Of a stretch of 64,000 bases of DNA, positions 1 to 64,000 are shown piece by piece (within the stretch, counting starts at the first letter, position 1; each line of letters starts with the position of its first letter). This stretch comes from Elioraea sp. Yellowstone. GTDB lineage: Bacteria; Pseudomonadota; Alphaproteobacteria; Acetobacterales; Acetobacteraceae. The DNA lies in assembly GCF_006704265.1 (NCBI RefSeq), contig NZ_VIKA01000001.1:1-64000 (forward strand). Direction: 5' to 3'. A model generated the notes under the pieces. That model was not told where the DNA came from. It did no database searches and worked only from the letters and a program-made list of their open reading frames with translations. The position numbers were made by a program, and so were the translations under genes.

Positions 1-1761
1 GTCGCCCGCCGCCGCCACGCGCGAGAGCTCCGCGACGGCGCGCTCGCGCCGCGCCTTCTCGCGCCAGCTGCGCGCCGCTGGTGCGGCGAGATCGCCGAGC
101 ACCCGCCCGAGCGCAGGCATGGCCTCGCCGCGGTGCATCCGTTGCAGCGCCGCATAGACCGCGATCGTCGCGACCGCGGCGTCGGCGGGACTGGCCGCCT
201 CGCCCACCGCGGCGAGTTCGCTGTCGAGCCGACCATCCACCTGCACCGCGATGAAGGCGGCGATGTGCCGGTCGAAGGGCAGGATCCCGGCCGGCAGGCT
301 GCCCGCCGCGGCCTCGAGCGCACGCAGGAGTGCCGGCAGCGTCGAGACATGGCGCTGGCCGAGCAGCGGCGAGAGGCAGGGCAGGGCCGGGTTCAACTGG
401 TAGAGCAGCCGCTCCGTGCCCGCCCCCATCGCCGTCGAGCGGCGGATCAGCCGGTACTGGCGCGCCTTCCGCTCGAGCGCGACCGGATCGGCATGGCGGT
501 CGCCGCAGGCGGCCGCCCAGCGGGCGATCGCCAAGCTGTCCACCAGGTCCTCGAGCGCTCCGACATCGAGCGCATGCGGTCCGGGCCCCAGAGCGGCCTC
601 CGCCAGCACCGGTCCGAGCGCGTCCGGCATCAGCGCGGCACCACGCCAGAACAGCGGCGCGCGTGGATCGATCAGCGCGATCGTGCGGCAGAGCATGGTA
701 TCGAGCACCAAGGGATCGACCGCGCTCGCGTCGTCCTCGGTCGCCTCGCGCAGCCGGGCGGCGAGCTGCCCATCGCCCAGCGCGCGCTCGGTCCAGACCG
801 CGATCGCGCCGGTGCGCGCGGCCGCGATGCCCTCGTTCCAGTGCGTGCCAAGCGTGGCGGCCAGGCTGCGGGTGTCGCGCGGCTGGGCCGGGCCGATCGC
901 CAGCGGTCGCGTCGCCTTGCGGATCGGCCGCGCGCTGATGGAACGGGCACGCGCGGAGCCCGGCCAGCCGGCGAGCTCGCCGGGACCCGGGCGATGGTCG
1001 GGATCCTCGGCGAGCAGGCCGCGCACCAGGGTGACAAGCCCGCCCGGCAGGCGATGTTCGCCCAGCACCGCGATCAGGCTGCCGCGCTCGAGCTTCGCCC
1101 GTGTCGCTGCGGCGTCATCGAGCCCGGCCATAGGCCACTGTCCCGTGGCAAGAGCGACGAGCGTCACCCCCAGCGCATAGAGATCGTCCGCGATCGTGCC
1201 CTCGCCGCGCCCGGCCGGCAGACAGAGGGCGGAGGGGGCCGGCTCCACCACCGCGGGCTGGGCGAAGCCGGCCGGCAGGGCGAACCCCTCCCCCAGCATG
1301 GCCGGTCCGCCGGCGGGCGGGCGGAACAGGTTGTCCGGCCGGATCCCGCGATGGGGGATGCCGAGATCGGCGAGCGCCAGCAGCACCAGCCCGACCGGGC
1401 GGACGATGTTCTGGATCAGGTCGCCCTCGCGCAGCGGCGCGCGCTTCTCGCCGCGTGGCAGGAGCGCCGGGCCGGGCGGCTGGGGATACACGATCAGGCG
1501 CGCCTCGCGCCCCTCCCACGGCACCACGTCGTGGGCGAGCGGGCGCATCAGATGGGGGATGTCCTCCTCCATCGTGAGGCGCTCGATCGCGCGCAGGCGC
1601 GCCGGATGATGGGTGCGGCAGACCACGGCCAAGCCGGGCGGCGCGGCGGCCGCGAGCGGCCGGGCGGCGAAGGCCGGGAGCCCACCGCCGATCACGCCCC
1701 GGACGGGGCTCAGCGGATCGACGACGTGATCGCCGATCCGCGTCTGCCCTCCGCTCGCCAT
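1..1761 (-). CDS. Protein kinase-fold protein, probable pseudokinase (C-terminus beyond window)
   Basis: The frame is open from an ATG at 1761 to the window edge (587 codons, no stop), so the C-terminus is missing. GGAGGG five bases upstream fixes this start over the in-frame ATG at 1773. Residues about 40-265 keep the outline of a Ser/Thr kinase C-lobe: a catalytic-loop equivalent HRGIRPDN (137-144), a DLYALG motif (193-198) matching subdomain IX, and LLAEDPDHRP (249-258) matching subdomain XI. The key catalytic residues are altered: HRD is HRG, the DFG position reads GEG (157-159), and no VAIK-type lysine is evident near GLAVVCRT (43-50). The remaining about 320 residues are Ala/Leu/Arg-rich and match no domain I recognise. 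It lies 67 bp downstream of purA on the same strand. Pseudokinase status is inferred from these motifs; partners and function are unknown. Confidence 0.75.
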   Translation of the reverse strand, partial: MASGGQTRIGDHVVDPLSPVRGVIGGGLPAFAARPLAAAAPPGLAVVCRTHHPARLRAIERLTMEEDIPHLMRPLAHDVVPWEGREARLIVYPQPPGPALLPRGEKRAPLREGDLIQNIVRPVGLVLLALADLGIPHRGIRPDNLFRPPAGGPAMLGEGFALPAGFAQPAVVEPAPSALCLPAGRGEGTIADDLYALGVTLVALATGQWPMAGLDDAAATRAKLERGSLIAVLGEHRLPGGLVTLVRGLLAEDPDHRPGPGELAGWPGSARARSISARPIRKATRPLAIGPAQPRDTRSLAATLGTHWNEGIAAARTGAIAVWTERALGDGQLAARLREATEDDASAVDPLVLDTMLCRTIALIDPRAPLFWRGAALMPDALGPVLAEAALGPGPHALDVGALEDLVDSLAIARWAAACGDRHADPVALERKARQYRLIRRSTAMGAGTERLLYQLNPALPCLSPLLGQRHVSTLPALLRALEAAAGSLPAGILPFDRHIAAFIAVQVDGRLDSELAAVGEAASPADAAVATIAVYAALQRMHRGEAMPALGRVLGDLAAPAARSWREKARRERAVAELSRVAAAGD

Positions 1762-1828
1762 GTCGCCCTCCATCCGCGCCGGCCCACACACTGGCGCATG
1801 AGGGGTTGAGAGGCGGTTAAGTCCCGAT

Positions 1829-3118
<1,290 letters not shown>

Positions 3119-3122
3119 CAGC

Positions 3123-4262
3123 TCAACCTTCCAGAGGGATCGCCTCGCCGTCCCGGGCGAGATGGGTGCAGCCGAGCCGGCGCGCCTCGGCGAGCGGATC
3201 GTCCACCGCGGCGAGCGCGGCAACGGTGGCGAAGCCCGCCTCGCGCAGCCGCGCCGCCTGGCGGGCCGGCGTGCCGGCGGGCACGAAGACGCGCGGCCGG
3301 GGCGGGCGCGGTCGGGCCACGGTGAGGGCGGCATCCGGGTAGAGGGTGACCCCGGTGGCGTACTCCTCGCCGGCGCGATAGCCGCCGCCGCGACCGAGCT
3401 CGTCGGCGAGCGAGGCGGAGAAGATCGTGAAGGCGACGCCGCGGTGGTAGCGCAGACCGCGGAACTCCAGGGGATCCGCCGTAAGCCGGATCGCCGGGTC
3501 GCGCGCGCGCACCGCCGCCACGGTCGCCGCGAGCCGGCAGGCCAAGTCGCGCGCGGGTGGCGGCAGCGTGGCGGCGGCGAGCGCCTCGAGAGCGCGGTCG
3601 GCCGCCCCCGCGGCGTGCAGGAGCTCGTCCAGCGTGTCCGCGATCGGTCCGGCCAGCGCCGCCACCTCGGCCGCATCCTTGCGGTCGAGGGCGTGGCGCA
3701 GGCTGGCCTCGCGCTCGGGCGGCAGGGCGAGGGGGGCGAGCAGCTCGTCCGCGAGCGTCGGCAGCGTCAGGTCGAAGCTCACCCCCGGCACGCCGAGCGC
3801 GGCGAGCGCCTCGGCTGCGACCGCGATCACCTCGGCATCCGCCTCGGCGCAGTCGGCGCCGATCAGCTCGATCCCCGCCTGGGCGAACTGGCGTGCCGCG
3901 CGCAGCTCGGAGCCGCGCACGCGCAGCACCTGGCCCGCGTAGGAGAGGCGCAGCGGCCGCGGCGACCGGCCGAGCCGCACCGCGGCGATGCGCGCCACCT
4001 GAGGCGTGATGTCGGCGCGCAGCCCCATCATGCGCTGGCTCACCGGGTCCATCAGCCGGAAGGTGACCTCGGCGGTCGCGGCACCCATGCCGCCCAGCAG
4101 CCCCTCCTCGAACTCGAGCAGCGGCGGCTTGACCCGCTCGTAGCCGTGTGCGGCGAACACCGCGCCCATGGCCTCGATGGCGGCGGCCTCGGTCTCGGCC
4201 TCGGGCGGCAGGAGGTCGCGCAGGCCCGGCGGCAGCAGCGCGATGGCGGCGGGTTCGGTCAT
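3123..4262 (-). CDS. hisZ: ATP phosphoribosyltransferase regulatory subunit
   Basis: A 379-residue paralogue of histidyl-tRNA synthetase that has no tRNA-charging role. It pairs with the short form of HisG to make the first enzyme of histidine synthesis and to carry feedback control. The N-terminal segment [15 protein letters not shown] and the class II synthetase-like stretch [23 protein letters not shown] (cited by its first and last residues, about 80-102) support this. The ATG at 4262 starts the conserved N-terminus and is preceded by a purine-rich stretch. The matching hisG is not in the window. The 225 bp between this gene and emrB (4263-4487) show no gene. Confidence 0.93.
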
Positions 4263-4487
4263 CGGCGCCGCCTCTAGCAGGGTTTGGCGCCGCTGGTGAG
4301 GGGGCAGGCTGCGGCGGCGCTGGTGCTCGTCGTGCATCCGCGGCGGCACGGGCTGGCGGTCAAGCTGATCCGGCGCCCTCAGGTGGTCGTGATCGGCGGG
4401 TCCTGCACCGCGGCCTCCCACACGCCCGCCCTCTGGGCGATGACGCAGGCTCCGATCGCCGCAGCGGCCGCACCGGCCAGCGGTGCG

Positions 4488-6002
4488 TCAGGCCGGCGCC
4501 GGGGTGCGCGGGGCCGGCCGGCGGAGCAGCAGGGTGCACGGCATGGCGAGGAGCGCGAGCCAGGCGAGCCGGCTGAAGTCGTGCATGTAGGCGATCGCGC
4601 GCGCCTCGCGGAACACCATCTCGGCCAGCGCGAGCCGGCCGGCCGGCGTCTCGAGGCTCCAGAGTTCGGCCACGCCCGGCATCCTGAGCGCCGGGTTGAA
4701 GGCCGTGACGTGCCGCATCAACCCGGCATGGATCGCCTGCGTGTCGCGCACCAGCAGGAAGATCACCACGGCGATGCCGATCGAGGCGCCGAGATTGCGC
4801 ATCAGGCTGTAGATCGCCGTTCCCTGGTTGCGCAGCTCCGGCGGCAGCGTCGAGAAGGTCATGGTCGTCAGCGGCACGAACAGGAAGCCGAGACCGAAGC
4901 CCTGGACCATCCCCGTGCGGATCAGTGCCGCCTGCGATACCTGGGGCGTGAAGCCCGACATCTCCCAGAGCGAGACCGCGGCGCAGCCGAAGCCGAAGGA
5001 GAGCAGCAGCCGCGGATCGATGCGCGTGATCAGCCGCCCGACCAGAAGCATCGCCGCCATCGTGCCGAGGCCGCGCGGCGAGGTGATCAGCCCCGCCGCG
5101 AGCACGGGGTAGCCGAGCATGGTCTGCAGGAAGGGCGAGAGCAGGGCGACGGTCGCGAGCAGCAGGATGCCGACGACGAAGATGAAGCAGATGCCGACGG
5201 CGAAGTTCCTGTCCCGGAACAGGCGCGGGTCGATGAACGGACGCCTCGCCGTCGCGGTGTGCACAACGAACAGGTAGAGACCGAGCGCGGCCGCCGCGGC
5301 GAGACCGATGATCAGGGAGGAGTCGAACCAGTCCAGCCGCTCGCCGCGGTCGAGCATGAGTTGGAACGCGCCGACGGCGAGCGCGAGCGTCGCGAAGCCG
5401 AACCAGTCGAATCCGACCCGCACCGGTGCGGCGCGCGGCATCATGATCGAAAGCCCGATGAAGGCGACGATGCCGACCGGCACATTGATGGTGAACACCC
5501 AGCGCCAGTGCAGGTACTCGGTCAGGACGCCCCCGAGCGTCGGCCCGAGCACCGGCCCCACCATCACGCCGACACCGAACAGCGCCATCGCCTGGCCGTG
5601 CTGCTCGCGCGGATAGGTGTCGAGCATGGTCGCCTGCGCGAGCGGCACGAGAGGCGCGCCGAAGGCGCCCTGCATCAGCCGGAACACCACCATCTGCTCG
5701 ATCGAGACGGCCATGCCCGAGAGCATGGAGGCGGTGGTGAAGCCGATGATCGTGACCATGTAGACGGTGCGCCGGCCGAACCGGTTGGCGAACCAGCCGC
5801 TGAGCGGGGTCGAGATCGCGGCGGCGACGATGTAGGAGGTCAGCACCCAGTTGACCTCCTCGAGCGTCGCCGAGAGCGAGCCCATCATGTAGGGCAGCGC
5901 GATCGTCGCCATGGTCGTGTCGAGGATCTGCATGATCACGCCGAGCATCACGCAGAGGGACAGGACCCCGCGCCGCCGCCGCTCCAGCGCCGCCTGCGTC
6001 AT
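4488..6002 (-). CDS. emrB: EmrB/QacA-type DHA2 major facilitator multidrug exporter
   Basis: A 504-residue inner-membrane proton antiporter with about 14 hydrophobic segments, the usual DHA2 layout. Family motifs include LDTTMATIALP in helix 1 (the motif D1 region), NWVLTSYIVAAAI in helix 2, GWFANRFGRRTVY (motif A loop) and GPVLGPTLGGVL (motif C of antiporters). It follows emrA by 99 bp on the same strand. With a periplasmic adaptor (EmrA) and an outer-membrane channel it should move hydrophobic drugs or uncouplers out of the cell. No TolC-like gene is present here, so the channel must be encoded elsewhere. The substrate cannot be told from sequence. Confidence 0.9.
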   Translation of the reverse strand: MTQAALERRRRGVLSLCVMLGVIMQILDTTMATIALPYMMGSLSATLEEVNWVLTSYIVAAAISTPLSGWFANRFGRRTVYMVTIIGFTTASMLSGMAVSIEQMVVFRLMQGAFGAPLVPLAQATMLDTYPREQHGQAMALFGVGVMVGPVLGPTLGGVLTEYLHWRWVFTINVPVGIVAFIGLSIMMPRAAPVRVGFDWFGFATLALAVGAFQLMLDRGERLDWFDSSLIIGLAAAAALGLYLFVVHTATARRPFIDPRLFRDRNFAVGICFIFVVGILLLATVALLSPFLQTMLGYPVLAAGLITSPRGLGTMAAMLLVGRLITRIDPRLLLSFGFGCAAVSLWEMSGFTPQVSQAALIRTGMVQGFGLGFLFVPLTTMTFSTLPPELRNQGTAIYSLMRNLGASIGIAVVIFLLVRDTQAIHAGLMRHVTAFNPALRMPGVAELWSLETPAGRLALAEMVFREARAIAYMHDFSRLAWLALLAMPCTLLLRRPAPRTPAPA

Positions 6003-6101
6003 CGCCGGCCGGGCAGGCCGCCCGCTTCGGGAAGCGGCCGTGATCGCGACGCGGCGCGCAAGGCGTGTCCGGAGCGGCTGCCGCCCATCCGGGGACGGCT
6101 C

Positions 6102-7286
6102 CTAGAGCCCGGCCCAGCGCCGCAGATCGGCGAGCAGGCCACCGAGGCTGCGCCGCCGGCCGGTGTCGATCTCGACCGTCGCGCTCATCCCCGCGCGCAA
6201 GGCCGGCGCATCCTCCGGCAGGTCGAGCGCGAGCCGGACGGGGATGCGCTGCACCACCTTGACCCAGTTGCCGGAGGCGTTCTGCGGCGGCAGTACCGCG
6301 AACTCCGCCCCCGCGGCGGGTGCGATGCTGGCCACGCGGCCGCGGAACACCCGGCCGGGATAGGCGTCGACGCGGATCGTCGCCGGATCGCCGACCTTGA
6401 CGTGGGTGAGGTCGGTCTCCTTCGGATTGGCCTCGACCCAGACAGGTCGCGTGGCGACCAGCGCGAAGGCTGCCCGCCCGGCGGGCAGGTAGGCCCCGAG
6501 CGGCAGATGATCCAGGTTCGTCACGACCCCGGCGAGCGGGGCATGCACGCGCGTGCGCCGCAGATCGCGCTCGGCGCGATCGACGGAAGCGCGCGCCTCC
6601 TGGAAGCGCGCATGCGTCTCGGGAGCCGCGTCCGGCGTGCCGCCGAGGGCGGCGAGTGTCGCCTCGGCCTGGCGCTCGGTGATGACCAGGCGGGCGCGCG
6701 CCGCGTCGAGGTCGCGGCGGGCCTGATCGAACGCCGCCTGGGCGGCGACCCCGCGCGCGGCGAGGTCCTGCTGGCGGCGGAACTGGGCCTGGTGGAAGGC
6801 GAGGTCGGTGCGCGCCTGGTCGAGCTCGGCGAGCTTCTCGCGATAGGTCGCCCGGAGCGTGGTGAGCTCGTTGCGCACCCCCTCGAGCCGGGCGAGTGCC
6901 GCGGCGAGCGCGATCCGGTAGGGCTCGTCGTCGAGCCGGAACAGGATCTGTCCGCGCTCGACCCGCTGGTTCTCCTCCACCATCACCTCGGCGACGAAGC
7001 CCGCGACGTCGGTCGTGATCTCGATCTTGTCCGCGCGCACATAGGCGTTGTCGGTCGAGACGTAGCGGCCACCGGCGAGATAGAGCGCGAGTGCCAGCCC
7101 GAGCAGGGCAAGCGGCCCGAGGGCGAGCAGCAACGCGCGGCGGCGCCGGCGCTCGGCAACGGTCGGGCGTGGCGGCGGGGCAGCCTCGCGCGAAGGCGCC
7201 TCGGCCTCGCGCAGCCGCGCCACCGTCTGGTCGGTGCGCGCCTCCGCCTCCTCGGGCAGCCGGCCGCGTGCGCGGGCGTCAGCCAT
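6102..7286 (-). CDS. emrA: HlyD/EmrA-family membrane fusion protein
   Basis: A 394-residue periplasmic adaptor. A charged cytoplasmic N-terminus of about 50 residues leads to a single membrane anchor ([22 protein letters not shown]). The biotinyl-lipoyl-like half motif [18 protein letters not shown] follows, then long alanine/arginine-rich coiled-coil helices (about 130-240), and a closing barrel with [12 protein letters not shown] and [13 protein letters not shown]. This is the classic layout of EmrA proteins that join an EmrB pump to an outer-membrane channel. The start overlaps the end of the MarR gene by 8 bp, which indicates a single transcript marR-emrA-emrB. Confidence 0.9.
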
Positions 7287-7782
7287 GATGTGCGAGCCGC
7301 TCGCCGTTGGAGCCCGAAGCGGCGGCGATCAGGTTCTCCTTCATGGTCGTCAGGATGCGGATGAGCTGCTCGCGCTCGGCCTCGGGCACACCGGCGAGCG
7401 CCTCCGCGCGCGTCGCCGCGCCGATCGCGCGCATCCGGTCCAGCACCGGGTGCGCCTTCGGGCGCAGGAACAGCAGCCAGACGCGCCGGTCCTTCGGATG
7501 CGGCCGGCGCTCGACCAGGCCGGCCGCCTGCAGCCGGTCGAGGATGCGCCCCAGGGAGATGGGTTCGAGCTCCAGGATCTCGGCGAGCCCGCCCTGGTGG
7601 ATGCCCTCGTTGCGCGCGAGATGCGCCAGCACCTGCCACTGGGCCCGCGTCAGGCCGAGCTCGCGCGCATTCTGATCGAAGCGCTTGCGCAGCAGCCTCG
7701 CGACGTCGTGCAGCAGGAAGCCGAGGGTGCGTTCGGGGGCGTCCACCTGTGCCGTCCCGTGCGGGGGCGGGACAATAAGCAC
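7279..7782 (-). CDS. MarR-family regulator of the efflux operon
   Basis: A 167-residue winged-helix repressor. The core is [19 protein letters not shown] (helix entry), [16 protein letters not shown] (recognition helix) and the wing [15 protein letters not shown], all typical of MarR/EmrR proteins. It is first in the operon with emrA and emrB and is expected to repress it until a phenolic or drug-like ligand binds. The start is uncertain: GTG 7782 gives the longest form, but a plausible promoter puts transcription close to that codon. GTG 7746 would still give an intact domain. No good ribosome site precedes either. Confidence 0.88.
7754..7773. promoter_or_regulatory. Inverted repeat, candidate MarR operator
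   Basis: GTCCCG (7754-7759) and CGGGAC (7768-7773) form a perfect 6-bp inverted repeat with an 8-base spacer. It lies just downstream of the predicted marR transcription start, a usual position for autorepression. GC-rich DNA yields such repeats by chance, so this is tentative. Confidence 0.3.
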
Positions 7783-7786
7783 GGCT

Positions 7787-7814
7787 ATGATAGATGCGAT
7801 CAGGGACTTGTCGA
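7787..7814 (-). promoter_or_regulatory. Candidate promoter for the marR-emrAB operon
   Basis: On the minus strand, TCGACA (7809-7814; one mismatch to TTGACA) stands 16 bases before TATCAT (7787-7792; two mismatches to TATAAT). Transcription would begin near 7780, almost at the GTG 7782 start, so the message would be leaderless or the real start lies downstream. Prediction by eye only. Confidence 0.4.
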
Positions 7815-7887
7815 GACCCCGACCGGCCGCTTGCGCCGGCGCGGCCGGCGGGCCAGAACGGCGCCGCTCTCACGGAGGGACCGGCCG

Positions 7888-8541
7888 ATGACCGATGTGC
7901 TGATCGCGCCCTCGATCCTCGCCGCCGACTTCGCGCGGCTCGGCGAGGAGGTGCGCGCGGTCGACGCGGCCGGCGCGGACTGGATCCATCTCGACGTGAT
8001 GGACGGGCATTTCGTGCCGAACATCAGCTTCGGCCCTGCGGTGGTGAAGGCACTCCGGGCGCATTCGGCGAAGTGCTTCGATGTGCATCTGATGATCGAA
8101 CCGGTCGATCCGTATCTCGAGGCCTTCGCCTGGGCGGGCGCTGACCGGATCATCGTGCATGTCGAGGCCACGAGGCATCTCGACCGCACGCTCCAGGCGA
8201 TCGCGGGACTGGGCAAGAAGGCGGGGGTGTCGCTCAACCCGGCGACTCCCGCCTGCATGGTCGCGCATGTGCTCGATCGGGTCGATCTCGTGCTGGCGAT
8301 GACGGTGAACCCGGGCTTCGGCGGCCAGCGCTTCCTGCCTTCCCAGCTTGCGAAGATCCGCGAGCTCCGGCGCATGATCGGCGACCGGCCGATCCGCATC
8401 GAGGTGGACGGCGGCATCACGCCCGAAACCGCACCGGCCGTGATCGAGGCCGGTGCCTCCGTGCTGGTCGCGGGCTCGGCGGTGTTCGGTGCGGCGGACT
8501 ACGCCGCGGCGATCGCCGCGCTGCGCCCCGTCACGCCGTAG
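7888..8541 (+). CDS. rpe: Ribulose-phosphate 3-epimerase
   Basis: A 217-residue TIM-barrel metalloenzyme that interconverts ribulose 5-phosphate and xylulose 5-phosphate in the pentose phosphate and Calvin pathways. Signature runs are [32 protein letters not shown] (metal and catalytic Asp with His), [15 protein letters not shown] (phosphate loop) and EVDGGI with the second catalytic Asp. GGAGGG at 7875-7880 sets the ATG at 7888. Its last 11 bp overlap the end of the convergent gph gene. Pairing with a phosphoglycolate phosphatase resembles cbb neighbourhoods, but no RuBisCO gene is present. Confidence 0.96.
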
Positions 8542-9196
8542 CCGGCGCGGCGAGCAGGCGCCCGCAGAGCACGGGCACCTCCCCGGGGTGCACCGCGACC
8601 GCGGCGGCGCCTTCGGCCATCGCGGCGGTGCCGTAGCCCCAGGCGGCGAAGATGCAGGGGATGCCGGCGCCGACGGCCGCGACCACGTCGTTGCGGTGGT
8701 CGCCGATCATCACCGCGCGCGCGGCCTCGCCCCCTGCGGCTTCGAGGGTCGCGCGCAGATGCGCCGGATCGGGCTTGCGGACGGGGAAGGTGTCGCCCGC
8801 GCCGATCGCGGCGAAGCGGTCGGCAAGCCCGATCGCGGCGAGCAGGGCCCGCGTCGCGCCTTCGGGCTTGTTGGTGCAGATCGCGAGCCGCCAGCCGGAG
8901 GCGGCGAGCGCATCGAGAGCGGCCGGGATGCCGGGGAAGGGGGCGGTCTCGACGGCCGCGTTGGCGGCGTAGTCGGCGAGGAATGCCTGGTATGCCATCT
9001 CGTCGAAGGCCCGGCCGCGCGCCACCAATGCCCGCTCGACCAGGGCACGCACGCCGTCGCCGATCATGCCGACGATCTCGGCGCGGGCATAGCGGCGCAG
9101 CCCGAGCCTGGCCGCCATGCGGTCGGCCGCGGCATGGATGTCGGGCGCGCTGTCCACCAGCGTGCCGTCGAGGTCGAACAGGGCTGTCGGAGGCAT
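8531..9196 (-). CDS. gph: Phosphoglycolate phosphatase, HAD superfamily
   Basis: A 221-residue hydrolase expected to remove phosphate from 2-phosphoglycolate. HAD motif I is [16 protein letters not shown] (nucleophile Asp near residue 8), motif II is the CTNKPEG threonine region, the lysine lies in VRKPDPAHL, and motif IV is [12 protein letters not shown]. These are the Gph-type forms. The start at 9196 places motif I at the N-terminus, as in the family; the longer open frame upstream crosses the regulatory region of the SUF operon. It ends convergently with rpe, with an 11-bp overlap. Confidence 0.9.
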
Positions 9197-9249
9197 CCGC
9201 CGTGCTGTACGGAAGCGCCGCGCCGCGCGCAACTCCCAGCCCTCCCGCC

Positions 9250-9306
9250 TTGACATCCGCGACTCGTGGGCGCATCTCGCAATCAGGACCGGAGGCGTCC
9301 TGATTG
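9250..9306 (+). promoter_or_regulatory. SUF operon promoter and palindromic operator
   Basis: A perfect -35 hexamer TTGACA lies at 9250-9255; the best -10 by spacing (CATCTC, 9273-9278, spacer 17) is weak. Immediately after it, 9280-9306 is a 10-bp perfect inverted repeat (CAATCAGGAC, 7-base spacer, GTCCTGATTG). It ends 13 bases before the regulator start codon. Its position over the presumed transcription start suggests an autoregulatory site for the Rrf2 protein, matching how IscR/SufR-type regulators control their own operons. Its sequence cannot be matched to a known box from here. Confidence 0.65.
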
Positions 9307-9319
9307 TGCGGAGAACGCC

Positions 9320-9772
9320 GTGTTCAGGCTGTCCAAGCTCAGCGACTACGCCGTGGTGCTGCTCAGCGAGCTCGGCCGCGCCAACGAGGGCGCGGTGCGC
9401 AACGCCTCGGGCCTCGCGGCCGCCACCGGCATCGCCGAACCCACCGTCGCCAAGGTGCTCAAGCTGCTGGCCGGCGGGGGCTTGGTCACCAGCCAGCGCG
9501 GCGCGCATGGCGGCTATCGCCTGGCGCGGCCACTGGCGGCGATCCCCATCGCCGACGTGATCGCCGCGATCGAGGGGCCGATCGCGCTCACCGCCTGCGT
9601 TGACGGACACGTCGGCGCCTGCGAGGTCGAGTGCTCCTGTCCGGTGCGCGGACGGTGGGACCCGGTGAACGCCGCGATCCGCCACGCGCTCTCCGAGATC
9701 ACGCTCGCCGACATGGCCTGCCCGGCCTGGACGCTGACCGGGGCGGCGCGCCTCGCCGAGCCGGTCGTTTGA
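9320..9772 (+). CDS. Rrf2-family iron-sulfur cluster regulator of the SUF operon
   Basis: A 150-residue winged-helix regulator. The start [12 protein letters not shown] is the Rrf2 first helix, [20 protein letters not shown] holds the recognition helix, and [12 protein letters not shown] is the wing. The cysteines in [20 protein letters not shown] (three or four of them about 90-107) are the likely cluster ligands, as in IscR. The GTG at 9320 is chosen because GGAGAA precedes it and the Rrf2 domain starts there; the longer frame includes the palindrome. It heads the operon 19 bp before sufB. It likely represses or activates suf genes according to cluster supply. Confidence 0.93.
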
Positions 9773-9791
9773 CACAGAGGGAATACGAACC

Positions 9792-11249
<1,458 letters not shown>

Positions 11250-11265
11250 GGACGGGATACGAGCG

Positions 11266-12012
<747 letters not shown>

Positions 12013-12019
12013 GGCGCCG

Positions 12020-13357
12020 ATGAACGCCCCCGTCGTCGTGCCGGCGGTCGCGCCGGCAGTGGCTGCGCTGCTCGACCGCCACGCCGGGCTGAAGGACCGG
12101 CTGCCCGGCGCGCGCGTGGCGTGGGTGGAAGCGTGGCGGCACCGCGGGGCGGAGGCGTTCCGCGCCGGCGGGTTCCCGACGAAGCGCGTCGAGGCGTGGA
12201 AGTACACCGACCTCTCCCCCTTGCGCGAGACGCGCTTCGAGGAGGCGCTGGTCGCGACCGACGCGCATCCGGCCCTGCCCGCGGAGGCGGGCGGCGAGGA
12301 GGCGCGCATCGTGCTGCTGGACGGCCGCTTCCGCGCCGACCTGTCGCAGCTCGACACGCTGCCCGACGGCGTGCGGATCGACAGCCTCGCGGCGCTGCTC
12401 GGCGTCGGGGACGCCGCGCTGCGTGACATTCTGGGGGCGATCGCGCCGGCCGACCTGCCGCTCGCCGGGTTGAACGCGGCGCTCGCCGAGGACGGGGTGG
12501 TCATCCGCGTCGCCCCGGGCGTGGCGGCCGGGCGCGTCCGCATCGTCTCGCTCGGCACTGCGCCTGACGGCCATGCGGTCGCCTTCCATCCGCGCAACCT
12601 CGTCGTGCTCGGCGCCGGCGCGTCGCTGACCCTGCTCGACGGCGCGCATGGCGCGGGCAAGGGTGTCTACTGGCACAATGCGGTCACCGAGATCGCACTC
12701 GGCGAAGGGGCGCGGCTGACGCATGTGCGCCTGCAGGACGAGGCGCGGGATGCGTTCCACACCGCGCTGGTCGCCGTGCGCGTCGCGGCGAAGGCCGAGT
12801 ACGACAGCTTCACCCTGGTGCGCGGCGCCCGCCTCGCGCGCAACGAGGTGCATGCGGTGCTGGCCGGGCCGAAGGCGGCGCTGCACCTCAACGGCGCGCA
12901 GCTCGTCGACGGCGACCGCCATGCCGACACGACCACGGTGATCGACCATGCCGCCCCCGAGTGCGAGAGCAACCAGACGGTCAAGACCGTGCTGGCGGGG
13001 CGCGCGCGAGGCGTGTTCCAGGGCAAGATCCACGTCCGGCAGGTGGCGCAGAAGACCGACGGCTACCAGATGAACCAGGCGCTGCTGCTGAGCCCGGAGG
13101 CGGAGATCAACGCCAAGCCGCAGCTCGAGATCTATGCCGACGACGTGAAGTGCAGCCACGGCGCCACCGTCGGCGAGCTGGACCACGACCAGCTCTTCTA
13201 CCTCCGCAGCCGCGGCATCCCCGAGGTCGAGGCCAAGTCGATGCTGGTGCAGGCGTTCCTGACCGACGCCGTCTCTCTCGTCTCCGATGAGGCGCTGCGC
13301 GAGACCCTGCTCGCCGCGACGGACGCATGGTGGGATGGGGTGGAGCATCCCGCATGA
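12020..13357 (+). CDS. sufD: SUF scaffold protein SufD
   Basis: A 445-residue partner of SufB. The RVEAWKYTDLSPL segment near the N-terminus and the C-terminal DDVKCSHGATVGELDHDQLF are diagnostic; the His in CSHGATVG corresponds to E. coli SufD His360, which is needed for cluster assembly and iron entry. The ATG at 12020 is preferred over upstream in-frame codons because those lie inside sufC. Its stop overlaps the sufS start (ATGA). Confidence 0.96.
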   Translation: MNAPVVVPAVAPAVAALLDRHAGLKDRLPGARVAWVEAWRHRGAEAFRAGGFPTKRVEAWKYTDLSPLRETRFEEALVATDAHPALPAEAGGEEARIVLLDGRFRADLSQLDTLPDGVRIDSLAALLGVGDAALRDILGAIAPADLPLAGLNAALAEDGVVIRVAPGVAAGRVRIVSLGTAPDGHAVAFHPRNLVVLGAGASLTLLDGAHGAGKGVYWHNAVTEIALGEGARLTHVRLQDEARDAFHTALVAVRVAAKAEYDSFTLVRGARLARNEVHAVLAGPKAALHLNGAQLVDGDRHADTTTVIDHAAPECESNQTVKTVLAGRARGVFQGKIHVRQVAQKTDGYQMNQALLLSPEAEINAKPQLEIYADDVKCSHGATVGELDHDQLFYLRSRGIPEVEAKSMLVQAFLTDAVSLVSDEALRETLLAATDAWWDGVEHPA

Positions 13358-14601
13358 ACGACGCGCCGCCCGTCACCGCCGCCTTCGACGTCCAGGCGAT
13401 CCGTGCCCAGTTCCCGATCCTGACCGAGACGGTGCGCGGCAGACCGCTGGTGTTCCTGGACAGCGCGGCATCCGCGCAGAAGCCGCGCGCGGTGATCGAG
13501 GCGATGGTGCACGCGATGGAGCGCCAGTACGCGAATGTCCATCGCGGCCTGCACTGGATGAGCGAGCGCACCACCGAGGCCTACGAGGCCTGCCGCGACG
13601 CGGCCGCGCGGTTCCTGAATGCGGGCTCGCGCGACGAGATCGTTCTGACGCGCAACTCCACCGAGGGGATCAATCTGGTCGCGCACAGCTACGGCCGCGG
13701 CGTGATGCGCGCCGGGCAGGCGGTGCTGATCAGCGAGATGGAGCACCACAGCAACATCGTGCCCTGGCAGATGCTGCGCGACGCGCACGGGGTCGAACTG
13801 CGCGTGGCCAGGGTGACGGAGGCGGGCGAGCTCGACATGGACTCCGTCGCCGCGCACCTCGCCGACGGCAAGGTCGGGCTGGTCGCGATCACGCACATGT
13901 CCAACGTGCTCGGCAGCTACACGCCGGCGGAGCGGATCGTGCGGCTCGCGCACGAGGCCGGGGCGAGGGTGCTGCTCGACGGCAGCCAGGCCGCCGTGCA
14001 CCGCAAGGTGGACGTGCAGGCATTGGATGCCGATTTCTACGTCTTCACCGGCCACAAGCTCTACGGCCCGACCGGCATCGGTGTGCTCTACGGCAAGGCG
14101 GAACTCCTCGACCGCATGCCGCCCTTCCTGGGCGGTGGCGACATGATCTCGACCGTGTCGTTCGAGAGGTCCGAGTGGGCGCGCGTGCCGCACAAGTTCG
14201 AGGCCGGCACGCCGCCCATCCTGGAGGGAATCGGCCTCAAGGCCGCGATCGAGTGGGTCGAGCGGATCGGTTTCCCGGCGATGGAGGCGCATGAGCGCGC
14301 GCTGACCGACCACGCGCTCGCGCGGCTTTCGGCGATCGAAGGTGTGACGGTGATCGGCCGGGCGCAGGATCGCGGTGGCGTGATCTCCTTCACGCTCGAT
14401 CGGGCGCATGCGCACGATGTCGCCACCCTGCTCGACCGGCAGGGGATCGCGGTGCGCGCCGGGCATCACTGCGCCGAGCCGCTGATGCGCCGCTTCGGCC
14501 TCGACAGCACTGCGCGCGCCTCGTTCGCCGCATACACCACCAGGACCGAGATCGACGCGCTGGCCGAGGCGCTGACGCGCGTCAGGACCTTCTTCGCATG
14601 A
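13354..14601 (+). CDS. sufS: Cysteine desulfurase SufS
   Basis: A 415-residue PLP enzyme that takes sulfur from L-cysteine to supply SufU and then SufB. The PLP lysine is K235 in FTGHKLYGPTGIG, and the persulfide cysteine is C373 in RAGHHCAEPLM, the group II desulfurase motif. The ATG overlaps the sufD stop by four bases, and the gene's own stop overlaps sufU in the same way, which implies coupled translation. Confidence 0.97.
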   Translation: MNDAPPVTAAFDVQAIRAQFPILTETVRGRPLVFLDSAASAQKPRAVIEAMVHAMERQYANVHRGLHWMSERTTEAYEACRDAAARFLNAGSRDEIVLTRNSTEGINLVAHSYGRGVMRAGQAVLISEMEHHSNIVPWQMLRDAHGVELRVARVTEAGELDMDSVAAHLADGKVGLVAITHMSNVLGSYTPAERIVRLAHEAGARVLLDGSQAAVHRKVDVQALDADFYVFTGHKLYGPTGIGVLYGKAELLDRMPPFLGGGDMISTVSFERSEWARVPHKFEAGTPPILEGIGLKAAIEWVERIGFPAMEAHERALTDHALARLSAIEGVTVIGRAQDRGGVISFTLDRAHAHDVATLLDRQGIAVRAGHHCAEPLMRRFGLDSTARASFAAYTTRTEIDALAEALTRVRTFFA

Positions 14602-15068
14602 GCGAAGCGTTCGAGGAGCTGCGCGACCTCTACCAGGAGGTGATCCTGGACCACGGCCGGCATCCGCGGAACTTCCGCCGGCTGGACGGGGCCTTGCACG
14701 CGAAGGGCGAGAATCCGATGTGCGGCGACAAGGTGGAGGTCTGGCTGAAGCTCGGCGCCGGCGAGCGGATCGAGGATGCCGCGTTCCAGGGTCGCGGCTG
14801 CGCGATCTCGATCGCTTCGGCCTCGCTGATGACCGAGGTGCTGCGCGGCAAGACGAGGGATCAGGCGCGCAGCCTCGCGGATGCCTTCCGCACCCTCGCG
14901 CGCACCGGCGCCTGCCCGGTCTGCGACGCGGTGCACGAGGAGGACATCGAGCGCTTGCAGCCGCTCGCCGGCGTGGCGGAGTATCCGTCGCGCGTGAAAT
15001 GCGCGACACTCGCGTGGCATGCGATGGAGGCGGCGCTGAAGGGCGAAGGGAGCGCGACGACGGAATGA
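14598..15068 (+). CDS. sufU: Sulfur-transfer protein SufU
   Basis: A 156-residue IscU-fold protein. The zinc/sulfur ligands C42, D44, C68 and C135 sit in NPMCGDKV, GRGCAIS and RVKCATLAW, matching the C/D/C/C set of Bacillus SufU. The insertion between the second and third cysteines that separates SufU from IscU is also present, here with an extra CPVC pair (C106, C109). It probably accepts persulfide from SufS C373. No sufE is seen in the operon, which fits SufU taking that role. Confidence 0.93.
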   Translation: MSEAFEELRDLYQEVILDHGRHPRNFRRLDGALHAKGENPMCGDKVEVWLKLGAGERIEDAAFQGRGCAISIASASLMTEVLRGKTRDQARSLADAFRTLARTGACPVCDAVHEEDIERLQPLAGVAEYPSRVKCATLAWHAMEAALKGEGSATTE

Positions 15069-15436
15069 ACGAACGGGCGCATGTTCCGGCGGGCACCGTC
15101 TGGACGCCCGAGGGCGAGGTGCCGGCCGCGCCGGGTGTCAGCGAACAGGCGGTGATCGACGCGGTCTCGACGGTCTATGACCCTGAGATCCCGGTGAACA
15201 TCTACGAGCTGGGCCTGATCTACGCGATCGACATCGAGGACGACGGCGCGATCAAGGTGGAGATGACACTGACCGCGCCCGGCTGCCCCTCGGCGCAGGA
15301 ACTACCCGAGCAGGTGCGCCAGGCGATCCTGTCGGTGCCGGGGGTGACGCGCTGCGATGTCGAGGTGGTGTGGGATCCCCCCTGGGATCCGAGTCGGATG
15401 AGCGAGGAAGCCCGGCTCGCGGTCAACATGTTCTGA
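15065..15436 (+). CDS. sufT: Iron-sulfur assembly/repair protein SufT (MIP18/DUF59 family)
   Basis: A 123-residue protein with the MIP18 core: VSTVYDPEIPVNIYELGLIY, then LTAPGCPSAQELP with the single conserved Cys, and VVWDPPWDPSRMSEEARL at the C-terminus. Homologues help mature iron-sulfur proteins under heavy demand. The ATG at 15065 overlaps the sufU stop (ATGA). It sits in the usual SUF position before the A-type carrier. Confidence 0.95.
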   Translation: MNERAHVPAGTVWTPEGEVPAAPGVSEQAVIDAVSTVYDPEIPVNIYELGLIYAIDIEDDGAIKVEMTLTAPGCPSAQELPEQVRQAILSVPGVTRCDVEVVWDPPWDPSRMSEEARLAVNMF

Positions 15437-15453
15437 CCTGCTGGGGTGATGCG

Positions 15454-15822
15454 ATGGGCACGGCAAGCACTGGAACGACGCAAGCGCGCAGTCTGCCGCC
15501 GCTGATGCGTCTGACGGATGCGGCGGCCGAGCGGGTGCGCGCGCTCTATGCCCGCCCGGGGGCGAAGAGGTACCTGCGCATCGGCGTGAGGACGAAGGGC
15601 TGCTCCGGCTTGTCCTACGAGATGAGCTACGTGGACGAGCCGGGCCCGACCGACGAGGTGGTCACGGACCACGGCCTGACGATCCTGGTGGATCGGCGTG
15701 CGTCGCTGTTCCTGATCGGCACGGTGATGGACTACCAGACCAACGCGCTCTCCTCGGGCTTCACCTTCGTGAATCCCAACGAGAAGGGTCGCTGCGGTTG
15801 CGGCGAGAGCTTCCACGTCTGA
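15454..15822 (+). CDS. sufA: A-type iron-sulfur carrier SufA
   Basis: A 122-residue HesB/IscA-fold carrier that passes clusters to target proteins. The three ligands are the Cys in RTKGCSGLSYEM and the CGC pair in GRCGCGESF at the C-terminus. It starts 17 bp after sufT at an ATG preceded by CTGGGGTGA. It is the last gene before the terminator hairpin at 15847, so it closes the SUF operon. Confidence 0.95.
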   Translation: MGTASTGTTQARSLPPLMRLTDAAAERVRALYARPGAKRYLRIGVRTKGCSGLSYEMSYVDEPGPTDEVVTDHGLTILVDRRASLFLIGTVMDYQTNALSSGFTFVNPNEKGRCGCGESFHV

Positions 15823-15846
15823 CGCCGTCCCCGGGAGTGGGGGTGT

Positions 15847-15885
15847 GGGGGGGAGGGCCTTGTGGCCCTCTCCCCCAGTCTTTCT
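15847..15885 (+). terminator. SUF operon terminator
   Basis: A 13-base arm at 15847-15859 pairs with 15864-15876 (GGCCCTCTCCCCC) around a TTGT loop, with one bulge or mismatch. A T-rich tail (TCTTTCTT, 15879-15886) follows. It lies 24 bp after the sufA stop. This is the clearest rho-independent terminator in the window. Its arm resembles the CCCTCTCCC hairpins at 27921-28016 and 32280-32307. Confidence 0.8.
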
Positions 15886-15898
15886 TCGTGTGATCTGA

Positions 15899-16543
15899 AT
15901 GGATCCGCTCGCCCCGCTCGACCCGCCGGCCCGCGAGGCGGTGCGCGCGGCCTCGCGGCGCGTGCGCCTGCCGGCCGGCTCGGCCGCCTTCCGCCCAGGC
16001 GAGTCCTGTGCGCACTGGCTGATCGTCTGCGCCGGCCAGGTTCGGGTCTCGCGCGTGTCGGAGGACGGGCGCGAGATCGTCCTCTACCGCGTCCGTCCCG
16101 GCGAGAGCTGCGTGTTGACCACCGCGGGCCTCCTCGAGGGCGCGGCCTACGACGCCGAGGCGATCTGCGAGACGGAGGTCGAGGCGCTGCTGCTGCCGGC
16201 GGCCGCGTTCCTGAGCCTGGTGGCCGAGCAGCCGTCGTTCCGCCGCTTCGCCTTCGCGGCCTATGCGGCGCGGATCGCGGCGCTGATGGAGCTCGCGGAG
16301 GAACTCGCCTTCGACGAGGTCGGCACGCGGCTCGCACGCCGGCTTCTGGCCCTGCGCGCGCCCGACGGCACGGTGCCGGCGACGCACGAGGCGCTGGCGG
16401 CCGAGCTCGGCACGGCGCGCGAGGTGGTGAGCCGCCGGCTCAAGGCGTTCGAGCGCGCGGGGCATGTCGCGCTCGCGCGCGGGCGGATCGTGCTCGCCGA
16501 TCCCGAGGGGCTCGCGGCGGCCGTCCGCGGCTCGGTGACCTAG
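15899..16543 (+). CDS. Crp/Fnr-family transcriptional regulator
   Basis: A 214-residue regulator with an N-terminal cyclic-nucleotide-binding-type beta barrel (about 20-110), a dimer helix (about 112-140) and a winged helix. The recognition helix GTAREVVSRRLK carries R174, E175 and R179, the same spacing as the Arg-Glu-Arg of E. coli CRP that reads TGTGA half-sites. Four cysteines (37, 44, 71, 90) do not form an Fnr N-terminal cluster motif. The ligand is unknown; redox or nitrosative cues are possible. A CRP-like site overlaps its stop codon. No ribosome site is visible before the ATG. Confidence 0.9.
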   Translation: MDPLAPLDPPAREAVRAASRRVRLPAGSAAFRPGESCAHWLIVCAGQVRVSRVSEDGREIVLYRVRPGESCVLTTAGLLEGAAYDAEAICETEVEALLLPAAAFLSLVAEQPSFRRFAFAAYAARIAALMELAEELAFDEVGTRLARRLLALRAPDGTVPATHEALAAELGTAREVVSRRLKAFERAGHVALARGRIVLADPEGLAAAVRGSVT

Positions 16544-16548
16544 GTCAC
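16535..16548. promoter_or_regulatory. CRP-like operator GTGA-N6-TCAC
   Basis: The perfect 14-bp palindrome GTGACCTAGGTCAC fits the CRP core TGTGA-N6-TCACA at every core position except the outer T/A pair. It overlaps the stop codon of the Crp/Fnr-type gene and lies 62 bp before the small membrane protein gene. The regulator just upstream has the Arg-Glu-Arg contacts expected to read this sequence, so it likely controls the downstream gene. Confidence 0.6.
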
Positions 16549-16610
16549 GGACGTCGCGGCGGGTCATCGGCTCCGCTGTGCTCGAAACCACAGGCAACGG
16601 AGTGCGGACG

Positions 16611-16802
16611 ATGACGAGGAACATGGGCATGGTGGATCGCGCGCTGCGTGCGGTGGTCGGCGTGGCGCTGGTCGCGCTGGCCGCGACGGGCACGATCGGC
16701 GCATGGGGCTGGATCGGCGTCGTGCCGCTGGCCACCGCGGCGATCGGCTGGTGCCCGGCCTACGCGCCCTTCGGCATCAGCACCTGCCCGTCCAGGGCGT
16801 GA
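16611..16802 (+). CDS. Small inner-membrane protein, DUF2892 (YgaP-like C-terminal domain)
   Basis: A 63-residue protein with two hydrophobic helices (about 14-30 and 33-47) and the family end IGWCPAYAPFGISTC. This pattern is the DUF2892 domain, which forms the membrane part of YgaP rhodaneses. Here it stands alone. GGAG precedes the ATG at 16611. Two cysteines (in GWCP and STC) could handle sulfur species, but that is inference. A CRP-like palindrome lies in its promoter region. Confidence 0.85.
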   Translation: MTRNMGMVDRALRAVVGVALVALAATGTIGAWGWIGVVPLATAAIGWCPAYAPFGISTCPSRA

Positions 16803-16838
16803 GGCGAGGGGGCCGGTCGGGCGCCGGCCCCGTGCCCG

Positions 16839-18395
16839 TCACCCTGCCGGGCGGATCATCAGCGCGTTGAAGCGCCGTTCCGGCCGCGGGGTGATCGTCA
16901 GCGTGCGCCGCGAGGCGTAGTCCCAGGTCGGGTGGAAGACCGGGATCAGCGCCTGGTCCTCCATTGCCGCCTCGATCGCGGCGGCGACCTTGGCGATGCG
17001 CTTCTCGGGGTCCATCTCGCCCAGCGCATCGACGATCAGCGCATCGACGCGCGGGTTCGAGTAGCGCACGCGGTTCGCCGCGCCGAGCCCGCGCTGCGCG
17101 TCGTTGGTGTGCAGGACGGCGCGCGGACCCTCGGAGGCCTCGATCGTGCCGTACTGGGCGATGAAGGCCGAGAACTCCTGCCGCGTCGCCGCGCCGAAGA
17201 ACACCTGGCCCGGCACGCCCTCGACCGACACCTGCAGCCCGAGCCGCGTCCACATCTGGCCGATCGCCTGGGCGATCTGGCTGTCCTTCGGGTAGCGGTC
17301 GGTGGTGGTGTGGAGCGCGAGGCGGAAGCCGTTCGGCACCCCCGCCTCGGCGAGCAGCGCGCGCGCCCGGTTGAGGTCGAGCGGGTCGGGCTGCAGTCGC
17401 TGGCTGGTGCCGGGGAACGACGGCGGCAGCATCTGCGAGGCCGGCGTGCAGCTTCCCTCCATCAGTCGCTCGCAGATCGCGGTGCGGTCGATCGCGAGCG
17501 ACAGCGCCCGGCGCACGCGCGCATCCATCAGCGGGTTGCGCGCGAGCGGCGGCTGGCCGTCCTTGGCGCCGACATGCGGACTCTGCTCGCGTGCCGAATC
17601 GAGCGCGATGTAGTGCACCACCGCGGCCGGTCCGCTGGACAGGGCGAACCTCGGGTCCTGGCGGATACGCGCCTTGTCGCCGACCGGTACGAGATCGATC
17701 GCGTCCACCTCGCCGGCGAGCAGCGCGGCGACGCGCGAGGGGTCGCGTGTGATCACGCGCTCGGTCACGCGCTCCCACGCGGCGGGGCCGCGCCAGTGCC
17801 TCTCGAAGCGCTGGAGCACCAGCCGATCCGCATTCACCCACTCGACGTGGCGATAGGGACCGGTGCCGTTCACCTTGCCGGCGTTGAACTCGCTCGTACT
17901 CTGTCCGGCATCGGCGGCGCGGATGATGAAGACGCGGCTGAGGTCGAGCGGCAGCAGCGGGTTCGGCGTGGAGGTGCGGATGCGGATCGTGTGGTCGTCG
18001 ATCCTGTCGATCGCGGCGATCGCGCGCGTGAACACGGTGAACAGGGCCGGGCTGTTCGGCACGTTCGGCAGGCGCGCATAGGTCGCGATCACGTCGTCGG
18101 CGGTGAAGGGGGACCCGTCATGGAACACCACGCCCCGGCGCAGCGTGAACTCCCAGGTCAAATCGTCGATCAGGCGCCAGGATTCGGCCAGCGCCGGCTC
18201 GATCTCCTGACGGTCGTTCTGCCAGGTCAGCGCATCGAAGATCTGGCTGTGGCTCGAGGCCTGCGGGAAGCCGTTGAAGAAGTGCGGATCGAGCGTGTTG
18301 AGCTCGAGCTTGGTGCCGAGCGTCAGGGTCTGCGCCGAGGCTCCCCCGGTCACGAGCGCGATCGCGGCGACGGCCGCGCACAGGATACGTCGCAT
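16839..18395 (-). CDS. ABC transporter periplasmic binding protein, peptide/nickel family (orphan)
   Basis: A 518-residue SBP_bac_5 protein. A signal peptide (MRRILCAAVAAIALVTGGASAQ) precedes the mature part, which has the family motifs LNTLDPHFFNGF, ALAESWRLIDDLTWEFTLR and VRRALSLAIDRTAICERLM. GGGAGG before ATG 18395 fixes the start. It would bind peptides or other amino-compounds in the periplasm. No permease or ATPase adjoins it. It is divergent (85 bp) from an M81 peptidase gene, so it may share the DppBCDF-like system at 32.4-36.2 kb. Confidence 0.9.
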   Translation of the reverse strand: MRRILCAAVAAIALVTGGASAQTLTLGTKLELNTLDPHFFNGFPQASSHSQIFDALTWQNDRQEIEPALAESWRLIDDLTWEFTLRRGVVFHDGSPFTADDVIATYARLPNVPNSPALFTVFTRAIAAIDRIDDHTIRIRTSTPNPLLPLDLSRVFIIRAADAGQSTSEFNAGKVNGTGPYRHVEWVNADRLVLQRFERHWRGPAAWERVTERVITRDPSRVAALLAGEVDAIDLVPVGDKARIRQDPRFALSSGPAAVVHYIALDSAREQSPHVGAKDGQPPLARNPLMDARVRRALSLAIDRTAICERLMEGSCTPASQMLPPSFPGTSQRLQPDPLDLNRARALLAEAGVPNGFRLALHTTTDRYPKDSQIAQAIGQMWTRLGLQVSVEGVPGQVFFGAATRQEFSAFIAQYGTIEASEGPRAVLHTNDAQRGLGAANRVRYSNPRVDALIVDALGEMDPEKRIAKVAAAIEAAMEDQALIPVFHPTWDYASRRTLTITPRPERRFNALMIRPAG

Positions 18396-18480
18396 CCAAC
18401 CCTCCCTGTCTCTTCCCCCCGCCATGATGGCGCGCCGGGGGCGTTGTGCAAAGCGGGCAACCGTCGCAGTCTCCGCGCCC

Positions 18481-20010
18481 ATGACGCGCACGCCCCCCCG
18501 CATCGCCCTCGGCGGCTTCATGCTCGAGAGCAACGGCCACGCGCCACCGGCACCGAAGGCCGAGTTCGAGGCGACGTATTGGCTGGAGGGCGAGCCGCTG
18601 CTCGTGGATCTGCGCTCGCCGGCGCCGCGCGCCTCGGCCTGCCTGAGCGGGTTCCTCGCTGGCATGGACCAGGGAGACGAATGGACGGCGATCCCGCTCC
18701 TCGCGACGGGTGCGGGCGCCTCCGGTCCGGTCGAGCAGCCCGTGTTCGACGAGGTGGTGGCGCGCATCACCGCAGGGCTGCGGGCAGCCCCGCCGGTGGA
18801 CGGCGTGTTCCTCGCCCTGCACGGCGCGGCCACGGCGACCGGGGAGCCCGATCCGGACGGCGTGCTGCTTGCCGCCGTGCGCGCGGTGGTCGGGCCGGAG
18901 GTGCCGGTGATCGCGACACTCGACCTGCACGCGAACGTCTCGCAGAGGATGGTGGACGAGGCTGACGTGCTGATCGCCTACCGGACCAATCCCCATGTGG
19001 ACATGATCGCCCGCGGCATGGACGCGGCCTTCGCCATGCGGGCGATGCTCGGCGGCATGCGGCCGAAGGCCGCGTTCGTGAAGCTGCCGATGATCACGCC
19101 GGCCGTGGCGATGAACACCGACCGGGGCCCCTATGCCGACATCATCGCCTACGGCCAGTCGCTGATCGACCACACCATCCTCGACGTCTCGGTGGTGGCG
19201 AATTTCTCGCTCGGGGATACGCCGAAGAACGGGCTCTCGGTGATCGTCACCGCGAAGGGGGATCGCGTACGCGCGGAAGCGGTGGCAGGCGACGTCGCGC
19301 GGCGCCTGTGGGAGATGCGCGAGCGCTTCCGCATCACGCTCACGCCGCTGGAGACGGCGGTGGCGATGGCCAGGCAGGCCGGCGCCGATCCGTCCCGCCC
19401 GGCGCTGCTGTTCGCCGACGTCGCCGACAACCCGGGCGGGGGCGGGCGCGGCAACACGACCTACATCCTGCGCGCGTTCCACGCGGCCGGGGTGGAGGGC
19501 GCGCTGTTTGGCATCCACAACGACCCGCCGCTCGCGGCCGAGGCGCATGGCTTGGGCGTGGACGCACGCTTCACCGCGCGCTTCAACCGCGCCGAGCCGC
19601 ACCCGATGAGCGAGTCCTTCGAGGCCGAGGCGGTGGTGGAGGCGCTGTCCGACGGCGAGTTCATCGGCCGGCGCGGCATCTATGCCGGGCGGCGCGTCTC
19701 GCTCGGGCCGACGGCGCTGCTGCGCCTGGGCGGCATCCGCGTGATCGTGGTGACGCACCGCCGCCAGTTCGCCGACCCCGCGATGGCCGAGCATCTCGGC
19801 GTCGACCTGCGCTCGGTCCGCGCGCTGGTGGTGAAGTCGCGCGGGCACTTCCGCGCTGGCTTCGACGACATCTTCCCGCGCGAGGCGATCGTCGAGGTCG
19901 ATGTGCCGGGACTGACCTCGGTGGTGCTGGAGCGCGTGCCCTACCGCAACATCCCGCGCCCGATCTGGCCGCTCGACCCCGATACCGCCTGGTCGCCGCC
20001 GCATGCCTGA
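18481..20010 (+). CDS. M81-family metallopeptidase (MlrC-like), copy 1
   Basis: A 509-residue cytoplasmic protein of the microcystinase C family. An N-terminal DUF1485-type domain carries TLDLHANVSQRM and TNPHVDMIARG. D148, H150 and H172 are the likely zinc ligands, with the same spacing as the second copy at 29141. The conserved glycine-rich stretch ADVADNPGGGGRGNTT and the C-terminal RGHFRAGFDDIF follow. MlrC cleaves small linear peptides such as the tetrapeptide from microcystin; the true substrate here is unknown. It ends with an 8-bp overlap into the molybdenum hydroxylase gene, so the two are co-transcribed. Confidence 0.9.
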   Translation: MTRTPPRIALGGFMLESNGHAPPAPKAEFEATYWLEGEPLLVDLRSPAPRASACLSGFLAGMDQGDEWTAIPLLATGAGASGPVEQPVFDEVVARITAGLRAAPPVDGVFLALHGAATATGEPDPDGVLLAAVRAVVGPEVPVIATLDLHANVSQRMVDEADVLIAYRTNPHVDMIARGMDAAFAMRAMLGGMRPKAAFVKLPMITPAVAMNTDRGPYADIIAYGQSLIDHTILDVSVVANFSLGDTPKNGLSVIVTAKGDRVRAEAVAGDVARRLWEMRERFRITLTPLETAVAMARQAGADPSRPALLFADVADNPGGGGRGNTTYILRAFHAAGVEGALFGIHNDPPLAAEAHGLGVDARFTARFNRAEPHPMSESFEAEAVVEALSDGEFIGRRGIYAGRRVSLGPTALLRLGGIRVIVVTHRRQFADPAMAEHLGVDLRSVRALVVKSRGHFRAGFDDIFPREAIVEVDVPGLTSVVLERVPYRNIPRPIWPLDPDTAWSPPHA

Positions 20011-22372
20011 CGATCTTCGCCCCGTCGAGACGGGTGGCATCGGGAAGCCGGTGCGCCGCGTCGAGGATCTCCGGCTGCTGCGCGGCCTCGGCCGGTACAC
20101 CGACGACCTCGCGATCCCCGGCGTCGCGCACATGGCGATCGTGCGCAGCCCGCATGCGCACGCCGCGATCCGCGCGATCGACACGGCGGCGGCGCATGCT
20201 GCACCCGGCGTGCTGGCCGTGCTGACCGGAGCGGACGCGGAGGCCGATGGCCTCGGCACGCTCCAGACCATCGTGCAGCGCCACCGCCCCGACGGCAGCC
20301 CTATGCCGCGCCCGCCCTACCGCGTGCTCGCGACCGGAGCGGCGAAGTTCGTGGGCGACCCGGTCGTGGTGGTGGTGGCGGAGACGCGCAATGCGGCGAA
20401 GGACGCTGCCGAGCTGGTGACGATCGACTGGGAGCCGCTGCCCGCGGTCACGGACGCCGCCGCCGCACTCGCGCCTGGCGCGCCCGCCGTGTGGCCGGGC
20501 CTCTGCGACGACAATCTCTGCTTCCTGTTCACGCTCGGCGATGCCGCCGCGGTGGAGGCGGCGTTCGCGCGCGCAGCCCACGTCGTGGCGCTCGACTTCC
20601 GCATCAGTCGCGTCTCGGCCAATCCGCTCGAGCCGCGCGCCGCGATCGGGGTCTGGGACGCGGCGGACGGCCGCTACACGCTCTATTCCGGCGTGCAGAT
20701 CCCGCATCGCATCCGCCAGGAGCTCGCCGAGACCGTGCTCGGCGTGCCGCATCACGCACTGCGGCTCGTCTCGCCAGACATGGGCGGCGCCTTCGGCATG
20801 CGCGGCTCGCCCACCCAGGAGCACGCGCTGGTGCTGTGGGCGGCACGCCGCACCGGCCGGCCGGTGAAGTGGGTCGCCGACCGCACCGAGTCCTTCCTCT
20901 CCGACTTCCACGCGCGCGACAATGTCTCGACCGTCGAGCTCGCGCTCGACGGCGAGGGAACCTTCCTGGCCTTGCGCATCCGCACCATCGCCGGGCTCGG
21001 CGCCTATCTCGCGTTCAACACGCCCCACTCGCCGACCAACAACCTCGGCGGGCTCGCCGGCGTCTACCGCACGCCCGCGATCCGCGCCGAGGTGCGCGGT
21101 GCCTTCACCAACACCCAGCCGACCGCCCCCTATCGCGGCGCCGGCAGGCCCGAGGCGACCTACGCGGTCGAACGGGTGATCGATGTCGCTGCCGATCATC
21201 TTGGTGTCGATCCGGTCGAACTGCGTCGGCGCAACCTGATCGGCCCGGATCAGATGCCGTTCCGCACCGGGCTCGTGTTCATCTATGACAGCGGCGACTT
21301 CGCCGAAGGGATGCGCAGGGCGATGGAGGCCGCCGACTGGGACGGGTTCGAGGCCCGCCGTGCCGCCTCGCAGGCGCGCGGGATGCTGCGGGGCAGGGGT
21401 ATCGCGAACGCGATCGAGATCGCCGCCGGACCGCAGCGGATGCCGAACGAGGAGGCAGTGGAGATCCGCTTCGACCCGGGCGGCGACGCGACGCTGCTGG
21501 TCGGTACGCACAACCACGGCCAGGGCCATGAGACCGCGTTCCGCCAGATGGCGATGACCATGCTCGGCCTGCCCTTCGAGCGCGTGCGCGTGCTGGCCGG
21601 CGACACGGACACGGTGCCGCATGGCCGCGGCACCTTCGGCAGCCGCTCGGCCACCGCGGGCGGGGTGGCGTTGCGCCGGGCGGCCGATGCGATCATCGCC
21701 CGCGGCCGGCGGATCGCGGCGCATCTGCTGGAGGCGGCGGAGGGCGATATCGAGTTCGATGCCGGGTCGTTCCGGGTGGCCGGCACCGACCGCGCGCTCA
21801 GGATCGAGGAGGTGGCGCGCGCCTCCTACCGGCTCGGCGCGCTGCCGAAGGGCGAGCCGATGGGGCTTGCGGCCCTCGCGGTCACCACCGCCGACGAGGC
21901 GACCTTCCCCAACGGCTGCCATGTCTGCGAGGTCGAGGTCGATCCCGAGACGGGCGCGGTGCGGATCGACCGCTACACGGTCTGCGACGATGTCGGCGCG
22001 GTGGTGAACCCGCTGCTGCTGAAGGGCCAGATCCATGGCGGCATCGCCCAGGGTGCGGGCCAGGCGCTCGGCGAGACGATCGCCTATGACGAGACCGGGC
22101 AGATCGTCACGGCGAGCTTCATGGACTACCCGATGCCGCGTGCCGACGACCTGCCGCCATTCGAGGTGGTCGGCAACCACGTGCCGACGCCGAACAACCC
22201 GTTCGGCATCAAGGGCGCGGGCGAGGCCGGGACGGTGGGCGCGCTGCCGGTGGTGATCAATGCGATCGTCGATGCGCTCCGGCCGTTCGGCGTGACGCAT
22301 CTCGACATGCCGGCGACGCCCGAGCGCGTGTGGCGCGCGATCCGCGCCGCGCGCGAAGGCGCGGTCCGGTAG
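20003..22372 (+). CDS. Xanthine dehydrogenase-family molybdenum hydroxylase, large subunit (orphan)
   Basis: A 789-residue molybdopterin-cytosine-dinucleotide binding subunit. The active-site loop reads PYRGAGRPEA (Y377-R382), the form II CO-dehydrogenase-like motif rather than the AYxCSFR of true CO dehydrogenase. The base-catalyst glutamate is E741 in KGAGEAGTVG. The other MoCo runs MGGAFGMRG and HNHGQGHETAFRQM are present. It should hydroxylate a heterocycle or aldehyde. No FAD or 2Fe-2S subunit gene is adjacent, so partners must be encoded elsewhere. The stop lies 1 bp from that of the convergent Bug gene. Confidence 0.92.
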   Translation: MPDDLRPVETGGIGKPVRRVEDLRLLRGLGRYTDDLAIPGVAHMAIVRSPHAHAAIRAIDTAAAHAAPGVLAVLTGADAEADGLGTLQTIVQRHRPDGSPMPRPPYRVLATGAAKFVGDPVVVVVAETRNAAKDAAELVTIDWEPLPAVTDAAAALAPGAPAVWPGLCDDNLCFLFTLGDAAAVEAAFARAAHVVALDFRISRVSANPLEPRAAIGVWDAADGRYTLYSGVQIPHRIRQELAETVLGVPHHALRLVSPDMGGAFGMRGSPTQEHALVLWAARRTGRPVKWVADRTESFLSDFHARDNVSTVELALDGEGTFLALRIRTIAGLGAYLAFNTPHSPTNNLGGLAGVYRTPAIRAEVRGAFTNTQPTAPYRGAGRPEATYAVERVIDVAADHLGVDPVELRRRNLIGPDQMPFRTGLVFIYDSGDFAEGMRRAMEAADWDGFEARRAASQARGMLRGRGIANAIEIAAGPQRMPNEEAVEIRFDPGGDATLLVGTHNHGQGHETAFRQMAMTMLGLPFERVRVLAGDTDTVPHGRGTFGSRSATAGGVALRRAADAIIARGRRIAAHLLEAAEGDIEFDAGSFRVAGTDRALRIEEVARASYRLGALPKGEPMGLAALAVTTADEATFPNGCHVCEVEVDPETGAVRIDRYTVCDDVGAVVNPLLLKGQIHGGIAQGAGQALGETIAYDETGQIVTASFMDYPMPRADDLPPFEVVGNHVPTPNNPFGIKGAGEAGTVGALPVVINAIVDALRPFGVTHLDMPATPERVWRAIRAAREGAVR

Positions 22373-22373
22373 T

Positions 22374-23336
22374 TCAAGCGGCGCGGATGTTGGCCGCGCG
22401 GATCACCTCGGCCTGGTCCTGGATGTCCTTCTCGAGGAAGGCGCGGAACTCGGCAGGCGACATCGGCATCGGTTCGACCGCCTGGCGTGCCCAGAGGGTG
22501 CGCGTCTCCTCGGCGGTGACCACCCGGGTCACGGCCGCGTTCAGCCGCTGCGCCACGGTCTCCGGCGTGCCGGCGGGCGCCATGATGCCGAGCCAGATCG
22601 AGGCGGTGTAGCCGGTCACGCCCGCTTCCGAGACGGTCGGCAGCTCGGGCAGGAGCGGGCTGCGCCGCGTACCGCTGGTCGCCAATCCCTTCACCTTGCC
22701 GCTGCGGATGTTCTCGATCTGCGTCGTGATGCTGTCGAACATCCAGTCGACCGTGCCGCCGATGATGGCCGTGCGCGCCTCGCCGGAGCCGCGGAAGGGG
22801 ATGTGCTCCACCTGGATCCCGGCCATGTGGCAGAACTTCGCGCCGGCGATGTGGTACGGCGTGCCGGGGCCGGAGGAGGCGTAGTTCAGCGCCCCGGGGC
22901 GCGCCTTCGCCAGCGCGATCAGCTCGCCGACCGAGGCGACCGCGAGGTCCGGCCGCGCGATCAGCGCGTGGTTGGCGATGTTGACCGGAACCACCGGCAC
23001 GAAGTCGCGCAGCAGCACATAGGGCCGGTTCGGCAGCAGCGTCTCGTTCGCCGTATGGGTGTTCGACATCATCAGCAGCGTGTGGCCATCGGGCTCCGCC
23101 CTGGCCACGGCATCGGTGCCGATCACCGCACCGCCGCCGGGGCGGTTCTCGACCACGAAGGGCTGGCCGAGCTCGGGCCCGAGCTTGTCGCCGAGCTGGC
23201 GGGCGTAGATGTCGGCCGGCCCGCCCGCGGCGAAGGGGACGATGATGCGCACGGGCCGCGAGGGCCAGGCCTGCGCCCGTGACGGGCATGCGAGCGCCAG
23301 GGCCGGGACCGAGGCGAGCAGGGTGCGTCGACGCAT
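22374..23336 (-). CDS. Bug/TctC-family tripartite tricarboxylate binding protein (orphan)
   Basis: A 320-residue periplasmic binding protein. A signal peptide (MRRRTLLASVPALALACPSRAQA) is followed by the family start WPSRPVRIIVPFAAGGPADI and by YASSGPGTPYHIAG and HIPFRGSGEA, the Bug ligand-loop region. GGGAGG precedes ATG 23336. Bug proteins bind carboxylates, nicotinate or amino acids. No tctAB membrane genes lie in the window, which is normal for this large family. Confidence 0.92.
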   Translation of the reverse strand: MRRRTLLASVPALALACPSRAQAWPSRPVRIIVPFAAGGPADIYARQLGDKLGPELGQPFVVENRPGGGAVIGTDAVARAEPDGHTLLMMSNTHTANETLLPNRPYVLLRDFVPVVPVNIANHALIARPDLAVASVGELIALAKARPGALNYASSGPGTPYHIAGAKFCHMAGIQVEHIPFRGSGEARTAIIGGTVDWMFDSITTQIENIRSGKVKGLATSGTRRSPLLPELPTVSEAGVTGYTASIWLGIMAPAGTPETVAQRLNAAVTRVVTAEETRTLWARQAVEPMPMSPAEFRAFLEKDIQDQAEVIRAANIRAA

Positions 23337-23408
23337 GGGGCGTTCCTCCCGATCTCGTTCTTCGACGGCGGACGATAGTGGGACCGGGCCGTCCTGCGAA
23401 GGGCCGGC

Positions 23409-23430
23409 CGGCGCGACTTGCGTCGCGCCG
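23409..23430. promoter_or_regulatory. Perfect 9-bp inverted repeat upstream of the beta-oxidation operon
   Basis: CGGCGCGAC (23409-23417), loop TTGC, GTCGCGCCG (23422-23430). It lies between the divergent Bug and fad genes, 40 bp before the fadJ-like start. It could be a TetR-type operator or a hairpin in the leader; no T-run follows. Its high GC content weakens the case. Confidence 0.4.
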
Positions 23431-23470
23431 CGCGAGCGATCACCCTGCCGCAGTCTTCGCGGGAGGATCC

Positions 23471-25537
23471 ATGGCGGAACAGGCATTCGTCCGGCACGAA
23501 CGGCTCGGCGAGGTGCATGTGCTGCGTCTCGCGAACCCGCCGGTGAACACGCTGCGCCACGCGTTGCGCCAGGAGCTCGTGGCCGCGCTCGACGACGCGG
23601 CGGCTGCGGGCGCGAAGGCGGTGGTGCTGATCGGCGAGGGGCGCATGTTCTCGGCCGGCGCCGAGATGACCGAGTTCGGCGGGCTGCGGCTCGAGCCGAC
23701 GCTCACGCAGGTGATCGACGCGCTCGACGCCTTTCCCGGCCTGACGGTCGCGGCGATCCATGGCCACGCGCTCGGCGGCGGGTTGGAGCTGGCGCTCGGC
23801 TGCCGCGCGCGCGTCGCGGCGCCCTCGGCGCAGGTCGGCCTGCCGGAGGTGAAGCGCGGCATCCTGCCGGGAGCGGGCGGCACCCAGCGCCTGCCGCGGC
23901 TGATCGGCGCCGAGCCTGCGCTCGCGCTGATCGCGACGGGCGATTCGGTGCCCGCGCCGCGCGCGAAGGAGCTCGGCATCATCGACGCGATCATCGAGGG
24001 CGATCTGGCTGAGGGGGCGGTCGCCTTCGCGCGCGCGGCGCTGGCGGCGGGGCGCGAGTATGCGCGGGTGCGCGACCGCGTGGCTGCCGGCGAACTCGCC
24101 GCCTTCGACGCCGCCGCCGCCGCGGTGGCGAAGCGCGCGCGCGGCATGGAGGCGCCGCCCGCCACCGCCGAGGCGGTGCGTGCGGCGCTGACCGAGCCCT
24201 TCGAGCACGGGCTCGCGACCGAACGGCGGCTCTTCGAGCGGCTGGTGAGGAGCGAGCAGAGCCAGGCGCTCCGCCATGCCTTCTTCGCCGAGCGCGAGGC
24301 GCAGAAGGTCGCGGGGCTCGCGGGGATCGAGCCGCGTCCGGTCGCCCGCGCGGCGGTGGTCGGCGCCGGCACGATGGGCGGCGGCATCGCGATGTCCTTC
24401 GCCGCGGCGGGGATCCCTGTCACGGTCGTCGAAACGACCGCGGAGGCGCTGGCGCGCGGGCTCGCCCGCGTGGAGTCGAACTGGCGCCGCAGCGTCAAGA
24501 GCGGACGGATGACGGACGAGGACGTCTCGCGCCTGCTCGGGCTGATCCGCGGCACGACCGATCTTGCCGAGGTGCGCGACGCCGACGTGATCATCGAGGC
24601 CGTGTTCGAGGACATGGAGGTGAAGCAGGGCGTCTTCCGTGAGCTCGACCGGCTGGCCAAGCCGGGCGCGGTGCTCGCGACCAACACCTCCTATCTCGAT
24701 GTCGATGCGATCGCGGGCGCCACATCCCGTCCGGGGGACGTGCTGGGGATGCACTTCTTCAGCCCGGCCAACGTGATGCGGCTGCTCGAGATCGTGCGTG
24801 GCAAGGCGACCACCGCCGCCGCTCTGGCGACGGCGGTCGCGGTCGGGCGGCGCATCGCCAAGGTGCCGGTCGTGGTCGGGAACTGCTTCGGCTTCGTCGG
24901 CAACCGCATGTCGTTCCAGCGCGGCCGGCAGGGCGAGCTGATGCTGCAGGAGGGCGCGCTGCCCTGGGAGGTCGACAGGGTGATGACCGGCTTCGGCCTC
25001 GCGATGGGGCCGTTCGCGGTGGCCGACCTTGCCGGGCTCGACATCGGCGGGATGGTGCGCAAGGCCTTCGGCATCCCGTTCCCGATCGCGGATGCGATGG
25101 TGGCGGCGGGCAGGCTCGGCCAGAAGACCGGCAGGGGCTGGTACCGCTATGCCGACGGCAGCCGCACGCCCGAGCCGGACCCGGAGACGGAACGGATGAT
25201 CCTCGAGATCTCCGCCTCGCTGGGCAGGACGCGGCGGACGATTCCGCCCGAGGAGATCGTCGATCGCATGACGCTCAGCCTGGTGAACGAGGGGGCGAAG
25301 ATCCTGGAGGAGGGGATCGCCGCGCGCGCCTCCGACATCGACGTGATCTTCGTCAACGGCTATGGCTGGCCGGCTTGGCGCGGCGGGCCGATGTGGCACG
25401 CAGACCGGATCGGGCTCGCCAAGGTGCGCGACCGGCTGGCCGAACTCGCCGCCCTCACCGGCGACGACGGGCTCAAGCCCGCCCCGCTGATCGAGCGTCT
25501 TGCCGCCTCGGGCGGCAGCTTCGCGAAGCCTGGCTGA
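23471..25537 (+). CDS. Enoyl-CoA hydratase / 3-hydroxyacyl-CoA dehydrogenase fusion (FadJ/FadB-like)
   Basis: A 688-residue bifunctional beta-oxidation enzyme. The N-terminal crotonase domain shows HGHALGGGLELALG and GLPEVKRGILPGAGG with both catalytic glutamates. The dehydrogenase half starts at the NAD loop VVGAGTMGGGIAMSF (about 298-312), with catalytic His and Glu in GMHFFSPANVMRLLEI. The C-terminal 3HCDH repeats (NRMSFQRGRQGELMLQEGA and VNGYGWPAWRGGP) are present. The ATG at 23471 begins the crotonase domain. It leads an operon with two acyl-CoA dehydrogenases. No thiolase adjoins, so the last step of the cycle is encoded elsewhere. Confidence 0.93.
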   Translation: MAEQAFVRHERLGEVHVLRLANPPVNTLRHALRQELVAALDDAAAAGAKAVVLIGEGRMFSAGAEMTEFGGLRLEPTLTQVIDALDAFPGLTVAAIHGHALGGGLELALGCRARVAAPSAQVGLPEVKRGILPGAGGTQRLPRLIGAEPALALIATGDSVPAPRAKELGIIDAIIEGDLAEGAVAFARAALAAGREYARVRDRVAAGELAAFDAAAAAVAKRARGMEAPPATAEAVRAALTEPFEHGLATERRLFERLVRSEQSQALRHAFFAEREAQKVAGLAGIEPRPVARAAVVGAGTMGGGIAMSFAAAGIPVTVVETTAEALARGLARVESNWRRSVKSGRMTDEDVSRLLGLIRGTTDLAEVRDADVIIEAVFEDMEVKQGVFRELDRLAKPGAVLATNTSYLDVDAIAGATSRPGDVLGMHFFSPANVMRLLEIVRGKATTAAALATAVAVGRRIAKVPVVVGNCFGFVGNRMSFQRGRQGELMLQEGALPWEVDRVMTGFGLAMGPFAVADLAGLDIGGMVRKAFGIPFPIADAMVAAGRLGQKTGRGWYRYADGSRTPEPDPETERMILEISASLGRTRRTIPPEEIVDRMTLSLVNEGAKILEEGIAARASDIDVIFVNGYGWPAWRGGPMWHADRIGLAKVRDRLAELAALTGDDGLKPAPLIERLAASGGSFAKPG

Positions 25538-25552
25538 GGGAGGAGGGCGAGG

Positions 25553-26761
25553 ATGGATCTGCGCTTCACCGAGGAGGAGCGTGCCTTCCGCAGGATGGTG
25601 CGCGACTTCATCGATCGCACCCTGCCGGACGAGACCCGCGAACGGATGGCCTCGGGCCGCACGCCGACCAAGGCGCAGTGGGGCTGGTGGCACGGCAAGC
25701 TGCATGAGCAGGGCTGGTCGGTGCCGGACTGGGCGCAGGAGCATGGCGGCCCGGGCTGGACTCCCGTGCAGCGCTACATCTTCCGCGAGGAGCTGCAGCA
25801 GGCGCCCGCGCCGCAGCCGCAGCAGTTCGGCACCATGATGGTCGGCCCCGTGATCATCGCCTTCGGCTCGGAGGCGCAGAAGAGCCGCTTCCTGCCCGGC
25901 ATCCGCAGCGGCAAGGACTGGTGGTGCCAGGGCTTCAGCGAGCCCGGCGCCGGCTCGGATCTGGCCTCGCTCAAGACCTCTGCCAGGCGGGTGGGTGAGC
26001 ACTACATCGTCAACGGCCAGAAGACCTGGACCACGCTCGCGCACTGGGCCGACTGGATCTTCACGCTCGTGCGCACCGATCCGAACGCGAAGAGGAAGCA
26101 GGAGGGGATCGGCTTCCTGCTGATCGACATGAAGAGCCCCGGAATCACCGTGCGACCGATCGTCACGATCGACGGCGAGCACGAGATCAACGAGGTGTTC
26201 TTCGACGACGTGAAGGTGCCTGTCGAGAACATGGTGGGCGACGAGACCCGCGGCTGGGACTGCGCGAAGTTCCTGCTCTCGAACGAACGCACCGGCCAGG
26301 CGCGCGTGGGGATGTCGAAGGAGCGCATCCGCCGGCTGAAGCGGATCGCCGCCGAGGCGCCCTCGGGAGGCCGGCCGCTGATCGAGGACATCCGCTTCCG
26401 CGAGCGCCTCGCCGCGGTGGAGGTGGAGCTGAAGGCGCTCGAGATCACCACCATGCGCGTGGTGGCGGCCGAGCAGAAGGCGCTGGGCGAACGGAAGCCC
26501 GATCCCGCCTCGTCGCTCCTGAAGGTGAAGGGCTCGGAGATCCTCCAGTCAATCAGCGCGCTGATGGTCGAGGCGGCCGGCCCCTACGGGCTTGCCGCGC
26601 CGATGGCGGCAGCGCCGGAGGGCGCGAACGAGCCCGAGATCGTGCCCGACTGGGCGGCGATGGCGCAGCCGATCTGGATGAACTGGCGCAAGCTCTCGAT
26701 CTACGGCGGCACCAACGAGATCCAGCGCAACATCATGGCCAAGGCGTTCCTCGGCCTCTGA
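25553..26761 (+). CDS. Acyl-CoA dehydrogenase, subunit-like copy 1
   Basis: A 402-residue FAD enzyme that forms the trans double bond of acyl-CoA. Family runs include GFSEPGAGSDLASLKTSA, NGQKTWTTLAHWADW, and YGGTNEIQRNIMAKAFLGL at the C-terminus. It begins 15 bp after the fadJ-like gene. With the different dehydrogenase that follows it, it resembles FadE pairs that form alpha2-beta2 heteromers on steroid or branched acyl-CoA; that pairing is inference. The substrate chain is unknown. Confidence 0.93.
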   Translation: MDLRFTEEERAFRRMVRDFIDRTLPDETRERMASGRTPTKAQWGWWHGKLHEQGWSVPDWAQEHGGPGWTPVQRYIFREELQQAPAPQPQQFGTMMVGPVIIAFGSEAQKSRFLPGIRSGKDWWCQGFSEPGAGSDLASLKTSARRVGEHYIVNGQKTWTTLAHWADWIFTLVRTDPNAKRKQEGIGFLLIDMKSPGITVRPIVTIDGEHEINEVFFDDVKVPVENMVGDETRGWDCAKFLLSNERTGQARVGMSKERIRRLKRIAAEAPSGGRPLIEDIRFRERLAAVEVELKALEITTMRVVAAEQKALGERKPDPASSLLKVKGSEILQSISALMVEAAGPYGLAAPMAAAPEGANEPEIVPDWAAMAQPIWMNWRKLSIYGGTNEIQRNIMAKAFLGL

Positions 26762-26771
26762 GGAGAGAGAC

Positions 26772-27920
26772 GTGGATTTCGATCTGAGCGAGGAACAGCG
26801 GCTTCTCCGCGAGAGCCTGACGCGCCTGCTCGCCGACCGCTACGGCTTCGAGGCGCGCAAGGGATACGCGCGCGAGCCCGAGGGCTGGAGCCGGGCGATG
26901 TGGGCCGCCTATGCCGAGCTCGGCCTGCTCGGCCTGCCCTTCGCCGAGGCCGAGGGCGGCTATGGCGGCGGCGCGGTCGAGACCATGCTGGTCGCGGAGG
27001 CGCTGGGCGAGGCGCTGACGCTCGAACCGTGGCTCGCGACCGTGGTGCTGGGCGGCGGGTTCCTGCGCCACGGCGCAAGGGCGGAACGGCGTGCGGCGCT
27101 CGTGCCGGCGATCGCGCGGGGCTCGCTCCTGCTCGCCTTCGCCTCGACCGAGGCGCAGTCGCGCTGGGACCTGCACGACGTCGCCACGACCGCGAAGCGC
27201 GACGGCGACGGGTGGGTGCTGGAGGGGCGCAAGCTCGTCGTGCTGCACGGCGACGTCGCGGACAGGCTGGTCGTCACCGCGCGCAGCGGCGGCGGCCGGC
27301 GCGATCGTGCGGGCATCGGCGTGTTCCTGGTCGATGCGAAGGCGCCCGGCCTCACCCGGCGCGGGCATCGGACCAATGACGGGCGGCGCGCCGCCGAGGT
27401 GACGCTCGCCGGCGTGCGCGTGGCCGCCGAGGACGTGCTCGGCGATCCCGCGGACGGGCTGCCGTTGATCGAGCGCGTGGTGGACGAGGCGATCGCCGCG
27501 CTCGCCGCCGAGGCGGTCGGCGTGATGGTCGCAGCGCAGAAGCTCACGCTCGACTACCTGAAGATGCGCAAGCAGTTCGGCGTGCCGATCGGCAGTTTCC
27601 AGGTCCTCCAGCACAAGGCTGCGGACGTGATGATGGCGATCGAGCAGTCGCGCAGCATGGCGATGTACGCGGCGATGTCGCTCGAGGAGCCCGACCCTCT
27701 TGAGCGAGGCCGGGCGATGTCCGCGGTGAAGGCGCAGATCGGCCGGGCGGCAAAGTTCGTCGCCGAGGAGACGGTGCAGATGCATGGCGGCATCGGCATC
27801 ACCATGGAGTATGCGGTGGCGCACTGCATGGCGCGGCTCGGCGCGATCGAGGCGATGTTCGGCAACGCCGAGTTCCATCTGCGCCGCTTGGCGGAGACCG
27901 GCGGGCTGATCCCGGCCTAG
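26772..27920 (+). CDS. Acyl-CoA dehydrogenase, subunit-like copy 2
   Basis: A 382-residue acyl-CoA dehydrogenase only distantly like its neighbour. The N-terminus DFDLSEEQRLLRESLTRLL and the core KQFGVPIGSFQVLQHKAAD are typical. The flavin-site loop reads QMHGGIGITMEYAVAHCM instead of a YGGTNEIQ form, and the SEPGAGSD-type loop is altered to ASTEAQSRWDL. These features fit the partner chain of a heteromeric dehydrogenase. It starts 10 bp after copy 1 and ends the operon in front of a hairpin-rich repeat. Confidence 0.9.
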   Translation: MDFDLSEEQRLLRESLTRLLADRYGFEARKGYAREPEGWSRAMWAAYAELGLLGLPFAEAEGGYGGGAVETMLVAEALGEALTLEPWLATVVLGGGFLRHGARAERRAALVPAIARGSLLLAFASTEAQSRWDLHDVATTAKRDGDGWVLEGRKLVVLHGDVADRLVVTARSGGGRRDRAGIGVFLVDAKAPGLTRRGHRTNDGRRAAEVTLAGVRVAAEDVLGDPADGLPLIERVVDEAIAALAAEAVGVMVAAQKLTLDYLKMRKQFGVPIGSFQVLQHKAADVMMAIEQSRSMAMYAAMSLEEPDPLERGRAMSAVKAQIGRAAKFVAEETVQMHGGIGITMEYAVAHCMARLGAIEAMFGNAEFHLRRLAETGGLIPA

Positions 27921-28016
27921 TACCCTCACCCTGGCCCTCTTCCGCAGGCGGGCGAGGGAACGCAACGGCGCCCCCGGTCTCCTCTCCCGCGCGCGTGGGA
28001 GAAGGTCAAGAGGGTG
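27921..28016. repeat. REP-like palindromic intergenic element between convergent genes
   Basis: The whole gap between two convergent stop codons is made of nested inverted repeats. Outer arms are ACCCTC (27922-27927) and GAGGGT (28010-28015). Hairpin one is CCCTC (27935-27939) with GAGGG (27954-27958), with CCGC/GCGG inside. Hairpin two is TCTCCC (27983-27988) with GGGAGA (27997-28002). The CCCTCACCCTGGCCCTCT wording resembles dispersed palindromes I know from other alphaproteobacterial genomes. It may act as a two-way terminator. Confidence 0.65.
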
Positions 28017-29012
28017 CTACCGCACCTCAACGGCCGTGTGCGCCACGCAGTCGCCGCGCTCCACGCGCGCGGGGTGTCGCTGGCAGACGACGATGCCGCC
28101 ATGGCCGAAGCGCACCTCCGCGGGCGGGCGTGCGGGATCGTCGACGAAGTGCACGCGCCCGCAGAGATCGCCGTCCGCAACGACGTCGCCGAGATCCGTC
28201 GCCGGTTCGAACACGCCCGGGTGCGGTGCGTAGACGAAGCAGTGGCGCGAGGGCACCTCGAGCATCCGCGTCGGCGGCGCCTCGATGGCGCCCGGCAGGA
28301 TGCCGAGCGCGCGCAGATGGCGCTCGATCCCCGCCTCGACCATGGCGAGCCCGATGCGGCTGAGCGAACCGCCGCCGCCGAACTCGCCGCCGAGAGCGAC
28401 CACGCCGCGCCGCATCGCCGCCGCCGGCGAGTAGCGCGGATCAGCGCCATGCCGCCAGACGAGCGAGGTCGGCGCGCCGAAGGCGCGCAGCGCGGCGATT
28501 CCCCTCTCGTTCAGGGCCGGATCGGGGCCGTGATGGGTCGATGCGAAGGGGAGATAGGCAAGCGAACTGCCGCCGGAGTGGAAGTCATGGAACAGGTCGG
28601 CGCGCGTGAAAAGTTCGCTATCGATATAGAAGGCGATCTGCCGCGTCACCGACCCGTCCGGGTCGCCGGGGAAGCTGCGATTGAGGTTGCCCTCGTCGAT
28701 CGGGCTGACGCGCGTGCCGGCCATCGCGGCAGGCAGGTTGGCCGCGGGCAGGATGATGATGCGCCCCCTGATGCGCTCGGGTTTCATCTCGCGAACCAGG
28801 TTGCACAGGGCGACCTGACCCTCGTACTCGTCGCCGTGGTTGCCGGCCATGAAGAGGGCGGTCGGTCCGGTGCCGTTGCGGATCACCGCGATCGGGATCG
28901 CGATCGCACCATAGGCGCTGCGCGTGACGGAATGGGGTAGGTAGAGATAGTCGACCTGCTTCCCGTCCCGGTCGTAGTCGACATTGGTGAAGATCCGCGT
29001 CTGCCGGTCCAT
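28017..29012 (-). CDS. Succinylglutamate desuccinylase/aspartoacylase-family zinc hydrolase
   Basis: A 331-residue M14-like deacylase. Zinc ligands are H59 and E62 in AGNHGDEYEGQ and H145 in LFHDFHSGGSS, the normal family set. Such enzymes remove acyl groups from N-acyl amino acids, which here would release an amino acid for the cell. GAGGG precedes ATG 29012. It is divergent (128 bp) from the M81/ABC operon and probably works with it. The exact substrate is not predictable. Confidence 0.9.
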   Translation of the reverse strand: MDRQTRIFTNVDYDRDGKQVDYLYLPHSVTRSAYGAIAIPIAVIRNGTGPTALFMAGNHGDEYEGQVALCNLVREMKPERIRGRIIILPAANLPAAMAGTRVSPIDEGNLNRSFPGDPDGSVTRQIAFYIDSELFTRADLFHDFHSGGSSLAYLPFASTHHGPDPALNERGIAALRAFGAPTSLVWRHGADPRYSPAAAMRRGVVALGGEFGGGGSLSRIGLAMVEAGIERHLRALGILPGAIEAPPTRMLEVPSRHCFVYAPHPGVFEPATDLGDVVADGDLCGRVHFVDDPARPPAEVRFGHGGIVVCQRHPARVERGDCVAHTAVEVR

Positions 29013-29140
29013 CCTACCCTCGCCCGTTTCGTTACCGAAGGAAGCATCCGTCGGCGGCGATCGCGCCGCAAGTCCCGCAAACCGTCTTTGCGGCGGCGTG
29101 CGACCGTGCTTCACTGGGGCCAACGAACCGGAGGAACAAC

Positions 29141-30610
29141 GTGCGTCTCTTCGCCGCGACACTGGCCACCGAGACCAACACCTTCTCGCCCCTGCCGACC
29201 AGCCTCGCGGCCTACCGGGAGGGCGTGTTCCTCCGCCCGGGCGAGCATCCGGACGACACCCCTCTGATGTGCACCGCACCACTGTTCGTGGCACGAAAAC
29301 GCGCCGCCGCAGAGGGGTTCACCTTGATCGAGGGCTCGTGCTTCGCCGCCTCGCCGGCCGGCACCACCAACCGCGCCGACTACGAGTTCATGCGCGACGA
29401 GATCCTCGGCCAGGTGAAGGCGGCGCTGCCGCTCGACGGGGTGCTGCTCGGCCTGCACGGGGCGATGGTGGCGCACGGCTATGACGACGTCGAAGGTGAC
29501 ATCATCGAGCGCGTGCGCGCGATCGTGGGCCCGGACTGCGTGATCGGCGTGGAGCTCGACCCGCATTGCCATCTGACCAGGAAGCGCGTCGCGGCGGCCG
29601 ACATCATCATCCTCTACAAGGAGTTCCCGCACACCGACGTGGTCGAGCGCGCCGAGGAGGTGCTGACGCTGGTGCTGCGCACGATCCGCAAGGAGATCAG
29701 GCCGGTGATGTCGCTCTACGACTGCCGGCAGATCGGCAGCTACCCGACCACCGAGCCGCTGATGCGGGCCTTCGTCGACAAGGTGAGCGCGCTGGAGGGC
29801 ACGGACGGCATCCTCTCGATCTCGATCGGGCACTGCTTCCCCTATGCCGACGTTCCGGAGCTGACCGGCCGCGTGCTGGTGATCGCCGACGGTGACAAGG
29901 CGAAGTCCGACCGGGTCGCGACCGCGATCGGCGAGGAGTTCGTCTCGATGCGCGGCAGGACCGCACCGCCCTACCTGTCCGTCGAGGAGGGGATCACGTT
30001 CGCGGTCGAGTTCAACGGCGCACCCGTGGTGATGGCCGATCCGGCCGACAATGCCGGCGGCGGCGCGCCCTCCGACAACACCACCATCCTGCGCGCGATG
30101 ATCGCGCGCGGCGTGAAGGATGCCGCCCTCGGGCCGATCTGGGACCCGATCGCCGTGCGGCTCTGCATGGATGCGGGGGAGGGGGCGCGCATCCCGCTGC
30201 GCTTCGGCGGCAAGATCGGCCCGGCCTCGGGCCCGCCGGTCGATGCGGTGGTGGAGGTGACGAAGCTCGCGCGGGACTGCTGGCAGAGCTTCGGCCCGAC
30301 CAGGGTCCCGCTCGGCGACACGGCGGCGATCCGCGTCGGCGGCATCGACGTGGTGCTGATCAGCAACCGTACCCAGGCGCTCGGCCTCGAACTGTTCCGC
30401 AATGTCGGCATCGAGCCGACCGCCCGCAAGCTCGTTGTGGTGAAGTCCACCAACCATTTCCGCGCCGCCTTCGGCCCGATCGCGGCCAGGGTGATCTATG
30501 TGGACAGCGACGGGCCGCTGGCGCGAGACTACCGCAAAATACCCTATACGCGGATCGAGCGGCCGATCTGGCCGCTGGACGAGCGGACCACGCCCGGCCT
30601 GATCCTCTAG
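29141..30610 (+). CDS. M81-family metallopeptidase (MlrC-like), copy 2
   Basis: A 489-residue paralogue of the M81 protein at 18481. The N-terminus FAATLATETNTFSPLPTSL is the classic MlrC start. D140, H142 and H164 (in ELDPHCHL and EFPHTDVV) are the likely metal ligands. ADPADNAGGGAPSDNT and TNHFRAAFGPIA also match the family. The start is a GTG at 29141 with GGAGG upstream. It begins a run of genes for peptide ABC import, so it probably hydrolyses what that transporter brings in. Confidence 0.92.
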   Translation: MRLFAATLATETNTFSPLPTSLAAYREGVFLRPGEHPDDTPLMCTAPLFVARKRAAAEGFTLIEGSCFAASPAGTTNRADYEFMRDEILGQVKAALPLDGVLLGLHGAMVAHGYDDVEGDIIERVRAIVGPDCVIGVELDPHCHLTRKRVAAADIIILYKEFPHTDVVERAEEVLTLVLRTIRKEIRPVMSLYDCRQIGSYPTTEPLMRAFVDKVSALEGTDGILSISIGHCFPYADVPELTGRVLVIADGDKAKSDRVATAIGEEFVSMRGRTAPPYLSVEEGITFAVEFNGAPVVMADPADNAGGGAPSDNTTILRAMIARGVKDAALGPIWDPIAVRLCMDAGEGARIPLRFGGKIGPASGPPVDAVVEVTKLARDCWQSFGPTRVPLGDTAAIRVGGIDVVLISNRTQALGLELFRNVGIEPTARKLVVVKSTNHFRAAFGPIAARVIYVDSDGPLARDYRKIPYTRIERPIWPLDERTTPGLIL

Positions 30611-30639
30611 GCCGGCACGAACAGGCAGGGAGACGGAGC

Positions 30640-32244
30640 ATGAGGACGACACGACGCAGTGTTCTGGGCGCCGGCGTGGCCGGCACGGCGATTCTGGCCG
30701 CTCCGGCCGTCTGGCCGGCGCGCGCGCAGCCCTCGGCCAAGGGCACGGTGCGCGCGGTGATGCACGGCGACGTGCCGACCTTCGACCCGATCTGGACCAC
30801 GGCCAACATGGCCGCCTACCACGGCAACATGGTCTACGACACGCTCTTCGGCATCGATGACCAGGTGCGGCCGCAACCGCAGATGGTCGGCCGGCATGGG
30901 CTGTCCGACGACCAGCTCACGTTCACCATGGAGCTGCGCGACGGGCTGAAGTGGTCTGACGGTACGGACGTGACGGCGCGCGACTGTGTGGCCTCGCTCC
31001 GCCGCTGGGCCGCGCGGGACGGCGCCGGTCAGCACATGATGGAGCGGGTGGCCGACATCTCCGCACGCGATGCCCGGACGATCGTGATCAAGCTGAAGGA
31101 GCCCTACGGCCTGATCACCGACGCGATGGCCAAGACCTCCACCCCCATCTGCTTCATGATGCGCGAGAAGGAAGCGATGACGGACCCGATGCAGAAGATC
31201 GAGACGATCGTCGGCTCGGGACCGTTCCTGTTCAATGAGCGCGAGACGAGGCCGGGCAGCCAGTACGTCTACGACCGCAACCCGAACTATCGGCCGCGCA
31301 GCGAGCCGCCGTCCTGGATTGCCGGCGGCAAGGTGGTGCATGTCGAGCGCGTGATCTTCCAGAACATGCCCGACGTCCAGACCGCGATCGCCGCCCTGCA
31401 GGCCGGCGAGGTCGACTATGTCGAACAGCCGCCGATCGACACCGTTCCGGCGCTGGAGGCTGATCCCGACATCGCGTTGCAGGATCGCAACCCGCTCGGG
31501 AATGTCGGGTGGATCCGCCTGAACTTCCTCCATCCGCCGTTCAACAACGTCAAGGCGCGGCAGGCCGTGCTGTGGGCCGTGGACCAGGAGGCCCACCTGA
31601 AGGCGACCTTCGTCGATCGCCGCTTCTACCAGCCCTGCGGATCGTTCCTGACCTGCGGCACGCCGTACGAAAGCGATGCCAACACGGAGTGGTTCAAGCG
31701 GGGGCCGGACCGCGCGAAGGCACGCCAGCTCCTGCAGGAGAGCGGCTACAAGGGCGAGCCGGTCACGCTGCTGCAGGCGACCAACATCCTCTACATGACG
31801 AACGCCGCGCAGATCCTCGCCCAGGAGCTGCGCGCGATCGGCATGAACATCCAGATGGTGCCGATGGACTGGTCGGGCGTGGTGCAGCGCCGTGCGGTGA
31901 AGGCGCCGCCCGATCAGGGCGGGTGGAACATCTTCATCACCTCGGCCGACGGGCTCTCCTCGTCGAACCCGATCTGGGCGGCCGCGCACGCGGCGACCGG
32001 CGAGCGCGGCTGGTTCGGCTGGCCGTCGGACGAACTGCACGAGCGGCTGCGTGACGAGTGGGTGAAGGCGCCCGACCTGGAGACGCGGCAGAAGGTCACG
32101 CACAGGCTGCAGGAGAACGCGTGGAACTTCGTGCCGCATGTCTACTACGGCCAGTGGAGGACACCGGTCGCGCACCGCAAGAATGTCACGGGGTGGATCA
32201 ACTCTCCGGGCGTGGTGCCGTTCTGGAACGTGAAGAAGGCGTGA
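30640..32244 (+). CDS. Dipeptide-type ABC transporter periplasmic binding protein
   Basis: A 534-residue SBP_bac_5 protein. The leader MRTTRRSVLGAGVAGTAI carries a twin-arginine-like RR and ends near PARAQ, so Tat export is possible. Family runs are MHGDVPTFDPIWTTANM, ELRDGLKWSDGTDVTARD and ARQAVLWAVDQEAH. It is followed, after a hairpin, by the cognate permease and ATPase genes. It would capture peptides or peptide-like molecules for DppB/C-type import. Confidence 0.93.
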   Translation: MRTTRRSVLGAGVAGTAILAAPAVWPARAQPSAKGTVRAVMHGDVPTFDPIWTTANMAAYHGNMVYDTLFGIDDQVRPQPQMVGRHGLSDDQLTFTMELRDGLKWSDGTDVTARDCVASLRRWAARDGAGQHMMERVADISARDARTIVIKLKEPYGLITDAMAKTSTPICFMMREKEAMTDPMQKIETIVGSGPFLFNERETRPGSQYVYDRNPNYRPRSEPPSWIAGGKVVHVERVIFQNMPDVQTAIAALQAGEVDYVEQPPIDTVPALEADPDIALQDRNPLGNVGWIRLNFLHPPFNNVKARQAVLWAVDQEAHLKATFVDRRFYQPCGSFLTCGTPYESDANTEWFKRGPDRAKARQLLQESGYKGEPVTLLQATNILYMTNAAQILAQELRAIGMNIQMVPMDWSGVVQRRAVKAPPDQGGWNIFITSADGLSSSNPIWAAAHAATGERGWFGWPSDELHERLRDEWVKAPDLETRQKVTHRLQENAWNFVPHVYYGQWRTPVAHRKNVTGWINSPGVVPFWNVKKA

Positions 32245-32279
32245 GGCGACGCGGTCCCGGGAGGCTGGCGCGCATGCTG

Positions 32280-32307
32280 TCCCTCTCCCCCTCGCGGGGG
32301 AGAGGGA
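32280..32307 (+). repeat. Perfect 12-bp hairpin between binding-protein and permease genes
   Basis: TCCCTCTCCCCC (32280-32291), loop TCGC, GGGGGAGAGGGA (32296-32307). No T-run follows, and the operon continues at 32414. Stable hairpins at this place in binding-protein operons protect the upstream mRNA or partly stop transcription, so the binding protein is made in excess. It shares wording with the elements at 15847 and 27921. The rest of the 169-bp gap shows no gene. Confidence 0.75.
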
Positions 32308-32413
32308 AGCTTCTGCCCTCACGCCTCTGCTCGCGCGCCAGGTGGAGAGGACGGGGGTGCTCCCGTCGCGGCTCCCGCGTCGGCGGCGGTGAAGGCGACA
32401 GCATGGCCACATC

Positions 32414-33355
32414 ATGATCGCCTACATCATCCGCCGTCTCCTCGCGACCATCCCGGTGATGCTCCTGGTCGCGGTGATCGTGTTCCTGCTGGTGCATCTC
32501 GCACCCGGCGACCCGGCTTCCGTGATCGCGGGCGACAACGCCACCTCCGACCAGATCGCCGCGATCCGCGCCACGCTCGGCCTCGATCGGCCGCTCTGGG
32601 AACAGTTCGCGATCTGGATCTGGCGCGTGCTGCAGGGCGATCTCGGACAGTCCCTGTTCTGGAATCGCGGTGTGGCGGAACTGATCCTCCAGCGCGCAGA
32701 ACCGACCGTCTCGCTTGCCATCACCACGCTCATCTTCGCGGTCTCGATCGCGATCGGGCTCGGCGTGCTGGCGGCGTGGAAGGCCGGCTCGGGGATCGAC
32801 CGCTCGGTGATGGGGCTGGCGGTGGCCGGTTTCTCGGTACCGGTGTTCGTGGTCGGCTACCTGCTGGTGTACCTCTTCGCGATCGAGCTCCGCTGGCTGC
32901 CGGTGCAGGGCTATCGCCCGATCGCGCAAGGGTTCTGGCCCTGGCTCGAGCGCCTCATCCTGCCCTCGGTGGCGCTCGGCCTCGCCTATCTGGCGCTGAT
33001 CGCGCGCATCACCCGCACCACCATGCTCGAGATCCTGTCGGAGGACTACATCCGCACCGCGCAGGCGAAGGGGGTGGCGACGCGGCCGATGCTGTTCAGG
33101 CATGCGCTGAAGAACGCCGCCGTGCCGATCGTCACCGTGGTCGGCATCGGTGTCGCGCTCCTGATCAGCGGCGTGGTGATCACGGAGACCGTGTTCAACA
33201 TCCCCGGCATCGGCCGGCTGGTGGTCGATGCGATCACGCGTCGCGACTACCCGATCATCCAGGGGGTGATGCTGGTCTTCTCGGCGATCTATGTGCTGGT
33301 GAACCTCGCCGTCGACCTCTCCTACACGCTGTTCGATCCGCGCGTGCGCTACTGA
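32414..33355 (+). CDS. Dipeptide ABC transporter permease, DppB type
   Basis: A 313-residue inner-membrane permease with six predicted helices. The N-terminus [19 protein letters not shown] and [13 protein letters not shown] are standard DppB features. The EAA-type loop [12 protein letters not shown] and the end [18 protein letters not shown] agree. Its stop overlaps the start of the DppC-type gene (ATGA at 33352-33355 region), so translation is coupled. Confidence 0.95.
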
Positions 33356-34251
33356 TGACGACCGCAGCCGCCATCGCCCAGCCGCCGGTTCCCATCCGCG
33401 GGGGCCTCGCCCGCTTCGCCCGGCGCAACCCGACCATCGTGATCGGCGGCGCGATGCTGCTGCTGATGGTCTGCATCGCGGTGCTCGCGCCCTGGATCTC
33501 GGGCGATCCGTTCACCGTCTCGCCGGCCGACCGGCTGAGACCGCCCTCGTTCAGCGACTTCTTCGCGTCCGGCAAGATCGACCGCTTCGGGACCGACAAT
33601 CTGGGGCGCGACATCTTCGCGCGTACCGTGCACGGCACGCGCATCTCGCTGATGGTCGGCATATCGGTGGCGCTTCTCGCGACCCTGATCGGCCTGGGCA
33701 TCGGCCTGGTCGCGGGCTATTTCCGCCTGGTCGATGCGATCGTCATGCGCGTGATGGATGCGCTGATGGCGATCCCCTCGATCCTGCTCGCGATCGCCCT
33801 GGTCGCGCTGACCGGCGGCGGCATCGCCATCGTCATCGCCGCGATCACCGTGCCCGATATCCCTCGCGTGGTGCGCCTGGTGCGCTCGGTGGTGCTCACC
33901 GTGCGCGAACGACCATACATCGATGCCGCGGTCTCGGTCGGCAGTCCGTCGCGGAAGATCATCCTGCGCCACATCCTGCCCTCCACGATCGGCCCCCTGA
34001 TCGTGCAGGCGACCTATATCTGCGCCTCGGCGATCCTGGTGGAGGCGGGGCTGTCGTTCCTCGGCGCGGGTGTGCCGCCCGAGATCCCGACCTGGGGCAA
34101 CATGATCGCGCAGTCGCGGCTGTTCCTCGCCCGCGCGCCCTGGACGATCTTCGCGCCGGGCATCTGCCTCGCCCTCGTCGTGCTGTCGATCAACCTGCTG
34201 GGCGACGGATTGCGCGACCGGCTCGATCCCAGACTTGCCCGCCGGATGTAG
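33355..34251 (+). CDS. Dipeptide ABC transporter permease, DppC type
   Basis: A 298-residue inner-membrane permease. [20 protein letters not shown] is the DppC hallmark, followed by [20 protein letters not shown] (coupling-loop region) and [20 protein letters not shown]. An N-terminal helix (about 28-47) precedes the transport domain. The ATG at 33355 overlaps the DppB stop by one base. It heterodimerises with the DppB-type protein. Confidence 0.95.
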
Positions 34252-35235
34252 ATGACCGAGACCGCGCCGATCCTGGAGGTCCTGGACCTCCGTACGCATT
34301 TCTTCACCCAGGACGGCGTGACGCGCGCGGTGGATGGCGTGTCGTTCTCGCTGGCGCCGGGCGAGACGCTCGGCATCGTCGGCGAGTCCGGCTGCGGCAA
34401 GTCGGTCACGGCGCTCTCGATCCTGCGCCTGCTGCCGCCCAAGCTGTCCCGCATCGTCGGCGGCAGGGTGGTCTTCGAGGGCACCGATCTTCTGACGCTC
34501 CACGAGCCTGCGATGCGCGAGATTCGCGGCAACCGCATCGCGATGATCTTCCAGGAGCCGATGACCAGCCTGAACCCGGTGCTGACCATCGGCGAGCAGA
34601 TCGCCGAGGCCGTGCGCATCCACCAGGGCGCCAGCCGGAAGGAGGCGCTTGCCCGCGCCGTCGAGATGCTGAAGCTGGTGCGCATCCCCGATGCGGAACG
34701 GCGCGTGGGCGACTACCCGCACCAGTTCTCGGGCGGGATGCGCCAGCGCGTGATGATCGCGATGGCGCTGTCCTGCAACCCGAAGCTTCTGCTGGCCGAC
34801 GAGCCGACGACCGCGCTCGACGTCACCGTACAGAAGCAGATCCTGCGCCTCATGCTGGAGCTGAAGGAACGCATCGGCTCGGCGGTGATCCTGATCACGC
34901 ACGATCTCGGGGTGATCGCCGAGACCGCCAAGCGCGTGGTGGTGATGTATGCCGGCCGCGTCGTCGAGCAGGCGGAGGTCACGGCGCTGTTCGACGCGCC
35001 GCTGCATCCCTACACGCGCGGGCTGATGGCATCGATCCCGCGGCTCAAGCACAACAGGACAAGGCGCCTTGCCGAGATCCCGGGCATCGTGCCGGACCTG
35101 CGCACGCCCATTCCCGGCTGCGCCTTCGCGCCGCGCTGCCCGCTCGCCACCGATCGCTGCCGCGAGGCCGCGCCCTCGCTCGACGACCATGGCGGCGGCC
35201 ACTTCGCCGCCTGCTGGGAGGCAGGGCGCGCATGA
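34252..35235 (+). CDS. Dipeptide ABC transporter ATPase, DppD type
   Basis: A 327-residue ATPase with Walker [10 protein letters not shown], signature FSGGMRQRV, Walker [15 protein letters not shown], and the oligopeptide C-terminal domain [18 protein letters not shown], whose cysteines bind an iron-sulfur cluster in some homologues. The ATG directly follows the DppC stop. Confidence 0.96.
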
Positions 35236-36200
35236 CGCCGGTGCTCGAGGTCGATCGCCTGGTGAAGCATTTTCCGATCCTGCGCGGTATCCTGCGTCGG
35301 CCGGTGGCGTGGGTGCGCGCGGTGGACGGTGTGTCCTTTGCGATCGCGCCCGGCGAGACGCTCTGTCTCGTGGGCGAGTCCGGCTGCGGCAAGTCCACGG
35401 TCGCGCGGCTGGTGCTGCGCCTCGACGAGCCGACCGGCGGGGCGATCCGGCTCGACGGCACGGATGTGACGGGGCTCGACGAACGCGAATTCGCGCCGTT
35501 CCGCCGGCGCGTCCAGATGGTGTTCCAGGATCCCTACGCCTCGCTCAATCCGCGACTGAAGGTGGGGCAGATCGTCGGCGAACCGCTCGAGAACTACGAG
35601 GGGCTCCGGGGCAAGGCGCTCGAGGAGCGGGTGGCCGGGCTTCTGGCGAAGGTGGGGCTGCGGCCCGAGGGGGTCGGGCGCTACCCGTTCGAGTTCTCGG
35701 GCGGACAGCGCCAGCGCATCGGCCTTGCGCGCGCGCTCGCGCTGAACCCGAAGCTGATCGTCGCCGACGAGCCGGTCTCCGCGCTCGATGTCTCGGTGCA
35801 GGCACAGGTGCTGAACCTGATGATGGACCTGCAGGAGGAGTTCGGTCTCGCCTACCTCTTCGTCAGCCACGACCTCGCGGTGGTGGAGCATATCGGCCAT
35901 CGCATCGCGGTGATGTATCTCGGCGAGATCGTCGAGATCGGGCCGAAGCAGGTGGTGCTGGACGAGCCGAAGCATCCCTACACGCGCGCCCTCGTCGCCG
36001 CCGCGCCGATCCCGGATCCGCGCGCGAAGCGCGACACGCTGGTGCTGGAGGGCGACGTGCCGAGCCCTCTCAACCCGCCCGCGGGCTGCCGCTTCCACAC
36101 GCGCTGCCCCTTCGTGATGGACCGCTGCCGGGAGGAGACGCCACGCCTGAGGGAGGTCTCGCCGGGACGGCAGGCGGCCTGCCACCTCCTGGAGGCGTGA
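35232..36200 (+). CDS. Dipeptide ABC transporter ATPase, DppF type
   Basis: A 322-residue partner ATPase. Walker A is GESGCGKST, the Q-loop region is [17 protein letters not shown], the signature is [10 protein letters not shown] and Walker B is [14 protein letters not shown]. The C-terminal [14 protein letters not shown] motif is present. It overlaps the DppD stop by 4 bp, and its own stop overlaps the SelA-like gene by one base, tying that enzyme to the transporter. Confidence 0.96.
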
Positions 36201-37360
36201 TGGGCGGCGCGCTCGCCGAACTGGGGCTCGCGCGGGTGATCAACGCCGCCGGCACGCTGACCCGTCTCGGCGGTGCACCGATGGCGTCCGAGGTGGTGGC
36301 GGCGATGGCCGAAGCGGCGGGTGCCTCGCTCGACATGGCGGCGCTGCAGGAACGGGCCTCGGCGGAGATCGCTGCCGCCACGGGCGCCGAGGCGGGTCTG
36401 GTCACAACTGGGGCCGCCGCGGGACTGACGCTTGCCGCGGCGGCCGTGCTCGCCGGGCTCGACCCCGCGCGCATGGCGCAGCTCCCGCGCATCGAGGACG
36501 GGCGCAGCGAGATCCTGGTGCACCGGACGCATCGCAGCGCCTACACGCGCGCGCTCGCGGTCGCCGGTGCGCGCCTGGTCGATTTCGGCCACAACGACCG
36601 CGGCACCGGGGCGGGCATCCGCGGCATCGAGGCGTGGGAGATCGAGGCGGCGATCGGGGCGCGCACCGCAGCGATCTTCTTCGCCGCCACGCCGTGGAGT
36701 GTCCCTGACCTGCCCCTGGTCGCGCGCGCGGCGCATGCGCACGACCTGCCCGTGATCGTCGATGCGGCAGCGCAACTCCCCCCGGCCGCCAATCTGCGCC
36801 GGTTCATCGCGGCCGGGGCCGATCTCGTCGTCTTCTCCGGCGGCAAGGCGATCGGCGGGCCGCAATCCTCCGGCATCCTCGCCGGCCGGCGCACGCTGAT
36901 CGCCTCGGCGCTGATGCAGATGCTCGACATGGACGTGCCGGTGGCGAGCTGGCGGGCGCCGCTCGGCGTGCAGGTCGCAGGCGTGCCGCATCACGGGCTC
37001 GGCCGCGGCTTCAAGGCGGGCAAGGAGGAGATCGTCGGGCTTCTGGTGGCGCTGCGCCGCTTCCTCGCGCGCGACGAGGCGGCGGAGCAGGCGGCGCAGA
37101 CCGCGCGACTGCGCGCGATCGCCGATGCGCTGCCGGTGCGGAGCACGCTGCTCGATGCGGCGACGACCGGGCGCGCGCCGCAGCTCGCGCTGCGTGTTGA
37201 GGATGCACCGGGGCTCGCCGCGCGGCTGCGCGCAGGCGATCCGCCGGTGCATCTCGGCGAGCGGCATGCGGGCGAGGGGGTGCTGCTCGTGGATCCTCAG
37301 GCGTTGCGTCCCGAGGACGACGCGGCGCTGATCGCCGCGGTCCGCGCTGCTCTTGCTTAG
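36200..37360 (+). CDS. SelA/DgaE-like PLP-dependent enzyme
   Basis: A 386-residue fold-type I PLP protein. The start LGLARVINAAGTLTRLGGAP matches the SelA/DgaE family N-terminus, and K216 in FSGGKAIGGPQSSGIL is the PLP lysine. It is shorter than selenocysteine synthase and has no adjoining selB or selC, so tRNA work is unlikely. DgaE-like relatives remove ammonia from D-glucosaminate or act on other amino acids. Translational coupling to a peptide importer suggests that it breaks down an amino acid released from the imported compound. The substrate is unknown. It ends convergently with the M20 gene, overlapping it by 4 bp. Confidence 0.82.
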   Translation: MGGALAELGLARVINAAGTLTRLGGAPMASEVVAAMAEAAGASLDMAALQERASAEIAAATGAEAGLVTTGAAAGLTLAAAAVLAGLDPARMAQLPRIEDGRSEILVHRTHRSAYTRALAVAGARLVDFGHNDRGTGAGIRGIEAWEIEAAIGARTAAIFFAATPWSVPDLPLVARAAHAHDLPVIVDAAAQLPPAANLRRFIAAGADLVVFSGGKAIGGPQSSGILAGRRTLIASALMQMLDMDVPVASWRAPLGVQVAGVPHHGLGRGFKAGKEEIVGLLVALRRFLARDEAAEQAAQTARLRAIADALPVRSTLLDAATTGRAPQLALRVEDAPGLAARLRAGDPPVHLGERHAGEGVLLVDPQALRPEDDAALIAAVRAALA

Positions 37361-38646
37361 CCCGCGCGCGGCTTGAGCCCGCACCAGTCGGCGATGAAGG
37401 CGGCGATCGTCAGCGTGCAGCGGCGCAGATCCTCGATCGAGGTGCGCTCGTCGAAGGCATGCGCGCCCTCGCCCTTCGGGCCGTAGCAGAGCGCGGGGAT
37501 GCCGAAATAGAGCCCGTAGAAGCGCGTGTCGTTCACCGCGGTCGAGCGGCGCTCGGGCATCGCCCCGCCATGCACCTGCGCATGCGCGGCCGCGAGCACG
37601 GCCTCGGCCTCGCTGCCCGGCTCCAGCACGTAGCCGTCGGCCTGGAACCCGTGCCAGACGATCTCGGGCGGGTTGTTGGCGAGGAACGCATCGCCGCGAG
37701 CGGCCTCCCGCACCGCCCGCTCGACGCCCGCCATCGCCTCGGCGACCTCGGTGCCCGGCAGCAGGCCGATGCGGCAATCCACCTCGCACCAGGCCGGGGT
37801 GGACGAGGCCCAGTCGCCGCCGCGGATGATGCCCGGGTTGAACTTGATCGGGTCCGGCACGGATGCGTACCAGGGATGCGCCTTCGCCGCGGCGTTCAGC
37901 GCGCGCGTGTGCGCATGGAGCGCGTCCACCAGACGCATCGCCGACAAGATCGCGTTCGAGCCGTCCTGCGCCACCGCGACATGCACCGGCACGCCGCGCA
38001 CCTTGAGCCGGAACCAGAGCGTGCCCGTATGCGCGCGCGTGATCGCGTGCCCGGTCGGCTCGGGGATCAGCGCCGCGTCCGCACGGTAGCCGCGCAGGAG
38101 CGTCGCGAGCGCGCCGTTGCCGGTGCTCTCCTCCTCCGTGACGGTCTGGAGATAGACGTCCGCTGCTGGTGCGAATCCGGCCGCTCGGATCGCGTCCATC
38201 GCGAACACCATGCAGGAAACACCCGCCTTCATGTCGTGGGCGCCGCGGCCATACATCCAGCCGTCGCGGATCACCGCGGCGTAGGGCGGATGGGTCCACA
38301 TCTCGGACGGACCTTCCGGCACGACGTCGATATGGCCCTGCAGGATCAGGCTGCGCCCGGTCGGCGCCTCGGCGCGATGCGCAGCCACCACCTGCACCGA
38401 GCCCGCGGGGTCCACGTCAACCATCGGGCTCGCCTTCGGGTGCGCAGCGAGCGGAACCTCGGCGAGGGTGAAGCGATCCACCGCATAGCCGCGCGCGGCG
38501 AAGGCGCGGGCAAGCCAGTCCTGCAGGGGGGCTTCCGCTCCGCGCAGACTGGGGAAGCGGACGATGTCGGCGAGGAACGCGACCTCGCGGTCGAAGTTGG
38601 CGTCCACCGCCGCAGCGAGGCGGGCGAGGATGGTGGCGTCGGGCAT
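37357..38646 (-). CDS. M20-family deacylase/peptidase (ArgE/DapE-like)
   Basis: A 429-residue zinc hydrolase. Metal and catalytic residues lie in LQGHIDVVPEG (His, Asp), YGRGAHDMKAG (bridging Asp), TVTEEESTGNGA (Glu pair), IPEPTGHAI and GEGAHAFDERTS (final His). The inserted dimer domain spans about 200-310. Family members cleave N-acyl amino acids or dipeptides; arginine or lysine synthesis is unlikely in this context. It closes a group that also holds an aspartoacylase-like enzyme and an M81 peptidase, all amide-cleaving. Confidence 0.9.
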   Translation of the reverse strand: MPDATILARLAAAVDANFDREVAFLADIVRFPSLRGAEAPLQDWLARAFAARGYAVDRFTLAEVPLAAHPKASPMVDVDPAGSVQVVAAHRAEAPTGRSLILQGHIDVVPEGPSEMWTHPPYAAVIRDGWMYGRGAHDMKAGVSCMVFAMDAIRAAGFAPAADVYLQTVTEEESTGNGALATLLRGYRADAALIPEPTGHAITRAHTGTLWFRLKVRGVPVHVAVAQDGSNAILSAMRLVDALHAHTRALNAAAKAHPWYASVPDPIKFNPGIIRGGDWASSTPAWCEVDCRIGLLPGTEVAEAMAGVERAVREAARGDAFLANNPPEIVWHGFQADGYVLEPGSEAEAVLAAAHAQVHGGAMPERRSTAVNDTRFYGLYFGIPALCYGPKGEGAHAFDERTSIEDLRRCTLTIAAFIADWCGLKPRAG

Positions 38647-38677
38647 GCGCGCACGCTCGCCCGCACGGCGCGGCCGG

Positions 38678-39013
38678 TCAAGCCGTCGCGAGCAGCAGGA
38701 CGCCGACCACGATCAGGGCGAGCCCGCCGATCTGCTGCAGGCCAGCCGGCTCGCCATAGACGAACCATCCCACCATGGCGACGATCACGTATTGCGTCGC
38801 TGCGGCGGGAAAGGCGACCGAGACCGGGATGCCGCGCAGCGCGACGATGTAGAGCATCGCCGCCAGTCCGTAGAAGCCGAGGCCGAGGATCGTCGTCGGG
38901 CGCATGAGCTGGGCGAACACGTCGCCCGGGCCCATCGCGCCCGCCTTCAGCAGGAGCTGCCCGACCACGCCGGCGACCAGCGCCGCGCCGAGCGACGCCC
39001 AGTGCAGCGTCAC
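38678..39013 (-). CDS. Small four-helix DMT/SMR-type transporter, ArnE-like flippase candidate
   Basis: A 111-residue membrane protein with four hydrophobic helices: WASLGAALVAGVVGQLLLKAG, ILGLGFYGLAAMLYIVALRG, SVAFPAAATQYVIVAMVGW and QQIGGLALIVVGVLLLA. Its GTG start overlaps the glycosyltransferase stop (GTGA). This size and its coupling to an ArnC-like glycosyltransferase suggest that it helps flip an undecaprenyl-phosphate sugar, as ArnE/ArnF do. A drug-exporter role is the alternative. Confidence 0.8.
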   Translation of the reverse strand: MTLHWASLGAALVAGVVGQLLLKAGAMGPGDVFAQLMRPTTILGLGFYGLAAMLYIVALRGIPVSVAFPAAATQYVIVAMVGWFVYGEPAGLQQIGGLALIVVGVLLLATA

Positions 39014-39993
39014 CGCGCGTGGTCCGGCACGGTCGCGCGCACGACCGCGCGCACGATCCCCTGCGGCTTGCGGTTGCCGGTCTGGAACGTCCGGCCGAGA
39101 TACTCGCCGACGATGCCGAGGATCACGAACTGTGCGGCCGAGAGCAGCAGCACCACGACCATGGTGCTGGCCCATCCCTCGGGCGGCTGGCCGAACAGGG
39201 CGTGGGCGATCACGTAGAGCGCGCCGATGCCGCCGATGGCACCCATCGCGAGGCCGAGGAACACGGCGAGCCGCAGGGGCAGCAGCGAGAAGTTGAAGGC
39301 GAGATTGAGCCAGAGCCGCACCAGGCGGCGCAGGGTATAGTTCGACCGCCCCTGGGCGCGCGGCAGGTGGCGCACCTCGAGCGTGCCGATCCGCTGCGTC
39401 ACCTGCATGATCAGCCCGTCCACATAGGGGAACGGGCCCTCGTAGCGGGTCACCCCGTCGATCACCAGCCGGCTCATGCAGCGGAACGAGGACAGGTAGA
39501 GTCCCTTCGGCTTGTCGATCAGCAGGTCGGCGACGCGGTTGGCGAAGCGGCTGCCGAGATTGCGCCAGGCGGCGTGCTGCTTCTCGGCGTAGGAGGTGTA
39601 GACCACGTCGTAGCCGCCGTCGCGGCAGTGCAGGAACAGCCTGACCACCTCCTCGGGCGGGTTCTGCAGGTCGTCGTCCATGGTGATCGCGTACTCGCCG
39701 CGCGCGTGCCTGAGCCCGGTCATCACCGCGTTGTGCTCGCCGTAATTGCGCGCGTGCTCGACATAGGTCACCGGCACGGCAGCGGTGGCCGCGAGCCGTC
39801 GGCAGACCGCGTCGCTGTCGTCCGGACTGCCGTCGTTCACCAGCACGATCTCGATCCCGCCCGGGATGTCGAGCCCGGCGAGCGCGGCGACCAGCTCGCC
39901 GATCGTGGCCGCGCCGTTGTAGACGGGAATGACGATGGACAGGGCCGGCGTGGTCTCGTGGGGCAGCGGCCCCGAGGACGTGATCTGCAGCAT
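39010..39993 (-). CDS. Family 2 glycosyltransferase, polyprenyl-phosphate type (ArnC/GtrB-like)
   Basis: A 327-residue membrane-bound transferase. The GT-A core shows LSIVIPVYNGAATIGELVAA, VLVNDGSPDDSD and the DxD region TMDDDLQNPPEEV. Two C-terminal helices (about 234-258 and 268-292) anchor it, as in ArnC, GtrB and dolichyl-phosphate mannose synthases. It should load a sugar from a nucleotide donor onto undecaprenyl phosphate. It is coupled to the small transporter downstream and follows the methyltransferase by 24 bp. Confidence 0.92.
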   Translation of the reverse strand: MLQITSSGPLPHETTPALSIVIPVYNGAATIGELVAALAGLDIPGGIEIVLVNDGSPDDSDAVCRRLAATAAVPVTYVEHARNYGEHNAVMTGLRHARGEYAITMDDDLQNPPEEVVRLFLHCRDGGYDVVYTSYAEKQHAAWRNLGSRFANRVADLLIDKPKGLYLSSFRCMSRLVIDGVTRYEGPFPYVDGLIMQVTQRIGTLEVRHLPRAQGRSNYTLRRLVRLWLNLAFNFSLLPLRLAVFLGLAMGAIGGIGALYVIAHALFGQPPEGWASTMVVVLLLSAAQFVILGIVGEYLGRTFQTGNRKPQGIVRAVVRATVPDHAR

Positions 39994-40017
39994 GCTCTGG
40001 CGGTCCCGGTGGTCTCC

Positions 40018-40761
40018 TCACGGACGACGGGCGATCGCGAGCAGCGACCCGCCGGCAGGAAAGCGCACGCCCAGCCGGGCGAGCGCCGCTTCTGTCTCCG
40101 TAACGGCGCGGAAGATCGCATCGATCGGTGGCGAAAAGGGGGCGACGTCCGATGCCTCGGCGCCGCGGAAGCGCCCCAGCACCTTCCGCTGCACCACCAT
40201 CAGCGGCAGCAGCAGGCTGTTCCAGTAGCCGAGCGCGATCGGCCGGAACCCCGCGCCCTCGAGCAGCCCGCGCAGCCCCGCGCGGTCGTAGCGCCGTGCG
40301 TTGTGCACGCGCCGGTCATGGGCGGAGAGCAGCCAGCGATGCGCGGGCAGGTTGAGCACCAGGACGCCGCCGGGCGCCAGCACGCGGCGCAGCTCCGCCA
40401 GTGCGGCCGCCTCCTCCACCAGCCGGTGGCAGAGCACGTCGCAGGAAACCGCCGCGCCGAAGCGTCCGTCCCCGAAGGGCAGGGCGTCGATCGAGCCGAC
40501 CGCCACCGCCGCGCCCGGCACCTTCCGCCTCGCCCGGCGTGCCGCTTCGGCGGCGACATCCACGCCGACCAGCTGCCGCGTCGGGAAGGCGTCCGCGAGC
40601 CGGCGCAGCAGCCCGCCCGTGCCGCAGCCGGCGTCCAGCAGCGGCAGGCCGGGATCGCCCGGGTTCCGGCGCAGCGCCGCGAGCACGCGGTGATGGAGCG
40701 CGCGATACCACCACATCGCGTCCTCCACCCTGTCCATCCGCTCGTACTCGTCGGGTTCCAT
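40018..40761 (-). CDS. Class I SAM-dependent methyltransferase
   Basis: A 247-residue Rossmann-fold methyltransferase. SAM motif I is LLDAGCGTGGLLRRLAD (about 41-57), acidic motif II is LVGVDVAAEAAR, and AVGSIDALPFGDGRF, ELRRVLAPGGVLVLNLPAH and the C-terminal beta region follow in normal order. ATG 40761 begins a short charged segment just before the domain. It shares a strand and close spacing with the glycosyltransferase and flippase-like genes, so it may modify a lipid-linked sugar or surface glycan. It is divergent (78 bp) from the MaoC-like gene. Confidence 0.87.
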   Translation of the reverse strand: MEPDEYERMDRVEDAMWWYRALHHRVLAALRRNPGDPGLPLLDAGCGTGGLLRRLADAFPTRQLVGVDVAAEAARRARRKVPGAAVAVGSIDALPFGDGRFGAAVSCDVLCHRLVEEAAALAELRRVLAPGGVLVLNLPAHRWLLSAHDRRVHNARRYDRAGLRGLLEGAGFRPIALGYWNSLLLPLMVVQRKVLGRFRGAEASDVAPFSPPIDAIFRAVTETEAALARLGVRFPAGGSLLAIARRP

Positions 40762-40839
40762 CCGGCTGCCCCGCCTTCCCCCCTGGCCGAAGCGGCGTTG
40801 TCGCGCTACCCGCTCGGGACTGGCAAGGGAGCGAGGAGC

Positions 40840-41685
40840 ATGGGCGAGGACCTGCAGGCCTGGGTCGGGCGGAGCGAGGCGGCGGAGGACTGCATCGACA
40901 GGCTCCGGCTCGCGGGCTTCGCGGCCACGCTGGACCGGCCGCTCGAGGAGGTCGCGCCGGGCGGGCGGCTGCCGCCGCTCTGGCACTGGATGTACTTCCA
41001 GCACTGGGTGCCCCGCTCGGGGCTCGGCGAGGACGGACACCCCAGGCGCGGCGGGTTCCTGCCGCCGGTGCACCACCTGCCGCGCCGGATGTGGGCGGGC
41101 GGGCGCGTGACGTTCCACGACGACCTCCTCGCCGGCGAGCGGATCGGGCGCGTCAGCACCATCACCGCGATCCGCGAGACGTCCGGTTCGACCGGGCCGC
41201 TCGTGTTCGTCACCGTGCGCCACGTCGTCTCCGGACCGCGCGGCGTGGCGATCGAGGAGGAGCAGGACATCGTCTATCGCGGCCTTGCGGGGGCGGCCGT
41301 GAAGCCGGGAACACCCGCCCCGCCGCTGCCCGATGGCGCCTTCACGGAGACCGTCATCCCCGACCCGGTGATGCTGTTCCGCTACTCGGCACTCACCGGC
41401 AACGGGCACCGCATCCACTACGACCGGCGCTACGTCACCGAGGTCGAGGGCTATCCCGGGCTGATCGTGCACGGACCATTGCAGGCGACGCTGATGGCCG
41501 GGCTGCTGCTGCGCGCCCGGCCGGGGCGGCGCCTGGCACGGATCGCCTATCGTGGCGTCCGGCCGCTGTTCGACCTCGCGCCGTTCACCGTCGCCGGTGC
41601 CGAAGCGGGCGGGACGGCCCAGCTCTGGGTGCACGACGCCGAGGGGTGCGTCACGATGCAGGCGGAGGCGAGCCTCGCCGCTTGA
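40840..41685 (+). CDS. MaoC/FAS1-type dehydratase, mesaconyl-C4-CoA hydratase-like
   Basis: A 281-residue hot-dog fold protein. The N-terminal half carries PPLWHWMYFQHWVPRSGLGEDGHP-type wording (about 46-69) and RMWAGGRVTFH of FAS1-like dehydratases. The C-terminal half keeps the hydratase-2 motif in which Asn and His in TGNGHRIHYD stand for the catalytic pair, then VHGPLQATLM. GAGGAG sits before ATG 40840. Relatives hydrate mesaconyl-C4-CoA or other enoyl-CoAs. Its role with the downstream TRAP transporter is unclear, but carboxylate import and use would fit. Confidence 0.82.
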   Translation: MGEDLQAWVGRSEAAEDCIDRLRLAGFAATLDRPLEEVAPGGRLPPLWHWMYFQHWVPRSGLGEDGHPRRGGFLPPVHHLPRRMWAGGRVTFHDDLLAGERIGRVSTITAIRETSGSTGPLVFVTVRHVVSGPRGVAIEEEQDIVYRGLAGAAVKPGTPAPPLPDGAFTETVIPDPVMLFRYSALTGNGHRIHYDRRYVTEVEGYPGLIVHGPLQATLMAGLLLRARPGRRLARIAYRGVRPLFDLAPFTVAGAEAGGTAQLWVHDAEGCVTMQAEASLAA

Positions 41686-41761
41686 CCCCGAAGCAGCGCG
41701 CCCGTTGAATGGCTGGCAGTGGCCGCAGGCCGCCGGTCAAGCCGCGTTCAGGGAGGAAATG

Positions 41762-42703
41762 ATGAGGCTCGGACTGAAGACGACCGCACTTGCCGTCGTG
41801 CTGCTGACGGCGCCGCTGACAGGGGCCGATGCGCAGACGATGCGCTTCATGACCGGCCCGCAGGGCGGCGTCTGGGTGCCGCTGGGCGGTGCGCTCAAGA
41901 ACATGTGGGAACAGGCGATTCCGGGCATCTCCGTCACCGCGATGCCGGGCGCGGGGGTCGCCAACATCCGTGGCGTGGACGAGGGGCGCGCGCAGATCGG
42001 CTTCGGCAACTCGATCACCACCGTGGACGGGCTGAACGGCGCGCCGCCCTTCCCGCGCAAGGTCACCAAGGTCTGCAATCTGGCGACGCTCTACCCGCAG
42101 TACTTCCAGATGATCGCGCTGGCGACTGCCGGCGTGAACCGCGTGGAGGATCTGCGCGGCAAGCAGGTGGTGATCCAGCCGCGCGGCAACACCGCCGAGG
42201 TGGTGACGGCGCAGATCCTGCAGGTCGCGGGGCTGACCTACAACGACATCCGTCCCAACTTCCAGGCCTCCTACACCGACGCGGTCGGGCTTCTGCGCGA
42301 CGGCAATGCGGATGCCTTCACGCTCGGCACCGCGATCCCGGCGAGTTCGGTGATGGACCTCGCCTCGGCGCGCGACATCAAGGTGGTCGACCTCGCCCCC
42401 TACATCGAGGGGCTGCGCAAGCTCAATCCCGGTTTCGTCGGTGTGCCGATCCCGGCCGGGACCTATCCGAAGCAGACCCAGACCGTGACGGTGCCGGGCT
42501 ATTTCACCCATGTCGTGGTGTCGTGCGACCTGCCGGAGGCGATGGTGCATGACATGGTGAAGACGATGGCGTCCAATGTCGATGCGATGGCGGCAGTGTT
42601 CGGCGGCATCCGCGGCCTGACACCGAAGCAGATGGCGATGGACATCGGCGTGCCGCTGCACCCGGGCGCGGAGCGCTTCTACAAGCAGGCCGGCGCGCTC
42701 TGA
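41762..42703 (+). CDS. TRAP transporter binding protein, TAXI family
   Basis: A 313-residue periplasmic receptor. A signal peptide (LKTTALAVVLLTAPLTGADAQ) leads into FMTGPQGGVWVPLGGALKNM, the TAXI N-terminal motif, then GVDEGRAQIGFGNS and VVIQPRGNTAEVV. GGGAGG at 41751-41756 suits ATG 41762 better than the adjacent in-frame ATG at 41759. It is paired with the fused permease 16 bp downstream. TAXI proteins bind small carboxylates or amino acids such as glutamate. The ligand here is unknown. Confidence 0.92.
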   Translation: MRLGLKTTALAVVLLTAPLTGADAQTMRFMTGPQGGVWVPLGGALKNMWEQAIPGISVTAMPGAGVANIRGVDEGRAQIGFGNSITTVDGLNGAPPFPRKVTKVCNLATLYPQYFQMIALATAGVNRVEDLRGKQVVIQPRGNTAEVVTAQILQVAGLTYNDIRPNFQASYTDAVGLLRDGNADAFTLGTAIPASSVMDLASARDIKVVDLAPYIEGLRKLNPGFVGVPIPAGTYPKQTQTVTVPGYFTHVVVSCDLPEAMVHDMVKTMASNVDAMAAVFGGIRGLTPKQMAMDIGVPLHPGAERFYKQAGAL

Positions 42704-42719
42704 CCCGGAGGCGTGCCGC

Positions 42720-44588
42720 GTGGCCACGACATATGCCCGGGGCGTCGGCCTGCTCACGGCCGTCGTCGCGGTCGCGATGTCGCTCTATCACATGTGGACC
42801 ACCGCCTTCGGCCCTCCGGAGGCGGTGTTCTTCCGCGGCACGCATCTGATCTTCGCCTTCGCGCTGGTCTTCCTGACCCAGCCGCTCAGGCAGCGCAGGA
42901 CGCCGGGGATCGAGGACTGGATCCTGCTCCTGCTGGCCATCGGCAGCGTCGGCTGGCTGTTCTTCGACTACCAGCGCATCGTCTTCCGCATCATCTACAT
43001 CGACGCGCCCGAGCCGGCCGACTGGTTCTGGGGCTGGACCTGCGTGCTCCTGGTCATGGAGGCGACGCGGCGGGTGATCGGCTGGGCCCTGCCGGCGACC
43101 GCGCTGGTCTTCCTGGTGCTGGCGCTGACGGTGCTGGATGTCGAGCTGCCGGTGCTGCTCGACCAGCTCTATCTGACGACCGAAGGCATCTTCGGCTCCA
43201 CGCTCGGCGTCTCGGCCGGTTTCGTGGTGGTGTTCGTGCTGTTCGGCGCCTTCATGGAACGCTCGGGCGTCGGCCGTCTGTTCATGGACTTCGCGCTGGC
43301 GCTGACCGGGCGGTCGGTCGGCGGGCCCGGCAAGGTCGCGGTGATCTCGTCCTCGCTGTTCGGCTCGGTCTCCGGCTCGGCGGTGGCGAACGTCATGGTG
43401 ACGGGCCAGGTCACCATCCCGCTGATGAAGCGCACAGGCTTCCGGCCGCAATTCGCCGCCGCGGTGGAGGCCGTAGCCTCCACGGGCGGGCAGATCATGC
43501 CGCCGATCATGGGCGCTGCGGCCTTCGTGATGGCCGAGTTCCTGCAGGTCCAGTATCTCGAGGTCATCACCTGGGCGCTCCTGCCGGCGCTGCTGTTCTA
43601 CGTCGCGGCATTCGGCGCGGTGCATTTCGAGGCGAAGCGCACGGGGCTGCGCGGCCTCTCGGGCGAGGATGTGCCGAAGCTCAGCCGGGTGCTCGGCGCG
43701 AGCGGGCATCTCTTCATCCCCATCTTCATCATCCTCGCCGGTCTGTTCCTCGGCTACTCCGCGCCGCTCTCGGCGCTCGCGGGCACGCTCGCCTGCTTCC
43801 CGGTCGCCGCGCTCAGCGCCAACTCGCGCGAGACGGTGACGCTGCACAACGTCTGGGCGGCGTTGGTCGAGGGGGCGAGGGGAGCGCTCGGTGTCGCGAT
43901 GGCCTGTGCCTGCGCAGGGATCGTGATCGGCGTGATCACGATCTCCGGCCTCGGCATCATCTTCACCCAGTTCGTGCTGGCGGCGGCGCAGAACAGCCTG
44001 ATCCTCGCGCTGGTGCTGACGATGGTGGCGGGGATCATCCTCGGCATGGGGATGCCGACCACGCCGGCCTACATCGTCATGGTGGCCCTGCTGGTGCCGG
44101 CGGTGATCAAGCTCGGTGTGGTGGAGCCGGCCGCGCATCTCTTCGCCTTCTACTTCGCGATCCTCTCCGCGATCACACCGCCAGTGGCACTCGCCGTCTT
44201 CGCCGCGGCGGGGCTTGCCAAGTCCGACCTGTGGCAGTCGGGCTTGGCGGCAGTGAAGATGGGCGCGGCGGGGTTCATCGTGCCGTTCATGTTCGTCTAC
44301 TCGCCGTCGCTGCTGCTGATCGGCGACTGGATCGATATCCTGCACGCGTCGTTGACCGCGACCGCCGGCTGCCTGCTGCTGGCGGCAGGGCTGCACGGCT
44401 ATCTGATCGCGCGGGCGACCTGGCTCGAGCGCGCGCTGTCGATCGCCGCTGCGTTGACCCTGATCAAGCCGGGCTGGCTGACCGACATGATCGGCATCGG
44501 TCTTGCGGCTCTGGTGGTGGCGATGCAGTTCGCGACACGCCGGCGCAAGGCGGCAGCCGCCGCGCCGTCGCGATTGCCGCTTCCGTAG
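42720..44588 (+). CDS. TRAP transporter fused 4TM-12TM permease (DctQM)
   Basis: A 622-residue inner-membrane protein that combines the small DctQ and large DctM parts, the usual arrangement with TAXI receptors. Typical runs are VAVISSSLFGSVSGSAVANV, VEAVASTGGQIMPPIMGAAA and LGMGMPTTPAYIVMVALLVP. The last helices hold ILSAITPPVALAVFAAAGLA. The start is a GTG at 42720 with GGAGG upstream (42707-42711). It imports the solute with sodium or another ion gradient. Confidence 0.95.
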   Translation: MATTYARGVGLLTAVVAVAMSLYHMWTTAFGPPEAVFFRGTHLIFAFALVFLTQPLRQRRTPGIEDWILLLLAIGSVGWLFFDYQRIVFRIIYIDAPEPADWFWGWTCVLLVMEATRRVIGWALPATALVFLVLALTVLDVELPVLLDQLYLTTEGIFGSTLGVSAGFVVVFVLFGAFMERSGVGRLFMDFALALTGRSVGGPGKVAVISSSLFGSVSGSAVANVMVTGQVTIPLMKRTGFRPQFAAAVEAVASTGGQIMPPIMGAAAFVMAEFLQVQYLEVITWALLPALLFYVAAFGAVHFEAKRTGLRGLSGEDVPKLSRVLGASGHLFIPIFIILAGLFLGYSAPLSALAGTLACFPVAALSANSRETVTLHNVWAALVEGARGALGVAMACACAGIVIGVITISGLGIIFTQFVLAAAQNSLILALVLTMVAGIILGMGMPTTPAYIVMVALLVPAVIKLGVVEPAAHLFAFYFAILSAITPPVALAVFAAAGLAKSDLWQSGLAAVKMGAAGFIVPFMFVYSPSLLLIGDWIDILHASLTATAGCLLLAAGLHGYLIARATWLERALSIAAALTLIKPGWLTDMIGIGLAALVVAMQFATRRRKAAAAAPSRLPLP

Positions 44589-44624
44589 CGAGGGGCGCCG
44601 GAGGGCGGCGCCCCGCTTGGTGTC

Positions 44625-45056
44625 TCAGGCGGCGGGTTCGTCGATCGCCCAGGCGAGGCCGAAGGGGTCGCGCAGCACGCCCCAGCGGTCGCCCCAGAAC
44701 TGGCGCTCGAAGGGCACCGTCACCGTGCAGCCGGCGGCGACGGCGCGTGACCACCAGGCATCGCCGTCGGCGACGACGAGCTGGAGGTGGAAGCCCTGCG
44801 GCTCGACCGCGGGCGCCTCCGCGCAGCCGCCGTGGTCGGTCATCATCAGGCAGCCGCCGTTGACCTCAATCTGCACGTGCAGGAAGCGGCCGGGATTCTG
44901 CTGATCCGGGAAGCGGCCGAGATCGCGCGCACCGAAGGCGCGGGCGTAGAACGCGGCCGCCTCGCCGGCGCGGCCATTCATGGCGAGATAGGGAATGACG
45001 CCGTTCATCACGCCGGCATCGGGGCGGGCGGCGGCCTGGATGGTATCCTCGGGCAT
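44625..45056 (-). CDS. VOC-fold PhnB-like protein (glyoxalase superfamily)
   Basis: A 143-residue protein with two beta-alpha-beta-beta-beta units. GVIPYLAMNGRAGEAAAFYARAF is the PhnB/3-demethylubiquinone-like start (about 20-42). CLMMTDHGG and the end WGDRWGVLRDPFGLAWAI follow. AAAGGA lies before ATG 45056; a longer open frame upstream reaches into the regulatory region and is not used. Substrate and metal use are unknown. It faces a MarR gene across a 261-bp promoter region, so it may be under that regulator. Confidence 0.88.
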   Translation of the reverse strand: MPEDTIQAAARPDAGVMNGVIPYLAMNGRAGEAAAFYARAFGARDLGRFPDQQNPGRFLHVQIEVNGGCLMMTDHGGCAEAPAVEPQGFHLQLVVADGDAWWSRAVAAGCTVTVPFERQFWGDRWGVLRDPFGLAWAIDEPAA

Positions 45057-45283
45057 CGTGGGTGTCCTTTGTCGTGGAAGAATCGGATCGCGGCGCGCGT
45101 CACGCCGCAAGCGCGCGGCGGCGAGCGCGGTCAGTGCCGCCGCTCCTGCCGCAATGATGCGGCGGCGCATCGTACGGGACGCTCTGCCTCGTGCGCGCGC
45201 CGCGCTCCGGCTCGTCTTGCCATCCTCGTCCCTTTCGCGCCCGTTCCGCCGTGGCATGATGGTGCTGGACGCAACCATCAGCC

Positions 45284-45311
45284 TTGACAGAAGGCTTGAT
45301 ATCAACATATC
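45284..45311 (+). promoter_or_regulatory. Promoter with embedded palindrome, likely MarR autorepression site
   Basis: TTGACA (45284-45289) is a consensus -35; the -10 is CATATC (45306-45311, spacer 16). Between them, TTGATATCAA (45296-45305) is a perfect 10-bp palindrome of the AT-rich kind bound by MarR proteins. Transcription would start around 45318, the A of the regulator's ATG, and no ribosome site precedes that codon. A leaderless message is therefore likely. The rest of 45057-45283 shows no gene. Confidence 0.65.
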
Positions 45312-45317
45312 TGGGCC

Positions 45318-45764
45318 ATGTCAAACCCCGCAGACGTGCCGCGCGAGACGGCGCTGCATGTGCGTGATCAGTGTCTGTGCCTGCACGCGCAGCGGGCGGC
45401 ACGGACGCTCGCGCGGCGCTTCGACGAGGCGTTCCGCCCGCTCGGCCTGACGAACGGGCAATTCTCGCTGATGATGGCGCTGAGTGGGCCGGAACCGCCG
45501 CCGATGGGGCGCATCGCCAGATTCCTGGCGATGGACCGCACGACCCTGACGGCGGCGCTGAAGCCTCTCGAGCGGCGCGGCCTCGTCGAGGTGCGGCCGC
45601 ATCCGACGGACCGGCGCAGCCGCGTGCTGCTGCTGACGCGCGCGGGGCGGGCGCTGCTCGCACGCGCGGTGCCGATCTGGTGCGAGACGCATCGCGAGGT
45701 CGAGAGCGTGCTCGCGCAGGGCGAGGCCGACAGGCTGCGTGCCGCGCTCCAACTGCTGTCCTAG
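45318..45764 (+). CDS. MarR-family transcriptional regulator
   Basis: A 148-residue winged-helix protein. The helices around RPLGLTNGQFSLMMALSG, the recognition helix MDRTTLTAALKPLERRGLV and the wing RPHPTDRRSRVLLLTRAGR are typical. Cysteines in RDQCLCLH near the N-terminus (about residues 19 and 21) resemble the position used by redox-sensing family members, though that is speculative. It is divergent from the VOC-protein gene. A palindrome in its own promoter suggests autorepression. The ATG lies at the predicted transcription start. Confidence 0.9.
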   Translation: MSNPADVPRETALHVRDQCLCLHAQRAARTLARRFDEAFRPLGLTNGQFSLMMALSGPEPPPMGRIARFLAMDRTTLTAALKPLERRGLVEVRPHPTDRRSRVLLLTRAGRALLARAVPIWCETHREVESVLAQGEADRLRAALQLLS

Positions 45765-46149
45765 AAGCCCGTTCAGACCGTTCGGAGCCTTCGGTCCAAG
45801 GTCTGCCGACCTTCCGCGTGCTCTGCGCGTGACGGGCCCGTCGGCGCCTCGTCCGGCATCCGCGATCCGAGCGTCGGTGCCAGGTGACGGATGTGCGGTC
45901 TGGCGGACGTGCTGCGCGCAGTCTGCCTCGATGCGGGGACGCGCGGGCGGTCGCAGGGCGCATGACGGCCGTCCGCCTCGCCTCCCGCGAATGAGCCGGG
46001 GGCATGATCCCGGCCCGGACAGTCGCCCGCAGGGCGGCCTTCGCCCCTCGCGCGCGCGGCGGCGTGAGCCGCGCCGGTCCGGGGTATGAAGGGCGGGGGC
46101 GCGCTGCTATGGTCCGCGCCCTTTCCCGACCCAGACGCACGAGCGACCG
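45765..46149. other. Gene-poor stretch upstream of yajC
   Basis: No convincing coding frame, tRNA or mobile element is visible in these 385 bases. Two hairpins are noted. AAGGTC/GACCTT (45798-45813, 4-base loop) could end the MarR transcript but lacks a T-run. GGGCGCG/CGCGCCC (46097-46121, 11-base loop) lies 28 bases before yajC and is followed by TTT. Confidence 0.5.
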
Positions 46150-46626
46150 ATGCTGATTTCCCCCGCCTACGCGCAGGCAGGCGATCCCACCGGCGGGCTG
46201 ATGAGCCTGGCGCCGCTGGTCCTGATCTTCGTCGTCTTCTACTTCATCCTGATCCGGCCGCAGCAGCGCAAGGCCAGGGAGCATCGCGAGATGCTGGCCC
46301 AGCTCAAGCGCGGCGACCGCGTGGTGACCGGCGGGGGCGTGCTCGCGACCGTCATCCGCGTGACCCCGGAGAGCGACGAGGTGGTGGTCGAGATCTCGAA
46401 GAACCCGCAGGTTCGGGTGACGGTGGCGAAGAACACGATCGCCTCGGTGCTGCGCGAGGAGACGGAGGCGAAGCCGGCCGAGGAGACGGCGGAGGCGAAG
46501 TCCGACCGGAAGCCCCGGAAGAAGGAACGCGCCGAGGCCGAACCCGCCGCGGAGGCACAGCCCGCGGCCGAGACTCCGGCCGAGCCGCCGCCCGCCAACG
46601 ACCAGCCGCCGCCCCGCCAAGGCTAG
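46150..46626 (+). CDS. yajC: Preprotein translocase accessory subunit YajC, C-terminally extended
   Basis: A 158-residue membrane protein. One helix (LAPLVLIFVVFYFILIRPQ) is followed by the YajC signature RPQQRKAREHREML, GDRVVTGGGVLATVIRV and VRVTVAKNTIASVL. YajC is normally about 110 residues; this one adds roughly 50 residues rich in Glu, Ala, Pro and Lys. YajC sits with SecDF at the Sec translocon, but secD and secF do not follow it here. The next gene, 4 bp on, is the Mth938-domain gene that commonly comes after secF. Confidence 0.95.
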   Translation: MLISPAYAQAGDPTGGLMSLAPLVLIFVVFYFILIRPQQRKAREHREMLAQLKRGDRVVTGGGVLATVIRVTPESDEVVVEISKNPQVRVTVAKNTIASVLREETEAKPAEETAEAKSDRKPRKKERAEAEPAAEAQPAAETPAEPPPANDQPPPRQG

Positions 46627-46630
46627 CGTG

Positions 46631-46981
46631 ATGGCCCTGCCCGCGCTGCAGGGCTACGGCCCGGACGGATTCCGGATCGCGGGAGAAATCGTCGCGGGCT
46701 CGGTGATCCTGCTGCCCGACCGGGTCCTGCCCTGGACGGCGTCCTGCCTCGCCGAGGCAACCCCGGAGAGCCTCGCCCCGGTGATCGAGGCCAGCGCGGC
46801 GCTCGACCTGCTGGTGCTCGGCACCGGACGGCGCTTCGCGCTCGTCCCGCCGGGGCTGGCCAAGGCGCTGCGCGCGGTCGGCATCGCGGTCGAGGCGATG
46901 GACACCACGGCGGCCTGCCGCACCTTTCCCACCCTTGCCGCCGAGGGCAGGCGCGTCGCCGCGGCGCTGATCGCGCTGTAG
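46631..46981 (+). CDS. Mth938-domain protein (DUF498), NDUFAF3 homologue
   Basis: A 116-residue single-domain protein. YGPDGFRIAGEIVAGSVILLP and LLVLGTGRRFALVPPGLAKAL are the family hallmarks. The mitochondrial relative NDUFAF3 helps assemble the Q module of complex I. Bacterial copies often sit in the secDF/yajC neighbourhood together with an NDUFAF6-like gene, as here within 1.4 kb. The ATG at 46631 is used; a GTG one codon earlier is possible. A hairpin follows the stop. Confidence 0.88.
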   Translation: MALPALQGYGPDGFRIAGEIVAGSVILLPDRVLPWTASCLAEATPESLAPVIEASAALDLLVLGTGRRFALVPPGLAKALRAVGIAVEAMDTTAACRTFPTLAAEGRRVAAALIAL

Positions 46982-46996
46982 CTCATACCAGTACCA

Positions 46997-47025
46997 GCCC
47001 GCCGAAGGTTCGGCCCTCGGCGGGC
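46997..47025 (+). terminator. Hairpin after the yajC-Mth938 pair
   Basis: GCCCGCCGA (46997-47005) and TCGGCGGGC (47017-47025) form a perfect 9-bp stem with an 11-base loop, 16 bp after the stop. No T-run follows, so it is a candidate terminator only. A tandem 9-mer (CCGGGTAGT twice, 47111-47128) lies at the end of the convergent chaperone gene. Confidence 0.5.
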
Positions 47026-47127
47026 CTGCACTGGCGTCGCCTGGCGCGCCGCGGCCGCCCCGCCAGCCCCGCGCGCGATACCCTCCGCACGAAGGTCAAG
47101 CCCGTGGGCTCCGGGTAGTCCGGGTAG

Positions 47128-47598
47128 TCAGTGCGTGTGTCGGCCGTGCGCTCCCGGCCCCCGGGCGCCGGCCGCCAGCACCGGCAGCTCGACCTCGACC
47201 GAGCCCGCCTTCTCGAAGCGGAGCGTGAGGCGGATGGTCTCGCCGCGCTTCAGGTCGCGCCTGAGCCCGATCAGCATGATGTGCAGCCCGCCCGGCGCCA
47301 GCACCACGGGCTCGCCCGGAGGGATCTCGATCGCGGTCACGGGGCGCATGCGCATCACGCCGCCCTCGTGCAGATGCGCGTGCAGCTCGACCGTTTCGGC
47401 CGCGTCGCTGGCCGCCGCGATCAGGCGGTCGGTCGTGTCGGTCGGATTGACCAGCGTCATGTAGGCTGCGCCGGTTCGGCCGGCGAGCGCGGCACGTGCC
47501 CAGGGCTCGACCACCTCGATGCGGTGGTCGTGGTGCGCGGCCGCTGGGGCGGCGGCAGCGGCGAGCGCAAGCGCGAATGCCGCACGACGGGTGATCAT
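47128..47598 (-). CDS. PCu(A)C-type periplasmic copper chaperone
   Basis: A 156-residue protein with a signal peptide (RRAAFALALAAAAAPAAA) and the DUF461 fold. Copper ligands fit the spaced His/Met set: ELHAHLHEGGVMRMRP (about 94-109) and GGLHIMLIGL (about 124-133). A His-rich N-terminus (HHDHR) and C-terminus (HGRHTH) add further possible metal sites. It would deliver Cu(I) to the CuA or CuB site of a heme-copper oxidase. It follows sodB on the same strand but is separated from it by a strong hairpin. Confidence 0.92.
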   Translation of the reverse strand: MITRRAAFALALAAAAAPAAAHHDHRIEVVEPWARAALAGRTGAAYMTLVNPTDTTDRLIAAASDAAETVELHAHLHEGGVMRMRPVTAIEIPPGEPVVLAPGGLHIMLIGLRRDLKRGETIRLTLRFEKAGSVEVELPVLAAGARGPGAHGRHTH

Positions 47599-47619
47599 GG
47601 TCCCTCTCCGTACAGCGAA

Positions 47620-47640
47620 GGGGCGGCCCGCGGCCGCCCC
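47620..47640 (-). terminator. Terminator-like hairpin after sodB
   Basis: GGGGCGGCC (47620-47628), loop CGC, GGCCGCCCC (47632-47640) is a perfect 9-bp stem starting 6 bp after the sodB stop. On the minus strand it is followed only by TTCGC, so it may act as a weak terminator or as a 3' stabiliser. Confidence 0.6.
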
Positions 47641-47646
47641 GGTGGC

Positions 47647-48258
47647 TCAGGCCTTGGCGAGCAGGCTCTCGACGTACTCCCAGTTCACCAGCTTCTCGAG
47701 GAAGTTGGTCAGGTAGTCCGGGCGACGGTTGCGGAAGTCGAGGTAGTAGCTGTGCTCCCACACGTCGCAGCCGAGGATCGCCGTGCCCGTGCCCTCGGCC
47801 AGGGGGTTCGAGCCGTTCGGCGTCTTCGTGCAGGCGAGCTTGCCGTCCTTGCCGACCACGAGCCAGGCCCAGCCCGAGCCGAACTGCGTTGCGCCTGCCT
47901 GCTTGAACGCGTCCTTGAATGCATCGACCGAGCCGAAATCCGAGACGATCTTCGCCTCGAGCTTCCCGGGCAGCTTGCCGCCGCCGTTCGGCTTCATGCA
48001 GGGCCAGAACAGGGTATGGTTCCAGTGCTGGCCTGCGTTGTTGAAAACGCCCGCCATCTCGGCCTTGCCGTAGGACAGCTTGACGATCTCCTCGAGCGAC
48101 TTGCCCTGGAGGGTCGCGTCCTTCTCGACGAAGCCGTTCAGCGCCGTGACATAGGCCTGGTGGTGCTTGCCGTGATGCAGCTCGAGCGTCTCCTGGCACA
48201 TGCCCGAGGCGGCGAGAGCGTCGTGCGCATAGGGCAGCGACGGCAGGGTGAAGGCCAT
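47647..48258 (-). CDS. sodB: Superoxide dismutase, iron type
   Basis: A 203-residue cytoplasmic enzyme that dismutates superoxide. Metal ligands are H28 (LELHHGKHHQAYV), H81 (WNHTLFW), D165 and H169 (GCDVWEHSYYLDF). Q77 in NNAGQHWNH occupies the place of the second-shell Gln69 of E. coli FeSOD, supporting iron use, though cambialism is possible. ATG 48258 begins MAFTLPSLPY, the standard FeSOD start. Confidence 0.96.
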   Translation of the reverse strand: MAFTLPSLPYAHDALAASGMCQETLELHHGKHHQAYVTALNGFVEKDATLQGKSLEEIVKLSYGKAEMAGVFNNAGQHWNHTLFWPCMKPNGGGKLPGKLEAKIVSDFGSVDAFKDAFKQAGATQFGSGWAWLVVGKDGKLACTKTPNGSNPLAEGTGTAILGCDVWEHSYYLDFRNRRPDYLTNFLEKLVNWEYVESLLAKA

Positions 48259-48374
48259 GGCGTCTGTCTCCGGTTCCGTGGGGAGGGGTGTGCCCCCGCG
48301 TGTGAAGGCAGAGGGCAGGTAAGGCCCCTTGTGGGGGATCGTCAACCGGGCCGCGCCGTGCCACCTGGGGCGTG

Positions 48375-49217
48375 ATGTCGCCCCCGCTCTCTCCCTGTGG
48401 CGCGATCGTGCGCCGTGACGACCCGGACCGGTTCCTCTGCGCTCTGTTCGCGCCCGAAGCCGCGCGCGAGGCGCTGTTCACGCTCTACGCATTCAATGCG
48501 GCCCTCGCGAGCGTGCGCGACGCGGTGACCGAGCCGGCGCTCGGGCTGATCCGGCTGCAGTGGTGGCGCGAGACGGTGGAGGAGGCGTCGCACGGACGCT
48601 TCCGCCGCCACGAGGTCGCCGAGCCCCTCGGCCGGCTGATCGTGCAGAAGGAGCTTGATCCGGCGCTGCTCGATGCGGTGATCACGGCACGCGAGGCGGA
48701 GTTCGCCGAGGAGGGCATCCCCGACCCGCCAGCGCTCGAGGCCTATGCGGCAGGGACTGCCGGTGGACTGATGCGCCTCGCGCTCGCGGTGCTGGGCGCG
48801 GAGACGCCGGCCGCGGTGGCGGCGGCTCGGTATGCGGGAACGGTCTACGGGCTGGCCGGCATCCTGCGGGCGGCCCCCGTGGCGGCAGCGCGCGGACGGA
48901 CGCTGCTGCCGCGCGTGCTCTTGCGCCGGGAGGGGGTGCGGGTGGCGGATCTCGCGCGCCGTCCGGTCGGGGAGGGGGCACGGCGGGTTGTGCGCGCGAT
49001 CGTCGAGCTCGCCGACAGCCATGCGGCCACGCTGCGCGGGCTGCTGCCCGAGGTGCCGCGGGCGGCTGTGCCGGCGCTGCTGCCGGCGGCGCTGGGCGTG
49101 CGGACGCTCGGGCGACTGCGCGGGGCAGGGTTCGATCCGGGGGATGCGCGCGTGGCAGGGCCGCGACTGGGGGCGCAATGGGCGGTTGCGCGCATGGCGT
49201 GGACGGGGCGGGTGTGA
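48375..49217 (+). CDS. Squalene/phytoene synthase-family protein, NDUFAF6-like
   Basis: A 280-residue all-helical protein. LASVRDAVTEPALGLIRLQW (about 45-64) and the following WRETVEEA keep the wording of NDUFAF6, where the first DxxxD catalytic motif of true prenyl synthases is lost. This argues for a complex I assembly role rather than terpene synthesis. ATG 48375 is used; a GTG one codon earlier is possible. It is divergent from sodB (116 bp) and near the NDUFAF3 homologue at 46631. Confidence 0.82.
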   Translation: MSPPLSPCGAIVRRDDPDRFLCALFAPEAAREALFTLYAFNAALASVRDAVTEPALGLIRLQWWRETVEEASHGRFRRHEVAEPLGRLIVQKELDPALLDAVITAREAEFAEEGIPDPPALEAYAAGTAGGLMRLALAVLGAETPAAVAAARYAGTVYGLAGILRAAPVAAARGRTLLPRVLLRREGVRVADLARRPVGEGARRVVRAIVELADSHAATLRGLLPEVPRAAVPALLPAALGVRTLGRLRGAGFDPGDARVAGPRLGAQWAVARMAWTGRV

Positions 49218-49601
49218 GGGCGCGGCATGAGGCCGGGATACCCCACCTCGCAGCGCGCCGGTTTTGCAGGAGGCCGTCTGTGAGGGGCTGCGCCCCATGG
49301 CGGCATTCTCGCGCTCGGGATCGTTGACCTGCCTGGCTTCTTCGGACCACGGGCAGCACGCGACTGTCACTCCTGCTGCCGGCTTCGGATGTCGCCAGCA
49401 GGACGGCAGGGGCAGGTCGGTCCTTCCCGTCTCATCGACCACGTCGCCAATGATCGTCCTGCGATGGGTGCGCGCCCTCCGCGCCACCAGCCCCGCCGGT
49501 CCCGTCCGTCGTCGGCCACACCCTTCCCGCGGATACCCTCCGCTTGCGGAGGACTCCATCAACCAGGAGGGGGCGCGAGAACTCCCGCTTCCCGCCAGTC
49601 C
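49218..49601. other. Gene-poor stretch between convergent genes
   Basis: These 384 bases show no convincing gene. The frames present lack any family motif and have low-complexity composition. One tight hairpin is visible: CCTCCGC (49537-49543), TT, GCGGAGG (49546-49552). It could terminate the ATP-grasp gene or the NDUFAF6-like gene. The words GATACCCTCCGC just before it also occur near 47085. Confidence 0.5.
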
Positions 49602-50537
49602 CTAGGCCGCGCGCTTCCGCTCGGCCGCAGCCAGCGCCGCGAGGTGGCGCGCGATCGCCTCCATGCCGGAGACGCCGGCGGCCGCCTCGGCATCGGGGTT
49701 GTAGTTGGTGTTGGTGTTGACGTCGTAGGTCCAGGCGCGGCCGTCGCGATCGGTGATGAACTCTATCCCGGCGATGCCGATGTCGTTGGCTGCCAGGAAC
49801 GCCTCCCAGCGCGGGATCAGGGGATGGCTGAACCCGTCGATGACGCGGAACTTCGGCCCCTTCGCCTCGGCCGGGCAGACCTTGCCCACGGCGCACTGGT
49901 CGGCCGGGCAGAGCTCGAACCCGTCGGAGGTGTCGACGCGCACCGCATAGAGGAACCTTCCGCCGACGAACTCGACACGCGTGATGAAGGGCTCGGGCGC
50001 GGCGATGTAGCGCTGCACCAGGGTGATGCCGTCGAGCGGCTCCTCGAACGCCTCCGAGCCGAGATGCTCGTCCAGCGCCGCGGCCGAGAGGAACAGCCGC
50101 ACGCCCAGCCCCTTGCCGCCGCGGTTGTGCTTGAGGATCAGCGGGAAGCCCAGCCGCTGGGCGGCCTCGCCGATATGCTCGCGCCCGACCACGGCGATGG
50201 TCTCGGGCGTGTCGATGCCGAAAGCCGCGAGCGCCTCGTACTGCGCGACCTTGCTGATCTCGAGCGCGAGCGCGCGCGGCCCGTTGACCACGGTGCGGCC
50301 GTGCCGGCGCAGCCAGGCGAGGATCGCGCCGGTGTGCTCGGCCGCAAAACGGTGGCCGCGTGTGTGCGACGACGCGCTCATGCGGTTGTAGTAGACGCCC
50401 TCAGGGGGCGGCACCCGCAGATCGAGCGTGCCGCGATCGACAAACCACTCGCGGAACGGCGTGCCGATGCGCCCGAAGGCGGCGCGCAGCGGCGCCAGCC
50501 AGGCGTCGTTCTCGTGGATCACGTGGATGGTGGTCAT
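49602..50537 (-). CDS. RimK-like ATP-grasp ligase of unknown substrate
   Basis: A 311-residue ATP-grasp protein. FPLILKHNRGGKGLGVRLF (about 131-149) holds the ATP-binding lysine and glycine-rich loop, and IGIAGIEFITDRDGRAWTYDVNTNTNYN (by ends, about 262-289) supplies the magnesium Glu and Asn. These enzymes join a carboxylate to an amine through an acyl phosphate; relatives are RimK and cofactor or lysine-pathway ligases. The N-terminal 90 residues are poorly conserved. It faces an Lrp/AsnC regulator, which hints at amino-acid-linked control. It may make a dipeptide or tag a protein tail. Confidence 0.87.
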   Translation of the reverse strand: MTTIHVIHENDAWLAPLRAAFGRIGTPFREWFVDRGTLDLRVPPPEGVYYNRMSASSHTRGHRFAAEHTGAILAWLRRHGRTVVNGPRALALEISKVAQYEALAAFGIDTPETIAVVGREHIGEAAQRLGFPLILKHNRGGKGLGVRLFLSAAALDEHLGSEAFEEPLDGITLVQRYIAAPEPFITRVEFVGGRFLYAVRVDTSDGFELCPADQCAVGKVCPAEAKGPKFRVIDGFSHPLIPRWEAFLAANDIGIAGIEFITDRDGRAWTYDVNTNTNYNPDAEAAAGVSGMEAIARHLAALAAAERKRAA

Positions 50538-50746
50538 CGACCTGGACTCTCCATCAGCGTGGGTCGGTGGTGCAGGTAGAGACTGCGTCCGGTTCGGACG
50601 CCGCGACCGGTCCGGTCTGCGCCATCCCCGCCGGCCTGAGGGTCGGGAGGCGACAGGGCGGCGGGCCTGCCCGCTGCGGCAACGGCGAGCCATACCCGAT
50701 AGGGAGAGGGCGGGGCCGGCGAAGGCGGGGAGCTTCGGGGATTCAT

Positions 50747-50798
50747 GGAAAGAATTTCCTTCATCTGGGATTGATTGAGTCAAGTAGAGTGTTATTTT
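50747..50798 (+). promoter_or_regulatory. AT-rich promoter region of the Lrp-type gene
   Basis: This is the most AT-rich patch in the neighbourhood. GGAAA-GAA-TTTCC (50747-50759) is a short perfect palindrome. TTGATT (50771-50776) and TATTTT (50793-50798) make a plausible promoter with a 16-base spacer, and TTGATTGAGTCAA (50771-50783) is itself symmetric. Lrp/AsnC proteins favour such AT-rich symmetric sites, so shared control of the divergent ATP-grasp gene is plausible. The rest of the 296-bp gap shows no gene. Confidence 0.5.
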
Positions 50799-50833
50799 CT
50801 GCATTTAGGCTCATATCAGGAAGGAAGCCCTCC

Positions 50834-51307
50834 ATGCCACGATCCGCGGAGTTGGATGAGGTCGATCGTTCCATCCTCCGTCTATTGCAGCGCGACGCTT
50901 CGCTCTCGCTCGCTGCGATCGCCGAACAGGTGGGACTGACGCAGACGCCGTGCTGGAAGCGCATCCGCCGCATGGAGCAGGCGGGAATCCTGATCGGCCG
51001 CATCGCGCTGGTGGACCCGGCGAAGGTCGGGCTGCCGTTGACCGCCTTCGTCGCGATCGAGACGGGGGACCATTCCGGACCATGGCTGGAACGGTTCGCC
51101 AGCGTGCTCGCCGCCATGCCGGAGGTGATGGACGCCTGGCGCATGGCCGGCGATATCGACTACCTGCTGCGTGTGGTCGTGCCGAACATGACGGCCTATG
51201 ACGCGTTCTACCGCCGCCTGATCGCGGCGATCCCGCTGAAGAACGTCTCCAGCCGCTTCGCGATGGAGCACATCAAGGCAGAGACGGTGCTGCCCCTTCC
51301 GGCGTGA
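50834..51307 (+). CDS. Lrp/AsnC-family transcriptional regulator
   Basis: A 157-residue regulator. The helix-turn-helix is DEVDRSILRLLQRDASLSL followed by IAEQVGLTQTPCWKRIRRME (about 27-46), and the RAM ligand domain includes GDIDYLLRVVVPNMTAYDAF. AGGAAGG precedes ATG 50834. Such proteins sense amino acids. Divergence from the ATP-grasp ligase suggests that it controls that gene and itself. Confidence 0.92.
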   Translation: MPRSAELDEVDRSILRLLQRDASLSLAAIAEQVGLTQTPCWKRIRRMEQAGILIGRIALVDPAKVGLPLTAFVAIETGDHSGPWLERFASVLAAMPEVMDAWRMAGDIDYLLRVVVPNMTAYDAFYRRLIAAIPLKNVSSRFAMEHIKAETVLPLPA

Positions 51308-51343
51308 GGGCGGGGGCGACCGGAACGGCCGCCGCCGCTCCGC

Positions 51344-53062
51344 TCACAGGCGATCGAGGCTGAGCAGGCGCTTCTCGCCGAGCCAGGCCTTGGCGAACGC
51401 CGCCTCTTCCGCGGTCGCGTCCTGCCCGGCCGCGCGTTTGGCCTGCACGAGGCCCCAGAGCGCCCAGCCGTTGCGCGGCATCTGCTCCAGCGCCGCCTCG
51501 AACGCGGCGACCGCCTCGCCGGCACGGCCGGCCTTGAGCAGCACCGCGCCGAGTGTCTGGCGCACCGGGTAGTACCAGTAGGGCGGCTCCATGTAGCCGG
51601 TGCCGGCCTCCGCCTCGATGGCGGCGTGCAGCAGCCGCTCCGCCTCTGCCCAGTCCTGCCGGGATGCGGCGATGCGCGCGCGCACGACGTCGCGCGCAAT
51701 GCCGAGCACCAGGCGCGCGGGCAGGAATTGCGCCTCGAGCCCGGCGAGGTCCGCACCCTCGATGATCGCGCCGATCGCCTCGGCCTCCGTCTGCGCCGCA
51801 GCGAGGTTGCCGGCGTAGACCTGCGCCACCCCGCGCGCGTAGTGCCAGTACGCCTTCACGAACGGGAAGCGGTTGCCGGGATCGGGCAGCGCCAGGATGG
51901 TCGCCGGATCGCTGAACTGCGCGTGCGCGCTGTACGGCGCGGTCTTGATCGCCTGCACCCAGGCGAGCTTCTCCGACACCTCGTCCGAGGTGACGCGCAC
52001 GAGCTTCTCGGCGGAGGCGATCACGTCCTGCGTCAGCCCCGCCATCTGCGCCGAGATCATCAGGAAGTGCACGTTGTGCGGGTAGTAGCCGTAGCGGTAG
52101 AGCGGGCTCGCCGCCTCGCCCATCTGCGCGAGCATCGCCTCGTCGGCGGCCACCGCGTCGCGGTTCACCGCGATCGAGTCCGCGTAGCGGCCGACGCGCA
52201 CATAGATGTGCGCCGGCATGTGCACGAGATGGCCGGCCGCCGGTGCCGCACCGCGCAGCCGGTCGGCCGCGGCTTCCGCTCTCGACGGATCGGCCGAGGC
52301 CTCCACCGCGTGGATGGAGAGGTGCAGCGCCGCCGGATGGTTCGGCGCGACCGCGAGCGCGCGCTCGAGTGCCGCGACGATCTCGCCGCCATGGCCCTTC
52401 GGTGTCACGCGGTCGGCCTCCCAGTAGTCCCAGGGCTGCAGGTTCATCAGCGCATCGGCGAACACCACCTGCACGTCGGCATCGTCCGGATAGGCTGTTG
52501 CGACCTTCCGCATCGCATCCGCGAAGGCGCGGTCGAGCGCGGCACGCTCGGCCTTGGCATCGGCGCTGTAGCGATGCTGCAGCGCCTCGATCAGCGCGCG
52601 CTCCTTCGGCGTCGCCCGCGCAGCGAGGGCCTGCGCCCGGCGCGCGGCGGCAACGGCGGGGGCGACCGCCTCGGGCGCCATGGCGTCGTTGATGTTGGGG
52701 CCGAGCGCGAAGGCCTCGCCCCAGAAGCACATCGCGCAGCCCGGGTCGATCTCCTGCGCGGTGCGGAAGGAGCGGATCGCCTCGGCGTGGTTGAACGCCC
52801 AGACGAGCCGCAGGCCCTGGTCGAAATAGGCCTGGGCGAGCGGTTCGGCGGTGGTGACGCGGACGCTGATCTCGCCGAGTCCCTGGTAGAGCGGCGGACG
52901 CGCCAAGGTGGTCGCGCGCGCCTCGCCTGCGGCATGCGCGACGCCGGGCCGGTGGAGTTCGGCGCCGCGCTGGTGGTTGTCGTGCGCGAGCGCGGCGGGA
53001 GCGAGCGCGACCCCGGCGAGCAGAACGGCACGCAGTCCGGTGCGACGAAGCAAGGCGATCAT
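51344..53062 (-). CDS. Secreted tetratricopeptide-repeat protein
   Basis: A 572-residue protein with a signal peptide (LRAVLLAGVALAPAALA, mature from about residue 27) and a run of TPR helices. The first repeat ends AFNHAEAIRSFRTAQEIDPG, directly followed by CAMCFWGEAFALGPNIN, a recurring motif of this TPR family whose CxxC pair might bind metal or heme (not CxxCH). Further repeats cover about 170-560. A His-rich N-terminus of the mature chain (HDNHQRGAELHRPG) is notable. AGGAGAG supports ATG 53062. It is last in a four-gene minus-strand cluster; function unknown. Confidence 0.85.
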   Translation of the reverse strand: MIALLRRTGLRAVLLAGVALAPAALAHDNHQRGAELHRPGVAHAAGEARATTLARPPLYQGLGEISVRVTTAEPLAQAYFDQGLRLVWAFNHAEAIRSFRTAQEIDPGCAMCFWGEAFALGPNINDAMAPEAVAPAVAAARRAQALAARATPKERALIEALQHRYSADAKAERAALDRAFADAMRKVATAYPDDADVQVVFADALMNLQPWDYWEADRVTPKGHGGEIVAALERALAVAPNHPAALHLSIHAVEASADPSRAEAAADRLRGAAPAAGHLVHMPAHIYVRVGRYADSIAVNRDAVAADEAMLAQMGEAASPLYRYGYYPHNVHFLMISAQMAGLTQDVIASAEKLVRVTSDEVSEKLAWVQAIKTAPYSAHAQFSDPATILALPDPGNRFPFVKAYWHYARGVAQVYAGNLAAAQTEAEAIGAIIEGADLAGLEAQFLPARLVLGIARDVVRARIAASRQDWAEAERLLHAAIEAEAGTGYMEPPYWYYPVRQTLGAVLLKAGRAGEAVAAFEAALEQMPRNGWALWGLVQAKRAAGQDATAEEAAFAKAWLGEKRLLSLDRL

Positions 53063-53103
53063 GGTTCTCTCCTGTCCGGTTCGGGATGGGATCAGCGGCG
53101 GGG

Positions 53104-53928
53104 TCATGCCACCTGTTGCGTCTCGAGGCTCGCGACGAAGCCTGCGAGATCGCGTGCGAAACGCTCCGGCTCCTCCCAGTGCGGCGCGTGGCCCGCCTCG
53201 CGATAGGCGGCGAGGCGCGCGCCGGGGATCGCGAGCAGGGCGTCCTGGTCGGCGCGCCCGACGATCGCGTCGCGGGCACCCCAGAGCAGCAGCGTGGGCG
53301 CGGCGATGCGCGGAAGTTCGGCGCGGAGGTCGGTCGCGAGGAGCGCCGCGAAGGCCTCGCGCCAGACATGGGCCGGCACCTTCAAGCTCTCCTGCACCGC
53401 GGTCTCGAGCAGCCCGACGGGGACGGGCTGGGCGCAGGTGCCGCTCTGGAACTCCCACACGAAGCTCTCGTCCACCGGGTCTTGCAGGGCCGACACGGTG
53501 CCCTCCCACAGCGTCTCGATCTCCGGGTTGCCGCGCCCGCGGGGAAAAGCGCCGACCAGCACCAGCCCGGCGACGCGGTGGGGATGGTCGAGGGCCACGC
53601 GCTGCGCGACCACGCTGCCCATCGAATGGCCGAGCACGACCGCGCGCGCGATGCCGAGCGTGTCCATCAACGCGATCACGTCATCGGCGAAGTCGGCCAT
53701 CGCGTAGCCCTCGCTCGGCTTGGAGGCATCGCCGTGACCGCGCAGCGTCACCGCGATCGCGCGGATCGCGCGCGGCAGGTGCAACAGGATCGGCTCGAAG
53801 GAGCGCCAGGAATCGGTGATGCCGTGCAGCATCAGGACAGGGGTGCCGACCGGGTCGCCGTGCTCGACGACCGGCAGGGCGAGGCCATTGGGAAGCCGGA
53901 TCGTCGATATCCGGAAGCCTGCGAGCAT
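53104..53928 (-). CDS. Alpha/beta hydrolase
   Basis: A 274-residue hydrolase with a complete triad: nucleophile S102 in LGHSMGSVVA, D220 in WGARDAIV and H247 in AGHAPHWEEP. The oxyanion region is LHGITDSWRSFEPIL. No signal peptide is seen, so it is cytoplasmic. The substrate is unknown; esters, lactones or amides are possible. It lies 41 bp upstream of the secreted TPR gene and 67 bp downstream of the DsrE-like gene. Confidence 0.9.
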   Translation of the reverse strand: MLAGFRISTIRLPNGLALPVVEHGDPVGTPVLMLHGITDSWRSFEPILLHLPRAIRAIAVTLRGHGDASKPSEGYAMADFADDVIALMDTLGIARAVVLGHSMGSVVAQRVALDHPHRVAGLVLVGAFPRGRGNPEIETLWEGTVSALQDPVDESFVWEFQSGTCAQPVPVGLLETAVQESLKVPAHVWREAFAALLATDLRAELPRIAAPTLLLWGARDAIVGRADQDALLAIPGARLAAYREAGHAPHWEEPERFARDLAGFVASLETQQVA

Positions 53929-53995
53929 GGTGAAGCTCCGTTGCCGGGTCCGCCGGAACAGGGCGCCTGCGCCGCCCCGGCAGGATGTTGCGGGG

Positions 53996-54412
53996 TCAGA
54001 AGTACTGCGTGTGGTCGGCCTTCATCGCCTTCTCGGCCAGGAACCAGCCGGGATCGACGATGCCGGCCGCCTCGGGCAGGAGGTCCGCCTCGGCCACGCC
54101 GAAGGTCGCGGCGGCGTAGCGGCAGCCGTGGAGCCCGACCCTCCCGGTGCGGCCGAGCATCCTCAGCCAGTCGGCGATCGCGGTCGGCTCGCCCTCGGCG
54201 GCAAGGCGGCCGCGCAGCCACTCCGCCTCGTCGGCGTGGCGCGGATCGACCTGGAGGGCCGCCGCGCCCCGGGCGGTGAGCGCACGCACCGCCCAGAGCA
54301 CGAACAGCATGTCCACCTGCACGCCCAGCCGCGCCTGGGTCCAGGCGAAGGTGAGTGGCGTGAGCAGCCGGTCGTAGGCGTCGTCGCGCACGACGATGGC
54401 GAGGCGCTGCAC
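53996..54412 (-). CDS. DsrE-like protein
   Basis: A 138-residue small alpha/beta protein. The start [20 protein letters not shown] and [13 protein letters not shown] follow the DsrE/DsrF-like fold. One cysteine in [14 protein letters not shown] (near residue 96) lies where active-site cysteines of sulfur-relay members occur, so persulfide handling is possible but unproven. The start is GTG 54412, with an excellent GAGGAGGAAG ribosome site that overlaps the stop of the upstream TTC38-like gene, showing coupling. Confidence 0.78.
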
Positions 54413-54422
54413 GGCTTCCTCC

Positions 54423-55751
54423 TCAGGCGACGAGCCGGGGCGTTTCGGCGCGGTTCGCGAAGAGCCGCGCGAGCGGGCTCTCGGGCCGCGTGTCGAGCCG
54501 CTCCGCCGCCAGCGCCGCGGCCAACGCCGTGTTGCCCGAGCGGAACGCCGCCTCGATCAGCGTCAGGTCGAGCACGTCGCGCTGCGCATGGCTGCCGCCG
54601 AAGCGGTGCGCGATTGAGCGGATCGGGCGCAGCAGATTGACGGCGGTCGCATGGTCGCCGTCGCCGAAGGCGAGGACCGCGCGGCATGCATCGTGACCGA
54701 CATCGCGCGTGAACATCGCGTTGTCGTCGTCGCGCGCCATCGCCTGCTTCTGCGCCGCGATCACCGCGACGGCCGCATCACGCCTGCCGGCGCCGACGAA
54801 CGCCATCACGGCGTGCAGGTCGTTGAAGGCGTACGTGCCGGCAGTCGCGATCGGCGCCCAGTTGTCGGCCACCGCCTTCCAGCGATCGCCGACATCGACA
54901 CCGCGCAGATGGAGCCGCCAGAGCAGCGCCGCGGCATCCACCATGTCGAGCACCACGCCCGACTTCGCGCCGTAGATCTCGGTATCGAACAGGTGCAGCA
55001 CCGCGTCGATGTCGCCCTGGTCGAAGTGGTAGAGGGCGAGATGCCACCAGTTGTGCACCTTGAAGAAGGAGTCGCCCGCCCAGCCATCTGGATTGGCGGT
55101 CATCCAGGCGATGCCGTCGCTGGTGCGGTTCTGCATCTCCAGCACATGCGCGACCGCGTGCTGGGACCAGCCGTCGCGTGGCTCGAGCTCGACGCCGCGG
55201 CGCCCTGCGGCCTCGGCGCGCGCGTAGTCGCCGGTCTCCTCGAGACCGAAGGCATGCATGCCGAGGATCGAGTGGTAGCCGGGCATGGTGCTATCCCAGG
55301 CCGGCAGTGCGCGCGCGATGCGGTCGCGCAGCATCCGCGAATGGCCGGTGAAGAAGTCGATCTGGTGGCCGGCGAGCAGGGCGAGCGCATCGCGCGGCGC
55401 CTCGACCGTGACATCCTCCAGCACACGGCTTGCCTGGTGCCAGCGCCCCTCGATCAGGTGCCCGATCGCCTCGACATGGCCACGTTCGCGCAGCGTCCCG
55501 GCGGTCGCGGCCGCGGCCCGGTGGGACTCGCGCGCGACCGGGATGCCGGCGGGCTCGGTGCCGAGCAGATGCAGCCAGGCACGCAGCGCATGCGCCATCG
55601 CGAAGCCAGAGGCCGCGGCGATCGCCCTGTCGACGCTCGCGACCGGATCGGCGCGGTAGCATTGCAGTTCGGCCAGCGCCTGCTCGAAGTGGTCGAGGCT
55701 TTCCGCAGTGGCCCCCGTGACGGCGAGACCGCGACGATCGATCGTGCTCAT
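54423..55751 (-). CDS. TTC38-like repeat protein
   Basis: A 442-residue helical-repeat protein. [40 protein letters not shown] and [15 protein letters not shown] are typical of bacterial homologues of tetratricopeptide repeat protein 38, whose function is unknown. There is no signal peptide or membrane segment. GGAG precedes ATG 55751. It is first in the minus-strand cluster and divergent from the TolB/TPR gene; both face the inverted repeats at 55825-55900. Confidence 0.85.
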
Positions 55752-55824
55752 GTTGCAGCTCCGTTTCCGTTGTTTCCGCCGGGAACGATCGCGGCGTCCC
55801 GCCGCGTCGTCCTGAATCGAAGGG

Positions 55825-55900
55825 CGTGAGGTCGGGCCTCACGACGTAAGGCGCGCTTCCCTCACGTGGCCGGTTCGACTATTCCACGCCGGCGGTGGAA
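55825..55900. promoter_or_regulatory. Two inverted repeats in the divergent TTC38-like / TolB-TPR promoter region
   Basis: CGTGAGG (55825-55831) pairs with CCTCACG (55837-55843) around a 5-base centre. TTCCAC (55882-55887) pairs with GTGGAA (55895-55900) around GCCGGCG. Both are perfect and lie between the divergent genes, the second 23 bp before the TolB/TPR start. They are candidate binding sites for an unidentified regulator. Confidence 0.45.
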
Positions 55901-55923
55901 CCTCGGATGGCGAAAGGCTCGAC

Positions 55924-57771
55924 ATGACCACCACGCGAGGAGAGAGCCATCGCAGCCCGCTGCTGGCGGTGCTGCCCTTCGCCGCGCCCGGGGTGAGCGG
56001 GACGGATGCGCTGATCGCCCAGGGGCTGCACGAGGATGTCTGCGGCGAGCTCTCGCGGTTCCGCGCCTTCGCCGTGATCTCGCCGACCTCGGCCGCTTCG
56101 GTCGCCGACCGTGCAGATACCGAGATCGGCGCCGCACTCGGTGCGACGCATGTGCTGCGCGGCCGGCTGCGGCGTGCCGGGGAGTTGCTGGAGGTCTCGG
56201 CGAGCCTCAGCGACTGCGCGGACGCGCGGCACCTCTGGACGGAGCGGCTCGCCGCGCCGGCGGAGGCGTTCTTCGCGCTGCAGGAGGGCATCGTGGCCCG
56301 GATCGCCGCCACCCTGGCCGCGCAGCTGGAGGAGACCGTTCTGGCCGAGGCGCGCCGGCGCCCGACCGAGAGCCTCGCCGCCTATGCGCTGACCGTGCGC
56401 GGGCTCGCCAAGCTGCGCGAGGCCACGCTCGCGGCCGACGGGGAGGCGCGCGGCCTGTTCACGCGTGCGCTCGAGCTCGACCCCACCTATGCGCGTGCGC
56501 ATGGCGGCATGGCGCTGTCCTACTTCAATGAATGGAGCTGTGCCTTCTGGACGCGGTTCTACGACAATGCATGCTTGGCCTATGCCCACGCGCATCGCGC
56601 GCTCGGCCTTGATGATCGCGATGCGATGCTGCACCTCGTGATCGCCAAGGTGCAGCTGTTCCGGCGCGAATACGAGCAGGCGTCATGGTATCTCGACCGG
56701 GCCCTTGCGCTCTCCCCGAACGATGCGGATCTGCTGGTCCAGATCGCGAACGCCGAGACCTTCCTCGGGCGGCCGGAGGCGGCGGTCGCGCACATCGCGA
56801 AGGCGATGCGACTCAATCCCTACCATCCGAACATCTACTACATCCATGCCGCGATGGCGCATCTGTTCGCGGGCGACGTCGCGACCGCGCTCGCGTTCGG
56901 TGCTCGGAACGACGGCCTGCCCTTCGTCGATGCACCGGCGTTCCTGGCGATCGCCTATGCCCATGCCGGGCGGATGGAGGAGGGGCTGCGCGCGCTCGCC
57001 GAGTACCGCGCGGCGTTCCGTGAGCGCATCACCTTCGACCGCGAGCCGGCGCCGGGCGAGCCCGCGCGCTGGATGCTGGAGATCAACCCGTTCCGGCGCG
57101 CGCAGGACGTCGCGCTGCTGCGCGAGGGGTTCCGACTGCTCGGCGAGCCGATCGACGCGCCCGGGCCCGTGGTGTTGCCGGTGCTGGCCGATGCGCCGGA
57201 CCTGTCCGGCCCGGTGGCCGAGCCGCTGCTCGCGCGTGCGGGCGAGGGCTGGATCGCGGACTACGAAGGGCGGCGCGCGGTGCTGCCCGATCTCAAGGGC
57301 CTGCACGACATCCGCCGCTTGCTCGATCGGCCGGGGGAGGAGATCCACTGCCTCGATCTCGCTGGCCGCGAGGATGACGCGTTCCGAGGCGAGGCCGTGC
57401 TGGACGATGCTGCGCGCCAGTCACTCAAGGAGCGCATCCGAGACCTGCAGCAGGAGATCGCTGAGGCGGAGGACATGAACGATCCTGGCCGGGCGGAGCG
57501 GGCGCGCGCGGAACTCGAGCGGTTGATCGAGATGCTGTCCAAGGCGCTGGGTCTGGGCGGGCGCGGACGGCTTCTCGGCGACGCGGCCGAGCGCGCGCGC
57601 ACCGCCGTCACTTGGCGCATCCGCCACGCGGTGCGGCGGATCGAGGCGGCGCACCCGGACCTGGGACGCCATCTCGCCAACAGCCTGCGCACCGGGCTGT
57701 TCTGCGTCTATCGGCCGGAACGGGCGCTGCGCTGGCGCTTCGAGGAGCACACGACGGCGTCGCCCGCCTGA
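55924..57771 (+). CDS. TolB-like/TPR protein with a conserved C-terminal domain, lacking an effector domain
   Basis: A 615-residue protein. Residues about 13-110 form the TolB-like N-terminal domain seen in adenylate cyclases and CadC-like regulators (LLAVLPFAAPG, DALIAQGLHEDVCGELSRF, THVLRGRLRR). TPR helices follow (about 150-370), for example GLFTRALELDPTYARAHGG and YLDRALALSPNDADLLVQI. After an acidic coiled coil (about 498-540) comes a domain ending IEAAHPDLGRHLANSLRTG, with FCVYRP. No cyclase or DNA-binding domain precedes the TolB part, so it looks like a sensory or scaffold module without its usual output. GAAAGG supports ATG 55924. Confidence 0.82.
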   Translation: MTTTRGESHRSPLLAVLPFAAPGVSGTDALIAQGLHEDVCGELSRFRAFAVISPTSAASVADRADTEIGAALGATHVLRGRLRRAGELLEVSASLSDCADARHLWTERLAAPAEAFFALQEGIVARIAATLAAQLEETVLAEARRRPTESLAAYALTVRGLAKLREATLAADGEARGLFTRALELDPTYARAHGGMALSYFNEWSCAFWTRFYDNACLAYAHAHRALGLDDRDAMLHLVIAKVQLFRREYEQASWYLDRALALSPNDADLLVQIANAETFLGRPEAAVAHIAKAMRLNPYHPNIYYIHAAMAHLFAGDVATALAFGARNDGLPFVDAPAFLAIAYAHAGRMEEGLRALAEYRAAFRERITFDREPAPGEPARWMLEINPFRRAQDVALLREGFRLLGEPIDAPGPVVLPVLADAPDLSGPVAEPLLARAGEGWIADYEGRRAVLPDLKGLHDIRRLLDRPGEEIHCLDLAGREDDAFRGEAVLDDAARQSLKERIRDLQQEIAEAEDMNDPGRAERARAELERLIEMLSKALGLGGRGRLLGDAAERARTAVTWRIRHAVRRIEAAHPDLGRHLANSLRTGLFCVYRPERALRWRFEEHTTASPA

Positions 57772-57838
57772 CGCGCGCTCGGCAGGCTGAGCGATCGTGA
57801 AAGAGCCGGGAGAGCAACGAGGCCCCGGCGCGGACGGC

Positions 57839-59044
57839 CTACCCGGGCTTGCCGTCCGGCCGCGGCGTGAGCAGCATCGGCGCGAAGGCGACGAGATAGA
57901 GCGCAAACGCCGCGATCCAGGCCGCGCCGGCGACCGCGAGCGCGGCCGCGTAAGGCATGAGCTCTCCCCCGAAGGCGCGCGCGAGTGCGGCGATCGGGAT
58001 CAGCACGTAGGCCGCGACCGCGAGCGGCGGCGCGACGAGATCGCGCCCGGTGTGGCCGAGCGTGGCCCGCGTCATCACCGCCATGATCATCAGTGCGATC
58101 CCGCCCGCCGCCTGCAGATGCAGCCAGGCAGCCGCCCAGGACATGCCGGCAAGCAGGAACGCGGCCTTGGTGGCGAGCGCTGCCGGCACCAGAAGATAGG
58201 CCAGATGCAGCACCCAGAGGATCGGCTGGCCGAGTGTGGCGAGGCCATGCCAGCGTGCGAGGCGCGCGAGCGTGGCGACGGCGGCGAGTGCGGCGATCAC
58301 GCCGGCGGCAGGCGAGCCCGGCGTCACCAGGTCCCCCAGAACGACGGCGCCGAGCGCGATCATCCCCGCGCGATCGATCCAGGGAAAGGGGGGCGAGTCC
58401 AGCGCAAGGCCGGCGCGCCGCAGAGCGTTCAGCGTGAACGAGGGAACGATCCGCCCCCCGATCAGCCCGACCAGGGCGAGGGCGATGTTGAGCGACAGGA
58501 GCTGACCCGTGGCGAAGGTGTCGTCGGTCCAGCCTGCCACTTCGGCGAGCATCAGCACGTCGCCGCCCCAGAACACCAGGATCAGCGCCGGCGGGCCATA
58601 GAGCCGCGGCGCGCCGGCCTTTACCAGCGCCGGAAGCACGGTGAGCAGCAGGGCGGGCAGCGGCAGGAGCGCGATCGCGGCGGCCGTCGGCACCGGCACG
58701 GGCGAACCCGGCAGCAGCACGAGCCGCGCGGCCAGGAACAGCGTCACCAGCAGGACGAGCGGTCCGCCGGCATAGCCGCGCCGGCCGGTCCAGTTCGGCA
58801 CGGCCGTGAGCACGAAGCCCGAGATCGCCGCGCCGACGAAGCCCGCGATCATCTCGTGCGCGTGCCAGCGCGCGATCGGCAGCGGGCCATCGGGCAGCAC
58901 CGCGCCGTGCAGCGCGGCGATCCAGACCAGCATCGCGATCACCGCCCAGACCCCGGCGAACAGGAAGAAGGGGCGGAAGCCGTGGCGGAACAGGGCGATG
59001 CTCGGCCCGGCGTCGCGACGACGGAGTTGCTCAACGGCGATCAT
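57839..59044 (-). CDS. nnrS: NnrS-family heme/copper membrane protein
   Basis: A 401-residue protein with about 12 membrane helices. FRHGFRPFFLFAGVWAVIAM near the N-terminus, RWHAHEMIAGFVGAAISGF and MTRATLGHTGRDL are the NnrS hallmarks; their histidines probably bind heme. NnrS proteins relieve nitric-oxide-derived iron stress during nitrate respiration. The start at 59044 overlaps the carbonic anhydrase end by 14 bp, making it the last gene of the nar operon. Confidence 0.93.
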   Translation of the reverse strand: MIAVEQLRRRDAGPSIALFRHGFRPFFLFAGVWAVIAMLVWIAALHGAVLPDGPLPIARWHAHEMIAGFVGAAISGFVLTAVPNWTGRRGYAGGPLVLLVTLFLAARLVLLPGSPVPVPTAAAIALLPLPALLLTVLPALVKAGAPRLYGPPALILVFWGGDVLMLAEVAGWTDDTFATGQLLSLNIALALVGLIGGRIVPSFTLNALRRAGLALDSPPFPWIDRAGMIALGAVVLGDLVTPGSPAAGVIAALAAVATLARLARWHGLATLGQPILWVLHLAYLLVPAALATKAAFLLAGMSWAAAWLHLQAAGGIALMIMAVMTRATLGHTGRDLVAPPLAVAAYVLIPIAALARAFGGELMPYAAALAVAGAAWIAAFALYLVAFAPMLLTPRPDGKPG

Positions 59045-59726
59045 GGCATCCCCCCACCGCTGCGCGGGGCAGCCCGGCCGCGTCGATCTGGCGGAACGGT
59101 CCATGCGGGCTCTCGGCGGCCATCAGCACACCCCAAGTGAAGTCGAAGTACCAGCCGTGCAGCGCGAGCCGGTCGGCCGCAACCCGCTCGGCGATCCAGG
59201 GATAGGTCATCAGGTTGCGGAGGGAGACGAGCACCGAGGCCCGCTCAGCGTAGCGGGCGAGCAGTGCGGGCTCGGCTTCCGTCACCAGGCTGCGCACCTC
59301 CTCGCGTGCCTCGGCCAGCAGCCCGACCCAACGCCCCATGAACTCGAAGCGCGGGTCGGCATCGCCATACTCCATGAGGCTGCGAACGCCGCCGCACATC
59401 GCATGGCCCAGCACGACGATATGGCCGACCTCGAGTCCCTTGACGCCGAACTCGAGCGCCGCCGAGACGCCGGCGAGCCGCCCATCCGGCATGTAGGGCG
59501 GCACGAGCGCGGCGACGTTGCGGATCACAAACAGATCGCCCGGTCCCGAGTCGGTAATCATGTGCGGGTCGGCACGGCTGTCACAGCAGCCGACCACCAT
59601 CACCTGCGGTCGCTGGCCCTCCCAGACGAGCTGATCGAACAGCGAGTGGTCGGTCTCGAAATAGGCGGCGCGAAAGCGCTCGAAGCCCTGCACCAGGCGG
59701 GTGAGCGCGGCATCGGGCGTGGTCAC
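59031..59726 (-). CDS. Beta-class carbonic anhydrase
   Basis: A 231-residue zinc enzyme that interconverts CO2 and bicarbonate. Ligands are C47 (VVGCCDSRADPHM, with the D49-R51 dyad), H108 and C111 (VVLGHAMCGG). GTG 59726 overlaps the ppiC stop in a GTGA junction; the longer frame upstream lies inside ppiC. Its place inside a nar operon is unusual. It might keep local pH or bicarbonate steady during nitrate respiration, but that is inference. Confidence 0.92.
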   Translation of the reverse strand: MTTPDAALTRLVQGFERFRAAYFETDHSLFDQLVWEGQRPQVMVVGCCDSRADPHMITDSGPGDLFVIRNVAALVPPYMPDGRLAGVSAALEFGVKGLEVGHIVVLGHAMCGGVRSLMEYGDADPRFEFMGRWVGLLAEAREEVRSLVTEAEPALLARYAERASVLVSLRNLMTYPWIAERVAADRLALHGWYFDFTWGVLMAAESPHGPFRQIDAAGLPRAAVGGCHDRR

Positions 59727-60499
59727 TGCACCAAAGGCGTGGCAGCCCCTTCGAGTTCGATCCCCTCGATCCGCGCGCGGCCCGCGAGCACGGCGATGAA
59801 CTGGTGCACCGCACGGCGCCAGGAGGCATCGTGCAGGTAGCGCGCGACGGTGTCGCGCACGGCCTCGAAGGGCAGCTCGCACGGCTCGGCACGCTCGTGC
59901 AGCCAGAGGATGTGCATGCCGTAGCGGCTCTTCACCACCACCGGGCAGATCTGTCCGGGTGCGAGCGCGGCGAGGAAGGTCTCCACCTCCGGCACCAGGC
60001 TGCCGCGCGTCACCTGGCCGAGCCGGCCCCCGTCCTTGCCTGAGGGGCAGGCGGAATGTGCCTCAGCGAGCGGCGCGAAAAGCTCGCGGTCGGCCAGCAC
60101 CTGCGCGAGCAGCTCCTGCGCGCGCGCCTCGGCCGCCGCGCGCGCCTCCGTGTCCCCGGGATCGGCCGCGATCAGGATGTGGCTCGCCTCCCAGATCTCC
60201 CTGGTGCGGAAGCGGCTGCGGTTGGCCTCGTACCAGCGGCGCAGCGTCGCCTCGTCGGCCTCGGGCACCGTGATCGCCTGCTCGAGCAGCGCCTCGATCA
60301 TCGCCTCCTCGGGCAGGAGATCGCCGTCGGGCCCGGCCACGATGCCGCGCGCCTCGGCCTCGTCGAGCAGCAGCCGGCGGACGACCAGCGCGCGCGCCGC
60401 CTCCTGCCACGCTGCTTCCACGGAGGGCGCGGGATGGTGTTGCATCTCGGCGGCGATCTCGTGCTCGCCGATCACGGTGTCGTTGACACGGACGATCAT
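59723..60499 (-). CDS. PpiC/parvulin-type peptidyl-prolyl isomerase (nar operon)
   Basis: A 258-residue NifM-like protein. An N-terminal helical region (about 1-110) leads to the parvulin domain: ASHILIAADPGDTEARAAA, FAPLAEAHSACPSGKDGGRLG and VVKSRYGMHILWLHER. No signal peptide is seen. PpiC genes directly after narI also occur in Pseudomonas nar operons, where they are thought to help fold the reductase. The ATG at 60499 is used; GTG 60508, which overlaps the narI stop in a GTGA junction, is an equal alternative adding three residues. Confidence 0.88.
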   Translation of the reverse strand: MIVRVNDTVIGEHEIAAEMQHHPAPSVEAAWQEAARALVVRRLLLDEAEARGIVAGPDGDLLPEEAMIEALLEQAITVPEADEATLRRWYEANRSRFRTREIWEASHILIAADPGDTEARAAAEARAQELLAQVLADRELFAPLAEAHSACPSGKDGGRLGQVTRGSLVPEVETFLAALAPGQICPVVVKSRYGMHILWLHERAEPCELPFEAVRDTVARYLHDASWRRAVHQFIAVLAGRARIEGIELEGAATPLVQ

Positions 60500-60504
60500 C
60501 GCGC

Positions 60505-61257
60505 TCACTCGGCCGCGGCAGGCCGCGGCGGCGGAACTGGGCCGGGGCGCCGCGTCGCGCCGCCACGCCGCCGTACGATCTGCCAGGAGCGGAACAGATA
60601 CCAGATCGGCGCCGAGAAGATGTGCACGAGCCGCGAGAAGGGTGTGAGCAGGAACAGCGTCATGCCCATCACCAGATGGAGCTGGAACGGCCAGTCGGCG
60701 CCGCGCACGTAGTCGGCCGCGCCGGCCCGGAAGGTGACGATGTGCTGCGCCCAGGTGGAGAGCTGGACCATCATCGAGCCGTCGCGGTGGCCGAGCGAGA
60801 ACGGCAGGGTGATGAGACCGAGGCAGAGCTGCGTCCAGAGCAGGACCAGGATCGCGATGTCGACGCCTGCGCTTGTCCGCCGGATGCGCGGGTCGTAGAG
60901 CCGGCGATGCAGCAGCAGCGTCAGGCCGATGAAGCAGATGGTGCCGAACACGCCGCCCAGCACGATCGCGATCATCTGCTTCTGCTGCACGGTGATCACG
61001 TGCTCGTAGAGCCAGTGCGGGGTGAGCAGGCCGAACAGGTGGCCGAAGAAGATCGCCAGGATGCCGATGTGGAACATGTTCGAGCCCCAGCGGAGCTGGC
61101 GCGCGCGCAGCAGCTGGCTCGAGCCCGACCGCCAGGTGTACTGGTCGCGGTCGAAACGGATCAGGCTGCCGACGAGGAACACGCCGGCGCAGAGATAGGG
61201 GTAGATGCCGAACAGGAAGTCGTGCAGGTAGTCGGTGAAGACATCCCATGCGCCCAT
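60505..61257 (-). CDS. narI: Respiratory nitrate reductase gamma subunit
   Basis: A 250-residue cytochrome b membrane anchor with five helices. It takes electrons from quinol to the NarH clusters. The histidines in LRWGSNMFHIGILAIFFGHL and in QLHLVMGMTLFLLTPFSRLVH (by ends) are the likely heme ligands. GGAGG eight bases upstream sets ATG 61257. It follows narJ by 16 bp. Confidence 0.95.
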   Translation of the reverse strand: MGAWDVFTDYLHDFLFGIYPYLCAGVFLVGSLIRFDRDQYTWRSGSSQLLRARQLRWGSNMFHIGILAIFFGHLFGLLTPHWLYEHVITVQQKQMIAIVLGGVFGTICFIGLTLLLHRRLYDPRIRRTSAGVDIAILVLLWTQLCLGLITLPFSLGHRDGSMMVQLSTWAQHIVTFRAGAADYVRGADWPFQLHLVMGMTLFLLTPFSRLVHIFSAPIWYLFRSWQIVRRRGGATRRPGPVPPPRPAAAE

Positions 61258-61273
61258 GGCGCGATCCTCCGTC

Positions 61274-61963
61274 TCAGCCCTTCGCCGCCGCGCGCGTGGC
61301 ACGCAGCCGCTTGATCATTGCTGCCACCCTGGCCCGCGCGCTCTCGCGGTCAGGATCGTTCCCGGGACCGAAGGTGACCGGCACATCCTCCCACTCCCGG
61401 TCCATCTGCTCAGGGTCGTCGTCCTCGGGGTCGGCCTTCGCCTGCGGCGTCGCGCCGGCTTCCGCCATCGCCGCGGCGATCACCGCGGCATAGGCGCGCG
61501 CATCCGCCGTACCGCGCCCGGCGAGCCGCGCATGCAGCCGGTCGAGGATCGGCAGCGCCTGGCCGAGCAGCTCGCACGCAAGCGCAGGCGGGGCGATCGC
61601 GAGGAACTCGAGGAACAGCGGCAGGTAGTCGGGCAGCTCGTTGGTATCGGGCACGTAGCCCGCCGACTGATAGGCCTCGATCAGCGCCACCATGGCGGGG
61701 CCACGATTGCGCGCATCGCCATGCACGTGCTCGAACAGGTGGAGCGAGCAGGACCGGCCGCGGTCGAACAGCGCCGAGTACGCCTCCTGCCGGTCGAGCA
61801 GGTCACCCATCCCGAGGCGTCGGCAGAGCCTTGCGAGGGCGGCGGCATGGCGCGGCGCGAAGCCCTCCGTGCCGAGCGCGGCCGTGATCTCCGGCAAGGC
61901 GCCGCGCAGCGCCTCGTCGGGGTAGTGCAGCAGCGCCGAGAGGATGCGGAAGCGTCGGTTCAT
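61274..61963 (-). CDS. narJ: Nitrate reductase assembly chaperone
   Basis: A 229-residue TorD/NarJ-family chaperone needed to insert the molybdenum cofactor into NarG before membrane docking; it is not part of the final enzyme. LSALLHYPDEALRGALPEI, SLHLFEHVHGDARNRGPAM and NELPDYLPLFLEFLA are family motifs. The C-terminal 60 residues are acidic. The ATG overlaps the narH stop by four bases. Confidence 0.95.
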   Translation of the reverse strand: MNRRFRILSALLHYPDEALRGALPEITAALGTEGFAPRHAAALARLCRRLGMGDLLDRQEAYSALFDRGRSCSLHLFEHVHGDARNRGPAMVALIEAYQSAGYVPDTNELPDYLPLFLEFLAIAPPALACELLGQALPILDRLHARLAGRGTADARAYAAVIAAAMAEAGATPQAKADPEDDDPEQMDREWEDVPVTFGPGNDPDRESARARVAAMIKRLRATRAAAKG

Positions 61964-63516
61964 CGCGGCTGGTCCTGCTGCTCCACCGCCTCCTCGACCG
62001 GCGGCGGCGCCATCCGCCCCGCCGAGGGGCCGAGCGCCGAGAACAGGTTGCCGACCGTGCGGCCGTCGTAGCAGCCCTGACCGAAGCTGAAGCCGCAGGC
62101 TGATTTCAGGTCGAAGGCGTTCTCGGCGTATTCGCGGTGCGTCGAGGGGATGACGTAGCGATCCTCGTAGTTGGCGATCGCGAGCGTGCGGTACATGTCA
62201 TCCACCTGCGCCTGGGATAGGCCGACCGCGTCCAGCACCGCGGTATTGCACCGGCCCTCCACCGTGCGGTCGCGCATGTGGATCCGCATCGCGAACATCC
62301 GCTGCAGCGCGTGGACGATCGGTGCTTCCGCCCCCGCGGTCAGCAGGTTGGCAAGATAGCGCACGGGGATGCGCAAACTGGCGATGTCCGGCAGCCCGTC
62401 CTTCCAGCCGACATGCCCGGCCTCGATCGCCGACTGCACGGGGCTCAGCGGCGGCACGTACCAGACCATCGGCAGGGTGCGATACTCCGGGTGCAGCGGG
62501 AACGCGATCCTCCAGTCGATGCACATCTTGTAGGTCGGGCTGCGGCGCGCCGCCTCCAGCCACGCCTCCGGCACGCCATCGGCGCGCGCCTGCGCGATCA
62601 CCGCCGGATCGTGCGGGTCGAGGAAGATGTCGAGCTGGGCGCGGTAGAGATGCTGCTCGTTCTCGACCGATGCCGCCTCCGCGATCCGGTCGGCGTCGTA
62701 GAGCAGCACGCCGAGATAGCGGATGCGGCCCACGCAGGTCTCGGAGCAGACCGTGGGTTCGCCCGCCTCGATGCGCGGGTAGCAGAAGATGCACTTCTCG
62801 GCCTTTCCCGACTGCCAGTTGTAGTAGATCTTCTTGTACGGGCAGCCCGAGACGCACATGCGCCAGCCGCGGCACTTCTCCTGGTCGATCAGGACGATGC
62901 CGTCCTCCTCGCGCTTGTAGATCGAGCCCGAGGGGCAGGAGGCGACGCAGGACGGGTTGAGGCAGTGCTCGCAGAGCCGGGGGAGGTAGAACATGAAGGT
63001 GTTCTCGAACTGCCCGTAGATCTCCTTCTGCACCCCCTCGAAGTTGTAGTCCTGTGAGCGCTTGCGGAACTCCGTGCCCAGGATCTCCTCCCAGTTCGGG
63101 CCCCATTTGATCTCCATGCGCTCGCCGGTGATCAGGCTGACAGGACGCGCGACCGGCATCGCCTCGCTCTCCGGTGCGGTCTGCAGGTGCGTGTAGTCGA
63201 AGGTGAAGGGCTCGTAGTAATCGTCGATCTCCGGCATCGCGGGGTTGGCGAAGATGTTCGCCAGGATCCGCCACTTGCCGCCCTGGCGCGGCACGATCCT
63301 GCCGTTCGCCTTGCGCTTCCAGCCGCCCTTCCAGCGGTTCTGGTTCTCCCAATCCTTCGGGTAGCCGATGCCGGGCTTGGTCTCGACGTTGTTGAACCAG
63401 GCGTATTCGACTCCCTCGCGGCTGGTCCAGACCTGCTTGCAGGTGACCGAGCAGGTGTGGCAGCCGATGCACTTGTCGAGGTTCAGCACCATCGCGATCT
63501 GGGCGCGGACCTTCAT
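61960..63516 (-). CDS. narH: Respiratory nitrate reductase beta subunit
   Basis: A 518-residue electron-transfer subunit with four iron-sulfur clusters. Cysteine groups are CIGCHTCSVTCKQVW (about 16-30), CEHCLNPSCVASCPSG, CRGWRMCVSGCPYKKI and, further on, KCIFCYPRIE with CSETCVGRIRYLG. The Trp in CRGWRMC replaces a cysteine and marks the 3Fe-4S cluster, as in E. coli NarH. It passes electrons from NarI to NarG on the cytoplasmic face. Start and length are normal. Confidence 0.98.
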   Translation of the reverse strand: MKVRAQIAMVLNLDKCIGCHTCSVTCKQVWTSREGVEYAWFNNVETKPGIGYPKDWENQNRWKGGWKRKANGRIVPRQGGKWRILANIFANPAMPEIDDYYEPFTFDYTHLQTAPESEAMPVARPVSLITGERMEIKWGPNWEEILGTEFRKRSQDYNFEGVQKEIYGQFENTFMFYLPRLCEHCLNPSCVASCPSGSIYKREEDGIVLIDQEKCRGWRMCVSGCPYKKIYYNWQSGKAEKCIFCYPRIEAGEPTVCSETCVGRIRYLGVLLYDADRIAEAASVENEQHLYRAQLDIFLDPHDPAVIAQARADGVPEAWLEAARRSPTYKMCIDWRIAFPLHPEYRTLPMVWYVPPLSPVQSAIEAGHVGWKDGLPDIASLRIPVRYLANLLTAGAEAPIVHALQRMFAMRIHMRDRTVEGRCNTAVLDAVGLSQAQVDDMYRTLAIANYEDRYVIPSTHREYAENAFDLKSACGFSFGQGCYDGRTVGNLFSALGPSAGRMAPPPVEEAVEQQDQPR

Positions 63517-63539
63517 GGCTGTTCTCCCTCTCGCCCGCT

Positions 63540-64000
63540 CTACTCGGCCGCCTTCAGGTCGGCCGCCTGGTGCGTCACGCGCGGCCCGTCCAGCCAGGCG
63601 ACCTTCGCCATCTTGCGCACGATCACGAACTCGTCGCGGTTGGTGCCGATCGTGCCATAGTAGTTGAAGCCCCAGGCCTGTTGCGCATAGCCGCCGATCA
63701 TGTGGGTCGGCTTGACCACCGTACGGGTGACGCTGTTGTGGATGCCGCCGCGCGCACGCGTGATCTCGCTGCCCGGCACGTTCACGATCTTTTCCTGCGC
63801 GTGGTACATCATGATCATGCCCTTGGGCACGCGCTGGGAAACCACCGCGCGGGCGCAGAGCGCGCCGTTCAGGTTGAAGGCCTCGACCCAGTCGTTGTCC
63901 TCGATCCCGGCCTCCTTCGCGTCCACCTCCGAGATCCAGACGATCGGTCCGCCGCGCGAGAGCGTCAGCATGATCAGGTTGTCGGTGTAGACCGAGTGGA
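63540..64000 (-). CDS. narG: Respiratory nitrate reductase alpha subunit, C-terminal fragment
   Basis: Only the last 153 codons lie in the window; the frame is open to the right edge. The molybdopterin-dinucleotide binding domain is clear: LMLTLSRGGP-type start (LTLSRGGPIVWISEVDAKEA), NDWVEAFNLNGALCARAVV, MYHAQEKIVNVPGSEIT and GGIHNSVTRTVVKPTHMIGG. It reduces nitrate to nitrite in the cytoplasm at the membrane. narH follows 23 bp downstream. The nar promoter and any narK lie outside the window. Confidence 0.96.
   Translation of the reverse strand, partial: HSVYTDNLIMLTLSRGGPIVWISEVDAKEAGIEDNDWVEAFNLNGALCARAVVSQRVPKGMIMMYHAQEKIVNVPGSEITRARGGIHNSVTRTVVKPTHMIGGYAQQAWGFNYYGTIGTNRDEFVIVRKMAKVAWLDGPRVTHQAADLKAAE

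Follow-up and report, generated by a model that had tools for sequence, protein, structure and literature searches.

At one end of a contig of Elioraea sp. Yellowstone, behind hisZ and purA, lies an open reading frame whose product resembles a protein kinase and seems to lack the residues needed for catalysis. Is this protein a pseudokinase, as a preliminary description considered probable, and with what does it work, if not with a substrate? The window, i.e., the whole stretch of 64,000 nucleotides that was analysed, corresponds to bases 1-64000 of contig C111 (102 kb, in a genome of 3.8 Mb), and the gene is cut by its edge (Table 1).

Table 1. Features of the window that bear on the putative pseudokinase (residue numbers refer to the window protein)
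Feature	Position	Strand	Basis or remark
Pseudokinase gene	1..1761	-	open frame, 587 codons from ATG; 3' end missing at the contig end
Helical domain, residues 288-587 as present	1..900	-	model of the E. tepidiphila homologue (L077)
Kinase-fold domain, residues 1-270	952..1761	-	AlphaFold2 model of L077 aligned with the window sequence; kinase matches
DFG equivalent MLG, residues 155-157	1291..1299	-	Asp lost (Met155), Gly kept
Degenerate catalytic loop HRGIRPDN, residues 137-144	1330..1353	-	Asp lost (Gly139), Asn kept
Val47 where active kinases have the ATP-binding beta-3 lysine	1621..1623	-	alignment to solved kinases
purA (adenylosuccinate synthase)	1829..3118	-	upstream; frame 1829-3676, start MANVTVIG; order in relatives
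hisZ (ATP phosphoribosyltransferase regulatory subunit)	3123..4262	-	upstream of purA; frame 3123-4421

Kinase fold and catalytic residues

The list of open reading frames places the start of the frame at a GTG at position 1791; the ATG adopted here matches the first residues, MASGGQ, of the Elioraea tepidiphila homologue L077, a protein of 662 aa that is 82% identical to the window protein. The nearest named relatives belong to Elioraea. The gene reaches base 1 of the contig, and about 75 codons are missing in comparison with L077, complete homologues having a median length of 664 aa. The missing C-terminus was recovered in part: 20 residues homologous to the L077 tail are encoded at the end of another contig of the same genome, C51, followed by a stop codon and then by the gene of a small membrane protein, hereafter the partner. 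The gap between the two parts is estimated from the length of L077 at about 55 residues. The dN/dS ratio of the window gene against L077 is 0.235 over 587 codons, with 0.226 for residues 1-270 and 0.25 for residues 288-587, which indicates purifying selection in both domains.

The window protein alone matches the Pfam Pkinase model weakly (E 0.026), and a search of the PDB with this single sequence retrieves StkP at 1.8e-5. All 37 kinase domains scanned, out of 77 named homologues, match Pkinase at a threshold of 0.01, the best at 1e-8. A family profile finds solved kinases, PknB among them, with a best E of 3.8e-12. The profile was built from alignment A4, which holds 78 sequences with E. tepidiphila first (80 candidates; L101, L107, and L143 omitted); an initial alignment covered 56 loci, with L027, L029, and L030 omitted. 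AlphaFold2, run on L077 with A4 as input, gave a kinase fold for residues 1-270, the part for which the preliminary description had proposed a fold prediction, and the model as a whole has a mean pLDDT of 94.0 and a pTM of 0.88. Residues 4-271 of the model match kinases (Foldseek, VIA) with Z up to 21.5; WNK1 and WNK3 stand at the top with this value, and many other kinases lie within 1 Z of them. Both C-lobe motifs on which the original proposal rested are present in frame, DLYALG as residues 193-198 and LLAEDPDHRP as residues 249-258.

All three catalytic residues, namely the beta-3 lysine, the HRD aspartate, and the DFG aspartate, are absent in the window protein. It had been noted earlier that HRD reads HRG and that the ATP lysine is missing, and both points hold, at residues 137-139 and at Val47. 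It had also been stated that DFG is replaced by GEG: the loss of the aspartate stands, but Met155-Leu156-Gly157 is the better location, since in profile alignments to solved kinases its LG falls opposite FG. The loss is shared by the family. In A4 a lysine at 47, an aspartate at 139, and an aspartate at 155 each occur in 0 of 78 sequences. In a wider set of 151 non-identical homologues, which are related and hence not independent sequences, the beta-3 lysine is found in 1 of 148 (L024), the HRD aspartate in 2 of 150 (L023 and L162), the DFG aspartate in 0 of 150, and no member of the 151 has two of the three together. Close homologues with intact HRD and DFG would have spoken against a pseudokinase; what was found is no residue of the three in any sequence of A4 and never more than one in the wider set. 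The HRD position is mostly HRA, HRG, or HRS across the family, with asparagine in place of the aspartate in 6 of 150. At the beta-3 position V, Q, I, and A predominate, leucine being found in 12 and arginine in 11 of 148 and tryptophan in none. L023 has the HRD aspartate and has lost the catalytic-loop asparagine instead.

Residues that serve the fold have been kept: His137 in 143/150 homologues, Asn144 in 149/150, Gly157 in 148/149, the alpha-F aspartate (Asp193) in 149/149, and Arg257 in 150/150. Arg141 is present in 138/150 and Arg55 in 37/37. Since the catalytic residues are gone and the fold residues are kept across homologues, the loss appears to be old and the fold maintained. Judged from these sequences, the identification of the window protein as a pseudokinase is strongly supported.

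Helical domain, tail, and membrane partner

In the L077 model the kinase fold is followed by a mostly helical domain that runs from about 288-295 to approximately 627, and then by a C-terminal helix (629-661) whose hydrophobic part, 643-661, lies where the protein ends. Every one of the 78 named homologues that reach a stop codon has a hydrophobic stretch of 19 residues within its last 45, and this helix is therefore read, from sequence, as a putative tail anchor. The helical domain has conserved residues of its own, e.g., Trp323 and Cys462, each in 147/148 homologues. Against Pfam it yielded hits in single members only and no common match. When the domain alone was compared with PDB sequences (37 of 77 members), six hits were obtained (best E 5.7e-8), each of them short and to a designed armadillo or single-chain coiled-coil protein; they were read as an effect of composition and set aside.

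The partner is a small membrane protein of about 160 aa (155 residues in the copy on contig C51). In all 19 loci with longer flanks that were inspected by eye, it lies 3' of the pseudokinase at -25 to +99 nt; 18 of these 19 partner loci were aligned. Of the 77 testable loci in named genomes, 73 have it immediately downstream. Of the 78 genes with a stop codon, 71 are followed by a complete partner gene (median gap 3 nt), two by a partner cut by the contig end, and four by none; the remaining one, L155, has no room downstream and was excluded from the count. The genomes of the four non-adjacent genes and that of L155 all carry a partner gene elsewhere (5/5). Such split pairs, with both genes kept, are known from the Magnetospirillum-like loci L136, L140, L142, and L155, where purA is still upstream of the pseudokinase, and from G616, where the two genes are interior to separate long contigs. 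In three of the four Magnetospirillum-like genomes the displaced partner adjoins rpoH; in the fourth (L233) no rpoH was found within the stretch examined around the partner.

The model of the partner has a pLDDT of 88.2 and a pTM of 0.67 and shows helices at 22-58 (broken), 65-88, 92-99, and 104-152. Hydropathy alone gives two or three clear membrane helices. Four membrane helices with both ends inside would perhaps fit the loop charges of +4, +1, -2, and +2. The C-terminal helix carries a conserved tryptophan. Searches of the partner against Pfam gave scattered weak hits, the commonest being a phage holin model, which 9 of the 71 members hit (best E 0.0017); against NCBIfam there was no convincing match (best E 0.0011, one member), and the best match by fold in the PDB had an E of 2.2.

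Neighbourhood, distribution, and correlated evolution

Of 73 named loci, 45 have purA on the same strand no more than 500 nt upstream, and four more at 510-629 nt bring the count within 700 nt to 49. Both purA and hisZ are upstream in 40/65 loci, and rpoH follows within 2.5 kb downstream in 35/62. The order hisZ-purA-pseudokinase is annotated in Azospirillum thermophilum too. Two genes often found further upstream are taken for serC and serA, the former being so annotated in Azospirillum. The order is an old one, looser than the link to the partner and compatible with shared transcription. The position behind purA had been thought to hint at a link with nucleotide metabolism or simply at shared transcription; as the main link the former does not hold up (45/73, against 73/77 and 131/131 for the partner), and the latter may apply. 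In Azospirillum ramasamyi, where the pair is located on a large replicon, a gene annotated as a class A beta-lactamase lies close by (L217, 11671-12582).

A search of 385 alphaproteobacterial genomes (E up to 1e-20 for the pseudokinase and up to 0.01 for the partner) found the pseudokinase in 131, the partner in 133, both in 131, and neither in 252, counts whose agreement is inflated by shared descent. The two genomes with the partner only are 84% and 75% complete. Three small genomes of 1.4-1.8 Mb rated 99-100% complete (G361, G485, and G045) have the pseudokinase. In two of the 131 (G411 and G655) it is held as two adjacent pieces, perhaps owing to frameshifts or assembly errors. With a single-sequence search, 91 of 299 genomes of the window's order match, some of them weakly, and 30 of 60 relatives have a match; two of six genomes of the same genus, 75% and 88% complete, have none. 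The distribution is thus patchy, and the pseudokinase is not generally essential. A search of 299 genomes of the phylum gave matches in 15, with whole-length matches only within Alphaproteobacteria; the seven from outside the class are confined to the kinase part and were regarded as other kinases. When the window protein alone was used to scan named genomes, 92 pattern matches and no confirmed relative were obtained. The named set used throughout was obtained with a family alignment (A3), of whose 311 relatives the best 80 were used, so that it is biased to close relatives.

Extra copies were also observed. A second pseudokinase gene without an adjacent labelled partner occurs at L209, L210, L227, and L229, and the copies at L209 and L210, from two genomes of one genus, are also next to ychF. 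G049 and G461 each contain three additional partner genes that lack an accompanying pseudokinase (L197, 6377-6898; L198, 6278-6874; L199, 6058-6495; L200, 5365-5973; L201, 5282-5728; L202, 5529-6050); their neighbours, among them a hybrid histidine kinase and a FecCD transporter, reveal no common theme. The whole pseudokinase-partner pair is duplicated in tandem at L203 (5327-10660). At L204 (4722-9891) the order is pseudokinase-partner-pseudokinase-partner on the same strand, and the array adjoins flhA (FHIPEP).

The tree distances of pseudokinase and partner at 31 loci correlate with a partial r of 0.705 when purA, hisZ, and rpoH are held fixed, and none of 2000 permutations reached this value; the same measure gives 0.314 for the pseudokinase with purA, 0.302 with hisZ, and 0.269 with rpoH. 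As shared descent inflates such correlations and permutation removes the inflation only in part, the contrast between pairs weighs more than the permutation count. A search for covarying columns between the two proteins returned repeated signals on few columns, which resemble clade splits and not contacts.

Interpretation and relation to known systems

The computed kinase fold with its lost catalysis, the hydrophobic tail, the neighbouring partner, the co-occurrence, and the correlated evolution can be brought under one explanation. The tail-anchored pseudokinase and its membrane partner probably form a single non-enzymatic inner-membrane unit that recruits or regulates proteins. The N-terminal kinase fold, its phosphotransfer chemistry gone, would act as a protein-binding head, and the large helical domain would join this head to the C-terminal membrane helix. 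As nothing lies behind that helix, almost the whole pseudokinase should face the cytoplasm, held at the inner membrane by its tail beside the partner. The partner would then be the sole part with much membrane or periplasm contact and may sense or anchor, while the head would recruit client proteins. On this arrangement the two proteins would make a physical complex with the role of a scaffold or a switch. A stronger proposal is that they represent an undescribed, old two-protein signalling or scaffold unit of the alphaproteobacterial membrane, in which the dead kinase has become the cytoplasmic component of an obligate pair and the partner its sensor; we put this forward tentatively, its chances being somewhat short of even.

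Other readings differ from this one mainly in what they ask of the kinase fold. The fold might catalyse another reaction, such as AMP transfer or glutamylation, with Asn144, Arg141, and Arg55 reused; SelO and SidJ offer precedents, as far as the available text of a recent review goes (PMC12599244), and the conservation of these residues (149/150, 138/150, and 37/37) is perhaps higher than a scaffold needs. The asparagine and the arginines may, however, simply hold the loop together, and SidJ is described there as reusing the very residues that are lost here, the DFG aspartate (0/150) and the lysine (absent in 147/148), so we regard this as unlikely. Far less probable is a kinase that is still active by means of a lysine on a different strand, the arrangement of WNK kinases, for which a migrated lysine is described in the same available text (PMC12599244). 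The first rank of WNK1 and WNK3 by structure (Z 21.5) would agree with it, but these matches are tied with those of many other kinases, a migrated lysine cannot replace two aspartates missing almost family-wide, and the columns examined around the beta-2 strand (residues 22-35) hold no conserved lysine. A decaying remnant, to which the lost catalytic residues and the two-piece genes of G411 and G655 might point, has practically no chance: it is already contradicted by the dN/dS of 0.235, by matches in the 385-genome search that are, as listed, without internal stop codons, and by the conservation of the non-kinase domain. Shared inheritance with the partner in many Alphaproteobacteria likewise argues for a conserved non-kinase part and not for a decayed gene.

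Two further readings attach the protein to other machinery. A part in protein export, like that of EssB/YukC in type VII secretion, finds a model in EssB, a transmembrane dead kinase in such a role according to the review's available description (PMC12599244). The second copies at L209 (6572-8617) and L210 (6163-8208) lie 560-880 nt behind an ImpA_N gene (type VI) on the same strand, IcmF precedes both, and one of the stretches (L225) also has TssF, VasE/TssK, and a VgrG-like gene; the tandem array at L204 lies beside flhA. Against this, most main copies examined adjoin housekeeping genes, and in a third genome of the genus (L227, L228) the six scanned neighbours include no secretion gene. We consider the export reading rather improbable, and marginally more so the proposal that the pseudokinase controls HisZ or PurA, the products of neighbouring genes in its operon, and with them histidine or nucleotide synthesis. 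The hisZ-purA-pseudokinase order is indeed old; purA is near in 45/73 loci only, however, the pseudokinase keeps its partner beside it in other gene contexts as well, and the partial correlations with purA and hisZ are less than half that with the partner (0.314 and 0.302 vs. 0.705).

If the two-protein unit is as proposed, roughly one in three of the genomes sampled from the class would have it (131/385), even some of 1.4 Mb, and public records would list its dead kinase wrongly as a kinase. Two Azospirillum records give the pseudokinase the name 'serine/threonine protein kinase', and the gene after it is annotated there as hypothetical. The protein should thus not be counted as a kinase in kinome surveys. 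With its fixed and unnamed membrane partner in 131 of 385 genomes, it makes a good case for what the kinase fold does without catalysis, and cultured hosts are available in Elioraea, Thalassospira, Paramagnetospirillum, and Azospirillum.

Seven bacterial families in which pseudokinases are abundant are described in the available text of the 2025 review, which calls bacterial pseudokinases largely unexplored experimentally (PMC12599244). Among the matches listed by our literature searches there was no paper on the present family. Hanks-type Ser/Thr kinases such as PknB and StkP share its fold but keep the lysine, the HRD aspartate, and the DFG aspartate that it lacks, and in contrast to them it ends with its membrane helix and has no further domain after it. 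LanL and the MAD6 defence kinase (NCBIfam) match weakly in 37/37 and 35/37 of the kinase domains scanned, in the kinase part only and with scores far below the curated cut-offs (36 vs. 650 and 31 vs. 460 bits, respectively).

Of the pseudokinases in the review's available descriptions, the GLW group is nearest in layout; it has GLW for HRD and Leu or Trp for the beta-3 lysine, and the pattern of the present family differs, at least when compared by description (PMC12599244). ActPs2 is described with Arg for that lysine and Asn for the HRD aspartate (PMC12599244), which the family shows in only 11/148 and 6/150 members. ActPs3/MviN resembles it as a membrane-associated dead kinase domain, with a C-terminal membrane region in many members, and the MviN pseudokinase domain recruits a partner protein; ActPs3, however, is actinobacterial and marked by a hallmark deletion in the activation loop, and the MviN domain is described as lying inside a larger transmembrane protein (PMC12599244). 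EssB/YukC is likewise described as a transmembrane pseudokinase that serves as a scaffold (PMC12599244). It differs in belonging to Firmicutes and to a secretion machine, whereas members of the present family have a helical domain in addition, end in a predicted tail anchor, and mostly lie beside housekeeping genes. Type VII genes were absent among the pseudokinase neighbours scanned, and EssB among the best 50 fold matches listed, whose places are filled by other kinases. By analogy, and within what those descriptions cover, EssB and MviN would be the nearest models of mechanism. Since the defining motifs of GLW are absent, EssB and MviN are nearest in mechanism, and the partner is unnamed, the protein is provisionally filed as a new pseudokinase family with a new partner, set apart from GLW and ActPs2 by their published descriptions as available, and not as a new kind of system.
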